Assembly: GCA_964036195.1 (NCBI GenBank)
Contig: OZ038450.1
Coordinates: 31,064,794-31,128,793, forward strand
Length of the DNA stretch: 64,000 nt
From: Sphaerolaimus hirsutus
Taxonomy: Eukaryota > Nematoda > Chromadorea > Monhysterida > Sphaerolaimidae
Direction: 5' to 3'
A program made the position numbers and the translations under genes. Positions within the stretch are counted from its first letter, which is position 1. Each line of letters opens with the position of its first letter. Under the pieces are notes generated by a model. It was not told the DNA's origin. It saw nothing but the letters and a program-made list of their open reading frames with translations, and did not search any database. Shown here one piece after another: positions 1 to 64,000 of the stretch.

Positions 1-192
1 CCAGCGCCATGGCACCATTGGAGGACTAGACACGGCCTCAACACAAAATTTTCAGATTTATTTGTATCCCAAGATTTGCAACTTCCAACCTACCTGATAT
101 TCAGGACGAAATCCATTGTGACAAAATACACTGGGACCGAAAGTCAATTTACTTAAATTTGCATGCACAACCTATTGAATTTGTTTCGCCTA
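1..192. other. Left edge, no gene seen
   Basis: The first 30 bases carry the CCAGCGCCATGGC motif of the palindromic GGCGCC transposon family, so an element is probably cut by the window edge. I see no coding signal before the element that starts at 193. Confidence 0.4.
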
Positions 193-361
193 CCGTATTT
201 CCTCGAAATACCCCTCCTCGAAATAGTCCCCTGAAAATGGACTCTATGAATTTATAACCCCCCTCGAAATACCCCCCCCCCCCAATTCGGTGAGTAGAGA
301 ACGTAGATGACAAAAACTCCGGGAAACGCAGAACACACGTGAAAAACAATGACTGTGTTAT

Positions 362-369
362 GTGAGAAC
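362..369. repeat. Target-site duplication, left copy
   Basis: GTGAGAAC here is repeated exactly at 1997-2004, on either side of the inserted element. Confidence 0.75.
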
Positions 370-1996
370 TAACGATGGCAAACCCTCCAAAAAAAAGTAT
401 TTAAATTTTTAAGTGTTTTTTCCAAACTGAATTTTCGAATTTTCAAAATTTTTCCTCAAATTAATGTTCGAATTTTGAATTTAATTTTCGAATTTTTGAA
501 TTTTCGAATCTTTTTGGACAATTTTCGAATTTTTTTGGCTAGTTTTCGAATTTTTTCAAATAATTTTCGAATTTTTTTGGAAAAATATTGAAATTGAAGC
601 TTTAAAAACAGTATTTGGGCTGTTTTCGTGTTTGGATAACTTTTTTAAACTCACTGTGTTTGTTGGAAATATGCCCACCCCCTTGAATTAGCCCCTTTCC
701 CTCAAAATACCCCCAGGTCTGCGTGTCCACTCTGAAAAAATAAACCCTCTAAGTAGGTATTTTGAGGAAATACAGTATTTTCACTGTAATTTGTATACCT
801 AGTTTAGTAAATTTTGCACAAATAAGTTTGACATTTTACATGACTGTTGACACTTTGCATGACATTTGACATTCTACAGGGCATTTTAGAGAATCTGGAA
901 CTGGAAGTGGCAACTGATGGACTTGTCGAACAGCACTCTGTTCAATAACTTGCAACCATAGTTGTTAAAACATATTTACATTTACTCAACAAATACAGAT
1001 ACTCCAGTACTGCGTAAATACGTTTACATTTCCTCCCAAACAACAACAGTACTCACTTACTCTCGTACTTTTTGAAAGTATGCCAGTACAGAAAACAGAG
1101 TTTGAAAAAGTTCTGTACTTTCAATGACTCTGCTTGCAACAATAACTCAAGACCAATTTTTTTGATGGAGTGGTGTCTGTTTTAGCGGAAGTAACTCAAC
1201 CACTCAGCAAGAGTATGCTGGGTGCATTCCTCAACGGATCTGTCGGGTCCACTGCGGACACCAATTCAACGCTTTTTTGACATTTTTCTTCTTTAGATTA
1301 CTGTTTTTCAGACGCACCTCATATCAATTGTTTATTGAATTATCACATTTAACGTAAGAATGCGTTTTGTGGCCTCGGATTCCCTGAAAAATTTGAAAAT
1401 ACCGTATTATCTCGAATTATCCCCCCCCCTTGAATTAACCCCCCCCCCCTCGAATTAACCCCCCCCTCAAAATGGGCTGGGGAAATAATAAACCCCCCCC
1501 CTCGAAATACCCCCCCCCTTCGGTATGATGTACGTCATGTACATAATAAATACGTCATATACGGAATGTACATGATGTATATTACTGTTAATTTGCATTG
1601 CAGCTACACATAGAGTAGTTTGTGTAGGTATCTACGTTTTTATGTCCAAATATATCCTGTTTGGACACATTTATTACCGATTTTAGGTACGCAAATGCCT
1701 ACTATTTACCACGATCCTCACGAAAATTTCTGACGAAATAATAACCCCCCCCCCTCGAATAAACCCCCCCCTCGAATTAACCCCCCCTCAAATTTTGCTG
1801 GCGAAATAAGAAACCCCCATGGGGGTATTTCGAGGTAATACGGTAGTTTTCGAATTTTCGAATTTATGAATTTTCGAATTTTTTTAGAAAAAAATCGATT
1901 TTTATGTGTTTTTTCCAAGGGTGAAATAAAAATTCGATAATTCCGAAAAAATTCGAAAATGTTTTCGAATTTTCGAATCTTTTTTTGCCATCGTTA
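370..1996. mobile_element. hAT-like non-autonomous element
   Basis: Ends TAACGATGGCAAA and TTTGCCATCGTTA are inverted and flanked by the 8-bp duplication GTGAGAAC. Eight-bp duplications and TAnnGnTGGCAAA-like ends are typical of the hAT superfamily. Subterminal regions are rich in repeated TTTCGAATTTT. No transposase is visible. Positions 661-775 hold a degenerate end of the C-run family, 967-1135 a TACTTTTTGAAAGTA-containing repeat, and 1402-1843 a nested element. Confidence 0.7.
1402..1843. mobile_element. CCGTATTA-type C-run element nested in hAT
   Basis: Begins CCGTATTATCTCGAATTA after TA and ends GAGGTAATACGG before TA. The interior has ATGTACATGATGTA and long C runs. This is the subfamily also seen at 2615, 18055, 22080 and 45458. 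Confidence 0.75.
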
Positions 1997-2399
1997 GTGA
2001 GAACACGGTTTATACCGTCTACGTACTTATATAAGTCTATGGAGTCTTATAAATATTGTTTTTTTTGTTGCACTTTCGACTTCTGTGTACTTTAAAAACA
2101 ACGATTTAGTACTGGCATTTCAAAGAAATTCTGGCGAAATAACCCCCCCCCCAAAAAAAAAAAAATTCCAATCTGAAAAAACACACCGGGGGAGTAATTC
2201 TAGGAAATACGGTCAACTGATAACTTACCTTCAAACTTTGTACACGCAGCTGCACTAAAGAGCGACTTTTGGAAATTATTGATAACCGAGTACACAATAG
2301 AACGCCGAAACAACTGCAAGGAATTGGCGTGTGCGAGTGGTTATTGTATCAAAACCTAATGATGATGGCTAGCAAAAAGTTCGTGCAATTTTTATATTA

Positions 2400-2614
2400 C
2401 TGTATACGGTATTTTTTCAGATGAGAGGGTAACTGAGGGGGTAATTAGAGGAGGGGGCTTAATCGAGGGGGGTATAGATTTCATCAGAAATTTTTGTGAA
2501 ATTCGTAGTAAACAATAGTCTTTTACATACCCAAAACCGATAACAAATGTGATCAAATACGATATATTTGGACATATCAAGGTATTTACATTAGTACACA
2601 AGCAAATCTGTATA
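2400..2614. repeat. Truncated C-run element
   Basis: Begins with a terminal TATACGGTATT and G-rich inner segment, then internal sequence similar to the neighbouring copy, but the second terminus is absent. Confidence 0.5.
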
Positions 2615-3066
2615 CCGTATTACCTCGAAATACCCCCATGGGGGTTTATTATTTCGCCAGCAAAATTTGAGGGGGGGTTAATTCGAGGGGGGGGGTTTGT
2701 TCGAGGGGGGGTTTATTATTTCGTCAGAAATTTTCGTAAGAATCGTAGTAAATAGTAGGCATTTACATACCCAAAACAGGTAATAAATGTGTCCAAACAG
2801 GATATATTTGGACATAAAGACGTAGATAGCTACGCAAACTAAGTCTATGTGTAGCTGGAATGCAAATTAACAGTAATATACATCATGTACATTGCATACA
2901 TGATGTATTTATTATGTACATGACGTACATCATTCCGAAGGGGGGGGGGTAATTCGAGGGGGGGGTAATTCGAGGGGGGGGGGTTATTATTTCCCCAGCT
3001 CATTTTGAGGGGGGTTAATTCGAGGGGGGGGTTAATTCAAGGGGGGGATAATTCGAGGTAATACGG
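2615..3066. mobile_element. CCGTATTA-type G-run element
   Basis: Inverted ends CCGTATTACCTCGAAATA and GGTAATACGG, both next to TA. It is the reverse-orientation relative of 1402-1843, with runs of G inside. Beyond it, 3075-3230 is a degenerate remnant of the same family. Confidence 0.8.
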
Positions 3067-3294
3067 TATGTGTAGCTGCAATGCAAACTAGCCGCAATAA
3101 ATACATCATGTACATTGCGATTGCATACATGATGTAAAAACTTCCACACTTATAAACATCATTCCAGACCTGGTGGTATTTTGAGGGGGATGGGGTTAAT
3201 TCAAGTGGGATATTTTGAGGGCATACTGTATTCGGGGTGTAATTGCATGTCATTTACTTGCAGAATACCTTAACATATACATATTTCGGCGCAG

Positions 3295-5005
3295 AGGCGG
3301 CAGTAAAATGCACAAAACGATAAAAGTACAGGACAAAAAGTTCCCCTGTGTTCTGTGGGACCTGGTAAATGAGCCCGAATTAACGGTTATGGTGAAATGT
3401 GCCGAGGTACTTACAGATGGAACCACAAAGACAATGGGCGAGGCGAAAAAAATCCTAATAAGACCGGTTAGACGAGACATCACAAGTTGTGTTCAAATGT
3501 GGGCGACTTGTAGTGGGCGATAATGTAGATAATTTTGGGAAATCTCTCTAAAGATAAAATGTCACTGCACTGGTGATGGATAAGTCCCAGGGAAAATGGC
3601 GTCAGGCGCAAGGTGGCGCCAGAGAAAAGGGCGTCATGACTAGGGTGTCAAATTTCCGTTTTCCGTTTCCGCAGGCAAATTTTTTCCGTTTTCTGTTCTG
3701 TTTTCTGGCTGCTGAAATTTTTTTTCCATTTTCCGTTCCGTTTTCCGGCCACTTTTTTTCCGTTTCCATTTTTCTGGCCCATTTTCCGTGTTTCAGCTAA
3801 ATTTTCAGTTGTTCTGCATTTTTTCCGTTTTCCGCCTCAATTTCCAGTTTTTCCGCCTTTTTTCCGTTTTCCGCCTCAATTTTCCATTTTTCTGCCTCAT
3901 TTTACATTTTTCTGGCTGAACTTTCTGTTTTCTGTTCCAGCCAAACTGGTAGACATTCATGCAGATTGTCAATTATGTAAATTTTTCTGTTTCCAGCAAA
4001 ATTTCTGCAAATTTTTTCTACTTCCAGCAAAATTTTAGCAAATTTTATCTGTTTTCCAGCAAAATTTCAGCAAATTTTTCCGTTTCCATGTAAATTTCAT
4101 GTTTCCATTTTCCGCCAAGTGCAAAATTTTTTTCTGTTTTCCGTTCCGTTTTCCAGCCGCTGCAAAAATTTTTCCGTTTCCGTTACCGTTTTCCGTTAAA
4201 AAATTTTTTGACACCCTAGTCATGACGCTGGCGCCATTTGTCGCCGTTAAAGGGCGCCAGCGCCATGGCGCCATTAATCACTACACTGCACATTGTTGGG
4301 TTAATTTTGAGTTTGCTTTCAAATCTACAATTTTAAATATTTTAATATTTAATAGGTATACAGTGTACCATATTCCATCGAATTAACCCCTTGGGTTCAT
4401 TTTTTCAGTATGGAAAATTTGAGAGGGTTAAACGAGGGGGTATTTCGAGGGGGATTTACTATTTCACCAGAATTTTCTTGAACTGCAAGTAATTATTTGT
4501 TGTTTGTAACGTAGCAGATATACCGTATTTCCTCGAAATACCCCCCGGGGGGTGATTGTTTCAGAGTGAGAATTTTTAGGGGGGTTAAACGAGGGGGCTG
4601 TTTCGAGGGGGAGCTTATTTTTTCGCCAGAAATTTTTTAAACTCCCGGTACTAAAATGTTGTTTGTAACGTACGCTGACGTCGAAAAATGCAACAAAAAG
4701 CACCATGTATAAGAGTCTATAGACTTACATAAGTATGTAGGTAGATGGCGTAAAACAGGTTCTTTACATTCTCTTTACACTCAATTTCGGGCGGGGGGGG
4801 GTATTTCGAGGGGGGGGGGGTTGTTCCAGAATATACGGTATCTCCCAAGATTTTTGCAATACAAACCACATTTTTTTACAAAAACTACCCCAGAGTTAAC
4901 AGAAAACAAAACAAGTTACAGGATGACCCTTGGTCGCCGACATTCGAATATGCGGAACTGGATAAGTTGATCATGGAACATGTGAAAACAATCATTCCTG
5001 ACTAA
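3295..5005 (+). CDS. Small unknown protein, copy A (2 coding exons)
   Basis: Coding sequence join(3308..3466, 4922..5005) gives 80 residues. I do not recognise the family. The support is a paralogue (14811-15121) with the same length, the same phase-0 intron after residue 53 and 37 of 80 identical residues. Shared features are KTI near the start, the KFPCxLW motif (Cys14, Trp17), a second Cys31 after VK, DG at 37-38, KK at 47-48, then PW, TF, LDKL and VKT in exon 2. It has no signal peptide or membrane segment, so it is probably a small cytosolic protein. The acceptor AG at 3293-3294 lies 13 nt before the ATG and is conserved in copy B. The donor is CCG-GTTAGA and the acceptor TTACAG. An AATAAA follows at 5028. 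The 1455-nt intron is swollen by nested transposons. Confidence 0.72.
3308..3466 (+). CDS. Copy A coding exon 1
   Basis: Encodes residues 1-53, ending in KKILIRP before a GTTAGA donor. The reading frame stays open upstream, but ATG 3308 is favoured because copy B has ATG at the equivalent place and equal spacing from its acceptor. Confidence 0.7.
3571..4283. mobile_element. GGCGCC-family hAT-like element in intron of copy A
   Basis: Begins TGGTGATGG and ends AATCACTA, with the 8-bp duplication CACTGCAC at 3563-3570 and 4284-4291. It contains GGCGCCAG and CAGCGCCATGGCGCC blocks and is itself split by another element at 3641. Confidence 0.75.
3641..4218. mobile_element. hAT-like foldback element nested in the previous one
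   Basis: Ends TAGGGTGTCAAA and TTTGACACCCTA, with the exact 8-bp duplication GTCATGAC at 3633-3640 and 4219-4226. The interior is made of degenerate TTTCCGTTTTCCG repeats. Confidence 0.8.
4364..4838. mobile_element. C/G-run elements (one partial, one complete)
   Basis: A degenerate left half begins near 4364. A complete copy spans 4523-4838, starting CCGTATTTCCTCGAAATA and ending ATATACGG, with TA on both sides. They add to the intron of copy A. Confidence 0.6.
4922..5005 (+). CDS. Copy A coding exon 2
   Basis: Acceptor AAGTTACAG, then 27 codons starting DDPWSPTF and ending VKTIIPD, then TAA at 5003-5005. Exon 2 of copy B aligns without a gap over all 27 residues. Confidence 0.72.
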   Translation, partial: DDPWSPTFEYAELDKLIMEHVKTIIPD

Positions 5006-5027
5006 AAGCCTGCCTCTAAAAAGGTTG

Positions 5028-5033
5028 AATAAA
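5028..5033 (+). terminator. Polyadenylation signal of copy A
   Basis: AATAAA lies 22 nt after the stop codon and is followed by a TGTGATTGTG stretch, as expected for a short 3' untranslated region. Confidence 0.55.
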
Positions 5034-5141
5034 TGTGATTGTGATCCAGTACTGTTGCATATTTGCACTTTGGCATTTGATGTCTCAAACTGAGTAAAGG
5101 TGGAGTATTCGAGTATGTAAGCGCAATAAATAGTATCATGA

Positions 5142-6003
5142 AATTGAGGCGTCTACTTCTAAAAGTTGACAAGTCCAAAATATGAAAATTTCGAGTTAGG
5201 CCCGGAAACGTCATCTGGGGCGATTCCAGGTACTTTTCCCCCCGTGGACAACTTGCCCCCAGAGTGTGTTGTATTAGCGTTTTGTCCGTGTTGTATTAGC
5301 GTTTTGTCCGTGTTGAATTAGCGTTTTGTCGTGTTGCATTACCGTTATGTCGTGTTCCATTAGCGTTATGTCCGCACGGACCACGGGGGAAGAAGTCCAT
5401 GGGGGGAAACGTGAAGTTAACGATCTGGGGGCTACTCCCGCACATTTTTCATAATTTTCCATAAAAGTTTTGACCTCACATGGCCATATGGCGTAGTGCC
5501 GATTTTGACTTTTTTGTGAAAAATGCAAAAAAATTGCAGCAAGAAGTTGACAAGTCCACTTAGTTTAGAGCAAGAAGTCGACAAGTCCATCCTCGTCATC
5601 CTTTTTTTATGGGAAAAAATAGCAAGAAATGTGTTATGTCCGTCATTGACGGCTACTTCTAAAATTCGACAAGTCCATAAATTGCCCATAGGGGAGATTC
5701 ATCCAGGCCAGGAACAAAAATGTTTGTTAGTGCAAGAAGTCGACAAGTCCATTTCCCTCCCCAAAACAGTTTTGCTCTGTCCAAATGGAATTATATGGAC
5801 ACCCCATTATTTGACGTATACGTTGAGAGCAGGGGCTGAAAATTTGATACTTTATTGTCAACATTTGGAACTTAATGGTAGGCGCGAGAGAACCAAATTG
5901 GACACGCAGGATGAACCTGGAATTGGATCGGAACCTCAAAATGCGATTCACTCAAAATAGCATTTTGTGGACTTGTCGACTTCTAGAAGTAGACGCCTCA
6001 ATT
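5142..6003. mobile_element. Inverted-repeat element with repeated GACAAGTCC motif
   Basis: The ends, about 36 bp, are inverted: AATTGAGGCGTCTACTTCTA at the left and its reverse complement TAGAAGTAGACGCCTCAATT at the right. The terminal AAGT(T/C)GACAAGTCCA motif recurs internally near 5543, 5574, 5663 and 5735. A long open frame at 5523-5960 is built over these repeats and shows no protein family. Confidence 0.65.
5266..5373. repeat. 22-bp tandem repeat, about 5 copies
   Basis: Degenerate units of the form TGTTGTATTAGCGTTTTGTC inside the inverted-repeat element. Confidence 0.7.
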
Positions 6004-6753
6004 CTGTTTTACTTCTGACGAAATAATAAACCAACTTTCAGTGCTACTACCTCGAATTAACCCAGCCTCAAAATTTGCCAGGGTTTGCAGTAGCGGTTTT
6101 TGTCCAGAATTTTATGTAGCGTATTTATTTTGATAAATGGATCAAACAATCGATGGAGTTCTCGTGATATTGTGAAGTGAAAGTAAACCATTTCGATTTT
6201 CGATGACTAGACAATATTCGACAAATAGAGCACTGAAACATTCAAAATCACTTAAGCAAAAAAAAATAGCAGCGATAAATATTTGACACTAGGAAAATGA
6301 ATTTACACATATAAAATTGTTATGAATAAATTCTGGAAAACGACTTCGCTTTAAATCAAACCGAACGTCGAATGGTAAAAACTATTTGTCAATAATCACA
6401 GAGGAGATTGCCTGTGACAATTCAACCTGTAAAATAGCCTGGAAAAATTCATAGGATAAATTCTGCCCTCTTTTCAGCGAAATTGATTTATTATATTTTT
6501 TTGGATTAAAAAGGTGAACGCTTAATTGAATTTGAACAGAGTTTGTCATTTTACATCCATTTTGACATTTGCCAGGGAATTTTACATCACTTTTGACATT
6601 TTCCAGGGTATTATACATATCTTTTAACATTTTACAGGGTCTGAGTAGACATTTGTAGACTAACATTTTCTAACAGCAAAAAAACAACATTGCACAAAAA
6701 TAGAATTGCCAAAGATATGCACAAATCACAAGTGAAGAAAAATCGGGACGAAG
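6004..6753. other. 3' flank of Graf, no gene
   Basis: This stretch holds the likely 3' untranslated region of the minus-strand Graf gene. Positions 6543-6650 are TTTTACATCC and TTTGACATTT repeats of the GTAAAATGTCA family. I see no coding exon. Confidence 0.5.
6487..6492 (-). terminator. Candidate polyadenylation signal of Graf
   Basis: TTTATT on the plus strand reads AATAAA on the minus strand, about 262 nt past the Graf stop codon. It is the first such hexamer noticed downstream. Confidence 0.35.
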
Positions 6754-6845
6754 TCAGGGCAGCTGCTCTACATAATTCGCCGGAATTAATCCAGTTTTCC
6801 CGTTCAAAGTGCCCACCAGCCAGCCCTGCTCTCTCGATGGATACA
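6754..6845 (-). CDS. Graf: Graf exon 21 (SH3, second half, stop)
   Basis: [20 protein letters not shown] followed by [10 protein letters not shown] and TGA. It matches the family end, [22 protein letters not shown]. The SH3 is the C-terminus, as in GRAF. Confidence 0.95.
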
Positions 6846-9800
6846 CTGCGCATTTTTGTCAAAATATTAAAGTTGAAAACATGGCAAAGATGAATATATG
6901 ATGCATCGTGAAGCAGTGTGAAGTAACTCACGGAGCAAGCTATTCTCATTGAAAACGTAGAAGTGTATTTTTGACACACATACTGAATGTAAAAGTCATA
7001 ATTTTACTCTGGAATACAGAAGTTGTGTTTTTTTCTCCTGGTTAGTGTTTCTAAGGAAAATCTCCATGTGTGTCATTTCTGTTGTCAAAATGTTACTTCC
7101 TGTGCTCCGTTAAAATACGTTTTCTGTACACGCGTACTTTCAAAAAGTACGCGTAAAGGCGAGTTCATGTATTTTTTCCAGAGAAAACGTAAATGTGTAT
7201 TTACTCATTACTCGAGTACATGTATTTTTGAGTAAACGTAATACGTTTCAACGGGGCAGGCCTGATACGCACATCTGCCCGTTACGCACATTTGCCCATT
7301 TTTTTCACTTGACACTTTTTCAAGTGATTTTCAGATATGAGTGAAATGAAAAAAGTTCACTAATGTCACGAAAGCGTTTTTCACTTAAGTGTTTCACCCA
7401 CTACGACATCATGTCTAGGGTTCAAACGGGATTGACTTTTCGGGATCGGGATTGTGGACTGCTAAATCCCGGAATTTCACGGGATCCGGGATCGGGATCG
7501 GGATCCCGTTTGAACCCTAATCATGTCGTGCCCAAAACTGACCATTGGTCACTATTTGTCCAGGTTCGAAGGAGAGTTCGCTCGGGTGGCCCGCGGCGCA
7601 GTCGTAGAGCGTTCGAACGCGTCCACTGAGAAAAAACACACTTTTTAGTGTGATGAAATTAATGTTTGTGTTTGTTTTAGCAATATGCACACTGAAAAAT
7701 GCCCATAGATGAAAAATGTCAAACAAAATTTGACAAAAAAAAACACAGCGAGCCAAGGAAAGTGAGCAACGAAAATGATTTATTACATGCCTGGATGTTA
7801 ATTGAGAATGTAAAAAAAAACACAAACCGATTGAAATTTCCAATAATTATGTTGCCATTGTGGTGATTCGACTGGTCAGTAGCGTGAGATGTGCTGAAAG
7901 AATTTTTGGTGCAGAAAATAATATTTTGCAAGCACGAAGGCATGTGTAGTTTTGCACCGTATAATACATAAAAACTGTGTAAAAATAACTTATACCACAA
8001 ATTATATTCACACAAAATTCATTCAAATATTCACACATTACAACAACAAGTGAACGCGTGCCCGATTTCAATGGGAAAGGCAATTTTTTTTTGTGGGCAG
8101 TGCCCGGCTCCAGGTAGCAATTGGTCAATAGCGTGCGTTTTTGCGACGGCGCCATGGAGACTTGGCCACTGGTAAACTTGGCTGCTTGCCATGCAGCCAT
8201 TTACTGTATAAGTGTGAGCTGAAAATCAATTCTGTTCAGTGTGTAAGCATTCTGTGAAAGTCATGTAAAATGTCAAATTTTATTTTATATTTGACATTTT
8301 AATGACATTTTACATGGCTTTTGACACTGGATGACATTTGACATTTGTCAGGGCAGTTCCGAGTCGGACAGTGGCACCGAGGGACATCTGACGTATTTAT
8401 GTATTTATGCCTAGCAGCGCACTGGCCAATAATACAGGGGTGGGCATCTTCAGTTACCGCTGGAAAAACGCGATAGCTTGAGCTACAGTTGAGCTATCAC
8501 AATGAAATTTTAACACAATAGAGTAGACTCCATAGGACACCTATGCTGAAGTTTGCAACCCAAACGGCCACAGTTTGGAGGAGTTGTGGAACACACAGTT
8601 TTTAGTGTAATTTTGTGACTTCACCCCCCTTATCTCGGGACTGGGGTTCTATTCGAGTAAAAAAAAAATTTGGTAGTAGGCGCGACCACAACATACTCAA
8701 AGGGCATCAAAATCGGCCGATGTACGACAGAATGGGACGACACCAACGACCGATGCCCCCCCCCCCTCAAATGCCACCCTCGATTTATCCTATGGGTGAC
8801 GCCAAGTCACAAAATTACACTAAAAACCGTGTGTTCCACAATTCACCCAAAATGTGGCCGTTTGGGTTGCAAACTTCAGCATAGGTGTCCTATGGAGTCT
8901 ACTCCATTGTGTTAAAATTTCATTCTGATAGCTCAACCGTAGCTCAATCTATCGCATTTTCCCAGCGGTAACTGAAGATGCCCACCCCTGTATTTGACAC
9001 ATTGCACACTATTGGCCAAACGCTACCAATGCTTTTCCAATTGAATTGGGCGTATAAAAATCGAAAATGAGACATAACTTTGACTTTTTACACGATAACA
9101 TTTGAAACTTACGAATTGAACATTTGATGAGTGGGTCTCGATGAGCGCCAAACTCTTTTCTGCCAGCTAACGGAAAATTGAAAATATTGCTCAAATTGCA
9201 AATTGCTGTAGGTAAGACTGTCGCATTTGCATGTGCAATTGCAATGCCATTTGTGCAAATTTCCATTACCATTATTTTTGTTGTTTACGTTTTCACACTT
9301 GAAAATGGTGACTAGTCTACAGAGAATGCTGCAGACAGCTACAAAGATATATTTTTGCAAATTATATTTTGCACTTGCAAATGAACTATTCTTAATTTGC
9401 ATACAGTCACTATGAAAACTTGACCTATTTTACAATGGTCTACCTAATATAAAAAATCATAAATCTAAAATTGAAAAAAATACAAGCAGATGGAAACAAA
9501 CCAATCAGTGCCAGGGTAGGGTGGTGCATATGATATGCTCATCCGACCTGAAATAAAGGGTGAAAGGGTTAAATAATCAGTTTTAGTATGCCCACTATGG
9601 CGTTGCGCACACTAGTTTACTGCCAGTAAACTCAAAATTTAGTTAACTCATAAATCAACTTTGAATGACATTTGAGTTTACTGGAATTGGGTGTTTGTCA
9701 ACTACAGCAAAAATAACTCATTCCAGAAACTCAAATGCATTCAAGGCTGATTTGTGAGTTTACAGAATTTTTAGGTTTCTTAATTTTTTTTACTTTTTTA

Positions 9801-12800
9801 AAATTTTCTTCAGTAAACTAGTGTGTGTAGCGACTATATGTTATGGGAATAGGGAACTATTTATTATGCAAGCCCTAACAAACTCAAAACAGTGTATTTA
9901 TATTCAATTGAAAAAAATTATGCGGGGAAAATTGATGCATCATAAACACCTCTATGCTAGGGTGTCAAAAAAACTGAAGGGCAAAAAATTTCATATATCG
10001 GGATATGGAAAACAGAAAATGAAAAGATAAAAAATTGTACACGTGAAAAACGAAAGCGGTGGTGAATGGAAAGTCGACGCGCCCTAGTTGAAGCTTGTAA
10101 AATATTTGAGTAAGTGTGTTAAAGGATTTTATCGGAATCCAAAATTCCTGTCAAATAAAATACTGCAATTCGAAACTTCAATTTGCATATGATTTTAACA
10201 CCCAACTCGCACACCCCCCTAACCCCCCCCCCCCAAAAAAAAAAAACGCACCAAACTTGGCCAGGGCCCTCCTATGCCTTGCCTGCACCACAACTGGATC
10301 CTTACCCTGATCCTGATCCCGATCCTGACAGGCACCCCCCGCATTGCTGCTGGTCACGGCAGAGTCCACAGAACCAGGGGGCAGTCCCAGACCCTGTAAA
10401 ATACTCTGTAAAATGTAAAATGTCATGCAAAGTGTCAAAAGTCATGTAAAATGCCCTTCAAAATGGCAAACGTACATTAAACATTACAGAAAACAGAAAC
10501 AGATTTTTTTTTGCACTTGGCGGAAACGGAAAACAATTTGCCTGCGGAAAACGGACAATGGAAAGTTGATACCCTACGTTTGCCATTTTACAGTGCATTT
10601 TACATGACTTTATACACTTTGCATGATATTTTACATTTGACAGGGCACTTTACAGGGTCTGGGAATGGTACCGGCCAGGGAGTCGGTGCTCGCATTGGCC
10701 GGCTCGAAGGCGTTGTTCGTAGCGTTTGCTAGTAGAGTCGCATTGCTTGTGCTGGGCTGATGGGGGCCTGGGCAGATTGGGGTGGTTTTTTTTGCGCTAG
10801 ACCAGTGTGGGTGGGTGGAATGGTGTCGTGCTGAATATTGAATGTACCTATTTACGTTTGTTTAATACTGGGTACCGTATATCCTTGAATAAGACCCCCT
10901 TGAAAAACATTGGTACCCTGAATGACACACTCCTACAAAACTTCTGACGAAATAATAGCGCCCATGGGGTCTTATTAGAGGATATACGGTACGTTAAATT
11001 GAAGTTGCAACACAACACGTTGACTCGAAATACCGTCAAAGGGTTATTTTTTCAGGGTCTCAGGCTACTTGGAGGGGGTTATTTTTTATAATCTCGCTCA
11101 GACGTGGGGGCATTTCAAGCGGGCGGGTGGGTATAACGAAGCAATACCGTATTTACAATCGTATCGGTTTTCGTTACTTGAAAAACGTTTCACGAATGGA
11201 CTTTGTTGCAGAATGAATGCAAAGTCTAGAAAAAAGTTCTGGCGCAATTGCTATTTAGTTTGTTGGTGCGGATATAAAAGTCGCCGAAACACTGGCGCCA
11301 AGTTCAAACAGCGCCATAACGTATTTATCTGGAAGCATGGCGCCAAGCGCCAATCGCTGTGCGCAAAGTAACGCCAAGCTGTAAACACCATGGTTATTTT
11401 TGCTTTGGCGTTGGCGCCATGGCGTATTTATATCACTAGCAGTCAGGGACATAGGTATCCAGGATTTTTGAGCGGGGGGGGGGCTGCTTGTTTACGGAGC
11501 CCGGCGAACAGGAGGGGGCTCAGCCTCCCCCCCTGAAATTAAAAGGCGCCACGCCATGGCACTGGCGCCATTCATAGGCGCCATGCCTTGACGCCATTGG
11601 CGCTGGCGCCAGCGCCAGAAACCGCTGTAAATATATGTATGAAAAAACATGTTCATATAGAGCGGCGGGCACATCATTTCATGGATTTGTGTCACCGGGG
11701 ACCGATCCGCTTATAATTAGGTGTTGGAAGGGAGGATTAGGGTTGGAAAAAAAACGTTTTTTTTTAACTCGATGTTTTTTAAAAAAAAAAAACGTTTTTT
11801 TTTAAAAGCTCCCAGATATGACCTAGTGTCAACATATATAGGTATATCAGACACTGGCAATACTCTGTGATGTTAAATATGACCATATAATGGCTGTGGA
11901 GCCATGGGATAGCATTATAAGTGGTGATTTGTGTCAAAAATATCCATTTTTCGTCGACATATCGTTCGTATATCGCCTTATAGTCGAATGTGCGTGACTT
12001 CAGGTAAAGTTTGGCACGGAATAGTAATCAAACAAGGTTATAAAAGGAGGTTGTTACTTTGGGAGTGAATTTACACACTGTGGAGGTACATGGAAGCACA
12101 TTACCTCAATATTATATATTACAGCAACATATGTCGGCTTATTCACCCATGGTAGCACATAGAAATGGATGTTTTGATACTAAAAATGCAACAAAACCAA
12201 TGAAAACAACCGCCAATGTCAATTTGTGTGTGAAATTGCGCGCTTGCGCGCAAAAATTTTGCAAAATACCTAGTGCTTAGTACTAAAAATTTCGGCTGAT
12301 GTTTTTTTTTTAAAAAAAAACATTTCGGACGTCATGTTTTTTTTTAAAAAAAAACGTTTAAAAAAAACATCGGCCAACCCTAGGGAGGATCGCGCGCTAG
12401 CGCGCGAAATTTTTGCACCTGCCATGAAAAATGTATCGGAAAAGTTGCATTTCCCGGGATTTTTTAGGCCTCACCCCGGGAGCGGGGGGGGGGGGGCTGC
12501 AGCCCCCCCCCCGCCCCCCCCCTGGATACGTCCTTGCTAGCAGTTATTCTACCTATTCGAAGCAATTTGAAACACCATCAAAACTGCAATCATTTTGCAT
12601 TTCTTTGCAGTACTTTGTGCCGTCGCTCAACTAATTCAATGGCGGAATTGACGAAATTGCGATATACACATCTGTTGGTTAAGCACATTAAGCATATGTA
12701 GACGGAAAAAAACATATTTTACATATTTAGGTGATAAAATGCAAAAATACCATTCATATGATATACTTCTATTCAATTTTATAGCACGAATTCCCATGCA

Positions 12801-15800
12801 TATAAAAATGATGGTACCATTTTTTCTAACAGTTATTTAGCTAACAGTCAGATAAGAAAACATTTATATTGACTAAAAAAGCAAATTGTCAAATGACCAA
12901 ATTCAGACAATCCTTAAAATGTCATAATAATTATGTAGTCATAAGTGCAGAGTAAACTTGCAAATTGTCTGTAAATAATTCTATAGGAATTTGGAACTTT
13001 AAAGCTTGCAAGGTGTCTGAAATTTTGTCACTTGACAGTTAATTTGACGACATACAGAATATTCCAGAAAAAAAAGAATGAATATTATAGTGGCACTGTG
13101 AGTTTATCAAATAACTTAACTTATCACTACCCAGGTTTCCTCAGATATCATAGCAATTTTTGACATTTTACTTGGCATCTTAAAGGACTTTACAAATTTT
13201 GAATAATATTTGACATAGACACAGCTTTTTACAATTAATTTTTTTCAACGAAATATTCCTCCAAAACGCAGCTCGATTGCAATCGGTGGGCAAATTTTGT
13301 CCTCTGGGAGTTCGAATGCAGCGGAAAATATTCCTATATTTTATCAAGCGAGGATTGAAATCAGCAACACGGATAGCCCTACTGTGGAAACAATGTACCA
13401 TATTTGCTTGAATAATTCCCCCTTGAATAATCCCCAACAGGGGTCTCCTAGGGGGGGGGGGGGGGGGCTGCCCCCCAAATCGGCCAGCTATCTATATATC
13501 CTGAGGCAAAATTTTTGGCTACTACCCCCAAAGACCCCCCCCCCCAAATCGCTCAGCTATCTATCCATCTGGAGTGGTTTTTGTGAAATTTTGCCCCAAT
13601 TTTCGCTTAAAGTCCATAATTTTCGCACCTTTTTATAGTTTTTCACCTTCAAAATCGTGCTCTCCGGCTATATGCATCATTATATGCCTGTTTTTTAGCC
13701 ATTTTAAACCTACTTTTGACTGATTATTAGCGGGTTTTTTCCCTTTCGGCCTTCTATGCACTGAAAGCCTAAATATTTTGCCCCCGCGAGCCCCCCCCCC
13801 CCCAGAAAATTTTTTCAGCTATCTATCCCTCGGGAGGAGCGATTTGCTATCTATCCAGCCCCCGCGAGGGCCAAAATCTTGGAGACCCCTGATCCCCATC
13901 TTGAATACAACCCCCTTAAGACGAGTGAGCAAAGCGTACATCATCCCTGTTTGAAAAATTCCCCACTTCAGGCATATTATCAATTTGTTATGTCCAATTT
14001 TTACAAGATGTTATTGTGTTTACAAAGCCTATTTTGTGCAATGAGTAAAAAAAATATGCTTGAATCTTTTGATGAAATAATAATCCGCCTTTCTTGAAAA
14101 ATTTCCCCCTCAAAATTCTCCCTCATAAAGTCCGACGAACAAGAATTCCCCAAGGGAATTTTTCGAGCAAATACAGTAACTCAATATTGCGTTTTGTGCT
14201 GTTTACATTTTTGTCACAAAATATAAATTTATCCTTAAACTTGAACACGCAGCTGCACCAAAGAGCGACTTTTGACAATTATCAGTAAGCTACCAAAATC
14301 CACGAGACCACAGTATGTTCTAGGATTTCAAGCGTGTCAAAGGTTGTTGTATCGAAATCTATTGGCGTTGGCTTACAACAAGTTTGTTAAAAAATTTTTG
14401 TCATTTTTTACATCTTGTCATAGCTGCATTTAAATATTAATGACGAGTGAATGATGAAAAGAATACATTATTGTGGTGGGTAGTGATGTCACATAAAGGC
14501 ACCGGAAAAACGGCACCACACAGCACCGGCATCACTCCCTTTGCATGAAAATGGCACCTAGGCACCAGCAAAAATTGCGAGGGCACGGCACCGGCACCGG
14601 TGAAAGTGCCTTTTGGTGTCAAGCACCAGGACACAGGTGCCGCAGTCGGTGCCTTTACATCACTTATGGCGGGACGTTTTACAACGCTTTAAAACAAATA
14701 CATATAGCAACTTTTAGTTCACCATTTAACTTTTCCAATCTCCACTAATTTTAAAATCACCATTTTTCCTGTCAAATTCACATTTTTTTGCGCGTAGAGG
14801 CGGAGACATAATGGAGAAAACGATTACCGTGGAGCAACACAAATTCCCCTGCGATCTGTGGAAAGTGGCGAATACAGCCGACCCAACCGTAGAAGTAAAA
14901 TGCAGCGTGATATTATCCGATGGAAGTACTACGCCTTGGACAGAGACGAAAAAATTCACCAGAACTGGGGTATTTAAATTGGCCACGATTTTTTAAAAAT
15001 CTTTTTAAAATTGACAGTGACAAAAATTCTCTCGCAGCAATACCCCTGGCCGTCGACATTTAATTACGGCCAACTGGATAAATTGCTGGTGGAATTTGTG
15101 AAAACGACACTGGCTAATTAAGCCTTGTATTTATGAGCTCATTGCATGAATCAATTTGCACATGCAAATCAAAATTTTAAAAATCAACAATGGGCTTATA
15201 AAGAATCAGGAAAAATCGATCGTGTGAATACATAGTTTCAATTTTCAATAAAACGATTTCAGAAAATTTCAATTTGCATGTGCATTTTGAATTAGCTTAC
15301 TCAGCGGGTCCTGTGCATCGATCAATGATAAAAATATAGGTTTATCTTTAAACTATGTTATCCATTTCATTTCATGTCATTTCATGTCCTGCTTTCAAAT
15401 ATTTACAATGTGAATGGAAATTGTGGGAACAATATAGCATGATCGATAAACATAACAAAAAAAAACCCACGAACCCAACATTCACCCACTACTCACCTCG
15501 CACCCTGCCCTCAGGGGGCTGCGAGCTCTGTCTAGCAGACCCCTGTCTATTTCCACCACTCCTAGAAGTATTAGAATCAGCATTCAACCTGCCAGCCCAG
15601 CTGTGCGCTGGTGAAGATGGCACTATGGCAGTTGGCAGAGTGCCAAGTGTGAATAAACTGGCATTGCAGGGTTCCAGTTGGGTTCGGTTAAGGTGCTGGG
15701 TGTTTGTGGGTTGGCTGTGGGATGTGTCCAGGGTGTCGTTGCTGCAATTGGGTGGTTGAAGTGTGTTTTAGGTTATTGAAAGTGAAATGGCAAAATTGAA

Positions 15801-18800
15801 TGGGAAAATGATGAAATTCCGGCATGGATCTGTGCTCCTGACTACATTTTTTGTGACACTGTATACTTCAACTGCCAAATTTCGCCACAAATGCAAAATG
15901 TTACAGTAGGAAATTCAATGCAATCAATGACACTGGAAATTTTTATACTACCGTACAAAATTTTTATACTCCCCCCCCCCTTGAATAACTCCCCCCTGTT
16001 AGCCAGGTGAGGAAAAAATAACACCTCCCCTTGAATAACTCCCCCCTCCTGAACAACCCCCCCTCTGCATATTTGATATCCCAATCCACAACGTGTATTT
16101 GAATGATTCAAATACTGTTGAAAACAAATTTTTTCATGAAAACCTTGTTTTTGTTTTTAAACTGATAATACTTGGATTGCATCAGTTGATGAAATGCATT
16201 CACGCAAGGAATAAAGTGCAAGTTCCGAGGAAAAAATGACTCCCCCCCCTCGAATAGCATCCCCCCTTGAATAACTTCCCCTCCAAAACTTCTGACGAAA
16301 TAATAACTTCCATGGGGTCTTATTCGAGGATATACGGTAAATTAAAACTATAACACAAACCTGTTGCCACACAATCTATTGTCCATCGTAGCAAACATTT
16401 TCACAGCTGGAGGGAGCACATTCATTGTTTGGTCAAAATCTAGACAATGCTCAGGTTTGGGTGGTCTTGGCGGCACACTCAAGGGGGCAGGATTTCGGGA
16501 AAATAACTGTGTAAAAAAGGGGTTAAAGTGAGCAGAGAACTTGGTTCACGTAATTTCATTACATTGTGTTTGGTACAAATGTTTATGGACTAGTGCCACC
16601 CCAAAAGTTTTTCACTTCTCAGGTATTAGTTCCCATCTGAAATGGCGATAGCTGAAAACTTTGGATACTCACCGAAAAATGAGACTGAAACGCTGGGCAT
16701 GAATACCGTATTTCCTCGAACCCCCCCCCCTCGAATTACCCCCCTCAAAATGGGCACAATGAATTTATTAACCCCCCTCGAAATAACCCCCAAATTCAGT
16801 GTATACAGAACGTAGATGACAAAAGCTGCGTTCTGTGATCCGGGAAACGCAGAACACGTTAAAACAATGACTACCTATGTTATGTTAGACCAGGGTTTAT
16901 ACTGTTTGTCTACGTACTTATATAAGTCTCTATAGTTTTATAAATGGCGGTTTTGGTTGCATTTTTTGACGTCTGCGTACGCATAACCAAAAACATAAAC
17001 AGCATAAACAGCGTTTTAGTACTGGGATTTCAAAAAATTTCTGCCGAATTAATACCCCCCCCCCCTCGTTTAACCCCCCCCCTCAAAATTTCCACTCTGA
17101 AAAAATAAACCCCCCGGGGGGTAATTCGAGGAAATACGGTAGATGTAAACTAAATAGGAATGTCAATTGCCAAATAAATCACCATTTATACAAACTAACA
17201 AAATCACAATCCTTGATCAAAATCTCCACCACAACATTGCAAAATTTTATATCCATTATAGCAGAGAGGGTTTCCTCTTTTGGCCTCAGCAAAGATGGCC
17301 CAAAACAGACTCCCAAATTTCCCACTGTCATAAGATTTTTGCCACTGTTGTCAGTTACTCTGAGTGAAAAGTGACAAAATTCAGATTTGAATTTTTTTTA
17401 AAGTTTCAAAATCAAAGTGTCCAACTTTTTCAAGTGTTTCATGAGCGTTTCCAAAACGACAAAGTTGCTCTTCGGCAGTTGATAGAGATAATAATGAACA
17501 TGGTGTTTTCTTTCACTTTGTGTTGGCATTTTTGCGGCAGAAATGAATTTGTTGTGTAGATCATAGGTCATCACAGGTTCTGGCAAACTCCTGCGATGGT
17601 CGAAATTTTATATTTTACTAGCGTCAGTGTCCCAATGGCCCTACACACACTAGTTTTCACCGTGACTTGTGTGAAAACTGAAATGGCCACATGGCCACAT
17701 CCAGCCTACTCTTTTTGTATGCTTTATGTGTTTAAGTTGTAAATCTTTCAAATTTTAACTTTCATTAATTTGAATTCAAATTGAAATTCAATGAAATCAT
17801 TCAACCGCGTTCATTAATTTGCATTTGAAAAAATTTCAGTTTCACATGAAGTCACGGTGAAAACTAGTGTGTGTGGGCACAATGTTGGATGGTTAATTTG
17901 TGTAAACTTCAACAACTTATTGTTCAATTTTGTGAATCCAACATTCAAATTAAGCGACATGCCAGAATAAAATGCACAATTGAGGTTCGCACTGATCCAA
18001 AAGAAACAAATGTGGTTTGATTTACTATGGAACAAATTAAATCAGAATGAATTACCGTATTACCTCGAATTATCCCCCCCCCCTTGAATTGACCCCCCCC
18101 CCCTCGCATTAACCCCCCCCCCCTCAAAATGGGCTGGGGAAATAATACCCCCCCCCTCGAAATACCCCCCCTCCGGAATGATGTACATCATGTATGCAAT
18201 GTACATGATGTATTTATTACTACTTATTTGCATCGCAGCTACACTTATATGCTCATTTGTGTACAGATGTACATCTAAAGCCCCAATATGACCTATTTTC
18301 TCACATTTATTACCGTTTTTGTGTAAGAAAAGGGATATTCTTTAGTATGAATTTCACGAAAATTTCTGGCGAAATAATAAACCCCCCCCCCCTCGAATTA
18401 ACCCCCCCTCAAATTTTGCTGGCGAAATCATAAACCCCCATGGGGGTATTTCGAGGTAATACGGTAAATTAACTATGAAAGAGAACTATATAAATTTAAC
18501 GAAATAAAAATTTAGATATTCATAAATAACTAACTGCGGTCAAAAATCCTACAGTAATGTGCCTACACACACTAGTTTTCACCGTGACTTCGTGTGAAAA
18601 CTGAAATTTTTTAAAATGCGAATAAATGAAGCTGGTTGAATGATTTAATTAAAATTTAATTTGAATTTAATTTAATAAAAGTTACAAATTGAAAATTTGT
18701 AAACTAAAACACATATAGAATACAATAAGAGTAGGCTGAATGTCGCCATGTGGCCATTTCAGTTTTCACACAAGTCACCGTGAAAACTAGTGTGTGTAGG

Positions 18801-21800
18801 GCCATTCAGTCACTTCAGTTTACGCCAGTTGCACAAAATGTTCACCCTGACTAACCCTTTTACATCTAGAAATTCACAAACAAAAGACAAAATACAAGAA
18901 AGAAAAATCCCAAAATCTTCTCACCTGAGGTAGGTTTTAACAGCGCTAGTAATCGTCCTAATTTCCCACTCATTATCATCAGACCAATCGATAATCGACT
19001 GAGTTCTCTCATTCAATCCAAGTTGAAGCAATTTTTGCACTTTCGATGTCACTCCACAATTCCTGTACAAACCCTGTTCATCAAGGCCACGCAATTCGAT
19101 TTGTTCCAGGGACATTTTTAGAAAGTCTGCTCCAATGGAGTTTAAGTGCGCTGGAAATGAGGAAAAATGTGAAATTTGAAAGTTTGTCAAAAATTGATGT
19201 GGATTTTGTAGTGGTCATCTAGAATAGTATACACAACCACACTTTATAAAGTGTCCCGCACTTTATAAAGTGTCCTAGTGAAGTAAACTGTATAGTAAAA
19301 GGAACAGTCGTGAAGTGAATTCTGCAGGTTATCAAGTAAATATTTACATTTGTCAATAGAAATTTGTCACTTTCACTTGATTTGGCTCTTTTTAGAAGAT
19401 ACAACTTACCTTTCACCTTTTAACTTAAATATAGGCAGATCCTAAGTGCTGACTTAAGGCCTCAAAATCAATAAATCATGAGTTATGAGTACATAGATAT
19501 TTTACAATTACAACAATGTTGAAACACATAAAACTATTTTTTTTTTATGCACCAACATGATCATATAAAAGGTTATTAATACTTAAAACTATTTTTTTAT
19601 TATGCACCAACAGGATCATATAAAAGGTTATAAATACTTTCTCAGAAAAGCAAACTTTCATATTTAGAATCAGCAACCCACTCAGATCCTAACAGCAGCA
19701 CATACCCAACCTAAAACTCAAAAACCCTCCCTCCAACCCACTCCCATCCCACCCCAAAACCCACTGCACCCACCTCTGACCACATCCTTCTGATGTGCAC
19801 CTGCGCCCGCGTCCACCCCATTCCCCTGCACATCCCCATGGAGGTGTTCCCTGTGGTCGCTCATGGCGTCCAGCCATAGAGTGCGTTCGTGCTCGCCTGG
19901 GCAGGGGTTGGGGGGGGGGGGGGGTTGGGGGTTTTAGGGGGTGTGATGTTTCTGGAAGTATGTGCAGTAATGTTTTTTTTTATAATTCGTCACTGTTATG
20001 TTGAAGAAATTTTACCTATGGAAAATGTAGAGAATTGAAAATGTAATGTTCACTCGGAACAACATGTAAAAAACGAAACATTCAAGTTTTTGTTGTAAAT
20101 GTAAATCTGGTAGACATTTTTATGCTAAAAACTTCAAAATGGAACATTTCAACATTTCCAGCAAATATCTACAAAACCGAATACCAAAATTTCAAGATTT
20201 TTTTACACAAAATGCTTCATTTCCACAACTCAAAATGTTCACCTGGTGCCTGTAGGGTCAAGGGAGGTTCACTGGAGGGTCTGTCGCAGGGGACAATTTC
20301 AAAACAGAAACGCTTGTCTATGCTCGTGGAGGGCAGGTGGCTGCACGATTTCAGCTTGAATGTTAGGGCAGCGTTCTGGGGGGGGGGGGGGGGTATTCCT
20401 GTTTTAATGAGTTGGAAGTTGTCTCAAGTCATATGTGGATAAGTTTTTTATATTTGGATATTTTTTTGAAGTTTGGTATGCAAATGCATCTTCATTGAGT
20501 ATACGTATTTCTATCGTATTCTACATTTTTTGGAATATGGGATGTATTACAACGAACGTTTCAGTTTGGCACCCCCACCCCCAAATAATTACAGAAATTT
20601 CAGTCAGTAGTTCACATTTCCATAAAATGTCATGTGTCATGTAAAAGACCGTGTCATGTGTATCCAAATATTTTTATATTGTATCCAAATATTATGTTTT
20701 TGTATCCAAACCTGACGTTTTGACATAAGATGTGGATACAAAAACATAAGATTTGGATATGATAAAAAAAGATTAGGATACACATGACGTCTTTTACAGG
20801 GTCTGAGAGTGCCCCCTGATTTTAACTATTTATAAACACAGGTAAATTTCCGCACTCACCACAGCCGAATGCATATCCTGCTTCATCGACTGCGAGTAGG
20901 GAATCATTGTGAATATATGCGATTCCTTCTGATACACGCAATAATACTTTGTCCAATTCGTCAGCCCTATACTTCGCTCTGCAATTAAAAATATATATTA
21001 CCGGTAATTATTTAATGAATATTAGAAACGATACTCGGAGGGACTTATTCATGTTCATTCTGAAAAATGGAAAAGCGCATTGAACCACGAACGTCATCCT
21101 TTATTATTTATATGCGCCGTGTGAAATGTGCAACAGAAAGTTGGCACTGATCCAAAGTGAAGCGACGTGGTTTAATTCCGCTCAAAAAGGTCAGGTGCCA
21201 GTTCCGCAAAATGAGAAGTGAGAAGTGAAATGGCAAAAGTGAAGTAAAAGCGCAAAGGCGAAGTGAAATGGCAAATGAATTGGCAAGTGAAATGGCGAAA
21301 GCAAAGAGAAATTTCTTTTTCTTTTTATTATTTTACTTCGCCTTTGCCATTTCACTTCTCACTTCTCATTTTGCTAAACTGGCCCCAGATATAACAAAAT
21401 GAACTATAAAGCGCAAGGAATCCGACCAAAGATATCTCAATTTCAGACATAAGTATTCACACCTAACTATTCCAATCTTACACGTCAATAGGTCACTCAA
21501 AATAAAGCTCATTTACAAAGCCCAACTTACTTCTCTCCATCAAATACAAATATCCCTGATGTATATTGCTGCTGTGTTGTGGAGCTATGGCATCATTAGA
21601 TACACTCGTACTGGGCTCAACTGCGGTTTGACTTTGATTGTGTTGGCCCCAGCGAAACTGAGTTGTATTTAAGTGGTGTTTGATTTAAGTTAAAAATTTT
21701 TAAAAATGTGAGGAAAATGGGAAGTTTTTGTGGTTATTTTGGTTTTCCCATCATAATGTTGGTCAAGAAATTTTGTGGATCAGTGTCTGTATGTGAAGAA

Positions 21801-24800
21801 AGTAACAAAATATGCACTTGATGCCTGATGAAAAACGCTGAAAATTCTGAAAAGCGGAAAAAATTCTAGCGGGCCATTCCCATTTTTGACTTGAACATTT
21901 TTAAGTGGGGGATTATTCAAGTATTTCCATATTTATGTAAATTTTCAGAAGAGAATAACTCACAGCATTGTGTCTCAAACTGAGCATCTTGTGTTTGAGT
22001 GATTCCGCTTCAGCTTGCATAGCCTCGAAGCTTTCCCTCGTCTGAAGTTATTGACGAAAAAGTTGGCAAATTATAAATACCGTATTACCTCGGAATACCC
22101 CCACGGGGGTTTATGATTTTGCCAGCAAAATTTGAGGGGGGTTAATTCGAGGGGGGGTTTATTCGAGGGGGTTTTTTATTTTTCGTCAGAAATTTTCGTA
22201 AGGATCGTAGTAAATTGTAGGCATTTGCATACCCAAAACAGGTAATAAATGTGTCCAAACAGGATATATTTGGACATAAAAACGTAGATAGCTACACAAA
22301 CTAGCTTATGTGCAGCTGCAATGCAAATTAACAGTAATATACATCATGTACATTGCGTACATGACGTATTTATTATGTACATGACGTACATCATTCCGAA
22401 GGGGGGGGGGGCTATTTCGAAGGGGGGGGTTATTATTTCCCCAGCCCATTTTGAGGGGGGGGGGTTAATTCGAGGAAGGGTAAATCAAGGGGGGATAACT
22501 CGAGGTAATACGGTACTTGATATACATTTTATTCAAATTGATAGCTACTTTGAATTTATTTCCAATCATTTGAGGAAGCAAAAAAATTCATCGTTTTTTT
22601 ATGAATTAATAACTACTAAAAATATTAAATCAGCAGCATACCGTATTTCTTCTAATAGAACGGCATACCTCCAATAGAACGAGACCTCCAATAGAACGCC
22701 AGGTTTTGGCACATTTTTGCACTGACGAAAACAATAGAACGGCAGTCTCCGATAGAAAGGCACCCCCAATAGTACGGCAGGTAAAAAAGTTGACGAAAAA
22801 AATAAATCGGCGCTCTTCTATTAGAAGAAATGCGGTATTTTGAATGGTAATCTTGCGCTTACGCTAGGACCCTAATGTGCCTACACACACTAGTTTTCAC
22901 AGTGACTTCGTGTGAAAACTGAAATTTTTTCAAATGCAAATTAAAAATCACGGTTGAATGATTTGATTTGATTTAAATTTGAGTCTAAATAAATGGTAGT
23001 TAAACTTTGAAAATTTGAAAACTAAAACACATAAAGCATACAAAATGAGTAGGCTGGATGTCGCCATGTGGCCATTTCAGTTTTCACATAAGTCACGGTG
23101 AAAACTAGTGTGTGTAGGGCCAATAAGACAAAAGTGAAACGAAAAACAATTCGTAAAATCTAAAAGCCAACCTTTTCCACTTTAATTTGCACCTCGTCCA
23201 AGTACGGCTTGAAATCCTCGTGGATTATATGACCTACATTTTTATTAAATTGCCATTTAATAAAACTAAAATTTTATTAAAATACTATGATTGTAAATTT
23301 TCAAGAAAACTCCAGCTAACCAATGTGGTAAAACGAAAGCCAACTGTACAGAAATGTACTAAGGGTTTTGACGAAATCGAATTTCAAACGTTCTTCCACT
23401 GATTGTAGTACGAAAACGTAATCAAAGGATGCCTGCAAATCACATTGATAATTAGTGCGATACATTTGCAAATGTATTTGCACATGTACTAAATTGGAAA
23501 TGTGTTTGTTGAACTGCAACTACAGGTAAAGCGTATTTCTCTAAATGAGTTCATGGAAATATGCTTGAGATTTTGATGATATAATAATCCATCCCCCCCC
23601 TCTTGAATACTTTCTGCCTTTTAATAGACCCCCCTAAAACGTATGACGAAAAAATTCACCGGGAAATTATTCGAGCAAATATGGTAATTTACTTAAGTTT
23701 ACATGCAGGCATATCTCATTTACAAATGCAAATAGATCTGCACACGTAAATACTTTAAATTTTGCATTGTAAAAAGTACCCATTCATAAAAGTACCCACC
23801 TTATAAAAGCAACATCTTTCCATTTCCAAAGCTTCATCAACTTCCTTGAAATCAACATTTTTGTGCCTTTGTCTTTTCACGGCAGTTGACAAATGGAGGT
23901 GTTTTTCAAGTGAACTGTAGTATTTGGCACTGGCTTTGTCGAACTTTTTCTTGTCTTCCTGTGTTTAAAAGGTTATTGTATTATTTATCATGTTTGAAGA
24001 AATGCAATTAAAGTGTAGCAAAAAGAACGGCTTTATTATACCGTATTTCCTCGAAATACCCCCGGGGGGATGATTGTTTCATAGTGGTCTCGAGAGGGGG
24101 GGGTAGTACGAGGGGGGGGGTATTTCGAGGGGGGTTATAATTTCACAAGAAAATTTTTGAAATCCCAGTACGAAATTGTCGTCTGAAACGTACGCAGACG
24201 TCGAAAAATGCAACAAAAACCGCCATTTATAAGGTTCTGTAGACTAATATTAGTATGTAGATGGTATGAACACTGTTGTAACGTGACACCGACGTTGTTT
24301 TAACATGTGTTCTGCAGTACACAGAACACAAACTACGTTCCCTTTACACTCAATTTGGGGGGGGGTATTTCGAGGGGGGGGGGGGGTGATTGTTTCAAAG
24401 TGGTCCCCAGAAAGGGGGGGGGGGTAGAACGATTTGTGTTTACCGCAATGAGGTGTCTGTCTGGGTAAACTGCTGTTGATGGACATATAAAATAACTCAT
24501 TTCGGTCAACTCAAATGGATTCGAACCTGATTTTCGACTTTTCCAATTTTTTTAAAATTTCTGTAGAAAACTTGTGTACGCGGTCACAGCGATGTTATAC
24601 GCACTAGTCAAATTTCTTTTTTTTCGAAATTTTTGACACTTTCCGAGCAATTTAAAGAAGACAATTAAAACGAGCAAACCTGCAGCGCCTTGCCAATGCG
24701 TTCCCTTCTAAATTGATGCAATGGCTCAATATAAAGTCTCTCGGCTTCCTCTAGCTGCAAAAAAAAATTGAATTTTTTAAAAACAATACAATATTACGGC

Positions 24801-27800
24801 CAAAACAAAGCCAAAAAAATGCAACATTCAAAATAAACAAACAATAGCCACTCTCTGGTCTTCGACTTGACATATAAGCTGGCCAAATTCTTGTAGACAG
24901 CCAGCTGTAGGAAATGAAATACTGTATATAATGCTTATGATTTATAGCGGGGAGAGACAGACTTGTCATTTGGGTCAAAGGCTCTACACACAGTGGGCGT
25001 CAACTGGTATCCATGTCAATTCAGATTTTAGTTGACGGGTTGCAACTAGTGAATGATGTAAAAGCAACATGGCGCTGGCGCCTGGCGCTAGCGCCAAAGC
25101 AAAGAGCGCCATGGCGCCTTTGTCGCTTGGCACATTTTTGATGTTATACTCGACGGACATCACACTTAGTATGTAAACCTACCGTAACCATCTGAATAAT
25201 GAACCAAAAATTATAAAGTTTTTTCATCATAATATTTAGTTTTTACTATGGGATAATTACTTACGAAATTTATGAAAGTGCTGCTAATTTTGAGAATTTC
25301 AACTGCAAGCTCAACTTGCATGTTTAGAAATACACTTTGAAGATTTTTCCACTATTTTTTTGCTGTGACTACACAGTTTACAGAACCATTACCTCAATTA
25401 GCCCTTTTGTGAAATCTCTGCAAACTAGTTTACATGTGACACATTATTTTGTGATTGTCAGGTATCCCTTTACCTCAAAGGATCCCTTCAAACAATCCAC
25501 TCATATTTGAGCTGTGACCACAAATTTGAGCAAATACTTACAAAACAAAATTTTCCAATGTCTCAGAGATTTTCTGACCATTTCAATATTTGTGCCTACA
25601 CACACTAGTTCTTAACTGAAATTTTGCAAACACATATATCAGCTTAAAATGCATTTGAGTTTTCCAAAATGAGTGAGCTTTAGTTTCCATCAACTGTAGT
25701 TGACAGCCTCATCATTCTGGTAAACTCAAATGCTGACTTGTGAGTTTTCAAAATTGAAGTTGCAAACTGGTGTGTGTAGAGTATATTTAAACTACCTAGT
25801 TTGCAAAGACTCTTTGTGCAGGGTCAAAACAGCCCCAAACAAAGATGAAAAACATAAAACACCCCCCCCCCCACAGACAAATCTGGCCACGAATACACAA
25901 CTACACATCAAAGGGCACACTCCCAAAATGAAACCAATCCATCATAAGAGCGCACCCCCCCCCAAATTGTTGCGAAATTCACTCTTAAAATACATACCTA
26001 TAACTTTCTCTTCCTCTGTTTGAGAATTAGCGGCCTCGAATCGAAATTGGCCAATTGCCCTGGCGAAGCCTCGATGCGCGTCCGATAATTCTGGGATTTA
26101 TTTGAATGTTTTTTTTGTGTTTTTTTTGGGGGGGGGGGAATTTTTAGAGTGAGGCTGGAGAAAATTTGTGGGATTTTTGGTAGGGGGTTCAGGTTAAGAC
26201 ATGGAAATTTTGGATAATGTGGGAATTTCCGGAAAAAAACGGAAAGGTAAAATCAACGGAAAAGAAGCCCGTTTAGAGTATTTCCAAATATTGATATTTT
26301 CAAATTGCGTCAAACTTTTTGTGAAGTTTATGCCCTATCCCCACAAAAAAAAACAATTGTTCGAAAATGCCATTTCCGTACTGCGGATGCGGAACCAAAA
26401 ACGTTCAGACGCGGAACAAAAACTTAGTGAATATCAGTGAATGTAGCGACTTGATGATTACCTAATAAAGTCCGAAACTGATAAATAGAAAACGACCTAC
26501 AAATAAACTACCTCATATTTATTCATGAATAATTTGTTTAAGAGTATTTAGGATAATTTGGAAATTTGGTTTTCTAGTGTTTATTTTCTTGTCTAAGTTG
26601 GGACTTGAAATTTTTTGGAACTTAATTTGAGCCACAGCAATTTTTGAGCTATATTTTTTTACCTACCTATAAAAATGACCTGGAATAATATGGCCTACTA
26701 CATGATATAATATTTTATGCATATTATACCTACGTATTTACATAAAGTGTATGTACGCTTTGCGTGGAAATCTACAGCATAATCTGATGTGCAAAAATTT
26801 CGCTCAAAGTTGCTTCCAATGTGGGTAATTAAAAACATAATTCATTATCAATAGGCACACAACTTTATTCGTCAAATCAAAAAACAGATTCTGTGCAAAG
26901 TACGCGGCCCCCCAATATCCAAAAGCCAATAAAACGAAAAACATGTCATATAATGCAATAAAAAGGGCAAAATGTGGATATATAGACAGCCGCTGTATCC
27001 ATGCAATGGCATGTTTGGCACGAAATTAAACCTGGGTTATAGCTTTCCACGTGAAGAAAGTAGTTACATACCTAAGTACCGTATTTCTTCGAAATACCCC
27101 CAGGGGGTTTATTTTTTCAGAGAGAGAATTTTGAGTGGGGTTAAACGATGGGGGGTATTTCGAGGGGCTTATTATTTTGAAATCCCAGTACTAAATTGTT
27201 GTTTGTGACGTACACAGACGTCGAAAAATGCGACAAAAACCGCAATGTATTTATGAGACTCTATAGACTTTGTAGACATAGACGGTATAAACCCTGAATA
27301 ACATAACACAACACAGTCATTGTTTTTAACGAGTGTTCTGCGTTTCCCGGATCACAACCCGTAGCTTTTCTCATTTACGTTCTCTAAACACTATACCTAT
27401 TTGGGGGGGGGGGGGGGTATTTCGAGTGGGGGGAAGTATTTAGAGAAAATACGATAAACCAATTTTGCTGGAGAAAAAGCGTTCTTGCCTACTTCTGCTT
27501 AGAATTTTTATCGATGTACCGTATTTCCTCGAAATAACCCCCCCCCCCCTCGAAATACCCCCCTCAAAATGGGCACTATGAATTTGTGGTCCGGGAAATG
27601 CATTCAAAACACTCACTGTTACGTTAGAACATCGTTTATACCATCTACATCTACATTTACACAGGTCCCGGCCGGGGACCGGGACCCGGCAAAAAATAAA
27701 TTTTTTCAAAAGTTGATAATTGGTGTCTATGTGTTATTTGCATGTTAATTAGGTGAATTATCACCAAATTAGCATGCACAAAATTTTCGCAAGATGGTTA

Positions 27801-30800
27801 CATGCTCTGATGTATTTTCTTTGGGGGAGTGTCAAATTTTTGTTGGATTTGTCTGAATTTTTGCATGCATGTACTCCTGCATGTAGTGAGCGCGCATGCA
27901 AAATTTCAGCTCAGGGCGATAAGCGGTTCTTATTTTTTTAACGCTCTTATTTTTGTTAATCACTGTATTTTTTTATAGTGCATGTAATCTTGCCGGGGTC
28001 CGGTCCCCGGCAATATCGAAATGTCCCCGGTCGGGGCCAAACGACCCCGGTGAGAAAATTTTTCTTTCAGTATACAACAAATTTTGGTCCCCGACCGGGG
28101 TCGTTTGGCCCCGGTACCACACGAAAATTTATGGCACTTTTTGATGCTTTGTGGTTATTGTCCCCGGTCGGGGCCAAACAACCCCGGTGAGAAATTTTTT
28201 TTTCGGTATACAACAAATTTTGGTCCCCGACCGGGGTCGTTTGGCCCCAGTACCACACGAAAATTTATATTATATAAATAATTTATATATTACCGTATTT
28301 CCTCAAAATACCCCCCCCCCTTGAAATACCTCCCCCCCTCGTTTGACCCCCCCTCTCGAGACCACTATGAAACAATCACCCCCCCCCCCTCGAAATACCC
28401 CCCCCCCAAATTGAGTGTAAAGGGAACGTACATGACAATAACTGTAGTTAGTGTTCAGTGTACTGCAGAACACACGTTAAAACAATGTCGGTGTCACGTT
28501 AGAACAGTGTACATACCATCTACATACTAATATTAGTCTACAGAACCTTATAAATGGCGGTTTTTGTTGCATTTTTCGACGTCTGCATACGTTTCAGACG
28601 ACAATTTCGTACTTGGTTTTCAAAAATTTTCTTGTGAAATAATAACCCCCCCCCCCCCTCGAAATACCCCCCCCCCTCGTTTAACCCCCCCCCCTCTCGG
28701 GACCACTATGAAACAATCACCCCCCGGGGGGTATTTCGAGGAAATACGTTAATATATTAACGTGTTACGATTTTATGACCATAGCGAACGGCAAACACTG
28801 TCCAGGGACTTTTTACATGCTGTTGTACATTGGCCGATTTTGATGTCATTAAAGTATGTTGGGGTTTGGGGTCTGGGCTATGACCAAAAATTATTGTTTG
28901 CTCAAATAATCCCCCAGTCCTGAGATAAAGGGCGTCTATACAAAGGTGTTCATTTTGTATGCCTAATCTGGACATTGATTTTGAAGCTTAAAAAGTTGGT
29001 CATTTATGGGCTGTTTTGGATTGGTCAACACTTAAAATCACCAGGACAGCGTGCAGATTCAATTTTTGTGGTTGGATTAGTGATGTGTAAATTTCATATG
29101 CTGATTTGATCCAGTTGAATGAAAATGCATGCAATTTCAGAACTCACAATCTCAGCCATTTCTCAACCGATTTTCACCAATAAACACTTAAAATGATCAT
29201 AATCACCTGGAGCTTCCATATTTATGTTCTGATTCTCAGCTGCCATTCCTAGACCCTGTAAAAGACCCTGAAAAGTGTCAAAGACCCTATAAAATGTCAT
29301 GTGTCATGTAAAATACCCTGTAAAATGTCATGTGTCATGTAAAATACCCTGTAAAGTGTCATGTGTATCCAAATCTTTTCTTATCATATCCAAATCTTAT
29401 GTTTTTGTATCCAAATCTTACCATTTACATAAGATTTGGATACAAAAACATAAGATTTGGATACAAAAACATAATATTTGGATACACATGGTACTTTACA
29501 GGGTCTCTTACATGACATTTGACAATTAACTGGGTCTTTTACATGACACATGACGCTTTACAGGGTTTTACATGACACATGACATTTTACAGGGTCTTTG
29601 ACACTTTACAGGGTCTTTTAAAAGGTCTGGGAGTGCCCCCAGCATGTGGTCTATGCCCATTTCTAGTTTACACACTATTATTATTTTGCATATGGCCTGC
29701 AGAAACATTTTTTGATCTCCAAATGATCGAGATTGTGATTTATGATGATCTGTGGTGCACAGCAATAATTACTTTGAATGGCTATGTAAGTGACAGATTA
29801 TTCTTACAATTGTTTTTACAATGGGGTATTTATTGTGGCATAAACTGTATTTTGCAATGGGACACACTTGTAAATTGAAAAAGTTCACATTGATGCGATT
29901 GAGTAGTCAATGTTCGATTAATCAAGTGGAGCATTTGATGTTTGCATGTGTTTTACTCTGCTCCAACATAATAGGCACATGTAGTGATGGAAAAGCGCCA
30001 TGGCGCTTTTGGCGCCTGGCGCTAGCGCCAAAGCAAAAAGCGCCATGGCACTTTTGGCACTTGGCGCTTGGCGCTTGGCGCTGGCATCTGAGAAAGCGCC
30101 ATGGTGCTTTTGGCGCTTGGTGCCATTTTCTGGTGGTGCTATTGGTGCCTGGCGCCAGCATTTAAAATGGTGTGTTGACCGTAGTGGAATGGATGGATAG
30201 AGAATACAGAGAAGTAACAATTAGGAGTAATTTGTCCATATTTATTTCATGCACTGTGTAATTTATCCGCACAAACTATTTCTATTCATGCACTATATTA
30301 TTTTACCACAACTAATCTTCAGTTTTCATACACTATATTATTTCTCCATGGAAAATATTTGAGTAAGAAAGTGTCTTATAAGTTATTGTAGGATTATTGA
30401 GAATATTCAGGTTAAAAGGTCAATTATGTTATAATTAGGTTTTTGGATATAAAATTAGGCTCATTCGACTCATCATAATTTTCTGGTTATTATATATATA
30501 TATATACATTTGTATGGTTTACATGTAAAATGGAAGCATCAAACCTTGTTATAATATATTTTCTTTACTTTACATTACATACCTTCTTTGAACAAGCGTC
30601 CTAATAGAGAAATGGTGCCCTGCATATTTGACTAGCATATACTTTACATAGCCCTTGGCATAGACATATTCAATTAACTTAGCAATACTCTATTCACATA
30701 TATATTTGACATGTTTTATATATGGAATCTCATGCCAATTTCAACTATGACATTCATTTACCTCAATTAAAACTCAATTTGCTCAACTATCAAATACACA

Positions 30801-33800
30801 TTTTTAGGAAGTGATTATTATACTTAATTCATACCCTGCTCTGCTTATATTTAGGAACAGTTTACAACACTATTTACAGTTTCCAACTCTATCAAATTAG
30901 TTTCCAAACTGCGTCAATGTTTTCTGTTAAATTGGAATAGATTAGTAACTCGCCTGAGTTTGCCAACTTAGCGCCCCACAAGATAAATTGTTTCTTTCTC
31001 GCCCAATTTGTACTCTGTATTTCTTTACCATACTTGTTTGAATGTGTACGCGCGCTGCATAAGCCAACAGTTTAGGTTAAATGTATCCTATTTGTGCATT
31101 GTATTTAGGAAATTATTGTAGCCAAGTTTTATATACAAATTTACGTGTTTCTGCAACTTTCGAAGCTTTTACTTCAGTCTTTTGACCCCGAGTTTGGAAT
31201 AAATAAGTTAGCAATAGAAACTTTGACTAGGAAGCTTGCTAACTTTGCGCTTTTGTATTTCATGCTGCATCTGATCGACAATAAAGTACCTGAAACAACT
31301 TTGAACACCTCTTTCAACACACAACAACAAAATAAACATAATTGGCTGCCGGCAAGTGAACGTTTGGCTACAAGGAAAATCCAACCACTCTAAAGACCGT
31401 CACTCAATACAGTCTTGGAGTTGCCAGAATCGGTGGCAGAGGTCGCTAACTTCAGTAGCTTCATCACAAATGGGCCAAAAAAGCGCCAGCCATGATTATA
31501 CAAAATTCAATAATGCAGATAAATCAACAATCTAATTCATGAATTTTCAAGAAAACGGAATTAATTTTGCTGAATTATGGTATACTCAACATAATTTCAT
31601 AAATACCATATATAGGCGAGCAATTCCCCAGGAATGTTTTTTATCAGACGTTTCTGAGGGGGGGGGGCTATTCTAGGGGGAATACACCATATATGAAATA
31701 TGAAACACATCCAGGGGGCAACATGAAAAATACTGAGGGGTGGTCCCAAACCCTGTAAAGTATAATGTAAAGTGTCATATGTAAAGTCAAATGCAAAGTA
31801 AAGTGTCCACTGTCATGCAAAGTGTCAAATGTAAAGTAAAGGGTCAATTGAGTATTCAAATCTTATTTTCTGTATCCAAAATATAAATTCCTGTATATGG
31901 AAAATAAGATTTGGATACAAAAGTAAGATTTTGATACACAGTTGAGACTTGACTTTACATTTGACTTTACATCTGATACTTTTCATGACAATTAACACTT
32001 TACCTTGCATTAGACTGATTTTACATTTGACACTTTACTTAACAAGGCTTGGGACTGCCACCAGGTCTGAGTAAGCAGGGGAAATAATACCCTCTGGAAA
32101 TACCCCCACCCAAAATGAGTGTAAAGAGGATGTAAATTAACTGTATTTTGTGATCTGTGTTATGCAGAACACATGTAAAAAGATGACTGAGTTACATTAG
32201 GACAAGGATTATTATGTGATCTATATTTTATATGTATTTGGATACTTATCTTTACATTATGGTTATCATCTGAGTCAGAGGTATCCAGGATTTTGTTCCT
32301 CTCAGGGGTTTGGTAGATAGCACATCACTCCTCCCAGGGATTGATAGCTGAAAATACTGTTTGGGACATCGTGCCACATAATAAAACCACATTTTGACTT
32401 TGGCGCTGGCGCCATTGGCGCTTGGCGCCATACCCTCCTGGCGCCATTGGCGCTTGGCGCCGTGATCCAGAAAAGCACCATGGCACATTTGGCGCTTGGC
32501 ACTAAAACGCTCTGGCTCCATTGGTGCTTGGCGCCATGGTTAGGAAAAGCACCATGGCACTTTTGGCGCTTGGCGCTTAAAACCTGGCGCTTTTTCCATC
32601 ACTAAACACATGGTTTCTGCATGGTACTTTTACAAAGTGCAGAAAACTTGTTTCATTGTCAAAATTGAAACAGCTACTCAATTGAGCCCTCAATAAATTC
32701 CACTTTGAATACCCCCACCCCTACTTGAAAAACTGAACATTGAATAACCTCCCTCAAATAACTCCTCTATAAAGTTGGCCTTGAATAATGCCCCTTGAAT
32801 AAATCCAACCCTTAGATAAAATAGTTCACATTGAATAATTCCCACTTTGAATACCCCCACCCCCTTCCAAAAACTGAACCTTGGAATAACACCCCTTTGA
32901 ATAAATCTCTCCTCATTGAGTAATTCCTTGCTTGAGTAAGATGTGATTGAGATTGATTGGTCTTTGGTTTTTTTTTGTGCATGATTCCTGCGTGGTACTT
33001 GCAGACAGTGCAAAGAAATTGTAACTTACATCTCTGCCAAAATTGATGGAGCTACTGTATTTACTCCATTGTTTCCCTCTCTAACTCCCCCCTATTAGCT
33101 GAGTGTAGAAAAAAGAAAAAATACCCACTCCCTCTAAAAAAAACCCACTCCCTGATAGAACTCACCTCCGATTGATGTCTATGAAAACATTCATGGAAAA
33201 AAATATGTCATGTTTGTTTTCTTTTTAGTCATATATTCTTTTGTCAGTATTATGGGGCTTTTTACAGCAGCCCTTATAAGGGGGCGGTCCCAGGTGGAAA
33301 ATAATTGTTTTCAAAAGTCAATAATTTGTGTGTATGGCTTGTATGCATATTAATTATGTTTATCATCACAAAATTTGCATGTGCAAAATTTCTTCAAGAT
33401 GGTTACATGCGCTGATGTAACATTGTTGGGAGAGTGTATAGAAATTATTCAATTTGTCTCAATTTTTGTGTGTTTACTTCGATTTGTCTCAATGTGCTTA
33501 CTTATTCATTTAGTGAGTACGCATGCCAAATTTCAGCTCAGAGCAGTTAGCGCTTCTTATTTTTTAATGCTTTTATTTTTGTCAACCACTGTATTTTTGT
33601 ATAGTGAATGAAATCCCACATGGGACTGGTCCCTGGTGACAACAGAAAGTTCCCCAATGCAGTCCAAACATCCCTGGTGAGAAATTTTTTTCATAAACAA
33701 ATAATTTTGGTCCCTTATAAGTAAAACAAATTTTTGTGTGGCACTATGACCGAATGGACCGTGTAAGGGACCAAAATTATTTGTTTATGAAAAAAATTTC

Positions 33801-36800
33801 TCACCAGGGATGTTTGGACTGCGTCTGGGCCTTTCTGTTCTCACCAGTGACCGGTCCCCAGTGGAATTTTGTTCACTATACAAAAATACAGTGATTGACA
33901 AAAATGAAAAAATTTGAAAATAAGAACCGCTAACTGCTCTGAGCTGAAGTTTGGCATGCGTACTCAGTAAATGAAGGAGTAAACACATGCCAAAATTGAG
34001 ACAAATCAAACAATTTCTATACACACTCCCAAAGAATATGCGTCAGCGCGTGTAACCATCTCGACCGGTCCCTTATAAGGGCTGCTGTAAATAGCCCCAT
34101 AATACTGACAAAAGAATATATGACTAAAAAGAAAACAAACAACATATTTTTTTCCATGAATGTTTTCATAGACATCAATCAGAGGCGAGTTTTATCAGGG
34201 AGTGGGTTTTTTTAGAGGGAGTGGGTATTTTTTCTTTTTTCTACACTCAGCTAACAGGGGGGAGTTAGATAGGGAAACAATGGAGTAAATACAGTAGCTC
34301 TATCAATTTTTGCAAAGAGAGATGTAAGTTACAACTTCTTTGCACTGTCTGCAAGTACCACGCAGGAATTGTGCACAAAATAAACCAACCAAGGACTAAT
34401 TAATCTCAATCACATCTTACTCAAGCAAGGAATTACTCAATGAGGCAAGATTTATTCAAGGGGTGTTATTAAAGGTTCAGTTTTTTGAAGGGGGTGGGGG
34501 TATTCAAAGTGGGAATTATTCAATGTGAACTATTTTATCTAAGGGATGGATTTATTCAAGGGGCATTATTCAAGGCCAACTTTATAGAGGAGTTATTTGA
34601 GGGAGATTATTCAATGTTCAGTTTTTCAAGTGGGGGTGGGGGTATTCAAAGTGGAATTTATTGAGGGCTCAATTGAGTAGCTGTTTCAATTTTGACAATG
34701 AAACATGTAGGTTAAAGTTTTCTGCACTTTGTAAAAGTACCATGCAGAAACCATGTGCCTAGTGATGGAAAAAGCGCCAGGTTTTAAGCGACAAGTGCCA
34801 AAAGCGCCATGGCGCTTTTCCTGACCATGGCGCCAAGCGCCAATGGAGCCAGAGCGTTTTAGCGCCAAGCGCCAAATGTGCCATGGCGCTTTTCAGGATC
34901 ATGGCGCCAAGCGCCAATGGCACCAGGAGGGTATGGCGCCAAGCGCCAATGGCGCCAGCGCCAAAGTCAAAATGTGGTTTTATTATGTGGCACGATTTCC
35001 CAAACAGTATTTTCAGCTATCAATCCCTGGGAGGAGTGATGTGCTATCTACCAAACCCCTGAGAGGAACAAAACCCTGGATACCCCTGACTCAGACAATA
35101 ACCATAATGTTAAGATAAGTGTCCAACACCATATATAAAATATAGATCGCATAATAATCCTTGTCCTAATGTAACTCAGTCATTTTTTTACATGTGTTCT
35201 GCATAACACAGATCACAAAATACAGTTAATTTACATCCTCTTTACACTCATTTTGGGTGGGGGTATTTCCAGAGGGTATTATTTCCCCAGCTTACTCAGA
35301 CCTGGTGGCAGTCCCAAGCCTTGTTAAGTAAAGTGTAAAATGTAAAATCAGTCAAATGCAAGGTAAAGTGTCAATTGTCATGAAAAGTATCAGATGTAAA
35401 GTCAAATCTAAAGTCAAGTCTCAACTGCGTATCAAAATCTTACTTTTGTATCCTAATCTTATTTTCCATATGCATGAATTATTATTTGGATACAGAAAAT
35501 AAGATTTGAATACTCAATTGACCCTTTACTTTACATTTGACACTTTGCATGACAATGGACACTTTACTTTGCATTTGACTTTACATATGACACTTTACAT
35601 TATACTTTACAGGGTTTGGGACCACCCCGCAGTATTTTTCATGTTGCCCCCTGGATGTGTTTCATATTTCATATATGGTGTATTCCCCCTTTGAATAGCC
35701 CCGCCCCCTCAGAAACGTCTGACAAAAAACATTCCCGGGGAATTGCTCGCCTATATATGGTATTTATGAAATTATGTTGAGTATACCATAATTCAGCAAA
35801 ATTATTCCGTTTTCTTGAAAATTCATGAATTAGATTGTTGATTTATCTGCATTATTGAATTTTGTATAATCATGGCTGGCGCTTTTTTGGTGCCATTTGT
35901 GATGAAGCCACTGAAGTTAGCGACCTCTGCCACCGATTCCGGCAACTCCAAGACCGTATTGAGTGACGGTCTTTAGAGTGGTTGGATATTCCTTGTAGCC
36001 AAACGTTCACTTGCCGGCAGCTAATTATGTTTATTTCGTTGTTGTGTGTTGAAAGATGTGTTCAAAGTTGTTTCAGGTACTTTATTGTCAATCAGATGCA
36101 GCATGAAATACAAAAGCGCAAAGTTAGCAAGCTTCCTAGTCAAAGTTTCTATTGCTAACTTATTTATTTTAAACTCGGGGTCAAAAGACTGAAGCAAAAG
36201 CTTCCAAAGTTGCAGAAACACGGAAATTTGTATAGAAAACTTGGCTACAATAATTTCCTCAATACAATGCACAAATAGGATACATTTAGCCTAAACTGTT
36301 GGCTTATGCAGCGTGCGTACACATTCAAACAAGTATGGTAAATAAATACAGAGTACAAATTGGGCAAGAAAGAAACAATTAATCTTGCGGGGCGCTAAGT
36401 TGGCAAACTCAGGCAAGTTACTAATCTATTCCAATTTGTCAGAAAACATTGACGCAGTTTGGAAACTAATTTGATAGAGTTGGAAACTGTACATAGTGTT
36501 GTAAACTGTTCCTAAATATAAGCAGAGCAGGGTATGAATTAAGTATAATAATCACTTCCTAAAAATGTGTATTTGATAGTTGAGCAAATTGGGGTTTAAT
36601 GAGGTAAATGAATGTCATAGTTGAAATTGACATGAGATTCCATATATAAAACATGTCAAATATATATGTGAATAGAGTATTGCAAAGTTAATTGAATATG
36701 TCTATGCCAAGGGCTATGTAAAGTATATGCTAGTCAAATATGCAGGGCACCATTTCTCTATTAGGATGCTCGTTCAAAGAAGGTATGTAAAGTAAAGTAA

Positions 36801-39800
36801 AGAAAATATATTATAACAAGGTTTGATGCTTCCATTTTACATGTAAACCATACAAATGTATATATATAAAAATAACCAGAAAATTATGGCGAGTCGAATG
36901 AGCCTGATTTTATATCCATAAACCTAATTATAACATAATTGACCTTTTAACCTGAATATTCTCAATAATCCTACAATAACTTATAAGACACTTTCTTACT
37001 CAAATATTTCCATGGAGAAATAATATAGTGTATGAAAACTGAAGATTAGTTGTGGTAAAATAATATAGTGCATGAATAGAAATAGTTTGTGCGGTTAAAT
37101 TACACAGTGCATGAAATAAATATGGACAAATTACTCCTAATTGTTACTTCTCTGTATTCTCTATCCATCCATTCCACTACGTTCAACACACCATTTTAAA
37201 TGCTGGCGCCAGGCGCCAATAGCGCCACCAGAAAATGGCGCCAAGCGCCAAAAGCACCATGGCGCTTTCTCTGATGCCGGCGCCAAGCGCCAATGGCGCC
37301 AGAGCATTTTAGCGCCAAGTGCCAAAAGCGCCATGGCGCTTTTTTCTTTGGCGCTAGCGCCAGGCGCCAAAAGCGCCATGGCGCTTTGCCATCACTAAAT
37401 GTGCCTATCATGTTGGAGCAGAGTAAAACACTTGCAAACATCAAATGCTCCACTTGATCAATCGAACAGTGACTACTCAATCGCATCAATGTGAACTTTT
37501 CAATTTACAAGTGTGTCCCATTGCAAAAGACAGTTTATGCCACAATAAATACCCCATTGTAAAAAAAATTTGTAAGAATAATCTGTCACTTACATAGCCA
37601 TTCAAAGTAATTATTGCTGTGCACCACAGATCATCATAAATCACAATCTCGATCATTTGGAGATCAAAAAATGTTTCTGCAGGCCATATGCAGATAATAA
37701 TAGTGTGTAAACTAGAAAGGGCATAGACCACATGCTGGGGGCACTCCCAGACCCTTTAAAAGACCCTGTAAAGTGTCAAAGACCCTGTAAAATGTCATGT
37801 GTCATGTAAAACCCTGTAAAGCGTCATGTGTCATGTAAAAGACCCAATTAATTGTCAAATGTCATGTAAGAGACCCTGTAAAGTACCATGTGTATCCAAA
37901 TCTTATGTTTTTGTATTCAAATCTTATGTTTTTGTATTCAAATCTTATGTAAACGGTAAGATTTAAATACAAAACATAAGATTTGGATATGATAAGAAAA
38001 GATTTGGATACACATGACACTTTACAGGGTATTTTACATGACACATGACATTTTACAGGGTCTTTGACACTTTTAAGGGTCTTTTACAGGGTCTAGGAGT
38101 GGCAGCTGATAATTGGAACATAAATATGGAAGCTCCAGGTGATTCTGATCATTTTAAGTGTTTATAGGTGAAAATCGGTTGAGAAATAGCTGAGATATTG
38201 AGTTCTGAAATTGCATGCATTTTCATTCAACTGAATCAAATCAGCATATGAAATTTACACATCATTAATCCGACCACAAAAATTGAATCTGCACACTGTC
38301 CTGATCATTTTAATTGTTGACCGCTCATAAACAGCCCATAAATGACCAACTTATTAAGCTTCAAAAGCAATGTCCAGATAAGGCATACAAAATGAACACC
38401 TTTGTATAGACGCCCTAATCTCAGGACTGGGGGATTATTTGAGCAAACAAAAATATTTGGTCAGAACACAAATGAAATTTAATGTACATAATTATTTACT
38501 GCAGATTTCAAAACAACATTAAAATCACTGCAATAGAATATGATCTCAGATGATCACCAAAAGATCCATCACAGTTCCCACGTTTCTTGCACATCACCCT
38601 GATTTGCATATTAATTTTAATAAACTTATCCATAAGTTTTCCATAACTTATTTGTGTGCGGATCCAAAGGTGATCCACCTGTTGATCACATTTTTTCATT
38701 CAAATGACGATTGTTGTTTGTGGGGGGTGATTGTTTCATAGTGGTCTCGAGAGGGGGGGTCAAGCGAGGGGGGGGGTATTTCAAGGGGGGGGGGGGTGAT
38801 TGTTTCATAGTGGTCTCGAGAGGGGGGGTCAAGCGAGGGGGGGGGTATTTCAAGGGGGGGGGGAGTATTTCGAGGAAATACGGTAATATATAAATTATTT
38901 ATATAATATAAATTTTCGTGTGGTACTGGGGCCAAACGACCCCGGTCGGGGACCAAAATTTGTTGTATACCGGAAAAAAAATTTCTCACCGGGGTCGTTT
39001 GGCCCCGACCGGGGACATTTCGATATTGCCGGGGACCGGACCCCGGCAAGATTACATGCACTATAAAAAAATACAGTGATTAACAAAAATAAGAGCGTTA
39101 AAAAAATAAGAACCGCTTATCGCCCTGAGCTGAAATTTTACATGCGCGCTCACTACATGCAGGAGTACATGCATGCAAAAATTCAGACAAATCCAACAAA
39201 AATTTGACACTCCCCCAAAGAAAATACATCAGAGCATGTAACCATCTTGCGAAAATTTTGTGCATGCTAATTTGGTGATAATTCACCTAATTAACATGCA
39301 AATAACACATAGACACCAATTATCGACTTTTGAAAAAATTTATTTTTTGCCGGGTCCCGGTCCCCGGCCGGGACCTGTGTAAATAGCCGATAATGTGGAA
39401 ATTTCCGGAAAAAAACGGAAAGGTAAAATCAACGGAAAAGAAGCCCGTTTAGAGTATTTCCAAATATTGATATTTTCAAATTGCGTCAAACTTTTTGTGA
39501 AGTTTATGCCCTATCCCCACAAAAAAAAACAATTGTTCGAAAATGCCATTTCCGTACTGCGGATGCGGAACCAAAAACGTTCAGACGCGGAACAAAAACT
39601 TAGTGAATATCAGTGAATGTAGCGACTTGATGATTACCTAATAAAGTCCGAAACTGATAAATAGAAAACGACCTACAAATAAACTACCTCATATTTATTC
39701 ATGAATAATTTGTTTAAGAGTATTTAGGATAATTTGGAAATTTGGTTTTCTAGTGTTTATTTTCTTGTCTAAGTTGGGACTTGAAATTTTTTGGAACTTA

Positions 39801-42800
39801 ATTTGAGCCACAGCAATTTTTGAGCTATATTTTTTTACCTACCTATAAAAATGACCTGGAATAATATGGCCTACTACATGATATAATATTTTATGCATAT
39901 TATACCTACGTATTTACATAAAGTGTATGTACGCTTTGCGTGGAAATCTACAGCATAATCTGATGTGCAAAAATTTCGCTCAAAGTTGCTTCCAATGTGG
40001 GTAATTAAAAACATAATTCATTATCAATAGGCACACAACTTTATTCGTCAAATCAAAAAACAGATTCTGTGCAAAGTACGCGGCCCCCCAATATCCAAAA
40101 GCCAATAAAACGAAAAACATGTCATATAATGCAATAAAAAGGGCAAAATGTGGATATATAGACAGCCGCTGTATCCATGCAATGGCATGTTTGGCACGAA
40201 ATTAAACCTGGGTTATAGCTTTCCACGTGAAGAAAGTAGTTACATACCTAAGTACCGTATTTCTTCGAAATACCCCCAGGGGGTTTATTTTTTCAGACTG
40301 AGAATTTTGAGTGGGGTTAAACGATGGGGGGGTATTTTGAGGGGGTTATTATTTTGAAATCCCAGTACTAAATTGTTGTTTGTGACGTACACAGACGTCG
40401 AAAAATGCGACAAAACCGCCATGTATTTATAAGACTCTATAAGACTTAGTAGACGTAGACGGTATAAACCCTGTATAACATAACACAACACAATCATTGT
40501 TTTTAACGAGTGTTCTGCGTTTCCCGGATCACAACCCGTAGCTTTTCTCATTTACGTTCTCTAAACACTATATTTGGGGGGGGGGGTATTTCGATAAAAT
40601 ACGATAAACCAATTTTGCAGGAGAATAAGCGTTCTTGCCTACTTCTGCATATAATTTTAATCGATGTACCGTATTTCCTCGAAATACCCCTCCCCCCCCT
40701 CGAAATACCCCCCTCAAAATGGGCACTATGAATTTGTGGTCCGGGAAATGCATAACAGACGTTCAAAACACTTACTGTGTTACGTTAGAACATCGTTTAT
40801 ACCATCTACATCCTTATATAAGGCTGTAAAAACTTATAAATGGTGGTTATTGTTGCATTTTTCACGTTTTCTTTCAAAATTTTCACTCTGAAAAAAATAA
40901 CCCCCCGGCGGGTAATTCGAGGAAATACGGTAAATATATTTGTGTATTTTCAGTCATGAAAAAGTAAATATGAAAGTAAGCAATTGAATTTTTTTGTGCT
41001 TAACATAGTCGTTAGAACGTGTACTGGAAAAAACGTATACTGAGTAAATAAGTTTACGTTTACTCAAGGAAAAATACCAGTACTCACCTTTATGCGTACT
41101 TTTTGAAAGTACGTGAGCACTCTACTCTACTTTTTCTCTACTTGAAAGTACGTGTTTTACTCAATTTTTTACTGTACACCTCCGGGGGGAGGAAAAAGTT
41201 CAGGTTAAATGTTAAATGTTACATTTTAAAAAGTACAGTACTTTTTAACAACTCTGGTGCGTGATATGCGAATGATTCTCAGATCCTCGAATGTAAGGGA
41301 TTTTTCCAGTTACCGTATTTGCTTGAATAATTCCCCCCTCCTATAACCCCCCCTGTAAGACGAGTGAGGAAATTATAATTCCCCCTTGAATAATCCCCCC
41401 TTTAAAGATTTGATTAATTTGTTGTACCTTATTTTAACAAAAATGGCACATTATTGTGTTTATAAAGCATATTTCTTGAAATAAGCTGATAGAAACATGC
41501 CTGAAAATTATGACAAAATAATAATTCCCCCTTGAATAATTCCCCCTCGAATAACCCCCCCCCCCCCAAATGTCTGACGAAATAATAATCCTTCAGGGGG
41601 ATTATTCAAGCAAATACGGTATTTCTAAATGAACTTGATACCACACGAAGCAATACAACACCCAACATTTTACAAAGTGCGGGACTGGCCCCAGCAAAGT
41701 ACAGTGCAACTATTTACAAGTGCATAGTGCAAAAGTGATTGATAGACTCATACGATTCCATGACACTTTAGACTTCCACTTCCACTATAAATCTAGCATA
41801 TAAATAGATATCTACAGTTGAGACGAGTCAAAAGAGCGCAATCTCCATAGTTGATATGGCATGAAACGGATACCATCTGCTTAACGCCGACGCAATGTTG
41901 CACATGCGTCCAGATATATATATATTAAAAAATTGTACAATAATACTGGAATAAGCGCCCAGGGGGCTCTAATTTCTTCAAGCTTTTTTAACTGGGTGTA
42001 TTTAAAAGCAGTGTTGTTCTATTCGACTTTCAGACTTTTCAGTCAAATTCACGCTGAATTTGGTGCATGAGGTTCCATTACTTGTAATAATCAATTGGGA
42101 ATTCGACAAATCAAGCAAAGCAACGAATGCGCATATACTGTATACGTGCAATATCAATCCCATCAAAACATGGGAAGTTATTCAAGGAGGGGGGGGGGGG
42201 TATTTTCGTCTTTATTGGACAACGCTGAGGGGGGGGGGCGTCTTCAGGGGTTTACGGTACATGAGATCAGAGTAACTGGTATTAGTTTTCTTTGGTTGGT
42301 AAAGATTTATAAGCAATATTCATAGAAATGACCACAATAGTGCTGGGGTTAAAACCGCGTTTCCTATTGCATTGCAGTTAACTGAAAGTATCCGAAAACT
42401 CGGATATTAATGATTTCTTGTCCACACCGAAAAACCTTCAAAATTACAAACCATATCAGAGATAAAAAGACACTTTCCCGCACCACACAACCAAACATTC
42501 ATAAATACCTAGCTCAGAACTATTCCATCAGTAATGCCGCTGCACACACTAGTTTACTAACGGAAAACTAAGAATTTGGTAAACTCATTTTTTAGTTTCC
42601 TAGCGCATCTGAGTTTACCGGAATGTGTTATTTTCAATCTCCGTCAACTGTAGTTGACGAACAGCTCATTTCGGTAAACTCAGATGCGCTCAGAAGCCGA
42701 GAAATGAGTTTACCAAATTTTTAGTTTACCGTTAGTAAACTAGCGTGTGCAGCGCCATTATATCAGTGCAAATCTCATGCACCAGTGATTATCTCATGAT

Positions 42801-45800
42801 GTCATCTAAAGCTAACACAAAGTTGAAACATGGAATACAATTCAATCAAACAAGCCGTGAATGCATGCAAATATACAACAGTGGGATGCCGCAACAACCA
42901 GAAACAGAGAACTAAATATATGTAAATATTTGTGTATACTGTGCGTTATGCATGCCGTGCAAAGAGCGCTACCGTGTTTTGATGAATAAAAACACGTGAA
43001 AAATTCCGCACGAAATTCAGCCACAATGATGGCCATGTAAAGCAATGAAAAAAATAACTAAAATCACACTTTTTATTCAGACGTACTACGGTAGATTCCA
43101 CCGCAAAGTTTCCTTTCAAAAGAGCCACACTGCACAGTATATATAATAGTAGTGCGCGGCGGCACGCTTCAATGAAATACACACAAGAATGCGGTGCGAT
43201 GCGCGGTTCGCATGCACGCTGCCAATTGGTCGCGCCAGTGGATACAGGGTGGCCCAGATTTTCTGGCTGTTTTTTATGGATTTGGAAAAATCTATTTTTT
43301 TTTTGACTTTTTTTCTGACTGGGCAATCAAAGTCTCTAATTGTCTTGCAAAGTGTACAAGAATGTAATTATCCCAACTTGTAAATAACATTGTTATTGGT
43401 AGCTCATGTGTTGTAGACAAATCAGTGCACAGTAAAGTGACCAATGGTCAAAATTTTATAGACGGTCACCGTTCAAAAATCAGGGATTTACAGAGCACAG
43501 AAAGCAAATTGATTTACACATCACTGAACTTACTGATTTCCGCTGATTATTTGCCAATATTTGCAGTTATACTTGGCGGACAGCACACATAGTTGAAAAC
43601 CTACCATAATTTAATGAATAAATCTGCTGATAAATTTCGAAATTGATTATTCCACAGTATAAATGAAATATTATGATGAAAAAAACTATATAATATTTGG
43701 TCCATTATCCAGATGGGTTATGGTAGATTTTCATACTAAGTGTGATGTCCCCCGAGTATATCTAGTATTGGGAAGTGGCTTCAAATGCCAATAATATGAC
43801 AAATAAATGATAATATGCCAATTATTCTATGCTAAAAATATTCATATGTCAAAAATGATACACACAACAACATTTATTCATAAATCTGATTACTCACCAA
43901 ATACACACCATCACATTTTTTCAATTGAACCACACCTCAAAAAACAAGCACTTGCTTTTCCACACTGTATGGAATCAGGCACTGAGAGATGCATGCAGCT
44001 TTCACTGAACCTCTGTTATTCCACAACGCAATAATATATAAAAGAACACCATACTATTTCTGCTGTGGAAATGATGAACGTTGAAAGATATTGTGGGTCG
44101 GTTGAAATTTGCCCATCAAATACCATTTGTTAAGGGGGGAAATTTATTTTATGCGTGTATTTAAAAGAATTCTCGTGAACGAAACATTAGGGTGGATAAA
44201 AAATACTGTGTTTTAGTTTGTAACAAACTTCAACCTTGTTACAACCTTAAACCTACCTTAAGACCTTAAACCTACCTTAAAACCTTAAAACTACCTTAAA
44301 CCTACCTAAAAACCTTAAACCTACCTTAAACCTACCTTAAACCTACCTTAAAACCTACCTTAAAACCTTGAAACCTGTTGCACCTTAAAAACACGCGCAC
44401 ACATTTTATTCATCAAAAAAACGGCAACACTCTTTTTAGACATAATCCAATCAGATCAAAAAATCCAACAATTTTCCGGCAATGAATAATATTGTGTGCG
44501 CAACACGCGAATAATCTAAAGGCAGGTTGAACTGAATCTAAATATGCGAGCATTTATAGCACCTGCTTTGAGGGCACGCACGCGCATTCTAGCCGCATGA
44601 ATGATTACAGGTGTGCCTGGGGGTGGCAAAGGTATTTGAATTGGGTATTTGTGGGTATTGGTCAAAGTACCTGGGTATTTGTGAGAGTACAAAGGTATTT
44701 GTCAAAGTAGCCGGGTATTTGTGAGTTGCAACTAATGGCATTAAATTTCTGATGTGTTGAGATGGGGATATAATTTTATTGATTTTCAATATTAGTATAA
44801 TTATAAAGGTTGAGGTCAAAATTCACAAGTTTTTCAAAGCCCCAAAAAGCTTCAAACAACATATAGGTTTCTGAAATATTGTATTGACTGAGGAAATTGG
44901 CCACACACACAAAAATAATGTTATGTTTATGTAACAAAGAAGGTTGTGATAATTAAATACACATTTCACAATTATTTCCCATCAAATCATTTTTAATGCA
45001 ATGACAGCTTTTTAACAAAAATTTTTTCGATCATTTCAATTATAATTTTACAAGACAAAATAATTGAACTTTTTTTCTAATATCATATACCTATTTGCAA
45101 AAAGTATATGACATAACCCATCATATTAAACCCCAAATTAAAAAGTATTTACATATATTAAATTTCACACAAAAATACCAGTATTAAAACAGCCAGAGGA
45201 AACGTGTTGGCACACGAACAACACAATATATTGCCTTAATATTACCTTGATGATCACACATTTAGCTCCATAGCTGGTGAATAAATGAGGGAATTTGCTA
45301 GGGCACTACATCACAAAATGGAGTGAGTGCTTTAGAATTCAAATGGTTCTAAATTAGATCCATTTGAAACAGTTTCAGTGCTTTTAAGCGCGAGCTTTCA
45401 AGTGCCCAGAGAGCTTAGCACCAGGGGGGAATTATATGATTGATTGTTCGGTATTTACCGTAATACCTCGAATTATCCCCCCTTGAATTAACCCCCCCCC
45501 TCAAAATGGGCTGGGGAAATAATAACCCCCCCCTCGAAATACCCCCCCCCCCCTCCGGAATGATGTACATCATGATGCAATGTACATGATGTATTTATTA
45601 CTACTTATTTGCATCGCAGCTACTCTTATACGCTCATTTGTGTACAGATGTACATCTATAGCCCCAATATAACCTATATTCTCACATTTATTACCGTTTT
45701 TGTGTAAGAAATAACGTATTCTTTACTATGAATTCCACGAAATTTTCTGGCGAAAAAATACCCCCCCCCCTCGAATGACCCCCCTCAAATTTTGCTCGCG

Positions 45801-48800
45801 ATATAATAAACCCCCATGGGGGTATTTCGAGGTAATACGGTATGTAATGTGGCATGGCATGACTCATAATTCAGGTTGAAGCGACGCTTGGGAAGTTTTC
45901 ACATGTCTGAGTAGTATAGAAAGCTGAAAATCTAGCTGTATGGGTAAGAATCTTTATAAAAATACCTTAGAAATGCCCTGCAAAACACAGCAGTTTCACA
46001 ATTCTCACGCATAAGCAGGGACGCAGCCAGGGTTTTTGAGCGGGGGGGGGGGGGCGGATTGTATACGGAGCCCGGCGGACGGGGGGGGGCGGCGCCCCCC
46101 CCCCCCCCCCTAAAATTTTACTCCTGTTGTAGGGGTATGGCGCCATGGTGCTGGCGCCATTCGTAGGCGCCACGCCATGGCGCCAGTGGCGTTGGCATTG
46201 GCGCCAAAACAGCAGTATATGTCTGTATTTTACAGGCATATACAGCGACATGGACAGAAATTGAGTCCATTTTCACTGGCTTTTAGGCCGCAAGGACTGG
46301 TCAGCCAAAAAGATATGTTGTGAAGGGAGAATGCGCACTTGCACGCAAAAAAATTTCAAACTGTCGACAAAATCGTCGTCTGAAAGTGCCATTTCTGGCA
46401 CATTTTTTGGTCCGGCCCGGGAAGGGGGGGGGGCGGCCACCCCCCCGCCCCCCCCTGTCTACGTCCTTGCGCATAAGATACACCAAAGCTGTCCACAGCT
46501 GGTGGCATCACTTAGTGGTAACAAAAAGTCAATGCATTTCAGTATGAGTAGCGTTCGGAAAATGGGAAATTTGCAGAATTTACAATTGATCATAATCTCA
46601 AAAAATCTCTCAAGAAGAAAATATTACCACTGCATTACCTCGAAATACCCCCCCCCCCCTTTGAATTAAGTCCCACCCCTAGAAGTATCACTGAGTCTGA
46701 GTGTGCTGGGAAAACAATACCCCCACCCTAATTAAATGCAACCCCGTCTCGAATTAACCCCCCTCGAAATATCGCGAGAGTTAGCTGACGAAAAAATATA
46801 CCCCCAGGGGTAATTTCCGAGGGTGCACCGTTTAGGATGCTAATCACTTAGGATGATGCGCTAATTGCACGGTTGAGATGCTATTGTGCTATGGTTAGTA
46901 TGACAGCATGAAATTTTACCATACCGCTCATTTTACACACTTAGGATGCTATATTGGTGTGGATTTAGTTTGCCGCCGGGTAGTATGACGCGGGCTGATC
47001 CGCCGCGTGCCATTTCGTCGCAGTCCCAATATGACTTACAGTCAGATTGTCAGAATTCAGCACGTCTCCATTTCATATGCCCCGAAATTACACACAGCGC
47101 TGATAATTTTTGCTTAAAATATCAGTACCATGACAATTTACACATATATTTTTTACACATATGTTACATATAATTACATAGATAGCATCTTTGAGTAAAA
47201 TTGTTACTCAATAAATCCATGAATACAAATAAATTGTATGTGAGACAAAAAATTGAAAATCACATGTATCCAATGATTCCCCAAGCCAAAAATCCTCAAA
47301 GACTAATAGCCGCTGCGACGAAATAACACTGCGACGCATGAGCACGCGGCATAAGTACGCTCCGCGATATGCTACGCGCCAAACCGAGAGCAAACCGCTA
47401 TATTGTGCTATACATCAAACCCTCATTTATTTTTGTTTCATACCTATTATTTACACGGTTGGTATGCTACATGTAATCGTATACTTTACATTCCCATTCA
47501 TTTTTGTTTCATACCTATTATTTACACGGTTGGTATGCTACATGTAATCGTATACTTTACATTCCCATTCATTTTTGTTTCATACCTATTATTTACACGG
47601 TTGGTATGCTACATGTAATCGTATACTTTACATTCCCATTCATTTTTGTTTCATACATATTTTTTACACATCTCAAGACGGTGTGTTCCTGGATCGTCAC
47701 TCAGTGAATTGTCACTTTTTGAATGGTCACTTACTGAATGATCACTCGTTTTAATGAACACAGATCTGTATTGTCAAAAACCGTATGAACATTTGCATGA
47801 ATGGTCACAAAATATTTGTGGGTATCGCATGTGTATGCGAGTGCTTTGTGTTTCACACCCGCCTAATAAAGTACTTCAACCAGCCCACTGTGCTTTCAGC
47901 GTGGGCACCTGCTTTGTACATTGGAGATTAATTTTAAGTATTTCCACTTTGCCACTAAACAAAAGATTATCCTTATTTTCAACCGGGGTCATAAAAAAAC
48001 GTTGTTTTTTCACAAATTATAATTGGGGTTGTTAAAAATTAAATGGTTAAAGGGTTGTTTTTTGTTGTTGTAATTTCCAAAAATCAGAATTGTTAAAAAA
48101 ACGTTTTACCATAGTTTATACAAATACATACATTTTTTACTGAGAATTTATGTATTCTCTCTATGTTTACAATAAAATATGTTTACAAATAAAAAGGTAG
48201 AATATAAGGAACACTGTTTTCACTGGATCTGAAATGCAGTGATAATCAATTTTTCAATACTAAAAAAGCATGCCGCAAAACTTAAATACATTGTGTGCAC
48301 ATGGCAGGCGGCATTTCCTTTAATGACCAGTGACAATTCTTGACCATTCATACATTGACAACTCAGTCCATGTGCATATAACAACAATTGCGGCTCAGTA
48401 CACATGCGGAACAGGCAGTGACGATTCAGGAACTGACAATTCAGGTAGTGACGAGTGGCGAGTGGTCACCGCGGCGGCGCCAGTTCCAGTGGTCACCGCG
48501 GCGGCGCCAGTTCCAGTGGTCACCGCGGCGGCGCCAGTTCCAGTGGTCACCGCGGCGGCGCCAGAAACGACAACTACGCTGCATGACCTTTCTGTGGACA
48601 TTGCCAGGGCCATTGCAATGTGTTAAAATTAAAAATGTTTATACATCTATTTTTGTGTTCTTATAAATATTTACGGTTTTTACCTAAATACCTATTTACA
48701 TTAACTATTTGTACATTTGATGTTTATTATTGGCATTTATTAGTTGAGTATTTCCTTAATTGTTTACGTAAATACGGCATGCAAAGTAAAGCGTCTGGGC

Positions 48801-51800
48801 AGCGTTTGAAGTGTGCAAAGAAATGAGTGTGAAACAAAAAAAATATAAAATTGAAACTGTAGCACTAGAGCATCCTAAGTGAACTTTGTTGCGGCATACT
48901 ACGATTTTCTGCAGGAATACCACGTGTAGCTTACTGTCATATTAAGTGATGCCTTACAGCATCCTAAGTGAACTTTTAGGCAGCATACCACGATTTTCCG
49001 CAGGCATACCAAGCGTAGCTTACGGTCATATCAAGTGACGCGTTACAGCATCCTAAGTGAACTTTTTGGCAGCATACCAATCGACTAGCATACTAAGTGG
49101 TCTGGCCTCGTAATTTCCAGGAAATACGGTAAATCCTCAACACCAAACAACATGGGAACATAAGGGACTGAGATAACAGACACCAGTGTAACGAGTCACT
49201 CACAGTGGCATAATACAAATCCAATTACCACTGCCGCGGAAACAGACTGGACTAGTGATGTAAAAGCGCCATGGCACTGGCGCCTGGCGCTAGCGCCAAA
49301 GCAAAAAGCGCCATGGCGCTTTTGGCGCTTGGCGCTATTTTGCTGTGGCGCCATTGGCGCTTGGCGCTGGACTTGTGAAAAGCGCCATGGCGCTTTTGGC
49401 GCTTGGCACTATAATGCCCTGGCGCCATTGGCGCTTGGCGCTAGTGTTTTCAAAAGCGCCAAAAAAGCGCCACATAGTTGAAAATTCACAGCATTAATTG
49501 CTGGAAAAATATGTGTGTAAATTGTAATTTTGAAACAAGAGCACTCTAAAATTGGCATTCTGCTAGCTTCTAGCATTCTAAAATTGGCATTCTGCTAGCT
49601 TCTAGCATTCTAAAATTGGCATTCTGCTACCTTCTAGCATTCTAAAATTGGCATGGCATTCTGCTAGCTTCTAGCATTCTAAAATTGGCATTCTAGCTTA
49701 ACACTATTTATACTGATTGGAATTTTCACTGCTTGCTTTACTGAGAATGTTACAACAAGGTGATGTAATAAACTATGCAAATAGCAATGCAATTTTAAAT
49801 TTCCATTTTTAGTTTTTGATGAGACATACCTATATTGGATATCACAGTGAAGTGAGGAGTAATCTCAGAGGACTACTTTCCCGAAGCATCAAAAGTATTG
49901 AAATATGCCCTGCAAAATATGCAATGTAATGCTGAGTGTTAAAAGTAATGTAAAATACACTGTAAAATGTGAAATGTCATGTAAAATACCCTGAAAAATG
50001 GCAAACAGACGTTTGACATTTTCAATCGCATTTTACATGACCTGTGCTACTTTGCATGAAATTTGACTCTTTACATGGTCTGGGAAAACCCCTAATTGTT
50101 TTATTATCTACCTATTTGGAGCATCATTTTTTCCTATAAAATCGTTGATGCACTGCAATGCAAGGCGATCGCTTTAACAGTAATATAATCTCATACTGTC
50201 ATTATATCTCACAAGAGTCTCATTATTTTACCCAATACTGCAGCTTCCAATTAACCTCAGAAGCAACATCTTCTCTGATTGGTGCTATAAGGATTTCGGT
50301 TAATCTGATCTGATTGTAACTTATCTCAGTGCCCCCAGGGGCTTTATCTCGCTGTTAATGAAATAAATAAATAGAACTGGATACAAAGGCCCAAATGCTA
50401 AGCGTTTCATGTGTGCACTGCAACATGCACAAACATAGAAGTTATTTTGGCGCTGGCGCTTTTGGCGCTTGGCGCTACTGTCCTCTGGCGCCATTGGCGC
50501 TTGGCGCTGTGATCTGAAAAAGCGCCATGGCGCTTTTGGCGCTTGGCGCCATTTTGCCGTGGCGCCATTGGCGCTTGGCGCTGAACTTAGAAAAGCGCCA
50601 TGGCGCTTTTGGCGCTTGGCGCTAAAGTTCTGGCGCTTTTTACATCACTAGACTGGACCACACAACAACACAACCAGCGAGAAATCAACATGCTTGCAGT
50701 CAGATTACAGGGTGATTCACATTGCAGAAACATGGGGAGTAATGAGATAAGATGGGATGTGGTATACAATGTGGACTGCACAGTTTGTATGTGCAGGATA
50801 CTTATGTCTTACTTTTATTTATGCACTGCAGGATACTTATGAACCCACTTTCACCAACAACCAAAAAATGTTCAAAAATGCGGGTTTAAAAAAGGAAACC
50901 AGACCAGTTCAAGAAATGCATATTTCGTGTGCCTGAAAAGTTTTTTCGTCATTTTTCGAACAATTTTGATTTTATCAACAATGGCATCTTGATGCAATGT
51001 TTCGTTTCAATAGCGCCAAGCAAAATGGCGCCAAGCGCCAAAAGCGTCATGGCGCTAGAGCTAGCGCCAGGTGACAGCGTCAAAACTGCGACGAAAACTA
51101 TGGACAGGGGATCCTTCTTGTAAATACCTAGTTATAACTCTATCAGGACATAAAATCAGTTTTTCAAAAACACTTTTTTAAATTTTCCCAAACGCACCAA
51201 ATGAACCACACTGTAAGCGCTTTTCTCCATGAAAGCAGTGCAACAAAAGCAAACACAAACATTCAAACACAGCATTCATTTTACTGACGTTCAGAAAACT
51301 GAAGTCACATTTCTACAGGCGAGGGAATTGCACACAGAATGCAAAATATCAAGTCCGGGGTAAATGAATTACTGTCAAAAGAAAGTGTTATATTGAGCGG
51401 ATCAGAACACATGCTATCTGCAGAAAGCTACCGTAATTTGATGAATTAAGTGATGTGGGAAATGACTCTAGTGTCAGACTGTATTTTCCGAGGAAACAAA
51501 TTTTGTTTTTGGACAAAAATTGGTCGGATTATTCACATAGGATAGTATAAATACCCTTAATCCTTGATTATTTTCTCCGATTAAGTATTTTATAGAGGGG
51601 AACTATTCAAGGGAGATTGTTTTAGGGGGGGGGCAAATTCTATCAATTTACTATTGGTAAAAATCATATTTAACCGTATTTCCTCGAAATAGCCCCCTGG
51701 GGGTTTATTTTTTCAAAGTGAAAGTTTTGAAGGGGGTTAAACGAAGAGCGGGGTATTTCGGGGGGCGGGTATTGTGTTCTCTTTGTAATTTACTTTAGTT

Positions 51801-53198
51801 CATTACACGCTCAGAATTCTAGCAATCACATGTACGTTGGTAATGCTTGAAATGATATGTGGATGCTCACTAAACAAAATACCGTATTACCTCGAAATAC
51901 CCCAAGGGGGTTTATTAATTCGCCAGCAAAATTTGAGCGGAGATAATTCGAGGGGGGTTTTTCGAGGAGGGGGGTCTATTATTTCGCCAGAAATTTTTGA
52001 AAATTCCCCATACTCACATGTAGAACAATCAAACAATTACGTAGATGTATATGTTTTTATAGGCATATATAACTGTATGTATGTAAACCCTTCCCTAACG
52101 TCACTCAATCATCGGTTTTAACGTGTGTTCTGCATTGTACAGATCACAAACTGCGGTATGTGTCATGTACGTTCTCTTTACACTCAATTTTAGGAGGGGG
52201 GGGGTATTTCGAGGGGGGGGTTATTATTTCCTCAGCCAAATTTTAGGGGGGTATTTCGAGGGGGAGTTATTATTTCCTCAGCCAAATTTTAGGGGGGTAT
52301 TTCGAGGGGGAGTTATTACTTCTTCAGCCAAATTTTGGGGGGGGGGTATTTCGAGGGGGGGGGGGGTTAATTCGAGGGGGTTAATTCGAGGTAATACGGT
52401 ACCTGCTTATGCTTAGGTACACAGAAGTTAACCAAAAAAAACACCGACGAATAAAAGTGGACATATTCAATTGAGTCCCAGTAAAGTGTCTAGTGATAAA
52501 GAAAATGAAAAACTCCTGCTTGAATAACTCCCAGCTATCCGATGAAATATTCAGTAAGGTAAAGAAATTTGACACGTTTCGGTTCGCATAGTCTAACCAT
52601 AGTCAGAAAAGGAGGGTTTTTAATGACTCTATTTTAATTAACAAATTAATTGAGTAACTTATTGCTCTATAATTCTTCTGGAAGAAACAGTGCACTAGAA
52701 CATTGTCGAAGTGCGCTGTGTCAGGTGCGCAACAAAAAGTTGGCACTGGTCCAAATGTAACATAATTCGTTTAATGAATGATATAGTTTAATGAGCCTTA
52801 AAATAGATGTAATAGTTTTACGTCCTTAAAAAGCTCGGAATGGATCAAATTATAACCACTAAATTAATCAAATGTGTGGAAACCGTTAAATGAAATTCCA
52901 ATTTTAGACATAATCTATATCCTACTGGTCCAAAATTGCATAGTAATAACGAGTCACTCTCAAGTTAGTCCGGAAAAAACCCATAAATACCATAAAAAAT
53001 CCGCCCAAAACCCCCCAAAAATCCACCAACTTCTCGCCACCAACTTCTCGCATAATCGATCAGCTCAGTGCACTTGTGCTCGATGTGTTTAATGTGTTTA
53101 TATGCCTGTTCGAGTGCGGCTTCGTGTTCGGCGACATTCTGACGAAACCAGGGACTATCACTGAGACAATCGCTGAATTCTAATGGTCTCAGTACCAT
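6754..53198 (-). CDS. Graf: GRAF/oligophrenin-family RhoGAP (BAR-PH-RhoGAP-SH3)
   Basis: A cytoplasmic GTPase-activating protein that in this family binds curved membrane through BAR-PH and switches off Rho-type GTPases. I join 21 exons (minus strand): 53045-53198, 25998-26090, 25265-25302, 24680-24754, 23800-23958, 23321-23432, 23172-23233, 21964-22041, 21531-21657, 20860-20978, 20243-20375, 19774-19896, 18925-19150, 17426-17590, 17200-17359, 16361-16506, 15497-15741, 10654-10767, 10306-10393, 7543-7625 and 6754-6845. All phases agree and the sum is 2592 nt (863 residues; human GRAF about 814). BAR spans about 1-257, PH 289-397, RhoGAP 425-608, a Ser/Pro/Gly-rich linker 609-805 and SH3 806-863. 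RhoGAP hallmarks are kept: Arg454 in GLYR, Lys496 in AVKTYLR, Asn569 and FGP. The start is in CCAAAATGG context. The exon 18-19 join and exon 3 are the least certain parts. Confidence 0.93.
7120..7245. repeat. TACTTTCAAAAAGTACGC repeat
   Basis: An inverted core of ACTTTCAAAAAGTA, with related copies near 967-1135 and 41020-41190. It sits in Graf intron 20. Confidence 0.45.
7543..7625 (-). CDS. Graf: Graf exon 20 (SH3, first half)
   Basis: [20 protein letters not shown] carries the ALYxxxAxxxxELSF SH3 core. Acceptor TTCTCAG, donor AATG-GTCAGT. Confidence 0.93.
7626..8434. other. Intron sequence with GTAAAATGTCA fragment
   Basis: Mostly featureless AT-rich intron. Positions 8257-8357 carry GTAAAATGTCAAATTTTA and matching inverted TTTGACATTTT sequence of the GT...AG-ended family. 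A GC-richer patch at 8140-8200 has open frames but no recognisable domain. Confidence 0.45.
8435..8990. mobile_element. CAGGGGTGGGC foldback element
   Basis: Long inverted ends: CAGGGGTGGGCATCTTCAGT at the left and its complement at the right, flanked by TA. Inner arms containing CATAGGACACCTATGCTGAA are also inverted. No transposase. Confidence 0.8.
9602..9833. mobile_element. CACACTAGTTTAC inverted-repeat element
   Basis: Ends GCACACTAGTTTACTG and CAGTAAACTAGTGTGTGT are inverted. The interior repeats AACTCAAAT and its complement. Related copies are at 25592, 42536 and 57630. Confidence 0.65.
10306..10393 (-). CDS. Graf: Graf exon 19 (linker, right of intron-like transposon)
   Basis: Starts after TTTTACAG in the transposon terminus and ends at a strong CAGG-GTAAGG donor. 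Only the frame ending LSGSGSGSG joins the SH3 exon correctly. A neighbouring frame ([13 protein letters not shown]) is also open and looks more linker-like, which leaves doubt. Confidence 0.55.
10386..10662. mobile_element. CAGACCCTGTAAA element acting as Graf intron 18
   Basis: Ends TCCCAGACCCTGTAAA and TTTACAGGGTCTGGGA are inverted. On the minus strand the left terminus supplies the donor CCCT-GTAAAG and the right terminus the acceptor TTTTACAG-GG, giving a 260-nt intron (10394-10653). The join preserves the frame from exon 17 through to the SH3 exon. Internal GTAAAATGTCATG-type repeats are shared with copies throughout the window. Confidence 0.65.
10654..10767 (-). CDS. Graf: Graf exon 18 (linker, left of intron-like transposon)
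   Basis: A GC-richer block encoding [20 protein letters not shown], a Ser/Asn/Ala linker. Acceptor CTGCCCAG. The predicted donor CCCT-GTAAAG lies inside the transposon terminus. A second in-phase donor, GCCG-GTACCA, lies 18 nt earlier at 10672. Confidence 0.65.
10875..10989. mobile_element. CCGTATATCC subfamily element, 115 bp
   Basis: CCGTATATCCTTGAATAAGA at the left and GGATATACGG at the right, TA on both sides. It lies in Graf intron 17. The same subfamily closes at 16337 and 63731. Confidence 0.75.
11230..11443. repeat. GGCGCCA-rich repeat fragments
   Basis: Scattered GGCGCCAAGCGCCA motifs of the palindromic family without clear termini. Confidence 0.5.
11444..12536. mobile_element. CAGGGAC hAT-like element, interrupted
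   Basis: Ends CAGGGACATAGG and GGATACGTCCTTG with the 8-bp duplication CTAGCAGT at 11436-11443 and 12537-12544. It contains G and C runs and GGCGCC motifs, and carries another hAT-like element at 11738. Relative: 46016-46469. Confidence 0.75.
11738..12382. mobile_element. TAGGGTTGG hAT-like element, copy 1
   Basis: Begins TAGGGTTGG and ends CCAACCCTA, with the exact 8-bp duplication GGGAGGAT on each side. Next to both ends are arrays of AAAACGTTTT. The centre includes GTGAAATTGCGCGCTTGCGC and is about 97% like 61370-62033 by eye. Confidence 0.85.
12545..13397. other. Intron 17 sequence, nothing recognised
   Basis: AT-rich sequence without terminal repeats or credible exons on either strand. 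Confidence 0.4.
13398..14176. mobile_element. CCATATTTGCTTGAATAA C-run element, interrupted
   Basis: This subfamily starts CCGTATTTGCTTGAATAATT (here CCATATTTGC) and ends GCAAATAC(A/G)G; complete relatives are at 41313-41619 and 56134-56450. A second element splits it at 13438. Confidence 0.7.
13438..13891. mobile_element. CAGGGGTCTCC hAT-like element
   Basis: Ends CAGGGGTCTCC and GGAGACCCCTG, flanked by ATCCCCAA and ATCCCCAT (7 of 8). The interior has repeated AGCTATCTATCC and C runs. Confidence 0.75.
14481..14668. mobile_element. TAGTGATG element with GGCACC repeats
   Basis: Starts TAGTGATGTCACATAAAGGCACC and ends GGTGCCTTTACATCACTT, inverted. It resembles the GGCGCC family with GGCACC instead. 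Flanks GTGGTGGG and ATGGCGGG may be a decayed duplication. Confidence 0.6.
14798..15121 (+). CDS. Small unknown protein, copy B (nested in Graf intron 17)
   Basis: Coding sequence join(14811..14969, 15038..15121) gives 80 residues. Family unknown. It is 46% identical to copy A over the full length, with the same Cys14 and Cys31, KFPCxLW, VKC, DG, KK, PW, TF and LDKL positions and the same phase-0 intron site. The intron is only 68 nt (GTATTT...CTCGCAG), presumably the ancestral size. The acceptor GCGCGTAG ends 13 nt before the ATG, as in copy A, so the 5' leader is spliced on, in cis or by a trans-spliced leader. The gene runs opposite to Graf. AATAAA follows at 15247. Two genes with conserved splice sites but diverged sequence imply that both were kept under selection. 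It has no membrane segment or signal peptide. Confidence 0.75.
15038..15121 (+). CDS. Copy B coding exon 2
   Basis: Begins [20 protein letters not shown] and ends TTLAN, TAA at 15119-15121. It aligns with exon 2 of copy A over 27 residues, 13 identical. Confidence 0.75.
   Translation, partial: QYPWPSTFNYGQLDKLLVEFVKTTLAN
15247..15252 (+). terminator. Polyadenylation signal of copy B
   Basis: AATAAA 126 nt after the stop, in TTTTCAATAAAACG. Confidence 0.5.
15497..15741 (-). CDS. Graf: Graf exon 17 (Ser/Thr/Asn-rich linker)
   Basis: Of three frames only this one is open; it encodes a disordered linker with [20 protein letters not shown]. Acceptor AATTGCAG, strong donor GAG-GTGAGT. Confidence 0.85.
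15953..16337. mobile_element. C-run element in Graf intron 16
   Basis: Begins CCGTACAAAATT near 15953, has repeated CCCCTTGAATAACTCCCCCC, and ends GAGGATATACGG before TA. Confidence 0.55.
16361..16506 (-). CDS. Graf: Graf exon 16 (proline-rich linker)
   Basis: Contains [11 protein letters not shown], a possible SH3 ligand, then a weakly conserved stretch. Acceptor CACAG, donor AACAG-GTTTGT. Both phases agree with neighbours. Confidence 0.85.
16706..17139. mobile_element. CCGTATTTCC C-run element in Graf intron 15
   Basis: Complete copy: CCGTATTTCCTCGAAC at the left, GAGGAAATACGG at the right, TA on both sides, interior with TACGTACTTATATAAGTCTC. Confidence 0.8.
17200..17359 (-). CDS. Graf: Graf exon 15 (end of RhoGAP)
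   Basis: [20 protein letters not shown] carries the conserved Asn569 and [23 protein letters not shown] is also nearly identical to relatives. I chose donor GTTAGT at 17199 because it is phase 0, as exon 16 needs. Confidence 0.94.
17426..17590 (-). CDS. Graf: Graf exon 14 (RhoGAP)
   Basis: [20 protein letters not shown] and [20 protein letters not shown] match SLPEPLMTYELHGDFI and LPEKNKEMLDILVKH. Acceptor ATCGCAG. The donor AAAAA-GTTGGA is weak but gives the right phase. Confidence 0.93.
17637..17880. mobile_element. CTACACACACTAGTTTTCAC element, copy 1
   Basis: Inverted ends CTACACACACTAGTTTTCAC and GTGAAAACTAGTGTGTGTG surround CGTGACTT and CAGTTTTCACA repeats. It lies in Graf intron 13. 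Confidence 0.7.
18055..18464. mobile_element. CCGTATTA C-run element in Graf intron 13
   Basis: CCGTATTACCTCGAATTATC to GGTAATACGG with TA flanks; interior ATGTACATGATGTATTTATT. Confidence 0.8.
18560..18804. mobile_element. CTACACACACTAGTTTTCAC element, copy 2
   Basis: Same inverted ends as the copy at 17637, in Graf intron 13. Confidence 0.7.
18925..19150 (-). CDS. Graf: Graf exon 13 (RhoGAP, arginine finger)
   Basis: Contains [17 protein letters not shown], with catalytic Arg454, and [15 protein letters not shown], with Lys496. Acceptor TTTCCAG, donor CTCAG-GTGAGA. It is the clearest RhoGAP segment. Confidence 0.96.
19774..19896 (-). CDS. Graf: Graf exon 12 (PH C-terminal helix and linker)
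   Basis: [13 protein letters not shown] matches the final PH helix (EEERKxWLEAM). A 27-residue Gly/Asp/His-rich linker follows. Donor G-GTGGGT. Confidence 0.9.
20243..20375 (-). CDS. Graf: Graf exon 11 (PH)
   Basis: Contains [20 protein letters not shown] and LTLQAP, matching the TDSIDRRFCFDIE and LTMQA strands. The acceptor follows a run of C. The donor is CAG-GTGAAC. Confidence 0.93.
20620..20812. mobile_element. GTAAAA...TTTTACAG family element
   Basis: Starts with ATAAAATGTCATGTGTCATG and ends TTTTACAGGGTCTGAG; centre of inverted TATCCAAAT and ATTTGGATA motifs. It lies in Graf intron 10. Confidence 0.6.
20860..20978 (-). CDS. Graf: Graf exon 10 (PH)
   Basis: [20 protein letters not shown] followed by IFTMIP, matching RPLGSTWVKHYCMYQKEAKKFTMIP. 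It starts after ATTGCAG in phase 2 and ends in phase 0 at a GTGAGT donor. Confidence 0.93.
21130..21400. repeat. Purine-rich GAAGTGAAATGGCAA repeat
   Basis: Imperfect short tandem and inverted units (GAAGTGAAATGGCAAA versus TTTGCCATTTCACTTC) in Graf intron 9. Confidence 0.5.
21531..21657 (-). CDS. Graf: Graf exon 9 (BAR-PH link, PH strand 1)
   Basis: A polar linker leads into [11 protein letters not shown], the first PH strand (EGYLYxQEK in relatives). Acceptor AACTCAG, donor A-GTAAGT. Confidence 0.9.
21964..22041 (-). CDS. Graf: Graf exon 8 (end of BAR)
   Basis: Twenty-six codons beginning [19 protein letters not shown], aligned with TRNRFEGTRSEVESLMKKM. Phase 0 at both ends, donor GTGAGT. 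Confidence 0.92.
22080..22513. mobile_element. CCGTATTA G-run element in Graf intron 7
   Basis: CCGTATTACCTCGGAATA to GGTAATACGG with TA flanks. Confidence 0.8.
22641..22835. mobile_element. CCGTATTTCTTCTAATAGAA element
   Basis: Inverted ends CCGTATTTCTTCTAATAGAA and TTCTATTAGAAGAAATGCGG with TA flanks; repeated CCAATAGAACGGCA inside. Second copy at 54398. Confidence 0.75.
22871..23122. mobile_element. CTACACACACTAGTTTTCAC element, copy 3
   Basis: Same inverted ends as 17637 and 18560, in Graf intron 7. Confidence 0.7.
23172..23233 (-). CDS. Graf: Graf exon 7 (BAR)
   Basis: Encodes [20 protein letters not shown] after a split Gly, equivalent to the HGYELAKDFGDFKTQL region. Acceptor AATGTAG, donor AAG-GTTGGC. 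Confidence 0.88.
23321..23432 (-). CDS. Graf: Graf exon 6 (BAR)
   Basis: Encodes [20 protein letters not shown] and ends SFYHI plus one base. It matches EYVFKIQEVQERKMFEFVEP. The donor is G-GTTAGC. Confidence 0.93.
23800..23958 (-). CDS. Graf: Graf exon 5 (BAR)
   Basis: Fifty-three codons starting [20 protein letters not shown], the KKKFDKxxxKYxxxLEKHL signature of this BAR subfamily. Acceptor AAACACAG, donor AAG-GTGGGT. Confidence 0.93.
24041..24435. mobile_element. CCGTATTTCC G-run element, right end lost
   Basis: Left terminus CCGTATTTCCTCGAAATA is intact. The interior matches the subfamily, but the G-rich right part passes into unrelated sequence. Confidence 0.6.
24680..24754 (-). CDS. 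Graf: Graf exon 4 (BAR)
   Basis: Phase 0 at both ends; 25 codons including [13 protein letters not shown], equivalent to ITPLEKFRKEQIG in vertebrate GRAF. Acceptor TTTTTGCAG, donor CAG-GTTTGC. Confidence 0.9.
25060..25280. repeat. GGCGCC fragment and TATACTCGACGGACA end
   Basis: GATGTAAAAG followed by CATGGCGCTGGCGCCTGGCG is a fragment of the palindromic family. TATACTCGACGGACATCACA is the terminus of the family seen complete at 43570 and 57048. Confidence 0.5.
25265..25302 (-). CDS. Graf: Graf exon 3 (BAR, very short)
   Basis: Thirty-eight nt between CTTGCAG and a strong GTAAGT donor, encoding [12 protein letters not shown] after a split Val. Both phases fit exons 2 and 4, and the peptide aligns with the SLxEFxxLI helix. 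The joined protein is about 8 residues shorter than relatives here, so another micro-exon could be missing. Confidence 0.6.
25592..25782. mobile_element. CACACTAGTT inverted-repeat element
   Basis: Ends GCCTACACACACTAGTT and AACTGGTGTGTGTAGAG, with inner AAACTCAAATG repeats. Confidence 0.6.
25998..26090 (-). CDS. Graf: Graf exon 2 (BAR)
   Basis: Acceptor TCCCAG, then [20 protein letters not shown], matching the family LSxAxRxFAxxLxxFxFE segment. The donor is G-GTATGT. The split codon with exon 1 gives Lys. Confidence 0.9.
   Translation of the reverse strand, partial: NYRTRIEASPGQLANFDSRPLILKQRKRKL
26213..27650. repeat. Direct repeat A, left of palindrome
   Basis: Matches 39389-40811 in the same orientation. 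The offset stays at exactly 13176 nt for most of its length, with few base differences. It includes AT-rich sequence and C-run element ends near 27078-27457, and stops inside a C-run element at CCATCTACAT. Confidence 0.9.
27659..28290. repeat. CCCCGGYCGGGG tip of left arm
   Basis: Repeated GTCCCCGACCGGGGTCGTTT and inverted copies around 27990-28250. The same tip is mirrored at 38885-39380, and diverged relatives lie at the centre (33250-34110). Confidence 0.75.
28293..28752. mobile_element. CCGTATTTCC C-run element in left arm
   Basis: CCGTATTTCCTCAAAATACC to GAGGAAATACG. The right arm keeps only a shortened counterpart at about 38720-38885, which explains part of the arm-length difference. 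Confidence 0.6.
29245..29640. mobile_element. GTAAAA...TTTTACAG family element, left arm
   Basis: Opens TAGACCCTGTAAAAGACC and closes with AGGTCTGGGAGTG. Its centre is ATCCAAATCTTATGTTTTTG and its inverse. Mirrored at about 37745-38100. Confidence 0.7.
29982..32604. mobile_element. GGCGCC-family hAT-like element, 2.6 kb, left arm
   Basis: Starts TAGTGATGGAAAAGCGCC and ends TTTTCCATCACTA. Flanks are GGCACATG and AACACATG. The palindromic blocks are at 29990-30165 and 32396-32600. The interior has an open frame at 31145-31393 (82 codons) that is also readable in the right arm; I do not recognise it. Confidence 0.75.
31750..32060. mobile_element. CCCTGTAAAGT element inside 2.6-kb element
   Basis: AAACCCTGTAAAGTATAATG at the left and ACAAGGCTTGGGACTGCC at the right; mirrored at 35310-35625. 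Confidence 0.6.
34760..37397. mobile_element. GGCGCC-family hAT-like element, right-arm copy
   Basis: Mirror copy of 29982-32604: TAGTGATGGAAAAAGCGCC to GCCATCACTA, flanked by CATGTGCC and AATGTGCC. Taken together the four flanks point to an original duplication GGCACATG. Confidence 0.75.
39389..40811. repeat. Direct repeat A', right of palindrome
   Basis: Second copy of 26213-27650. At its right end the sequence continues uninterrupted into the rest of the C-run element (to 40930), so this side represents the original continuous target. Confidence 0.9.
40669..40930. mobile_element. CCGTATTTCC C-run element, intact counterpart
   Basis: CCGTATTTCCTCGAAATACC to GAGGAAATACGG. The left copy (from about 27519) is cut by the palindrome. 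A close relative is at 61010-61256. Confidence 0.7.
41020..41190. repeat. GTACTTTTTGAAAGTACG repeat
   Basis: Inverted core as at 967-1135 and 7120-7245, with flanking GTTTACTC motifs. Confidence 0.45.
41313..41619. mobile_element. CCGTATTTGCTTGAATAA C-run element
   Basis: Complete copy of the GCTTGAATAATTCCCCC subfamily, ending CAAGCAAATACGG before TA. Confidence 0.8.
41620..42535. other. Intron 1 sequence, degenerate repeats only
   Basis: A G-rich remnant of the C-run family lies at 42170-42260. Otherwise I see no structure or exon. Confidence 0.4.
42536..42760. mobile_element. GCACACACTAGTTTACT element
   Basis: Inverted ends GCTGCACACACTAGTTTACT and AGTAAACTAGCGTGTGCAGC with inner GAGTTTACC repeats. 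Confidence 0.7.
42761..43567. other. Intron 1 sequence, slightly GC-richer patch
   Basis: The 43080-43250 patch has a TATATATAATAG stretch and an open minus-strand frame (42946-43326), but no recognisable domain or splice pattern. Confidence 0.35.
43570..43765. mobile_element. TATACTTGGCGGACAGCACA element
   Basis: Inverted ends TATACTTGGCGGACAGCACA and TGTGATGTCCCCCGAGTATA, with inner GAAAACCTACCATAA and its inverse. Related copies at 25147 and 57048. Confidence 0.65.
44230..44390. repeat. AAACCTACCTT microsatellite
   Basis: Imperfect array of CCTTAAACCTACCTTAAA units. Confidence 0.8.
44618..44735. repeat. GGGTATTTGTGAG repeat
   Basis: Six or so units of GGGTATTTGT separated by short spacers with GTCAAAGTA. 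Confidence 0.65.
44736..45457. other. Intron 1 sequence, nothing recognised
   Basis: AT-rich DNA without inverted termini or exons. Confidence 0.4.
45458..45840. mobile_element. CCGTAATACC C-run element
   Basis: CCGTAATACCTCGAATTATC to GGTAATACGG with TA flanks; interior like 18055-18464. Confidence 0.8.
46016..46469. mobile_element. CAGGGACG hAT-like element
   Basis: Ends CAGGGACGCAGCCAGGG and CTACGTCCTTG with the exact 8-bp duplication CGCATAAG at 46008-46015 and 46470-46477. It contains G and C runs and GGCGCC motifs. Confidence 0.85.
47423..47670. repeat. 71-bp tandem repeat, 3.4 copies
   Basis: Near-perfect units containing TTTTTGTTTCATACCTATTA and GGTTGGTATGCTACATG. Start-to-start spacing is 71 nt. 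Confidence 0.9.
48462..48563. repeat. 27-bp GC-rich minisatellite, 3.8 copies
   Basis: Perfect units GTGGTCACCGCGGCGGCGCC plus AGTTCCA. The period is a multiple of three, so an open frame (48330-48626) reads VVTAAAPVP repeats. It is far richer in GC than its surroundings. Confidence 0.9.
49253..50650. mobile_element. GGCGCC-family hAT-like element, 1.4 kb
   Basis: TAGTGATGTAAAAGCGCC to GCTTTTTACATCACTA, with the exact duplication GACTGGAC at 49245-49252 and 50651-50658. Blocks of AAAAGCGCCATGGCGCTTTT lie at 49260-49475 and 50450-50645. The interior includes a 31-bp tandem repeat and a GTAAAATG-family element (49900-50085). Confidence 0.85.
49546..49695. repeat. 31-bp tandem repeat, about 5 copies
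   Basis: Units of TCTAAAATTGGCATTCTGCT plus AGCTTCTAGCA; one unit has a small GCATG insertion. Confidence 0.88.
50659..51672. other. Intron 1 sequence with one GGCGCC fragment
   Basis: A truncated palindromic-family piece lies at 51011-51080. Otherwise AT-rich, without exon signals. Confidence 0.4.
51673..52398. mobile_element. Two C/G-run elements
   Basis: A left half begins at about 51675 (CCGTATTTCCTCGAAATAGC). A complete copy spans 51882-52398 (CCGTATTACCTCGAAATACC to GGTAATACGG) and contains a threefold repeat of TTATTATTTCCTCAGCCAAA. Confidence 0.65.
53045..53198 (-). CDS. Graf: Graf exon 1 (start, BAR helix 1)
   Basis: Begins [20 protein letters not shown], the characteristic amino terminus of GRAF and oligophrenin (LEFSDC, DSPxFR), and runs to residue 51. 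The donor is AGAA-GTTGGT, phase 1. A second copy of the same donor sequence lies 14 nt downstream. Confidence 0.93.
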
Positions 53199-53790
53199 TT
53201 TGGGCTGTTTTGAGTGGGTTTTTTTAGGGTAGTTTAATTTAGATTGTTGATTTTATGGTAGTTTTCGTGGTAATATTAGTTGTAGATTTGAATGTGAATA
53301 TTTTGTCTATTCGATAGGCTGAAATAATTTTGGGGTGGCAATTTTAGATTAATGCACTTTTTATACATCACAGACCGTGGATACTGGATACCAACGTACA
53401 TTTATGTGAATATATATTTCGGTAAGTTATTGCACAAAAATGACAAAGTGCACCCAGAGAAATGCACTGCGCCGCAGAGAGCATTTTCTGGTTGTTTCAT
53501 TTCATAATGATATTTTAAGTCTCTTAACCATTTTCAATTTGACATAGGTGATACACAAAAATATTATACATGCAGATGCAAACTTCCTCAACAATTTTTA
53601 TTTCACAAATTACTAATATTTCATATGAAAAAAACAACAAGATAAATAGGACCCCGGAACATATAGGAAAGTCTAAATAAATGCTATGTGAAATGGAAAC
53701 CGTTACTGTGTAGTGATGAAAAAGAGCCGTGATTTTTGGCGCTGCCTGGCGCATCTAATGTATCCTAAAAAACCTTAAATGTTTTTATGT
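53199..53790. promoter_or_regulatory. Upstream region of Graf
   Basis: Sequence immediately upstream of the start codon; the ATG context CCAAAATGG is favourable. I could not identify a TATA box or other element with confidence. A fragment of the TAGTGATG family lies near 53713-53755. Confidence 0.35.
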
Positions 53791-54370
53791 AAACACCTTC
53801 CCGATTAAGTCCGGCCCCCCATTTTTTATTTTACTTCTGACGTCCTATCTCCTGTTCTAGGACGCGCCAGAAGCTGAAACTTGGGGTAGATATTGGCGCA
53901 ACCCCCCTCTACTTCGCATGAATTGAAGGGGTCGCGGCGACCCCCTACAGGGTGGGTCGCCGAGTGCAAAAAAAATTTGCAGCTTTTTTAGTGTCCCACA
54001 CAGGTCCGGCCCCCACTGATTTCTTTCAATGCGGGTGCCATACCTCCACCTGTGGGAGGGGTATAAATCTAAAATTTTGGGGACGTGTCGCCAACACCCC
54101 TCCCACAGCTGGAGATACAGGACCCGCAGTGTAAGAAATCAACCGGGGGCCGGACCTGTGCGGGACAGTGAAAACGCTGCAAATTTTTTTCACATATATG
54201 GCGACCCCCTCTATAGTGAGTCACCGCTGCCCCATTTATTCATGTGGGGTAGTGGGGGGTTGCGCCTATATACCACCCAAGTTTTAGTTTTCCACCCCTC
54301 CCGCAACCGGAGATATGGCCTGCGAAGTGAAAAAAAAAATAGGCGGCCGGACTTGATCGGGAAGGTGTTT
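53791..54370. mobile_element. AAACACCTTCCCGAT inverted-repeat element
   Basis: 26-bp ends AAACACCTTCCCGATTAAGT and ACTTGATCGGGAAGGTGTTT are inverted with one mismatch. Inner repeats of GGTCCGGCCCC and CCACCCCTCCC give open frames without known domains. Confidence 0.75.
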
Positions 54371-54397
54371 AAATATATCCTAACATTACAGGATATA

Positions 54398-54823
54398 CCG
54401 CATTTCTTCTAATAGAACGGCATACCTCCAATAGACCGGCACCTCCAATAGAACGGCAGGTTTTAGCAAGTGTTTGCGCTCACGAAAACAATAGAACGGC
54501 AGCCTCTAATTGAACGGCACCTCCAATAGAACGGCAGGTAGGAATTATGTTGTGAGTATGCCAATACACAGAAATCAATCAAAATTGATTGTGAGAACGT
54601 TCAAAGTACTCAAATTGGTGTTAAATTTCAAATTGATGCTGTGATATAAAAATATTGCTCAAGCTTCATTCAAACTAAACTATGTTGAAATGAGAAATCT
54701 GCAGAAAAAAATGGTGAAAAGAATAGAACGGCAGCCTCCAATAGAACGGCACCTCCTATAGAACGGCAGGTAAAAAAGTTGACGAAAACTATATACGGCG
54801 CTCTTCTATTAGAAGAAATACGG
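54398..54823. mobile_element. CCGCATTTCTTCTAATAGAA element
   Basis: Inverted ends with TA flanks and many CCAATAGAACGGCA units; a second copy of the 22641-22835 family, larger by unrelated internal sequence. Confidence 0.75.
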
Positions 54824-55430
54824 TATCACGATAATTTAGCAATGACGCCATAAATGTTGGCGCTGGCGCCATAACCTCTGGCGCCCTTTACAATCGCCAG
54901 TAAATGGCCATTATATTGGCGCGTTTAGATGTCATATGCAAAAGCAGTTTTGCTTGTGGCATGATTGATAGCGGTTTGAACGCACAAATGAACCTGTAAC
55001 CAGCGATGGCAAAGACTGGGCGCCAGTCAAAACACAGGAATTTGATATTTTCTGTGTTTTGTTCTGTGTTTGTAAGACGACAACTACACATATGTAACCT
55101 AATGTAAAGAACTTGTCAAGTATTATATTCCAAAAAAAACTTGAAAATTCTAAAACTATTTTAAGAAAAAAAAACTAGAAAAGTCATTTTACAATAGAAT
55201 TAAAAAGTAGTTTTACACTGATCAACTAGAACACTTTTTTCAAGAGATTTTGTCATCGTTAATTCTACCATTCCATGCAAAGCATGCAACCAAGTCTGTA
55301 TGTATTTGCAACATGTCTCAATGCAACATGTCTCAATGCACATTACAATTTACAAACATTTGTAAAAAATGTGATCATGATTTGTCATCGTCGCTCGCAA
55401 CAGATTACAATTGCACTGCACTACTATTTA
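54824..55430. other. Intergenic, GGCGCC fragment only
   Basis: TTGGCGCTGGCGCCATAACC at 54857-54876 is the only recognisable motif. Confidence 0.4.
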
Positions 55431-55431
55431 C

Positions 55432-55800
55432 CGTATTTCCTCGAAATACCCCCGGGGGGTTTATTTTTTCAGAGTGAGCATTTTGAAGGGGGGTTAAACG
55501 AGGGGGAGGGGTGTTTCGAGGGGGGGTTATTATTTCGCCAGAAATAACAAAATCGCCATTTATAAGACTCTAAAGACTTGTATAAGTGTGTAGACGTATA
55601 TTCAAAGTTCTCACATAACAGAGTCATCGTTTTTAACGTGTGTTTTGCATTACCCAGATGACAAACCGCAGCCTTTGTCATTTACGTTCTCTATACACTA
55701 AATTTGGGGGGGTATTTCGAGGGGGGGGGGTTTATAAGTTCATAGTGTTATTTTGAGGGGGGGGGGTATTTCGAGGGGGGGGGTATTTCGAGGAAATACG
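55432..55800. mobile_element. CCGTATTTCC G-run element
   Basis: CCGTATTTCCTCGAAATACC to GAGGAAATACGG with TA flanks. Confidence 0.8.
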
Positions 55801-56133
55801 GTATTCAGTTTTTCTTTCTAAAGGTAAATGCAATGTCACTGCACAAGCTAGATTACCAAATAAATTTAATAAACTCATAGAACGGCCTTGAATGCATTTC
55901 AGTTGACTGGATAGTGTTATTTTTCCTCTCCGTCAACTCGAGTTGATGAATAACTGATTCCAGTGAACTCAAATGCCAGGTAAAGTTGCTTTATGAGTTT
56001 ACCAATTTCAAGTTTACAGACAGACGCCAAAACTTTTTTGTATGAAAATCAGTAGTTTCGGGTATTTTACGCAAAATGATATTTTTAAATTATCCGAAAT
56101 GTTTCAGGGAATCTGGAAAAAAATGTGCAAATA

Positions 56134-56450
56134 CCGTATTTGCTTGAATAGTCCCCCCTTGAATAATTCCCCCCCCCCTGTAACACGAGTGAGGAACTAA
56201 TAATTCCCCCCTCGAATAACCCCCCTTTAAATATTTGATTAATTTGTTCTACCTAATTTTAACAAAAATGGCACGTTATTGTGTTTATAAGGCATGTTTC
56301 GGGAAATGGGTTGATGGAAACATGCTTGAAAATTTTGACTAAATAATAATCCCCCCCCCCCCGTGAATAATTCCCCCCCCCCGAATAGTTCCCCCTCAAA
56401 AATGTCTGACGAAATAATAATACCCCAGGGGAATTATTCAAGCAAATACG
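56134..56450. mobile_element. CCGTATTTGCTTGAATA C-run element
   Basis: Same subfamily as 41313-41619, ending AAGCAAATACGG before TA. Confidence 0.8.
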
Positions 56451-57047
56451 GTAGTTTGCAAATAGCTTTGCATGTGCAAATAAAATTTGGACGCTCTTTT
56501 TGCGTGGGCTCTAGGAAGGAATCATATGCGGCTAAACAAATAGAAATGATCTCGTAATAGAAATAATAATCAATAGATTTTCTCTGAATAAAAAAGTGCA
56601 TTTTTATAAAACTTGATAAAAGTTTTGAAATTTTAGATGGCTTTTTCCATAACGAAAAGATTGTAGTATACACAACTCCTCAGTAAACAGGTATATTTTA
56701 GTTATTTTTCTGTGCGGGTAAAAAAATTAATTACCCGAAAATCTTCCATGGCTCATTTGATCGGATGTTCAATTATAATTAATTACTTACATAAAAATTA
56801 ATTACATTGCGGTCTTGTATTCAGGGGACGAAACGTATCGAAACCGACATAAAATTTATTTTTGATAAATTTTCAAAAATCGAGCCTAAAACTGTAACAA
56901 AATTCAAAAACTAAATAAATCTACCTACAGATAAAAAACAAGCCTGAAATAATCATTTTGCACAGAAAGTTACCATAATCTTATGAATAAAGTCATCTGA
57001 TGAACACTCTGCTAAACCATCTCATAACGGCGCTGCACACACTAGTA
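56451..57047. other. Intergenic, nothing recognised
   Basis: AT-rich DNA; no exon, termini or RNA gene seen. Confidence 0.4.
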
Positions 57048-57238
57048 TACGCGGCGGACATCACATTTATGAAAACCTACCATAACCCATCTGAATAATG
57101 AGCCAAAACTTTTACATTTTTTTAATCATAGTATTTCGTTTTTACTATGAAATAATTTATTGCGTAATTTATCACAAAATTTTATTCATAAAATTATGGT
57201 AGGTTTTCATACTAGGTGTGCTGTCCGCTGGGTATAAC
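57048..57238. mobile_element. TATACGCGGCGGACATCACA element
   Basis: Inverted ends TATACGCGGCGGACATCACA and TGTGCTGTCCGCTGGGTATA. It appears to have landed inside a CTGCACACACTAG element whose other end is near 57806. Confidence 0.65.
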
Positions 57239-57987
57239 GGCAGTGCACTATTCCGCATGTAAACCCATCCCGCACGCTGACCCGGAACACATTTAATTAT
57301 ACCTGGCATGTTGAAAATAGGTAATAAATCACATGACCTAGTTATTTTGAAGGTGAAAATCTATAAGAAGTAGGAAAATCAGGGAATTTTGGTAAAAATT
57401 AGGGTAAAATTGCTCAAAAGCGCTCCAGATAGCTAGATAGCTAGGCAATTTGTGTGGGGGTGTTCAAGGGAATGCAGTCAAAAAAATTTGCGCCAGGGAT
57501 AGATAGATAGCTGGGCGGTTTGGGGTGGTGTTACCCACCCCCTTTCTTACCCCTGCAGGCATAATGTGTCTATAATGGGTCTACATGCGGAATGGGCTTT
57601 GATGCGGAATGGGCCCTAGCCGGTATAACTGCCAGTAACACTGATTTTGGTATATACATCGGCTTTGAACGCATTCTTGTTTACCGGAATGAGATGGCTT
57701 TCAACTACAGTTGACGAATATTCTAACTAATTCACTATAGTAAACTCATATTTGATTTATCAGCACCTAATTCGAGTTTACTTCTGTTAGTAAACTGAGT
57801 GTGTGAAAAAAAACATGAAAAAAAAGAAGAAAAAATTGTGTCCATTATTCAGCTTTCTTACTGTAGATTTCACAGTGAACTATTCAGTCTTAAAATCGTT
57901 GTAAAAATGAACCAGACACAAGTAAATATTTACAGCTCAAAAGTTTTGCATCCTTTTGTCATCTCGAGTACTCATCAAAATGAGAAC

Positions 57988-58689
57988 TAGGGTTGGAAAA
58001 AAATCGATTTTTTTTAACGACCCCGATTTTTTTTTTTTTAAATCGATTTTTTTTAATAAAAATCGATTTTTTTTAATAAAAATCGCTGGGGTCAAAATTA
58101 GCCCTTTTTCTGCCTAAAATCGCCTATGGCGGTAATAAAAGCCATATAAATTGGTAGGGAATGCACACTTATGCTTTCTGTGCTAATATAAGTACTTTAG
58201 AGCTTCGGAAAAGCTTGAAAGTCAGTTATTTTTAAGTGTAAATGTAATTAAATTGAATATTTGTGACGTGAATCACATTTCATCGACCGTTTGCAATTTT
58301 TTGTGCAGAAATAGCATGTTCTTGCTCATAACAAAATATAAATGATATTGGAAGTGAACATGGATGCATTTGCATAAATGTTTGATGTGACAACACAAAA
58401 AACATAACTATATATGAATACTTCCTAAAATGATTCACAGCCTACCTTACATGCTTAAAAGCACACATAAATGGGTGTAAAAGCCATGAAAAAAGAAACT
58501 GATAGATTGTTTGCATGAAAGTGCGCGCTTGCGCGCAAAATTTTTGCATTTTACCCAGTGCTTGAGTACCAAAATTTTTTGCCAGCGATTTTTTTTAAAA
58601 AAAATCGGTACGGGTGCTGCGATTTTTTTTTTTAAAAATCGGAATTTTTTTAAAAAAAATCGCTTAAAAAAAATCGCCTGCCAACCCTA
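57988..58689. mobile_element. TAGGGTTGG hAT-like element, copy with TCGA cores
   Basis: TAGGGTTGG to CCAACCCTA with the exact 8-bp duplication ATGAGAAC at 57980-57987 and 58690-58697. It shares GTGCGCGCTTGCGCGCAAAA with the other copies, but its terminal arrays are AAAATCGATTTT rather than AAAACGTTTT. Confidence 0.85.
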
Positions 58690-58697
58690 ATGAGAAC

Positions 58698-60855
58698 TAA
58701 ACATGCATTGCAATTTTGCAAAGGCACTTGCATATATTTGGGTACTTTGTAGACTTAAAAAGAATGCCTATATGTAAAGTATAAAAAGGAACAACAATAG
58801 AAGAGTATAAAAACACAAATAATCGTCGCAAACCATGCGTAAAATGAGATACCGTAAATACTCGAATAAGTCCATGGGGTTTTATTCAAGGGGTATTATT
58901 TAATTACTGATTGTCTTGTATTTTTCACAAAATTATCATTATACTCGGCGGACCGCAAAGTATGCGCCCAAAATTATTTATGTCTTGGTCGATAACGTGC
59001 GAGCTGGATACTTATGTATGCACTTTCACAAAAAGAAAAATATTTAAAAAAAGAAAAAGTCGGAGTCGCGAACAAACGAGGAATGTTTTTCCCTCATGTT
59101 TTTTTTCTTTTTTTGCTGAAATTATTTTTTATTTTATAAATGATGACGTCATGATGGAGTGTTTCCTTCAGAAAAATGCATACCATGGATACACCAATGT
59201 CAAATTTCAATTTGCAATTGCATAGCTGACATTTTAGTTGGAGGGAAGTTGCTTAAATCTATGAGATTGGTGTATATTTAAGATGAGCGGTATTAATTAT
59301 ACTAATTATAATAGGTAATATATTTTTGTATTGTCATATTAACCGCCCTCCCGAATAACTCCATGTAAATATGTGTGAGCAGGATAAAAAATGATCACTG
59401 TTCAAATAACTCCCTCTCAAATTTTTTCAAAAAGGCCCCCGGACCCGGGCTATTGAGAGGAAATATGGTACATTTGAAGATATGGCTATTTAGAATTTCA
59501 AAAAGATGTGCAGTTGCAGTTGCAAAACAATATTGGATTTTAAATCAATAAAACCATAGTGGGAATAAAATACCTCACCCTAAGTAACGTTTTTCCTGTT
59601 AAAATTGATATTTACACACACCGGAAACCGCACTATTTCCTCCCTGAAAATGTTTTTTTAAATATAAAATATCAAATCCAAAAATGCATATCATCAACAA
59701 AAAAAATTCAGCGTGTCTCCGGCACAATTCTGAATCATATCACACAATATGAGACGGGTTTGGGAAAATGCAAAAATGTGCAAAAAAACAGCGCCAATGC
59801 ATGAAATAGTCACTAAAAAGCGCCATGGCGCTATGGTTCAAAAAGTGACCTTGTTTTCAAAATGGGAATTGGGATTTTAACTGGCACTGACACAGGAACT
59901 GGAAAATTGTGACATTTTTTTCTGAATCGGGACAGAGTCTTTAAATTTTTTAAAGGTCCGTAAAATTTTTAACGACAATTTTTAAAGGTCCGTAAAATAT
60001 AAATTGTTTCAAATTTATTTAATGTCGATGACTTGACTTAAAGTGAAGTACTAATGAATTGCATTTGAAAATGTAAGACAAATTACCTGGATACATAGAA
60101 AGGTATTAAGGTAAAAAATTTGCTACATTATACCACATTTGCATGGCTGATTTTTTACATTTTACAAGGCAACAGCAGAGGCATATTTTTAAACTTTTTT
60201 ACACAGAAATGAAAAAGTACGGTATTTCCTCGAATTAACCCCCCTCAATGTTTGCTAGCGAAATAGTAAACTCACCGGAGGTATTTCGAGGAATTAGGTA
60301 GGTACTTTTTATCAACAAAAACAACAGAAAATAAACACTAAAATCATTTTTGGCGTTACCGGTAACGCCAAAAAATCATGGCGTTTTTCAAACGCTATTG
60401 CAATGAAATAAAGCCATTGACCAGGTAAAATATGCACATTGTGTATATAAATATTAATGGTAATGCTGTCATATCATGTCGCGTGGTATAATGTGCATTT
60501 ATGTATGGCGCAGAAAAATACGTAAATACATTCAAATAATTATACAAAAAATAGTCCCGAAACCGAAACATTTTCAAACAAAAATACTTAATCCGTGTCC
60601 GCTTTCGGGAAGTTTCAGGGCTTTATACAATGTGCAAATAGAAAAACACACACACACACCTAAAGTTTGGTTATTTTAAAGCTTATACACTCAGCTGAGA
60701 GTTTCCTATGAATCACAATTAACAATGAGACAAAAGGTTTGAAAAAAATTTACAAAATTCTGCGGTTACAGAGCTGTGGTGAGATCAATGTGTCAAAAAA
60801 TCGTACTACGATTCAAAAATAAGTGTGTAACCAAACTGTACGTGCAAACCAATTT
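58698..60855. other. Intergenic region, small repeat fragments
   Basis: Holds partial C-run ends near 58852-58910 and 59340-59470, a short complete-looking one at 60221-60300, GGCGCC fragments at 59815-59835 and 60350-60385, and a GGTCCGTAAAATTT repeat at 59955-60000. No gene recognised. Confidence 0.4.
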
Positions 60856-61009
60856 ACCGTACTTGCTTGAATAATTCCCTTGGAAATTTATTTTTTCTTC
60901 AAACCTTTTTGAGGGGAAACTATTCAAGGGGAGGATTTTTTCAAGGGGGAATATTAGTTAGGTAGTCAAAATTTCCAAACATTCTTCTATCTATTCGTTT
61001 CAGTAAATA

Positions 61010-61256
61010 CCGTATTTCCTCGAAATACCCCCCCCCTCAAAATGGGCACTATGAATTTGTGGTCCGGGAAATGCATAACAGACATTCAAAACACTTGCTG
61101 TGTTACGTTAGAACATCGTTTATACCATCTACACCCTTATATAAGGCTGTAAAAACTTATAAATGGTGGTTATTGTTGCATTTTTCACGTTTTTTTTTTC
61201 TCAAAATTCCCACTGAAAAAATAAACCCCCTGGGGGTATTTCGAGGAAATACGGTA
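61010..61256. mobile_element. CCGTATTTCC C-run element
   Basis: CCGTATTTCCTCGAAATACC to GAGGAAATACGG with TA flanks; very similar to 40669-40930. Confidence 0.8.
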
Positions 61257-61369
61257 GGTATGCATTATTAACAAAATAAAATGCTGTTTTTGTTCAAAAT
61301 AGACACAACAAATTTATGAGTAAAGGGGGGTGATTCGAGGGGGGATTATTAGTTCCTCATACGCCTAAC

Positions 61370-62033
61370 TGGGGTTGGAAAAAAAACGTTTTTTTTTAAC
61401 TCGATGTTTTTTTTAAAAAAAAACGTTTTTTTTTAAAAGCTCCCAGATATGACCTAGTGTCAACATATATAGGTATATCAGACACTGGCAATACTATGTG
61501 ATGTTAAATATGACCATACAATGGCTGTGGAGCCATGGGATAGCATTATAAGTGGTGATTTGTGTCAAAAATATCCATTTTTCGTCGACATATCGTTTGT
61601 ATATCACCTTATAGTCAAATGTTCGTGACTTCAGGTAAAGTTTGGCACGGAATGGTGATCAAACAAGGTTATAAAAGGAGGTTGTTACTTTGGGAGTGAA
61701 GTTACACACTGTGGAGGTACATGGAAGCACATTACCTCAATATTATATATTACAGCAACATATGTCGGCTTATTCACCCATGGTAGCACATAGAAATGGA
61801 TGTTTTGATACTAAAAATGCAACAAAACTAATGAAAACAACCACCAATGTCAATTTGTGTGTGAAATTGCGCGCTTGCGCGCAAAAATTTTGCAAAATAC
61901 CTAGTGCTTAGTACTAAAAATTTCGGCCGATGTTTTTTTTTAAAAAAAAACATTTCGGACGTCATGTTTTTTTTAAAAAAAAAAACGTTTTTTTTTTTAA
62001 AAAACGTTTTTAAAAAAACATCAGCCAACCCTA
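61370..62033. mobile_element. TAGGGTTGG hAT-like element, copy 2
   Basis: TGGGGTTGG to CCAACCCTA with the exact 8-bp duplication CGCCTAAC at 61362-61369 and 62034-62041. Nearly identical interior to 11738-12382. Confidence 0.85.
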
Positions 62034-62099
62034 CGCCTAACCGGGGGAATTTTACAAGAGGGGAAATTATTCAAAGGGGCAAATCGAGCTGTTCACCAG

Positions 62100-62280
62100 T
62101 TACAGTCCTACCCTGCAAAATGTCAAGTGACAATGTGTAAAAATTCATGTGAAATGTGTCTTGTGAAATATCAGACTTTCTTTCACTTTTTTACAGGTCA
62201 GTAGATATTTTTCATGACATTTTACACATACTTTTTACACTTTGCATGACATTTGAGATTTGCAGGGTCCGGGAGTAGTA
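62100..62280. mobile_element. GTAAAA...TTTACA family element
   Basis: CCTACCCTGCAAAATGTCAA at the left and TTTGCAGGGTCCGGGAGTAG at the right, inverted. Confidence 0.55.
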
Positions 62281-62920
62281 CCTGGGTAGATTTACCATTT
62301 GCACATGCAAATCTATTTGCACATGCACCATCTATATAAACTTATGCATTTACCATATTCATTGTGTTTTACATGTTTGTTATGTCTAGACAAAAAAATC
62401 AAAAAAATGGAATGACACTTTAGTGCTGCACATTGTTTTTCACCTGTAAAAAGCGGCGCCCTCAAAAAGATATCGTTAAAATACCGCGAAAAGTGCTAAA
62501 ACATACGGAGGAAAATAGACATGCTGTAAAAATCTGGGAAAATGATAGATTTAAACACCAGATAAAATGAGTATTTAAGGAGAAAAATAGAAAATAAAAA
62601 CACAGGTACGAAATATCCTGTTTACGGCAACATAAATATTGTTGCAGAAAAAGTACAAATGGTATATTTACCTACTAGGTACATTGATAACGTCTCCCTA
62701 AAGTAAATAAATATTACAAGAATAATGCTGAACATATTTCGGTGTTGCTGAAAAGTAATAGTAATAAACGGCAAAATGTAAATGTATGATTATATTTTAG
62801 GTAAGTTCTCTTCCAAATAAAAATGTATTAATTTTTGAATTTACGCATCTTTGTGGCCATAGTTACTGATAACAGACTATCTGTTGTAAATAGGTAATAG
62901 ATACTACCAAGGACCACTCC
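62281..62920. other. Intergenic, nothing recognised
   Basis: AT-rich DNA with TTTGCACATGCAAATCTATT repeats near 62300; no gene seen. Confidence 0.35.
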
Positions 62921-63126
62921 CATACCCTGTAAAATGGCCAGTAAAATGTCAAATTTCAAATCGTTTTTTTTTACATTTGACATTTTCACCTTGCATCATA
63001 TTTTACACTTTACAGAGCATTTTACACTCTGTGAATGTCATGCCAAATTACAATAAAAAAGAAACGATTTTATTGCTGAACTTTACATTTACATGACATT
63101 TGACACATTATTTTACACGTGCGGGA
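62921..63126. repeat. Fragment of GTAAAATGTCA family
   Basis: CCCATACCCTGTAAAATGGC and inverted TTTTACACTTTACAGAGC, followed by TTTACATGACATTTGACAC. Confidence 0.55.
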
Positions 63127-63257
63127 TAGTGATGGAAAAAGCGCCAGGACTTTGGCGCCAAGCGCCAAAAGCGCCATGGCGCTTTTTCAAACTCCAGCGC
63201 CAAGCGCCAATGGCGCCAAAGCAAAATGGCGCCAAGCGCCAGAAGCGCCATGGCGCT
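63127..63257. mobile_element. GGCGCC-family hAT-like element, minimal 131 bp
   Basis: TAGTGATGGAAAAAGCGCC to GGCGCTTTTCCATCACTA with the exact duplication GTGCGGGA at 63119-63126 and 63258-63265. It is the smallest complete copy and so defines the family ends. Confidence 0.9.
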
Positions 63258-63520
63258 TTTCCATCACTAGTGCGGGATGTTAATCTGTAAGTAAATTAAA
63301 CTAATGAAGAAAGTTTCAAGTGCTACAAACACATTTTAGTATCACTTTTGCAACTGCAAGTTGCCATTTGAAAAGAACAGGGAAAAGGAACTTGACAAAA
63401 CTTCTGACTGACGTCACTGTCCTTTTACATGAAAATGATAGAATTGCAAAAGCAAACACCGCGTCTTTAAAAATATTTTGCAAAGGAAAATAAAATGCAT
63501 ACAAAGTAAATAACACACAT

Positions 63521-63731
63521 AACGTATTTCCTGGAATAAAACCCCAGGGGAGTTATTTTTTCGTCAGAGTTTTTGAGGGGGGACTTATTCAAGGGGGAGG
63601 AGTTATTCAAGGGAGGGAGTTATTGTTTCCTCAGAAACTTGGACTGAGTTCATCGTATGAATGCATTGTGTCAACTCATGTAATCCGGGGAGGAGTTATT
63701 CGAGGGGGGGTCTTATTCGAGGATATACGGT
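63521..63731. mobile_element. GATATACGG-ended G-run element
   Basis: ACGTATTTCCTGGAATAAAA at the left and GAGGATATACGG before TA at the right. Confidence 0.65.
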
Positions 63732-63771
63732 AAATACTTACAGGACATAAATACATAAATAAATCACACAC

Positions 63772-63893
63772 CTAAATAAATCGAATTACATCCTCAATCC
63801 ACTTGAATTTATGTTCGCTCGAAACACAGCATTTGCCGCTGTGAAATTTTATAATGACCGAAATATTGTCCCGACTTTGTTGACACAGACAAT
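63772..63893 (-). CDS. Probable PP2C-type phosphatase, last exon (partial gene)
   Basis: Acceptor TTTATATTAG, a split codon, then 39 codons and TAG. The peptide begins CLCQQSRDNISVIIKF; SRDNxSVII is the conserved last catalytic motif of PPM/PP2C serine/threonine phosphatases, in which the Asp binds metal. A 23-residue polar tail ends IEDVIRFI. The upstream exons with the other metal-binding aspartates lie beyond the right edge, so the paralogue cannot be named. The gene is on the same strand as Graf, about 10 kb upstream. No AATAAA was found close downstream. Confidence 0.6.
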
Positions 63894-64000
63894 CTAATAT
63901 AAATAAAACTGAATCATTAGTGCGTAATGTAGAGGAATAGTGATGGAAATAGTGCAAATATTTTGGCGCTACAAACAACATACCTACACCTGAATATATG
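63894..64000. other. Intron of the partial phosphatase gene
   Basis: The sequence before the acceptor includes a TAGTGATGGAAATAG fragment of the hAT-like family; no further exon is visible before the edge. Confidence 0.4.

Follow-up and report, generated by a model that had tools for sequence, protein, structure and literature searches.

The Graf locus raises the question of how a gene can be read through a transposon that lies in its linker, and which cuts would take this transposon out of the message. The original prediction held that splice sites carried by the inverted termini of the element remove it as an intron gained by insertion. We consider it probable, from the genome sequence, that a very abundant NuwaI-like MITE landed in coding sequence of Graf and that the transcript loses it as a newly made intron, i.e., as an introner. 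The transposon-made intron in the Graf linker is probably right in this respect, and the evidence of the family is much stronger than that of the single locus. The cuts are probably other ones than those first chosen.

The element in the Graf linker

The window, i.e., the whole stretch of 64,000 nucleotides of DNA analysed, carries Graf on the minus strand. Its exons matched BAR_3, RhoGAP, and SH3_9 (Pfam), which backs the earlier identification of the gene. The features of the linker are given below, a slash marking a cut.

15497..15740, minus strand: linker exon 17 (frame analysis), donor CGAG/GTGAGT, one base over at the exit
10672..10767, minus strand: linker block 5' of the element (exon 18), open frame set by exon 17
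10672..10674, no strand given: target-site duplication on the 5' side, CGG on the plus strand and CCG in the Graf sense, one mismatch from CTG (relatives' alignment)
10378..10671, minus strand: putative NuwaI-like foldback MITE in a Graf coding exon, GTACCATTCCCAGACC...GGTCTGGGACTGCCCC in the Graf sense (arms, relatives' alignment, fold); the right end is an exact canonical family end
10375..10377, no strand given: target-site duplication on the 3' side of the intron, CAG on the plus strand and CTG in the Graf sense (relatives' alignment)
10375..10671, minus strand: Graf intron of 297 nt predicted by the family rule, 5' site G/GTACCA (10671), 3' site CCCCCTG/ (10375), acceptor TG and not AG (family evidence)
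10306..10374, minus strand: linker block 3' of the element (exon 19), may extend to about 10257 (codon scores)
7543..7625, minus strand: first SH3 exon (SH3_9 match), acceptor CTCAG/TGGACGC, two carried bases needed
6755..6845, minus strand: second SH3 exon (SH3_9 match)

The termini reported before, TCCCAGACCCTGTAAA (10385-10400) and TTTACAGGGTCTGGGA (10649-10664), are present and complementary, and the blocks on both flanks are open and GC-richer, as had been described. Both termini lie inside 93-nt inverted arms with 88% complementarity, short of the true ends. In the alignment of relatives, conservation ran 7 nt past them on each side and was followed by CAG or CTG triplets; ends at 10386 and 10662 were therefore rejected. 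The element occupies 10378-10671 (294 nt), and its right end is among the exact CTG ends of the genome. With its duplications it gave a predicted fold of −131 kcal/mol (z = −14.2), and 0 of 200 shuffles were equally stable. The inter-arm spacer of this copy is longer than that of the 192-nt consensus, and the best acceptor score within 10290-10800 fell in it (window position 10541, CCGTTTTCCGCAG/GC). None of the other donors within the element was strong.

Further repeats were observed in the window. A giant inverted repeat of the Graf region, a palindrome with several kb per arm, spans 27655-39384 and has element relatives inside; its arm pairs include 27655-28063/38976-39384 (99%) and 30766-31482/35884-36600 (96%). 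Interspersed short-period repeat families with GGCGCTTGGCGC... occur at 30068-30155, 32399-32621, 34760-34968, 49278-49454, and 50446-50594, some copies being 74 nt apart.

Exon 17 leaves one base over, and this fixes how exon 18 is read. Once the element is taken out together with one duplication, the frame of exon 18 runs on into the exon 19 block. The three frames of the joined 165-nt exon showed codon-usage scores of +3.4, −18.9, and −28.4, respectively, and the reading with exact removal wins by 10.9 bits, Graf being outside the training set. No GT was found in exon 18 ahead of the element. The continuity of the empty-site frame, together with the lack of this GT, argues for an exonic insertion and against an arrangement in which both termini lie deep within a larger old intron. 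The linker exon had no Pfam match. It is single-copy in the assembly, where no empty Graf site was found, nor a second haplotype carrying one.

The join to the SH3 domain is less simple. With the donor GTAAGG (10305), the empty-site exon of 165 nt gives 0 mod 3, and the SH3 exon needs 1 mod 3, so the two do not join. The frame seems to continue past 10305 (+1.0 vs −8.1 and −17.8 by codon scores), and SH3 would come into frame if the weak donor at 10256 (−2.7 bits) were used. The stretch from exon 19 to SH3 was searched for a hidden exon that is entered with one base and left with two; this gave nothing or weak candidates only. The predicted 5' site GTACCA scored −2.2 bits by a generic matrix, compared with 7.2, 6.5, 5.4, and 2.5 bits at other Graf donors; the family 5' site, GTGCCA or GTACCA, is weak by this matrix. 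At the frame-preserving borders, Graf has a GT start and a CTG right border, i.e., no GT-AG pair, which is found at the CAG copies elsewhere.

The family and its insertion sites

The genome searched comprised 348.5 Mb. With the Graf element as query, 152 matches were obtained from 40 scored of 4064 first-look candidates. Exact 26-mers with CWG were counted for both ends: 2601 left ends (CAG 1418, CTG 1183) and 1884 right ends (CAG 1126, CTG 758, about 60% and 40%, respectively), with 0 counts for the reversed-pattern controls. The two ends are unlike (GTGCCANTCCCAGACCCTGTAAA vs GGGGCANTCCCAGACCC), so that the element is asymmetric, GTGCC... at one end and ...TGCCCC at the other.

From the thousands of copies, 82 were re-measured, sampled by similarity to a query or from the first part of contig C1. 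In 69 of the 82 the two ends were of different kinds, and 67 of these 69 start with GT. Identical CWG triplets stood on both sides in 40 of the 69 copies, or in 46 if the right end may slip by one base within its terminal run of C. The median similarity to the consensus was 94% (58 aligned copies), and no age difference was seen between CAG and CTG copies (24 vs 10 copies, p = 0.38). Three family copies follow one another at L003:1051-1925, two of them within TRPM-like SLOG coding sequence. Two CTG-flanked copies, L036:1108 and L036:1502, lie near each other in one RRM-coding region.

With its CWG duplications, asymmetric ends, and foldback shape, the family fits a non-autonomous NuwaI-like (PIF/Harbinger) MITE. 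The CWG duplication is the defining mark of the NuwaI group, in the PHIS superfamily (PMC4482050), and a 3-bp duplication of this kind is found in the present family. The name was chosen because of this duplication and the G-starting ends, and is not based on a transposase. The family shares with NuwaI the 5'-CWG-3' duplications, the G-starting TIR, and animal hosts; NuwaI TIRs are 12-61 bp long, whereas the arms here are about 93 nt with the terminal bases GTGCC and GGGGC (PMC4482050). A NuwaI TIR usually begins with GGG; here one end is GGGGCA and the other GTGCCA. The accessible sections of PMC4482050 do not report NuwaI copies as introns. The family end pair GTGCCANTCCCAGACC and GGGGCA was also noted. 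Members of the NuwaI group are mobilised by a DDE transposase that has a Myb/SANT partner and shares their TIRs. PF13359 (DDE_Tnp_4) is present at high copy, with 163 matches in the genome (e.g., C47:89409-90041), and most of the listed ones have about four in-frame TGA codons. No PF13359 transposase joined to the family ends was found among the first listed places on contig C1 that were compared.

The copies lie in an exon-like GC peak. Around 83 copies the GC content was 0.57 within 30 nt, 0.50 at 90-120 nt, and 0.40 at 200-250 nt. A GC content of 50% or more in both 60-nt flanks was seen at 49 of 82 copies, compared with 188 of 1500 random positions from the same loci, each lying 400 nt or more upstream of the measured element.

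Codon scores were computed for six classes of strand and frame shift. The favoured class is the strand with the GT end first, with a frame that is unbroken once the element and one duplication are removed. In a first test, with a codon table taken as given, a score of at least 0 was reached by 27 copies, of which 14 fell in this one class. In a second test, codon usage was trained on 16 favoured-class exons with leave-one-out, and a copy passed with a score of at least 0 and a margin of at least 3. The test was passed by 20 of 69 copies (12 in the favoured class, 6 on the same strand with another shift, and 2 on the opposite strand). Four of the 6 shifted copies have the right end set one base off (CCA twice, AGG, and CCT) and would be exact once this is corrected; L018 and L021 would not. 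Because the training set was drawn from the favoured class, the 13 passing copies outside it give the fairer count: 11 lie on the GT-first strand, and with the ends corrected 9 are exact.

A test for open runs across the junction was set aside as uninformative, since GC-rich flanks are open in several frames. Translation of the element rather than its removal was rejected, since the consensus has stops in all three frames.

Coding sequence across the junctions

In an earlier scan, 27 copies were chosen by eye from 65 translations. As 26 of these 27 came from the favoured strand, orientation could not be tested there, and we therefore scanned both strands of all 68 copies with enough flank, taking the best frame by codon score and requiring at least 12 open residues per side. 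An open stretch across the junction was obtained for 60 of the 68 copies in the GT-first strand and for 39 of the 68 in the other strand. Single scans covered 37 further GT-first translations and all 39 from the other strand, L010 entering in its slightly different version from the earlier scan. Above the Pfam cut-off, 13 of the 60 GT-first translations matched across the junction and 47 had no such match; the other strand gave 0 of 39, its single match (E = 0.043) being below the cut-off. The following Pfam domains span the junction, all in the GT-first strand.

Oscp1, two copies: L080:2170 and L080:1347
LSDAT_euk (TRPM SLOG), two copies: L003:1430 and L003:1782
Myosin_head: L048
RRM_1: L036:1502
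LRR_6: L067
Neur_chan_memb: L007
An_peroxidase: L019
Patched: L009
FLYWCH: L029:1504
UCH: L038
Trypsin: L050

Below the cut-off, 7tm_1 (L034), FYVE_2 (L030), and RRM_1 (L036:1108) also span the junction, as does EGF_3 at L013, a copy with ambiguous ends that lies outside the 60. The alignments were ungapped over the junction for Oscp1 (45/45 and 41/41), Myosin_head (52/52), LSDAT (48/48), Neur_chan_memb (54/54), An_peroxidase (59/59), and UCH (41/41). The right duplication of the 13 matching copies is CAG in 10 and CTG in 3 (L080:1347, L036:1502, and L029:1504). Among the 10, L038 has CTG on the left and L019 was counted after a one-base slip.

Only a single locus of the genome matched Oscp1 (C1:3591410-3592807, three open pieces), and the listed ends of both L080 elements lie in and beside this locus. 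The single Oscp1 gene found thus bears two elements in its coding sequence, one with CAG and one with CTG.

Five copies, from four conserved genes, were scored in three ways. Removal of the element with one duplication gave the best match in all five. Compared with a cut leaving a 6-residue (18-nt) remnant, the scores were 63.2 and 50.7, 62.8 and 50.6, 71.5 and 59.8, 22.6 and 18.8, and 43.8 and 33.5 bits, respectively. The two sites of the original prediction left 37 nt, shifted the frame, and truncated or abolished the Pfam match.

The same two sites, CCCT/GTAAAG and TTTACAG/GG inside the inverted repeats, would add 37 nt to the Graf message. They are a canonical GT-AG pair, and the acceptor TTTACAG is among the best 3.3% of AGs on the strand; as the CTG duplication of Graf gives no AG at the element edge, TTTACAG is plausible as a fallback. 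The claim that these sites keep the frame from exon 17 to SH3 holds as arithmetic (114 + 88 nt, next donor GTAAGG at 10305), a coincidence of one in three. However, they shift the empty-site frame by 1 mod 3 and push the downstream block to a frame about 10 bits worse. The donor CCCT/GTAAAG is weak (19% of the GTs on the strand score as high), and the damage to domains in the five family copies also counts against these sites, which are probably not the cuts. We regard them as a real second possibility at Graf, an improbable one, and we favour with fair assurance the family-rule cuts there.

Under the favoured reading, a CWG site in the Graf coding exon, probably CTG and now CCG on one side, would have received the element. 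The element would supply the 5' splice site with its own first bases (CWG/GTGCCA), and the duplicate triplet behind it (...TGCCCCCWG/) would provide the 3' splice site. Loss of the element and one duplication would give back the original message unaltered. In the RNA, the two ends of the element are probably drawn together by the foldback arms.

A CAG right duplication makes a GT-AG intron and leaves the message unchanged. Copies with CTG would be GT...TG introns or would need hairpin-guided removal. In the two CTG copies looked at closely, GT...TG was the only in-frame cut found. Human TG acceptors act only beside an AG, the AG being recognised early and the TG chosen late (PMC2374985). In Graf, TTTACAG stands 19 nt ahead of the right edge, and ACAG occurs at the same distance in all six copies measured for it. 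This TTTACAG may serve for early AG recognition.

Mode of removal and known systems

We infer that the copies are removed at the RNA level by the spliceosome, and that the CTG copy of Graf would be cut in the same way. Removal from the mRNA guided by the hairpin and independent of the spliceosome, on the model of SOS splicing (RTCB ligation) or of the structured introns known from Amoebophrya and euglenids, is in our judgement unlikely. SOS-splicing substrates are defined by pairing inverted repeats. The Graf hairpin is very stable and links both ends, and its predicted fold, for this copy alone, indicates inverted repeats able to pair in mRNA. The three right-CTG copies with domain matches restore their domains exactly with no AG at that place. 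SOS splicing of DNA transposons has also been reported in animals (review PMC13247085). Orientation should not matter to such excision, yet domain matches were obtained for 13 of 60 GT-first copies vs 0 of 39 in the other strand, and this strand bias argues against a purely hairpin-based process. The CAG share also counts against it, being higher at the acceptor side (1126/1884) than at the donor side (1418/2601; Fisher p = 5e-4); this bias is small and is as expected if AG matters.

Very improbable is the reading in which the element is an ordinary repeat of an old intron or of pseudogenes, with non-coding flanks. Relatives of the element are frequent elsewhere in the window too, and the copies sampled are only part of thousands. 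The exon-like GC peak, the domain matches across the junctions, the one Oscp1 locus with its two elements, and the single-copy Graf exon all speak against this reading, which was not supported by any of the tests made. Somatic removal of the copies from the DNA, as with the eliminated sequences of ciliates, would fit exact removal with CAG or CTG alike, but orientation and the acceptor-side CAG bias point to splicing, we know of no animal precedent, and the idea is hardly credible.

That TIR transposons give rise to introners is established (PMC9860276). The family here resembles them as a non-autonomous DNA element with TIRs and a short duplication, lying in exons and leaving the length of the message unchanged (PMC9860276). 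Insertion within coding exons is indicated by the GC content, the domain matches, and Oscp1. There are many similar copies, whose similarity ends at the junction where frame and domains resume, i.e., near the predicted intron borders. In the introners of Chrysochromulina the element likewise carries the 5' site and borrows the other site from the duplication, and the introner families of the same survey have 5 to >2000 copies (PMC9860276). Unlike these introners, the family here, known from genome sequence, has an animal host, long foldback arms, and CTG without AG at about 40% of the exact right ends.

The Micromonas introners IE-B and IE-D (PMC3879977) are also repeated introns with GT-TG borders; these belong to an alga, have 25 and 6 members and very variable lengths, and the available description notes no foldback. 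The introners of Amoebophrya (PMC7789003) share inverted repeats, a hairpin joining the exon edges, 3-5-nt direct repeats, and borders that are often not GT-AG. They differ in host (a dinoflagellate), in 8-20-nt inverted repeats, and in very variable borders, whereas one family with a GT start and the CWG duplication is found here. SOS splicing (PMC13247085) also cuts an exonic DNA transposon from animal mRNA and heals the message; it is described as a defence pathway, whereas the present family is orientation-dependent and has splice-site-like ends. For hairpin-guided excision, the introns of euglenids (PMC6221363) were taken for comparison. Neither a NuwaI-derived introner family nor animal introners with constitutive GT-TG borders turned up as described in a literature search with subscription journals and preprints mostly outside its scope.

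We hold a broader proposal only tentatively, as somewhat short of an even chance: the coding exons of an animal genome would be seeded with insertions of one NuwaI-like MITE, tolerated because it is excised exactly from the RNA even with CTG, by constitutive GT...TG acceptors or by hairpin-assisted excision as a normal step of expression.

The origin of new introns is a long-standing question, and introners in animals are rare in the published survey, which, in the part available, lists only two groups with introners among animals and land plants, both of them animals (PMC9860276). Thousands of similar copies, some in the coding exons of conserved genes, would let the gain of introns be traced within one animal. 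The copies, with CAG in some and CTG in others, amount to a natural series of mutations at the 3' splice site. The human survey, as far as its available text goes, did not find constitutive use of TG with no AG nearby (PMC2374985), and this series can show whether TG acceptors work constitutively.
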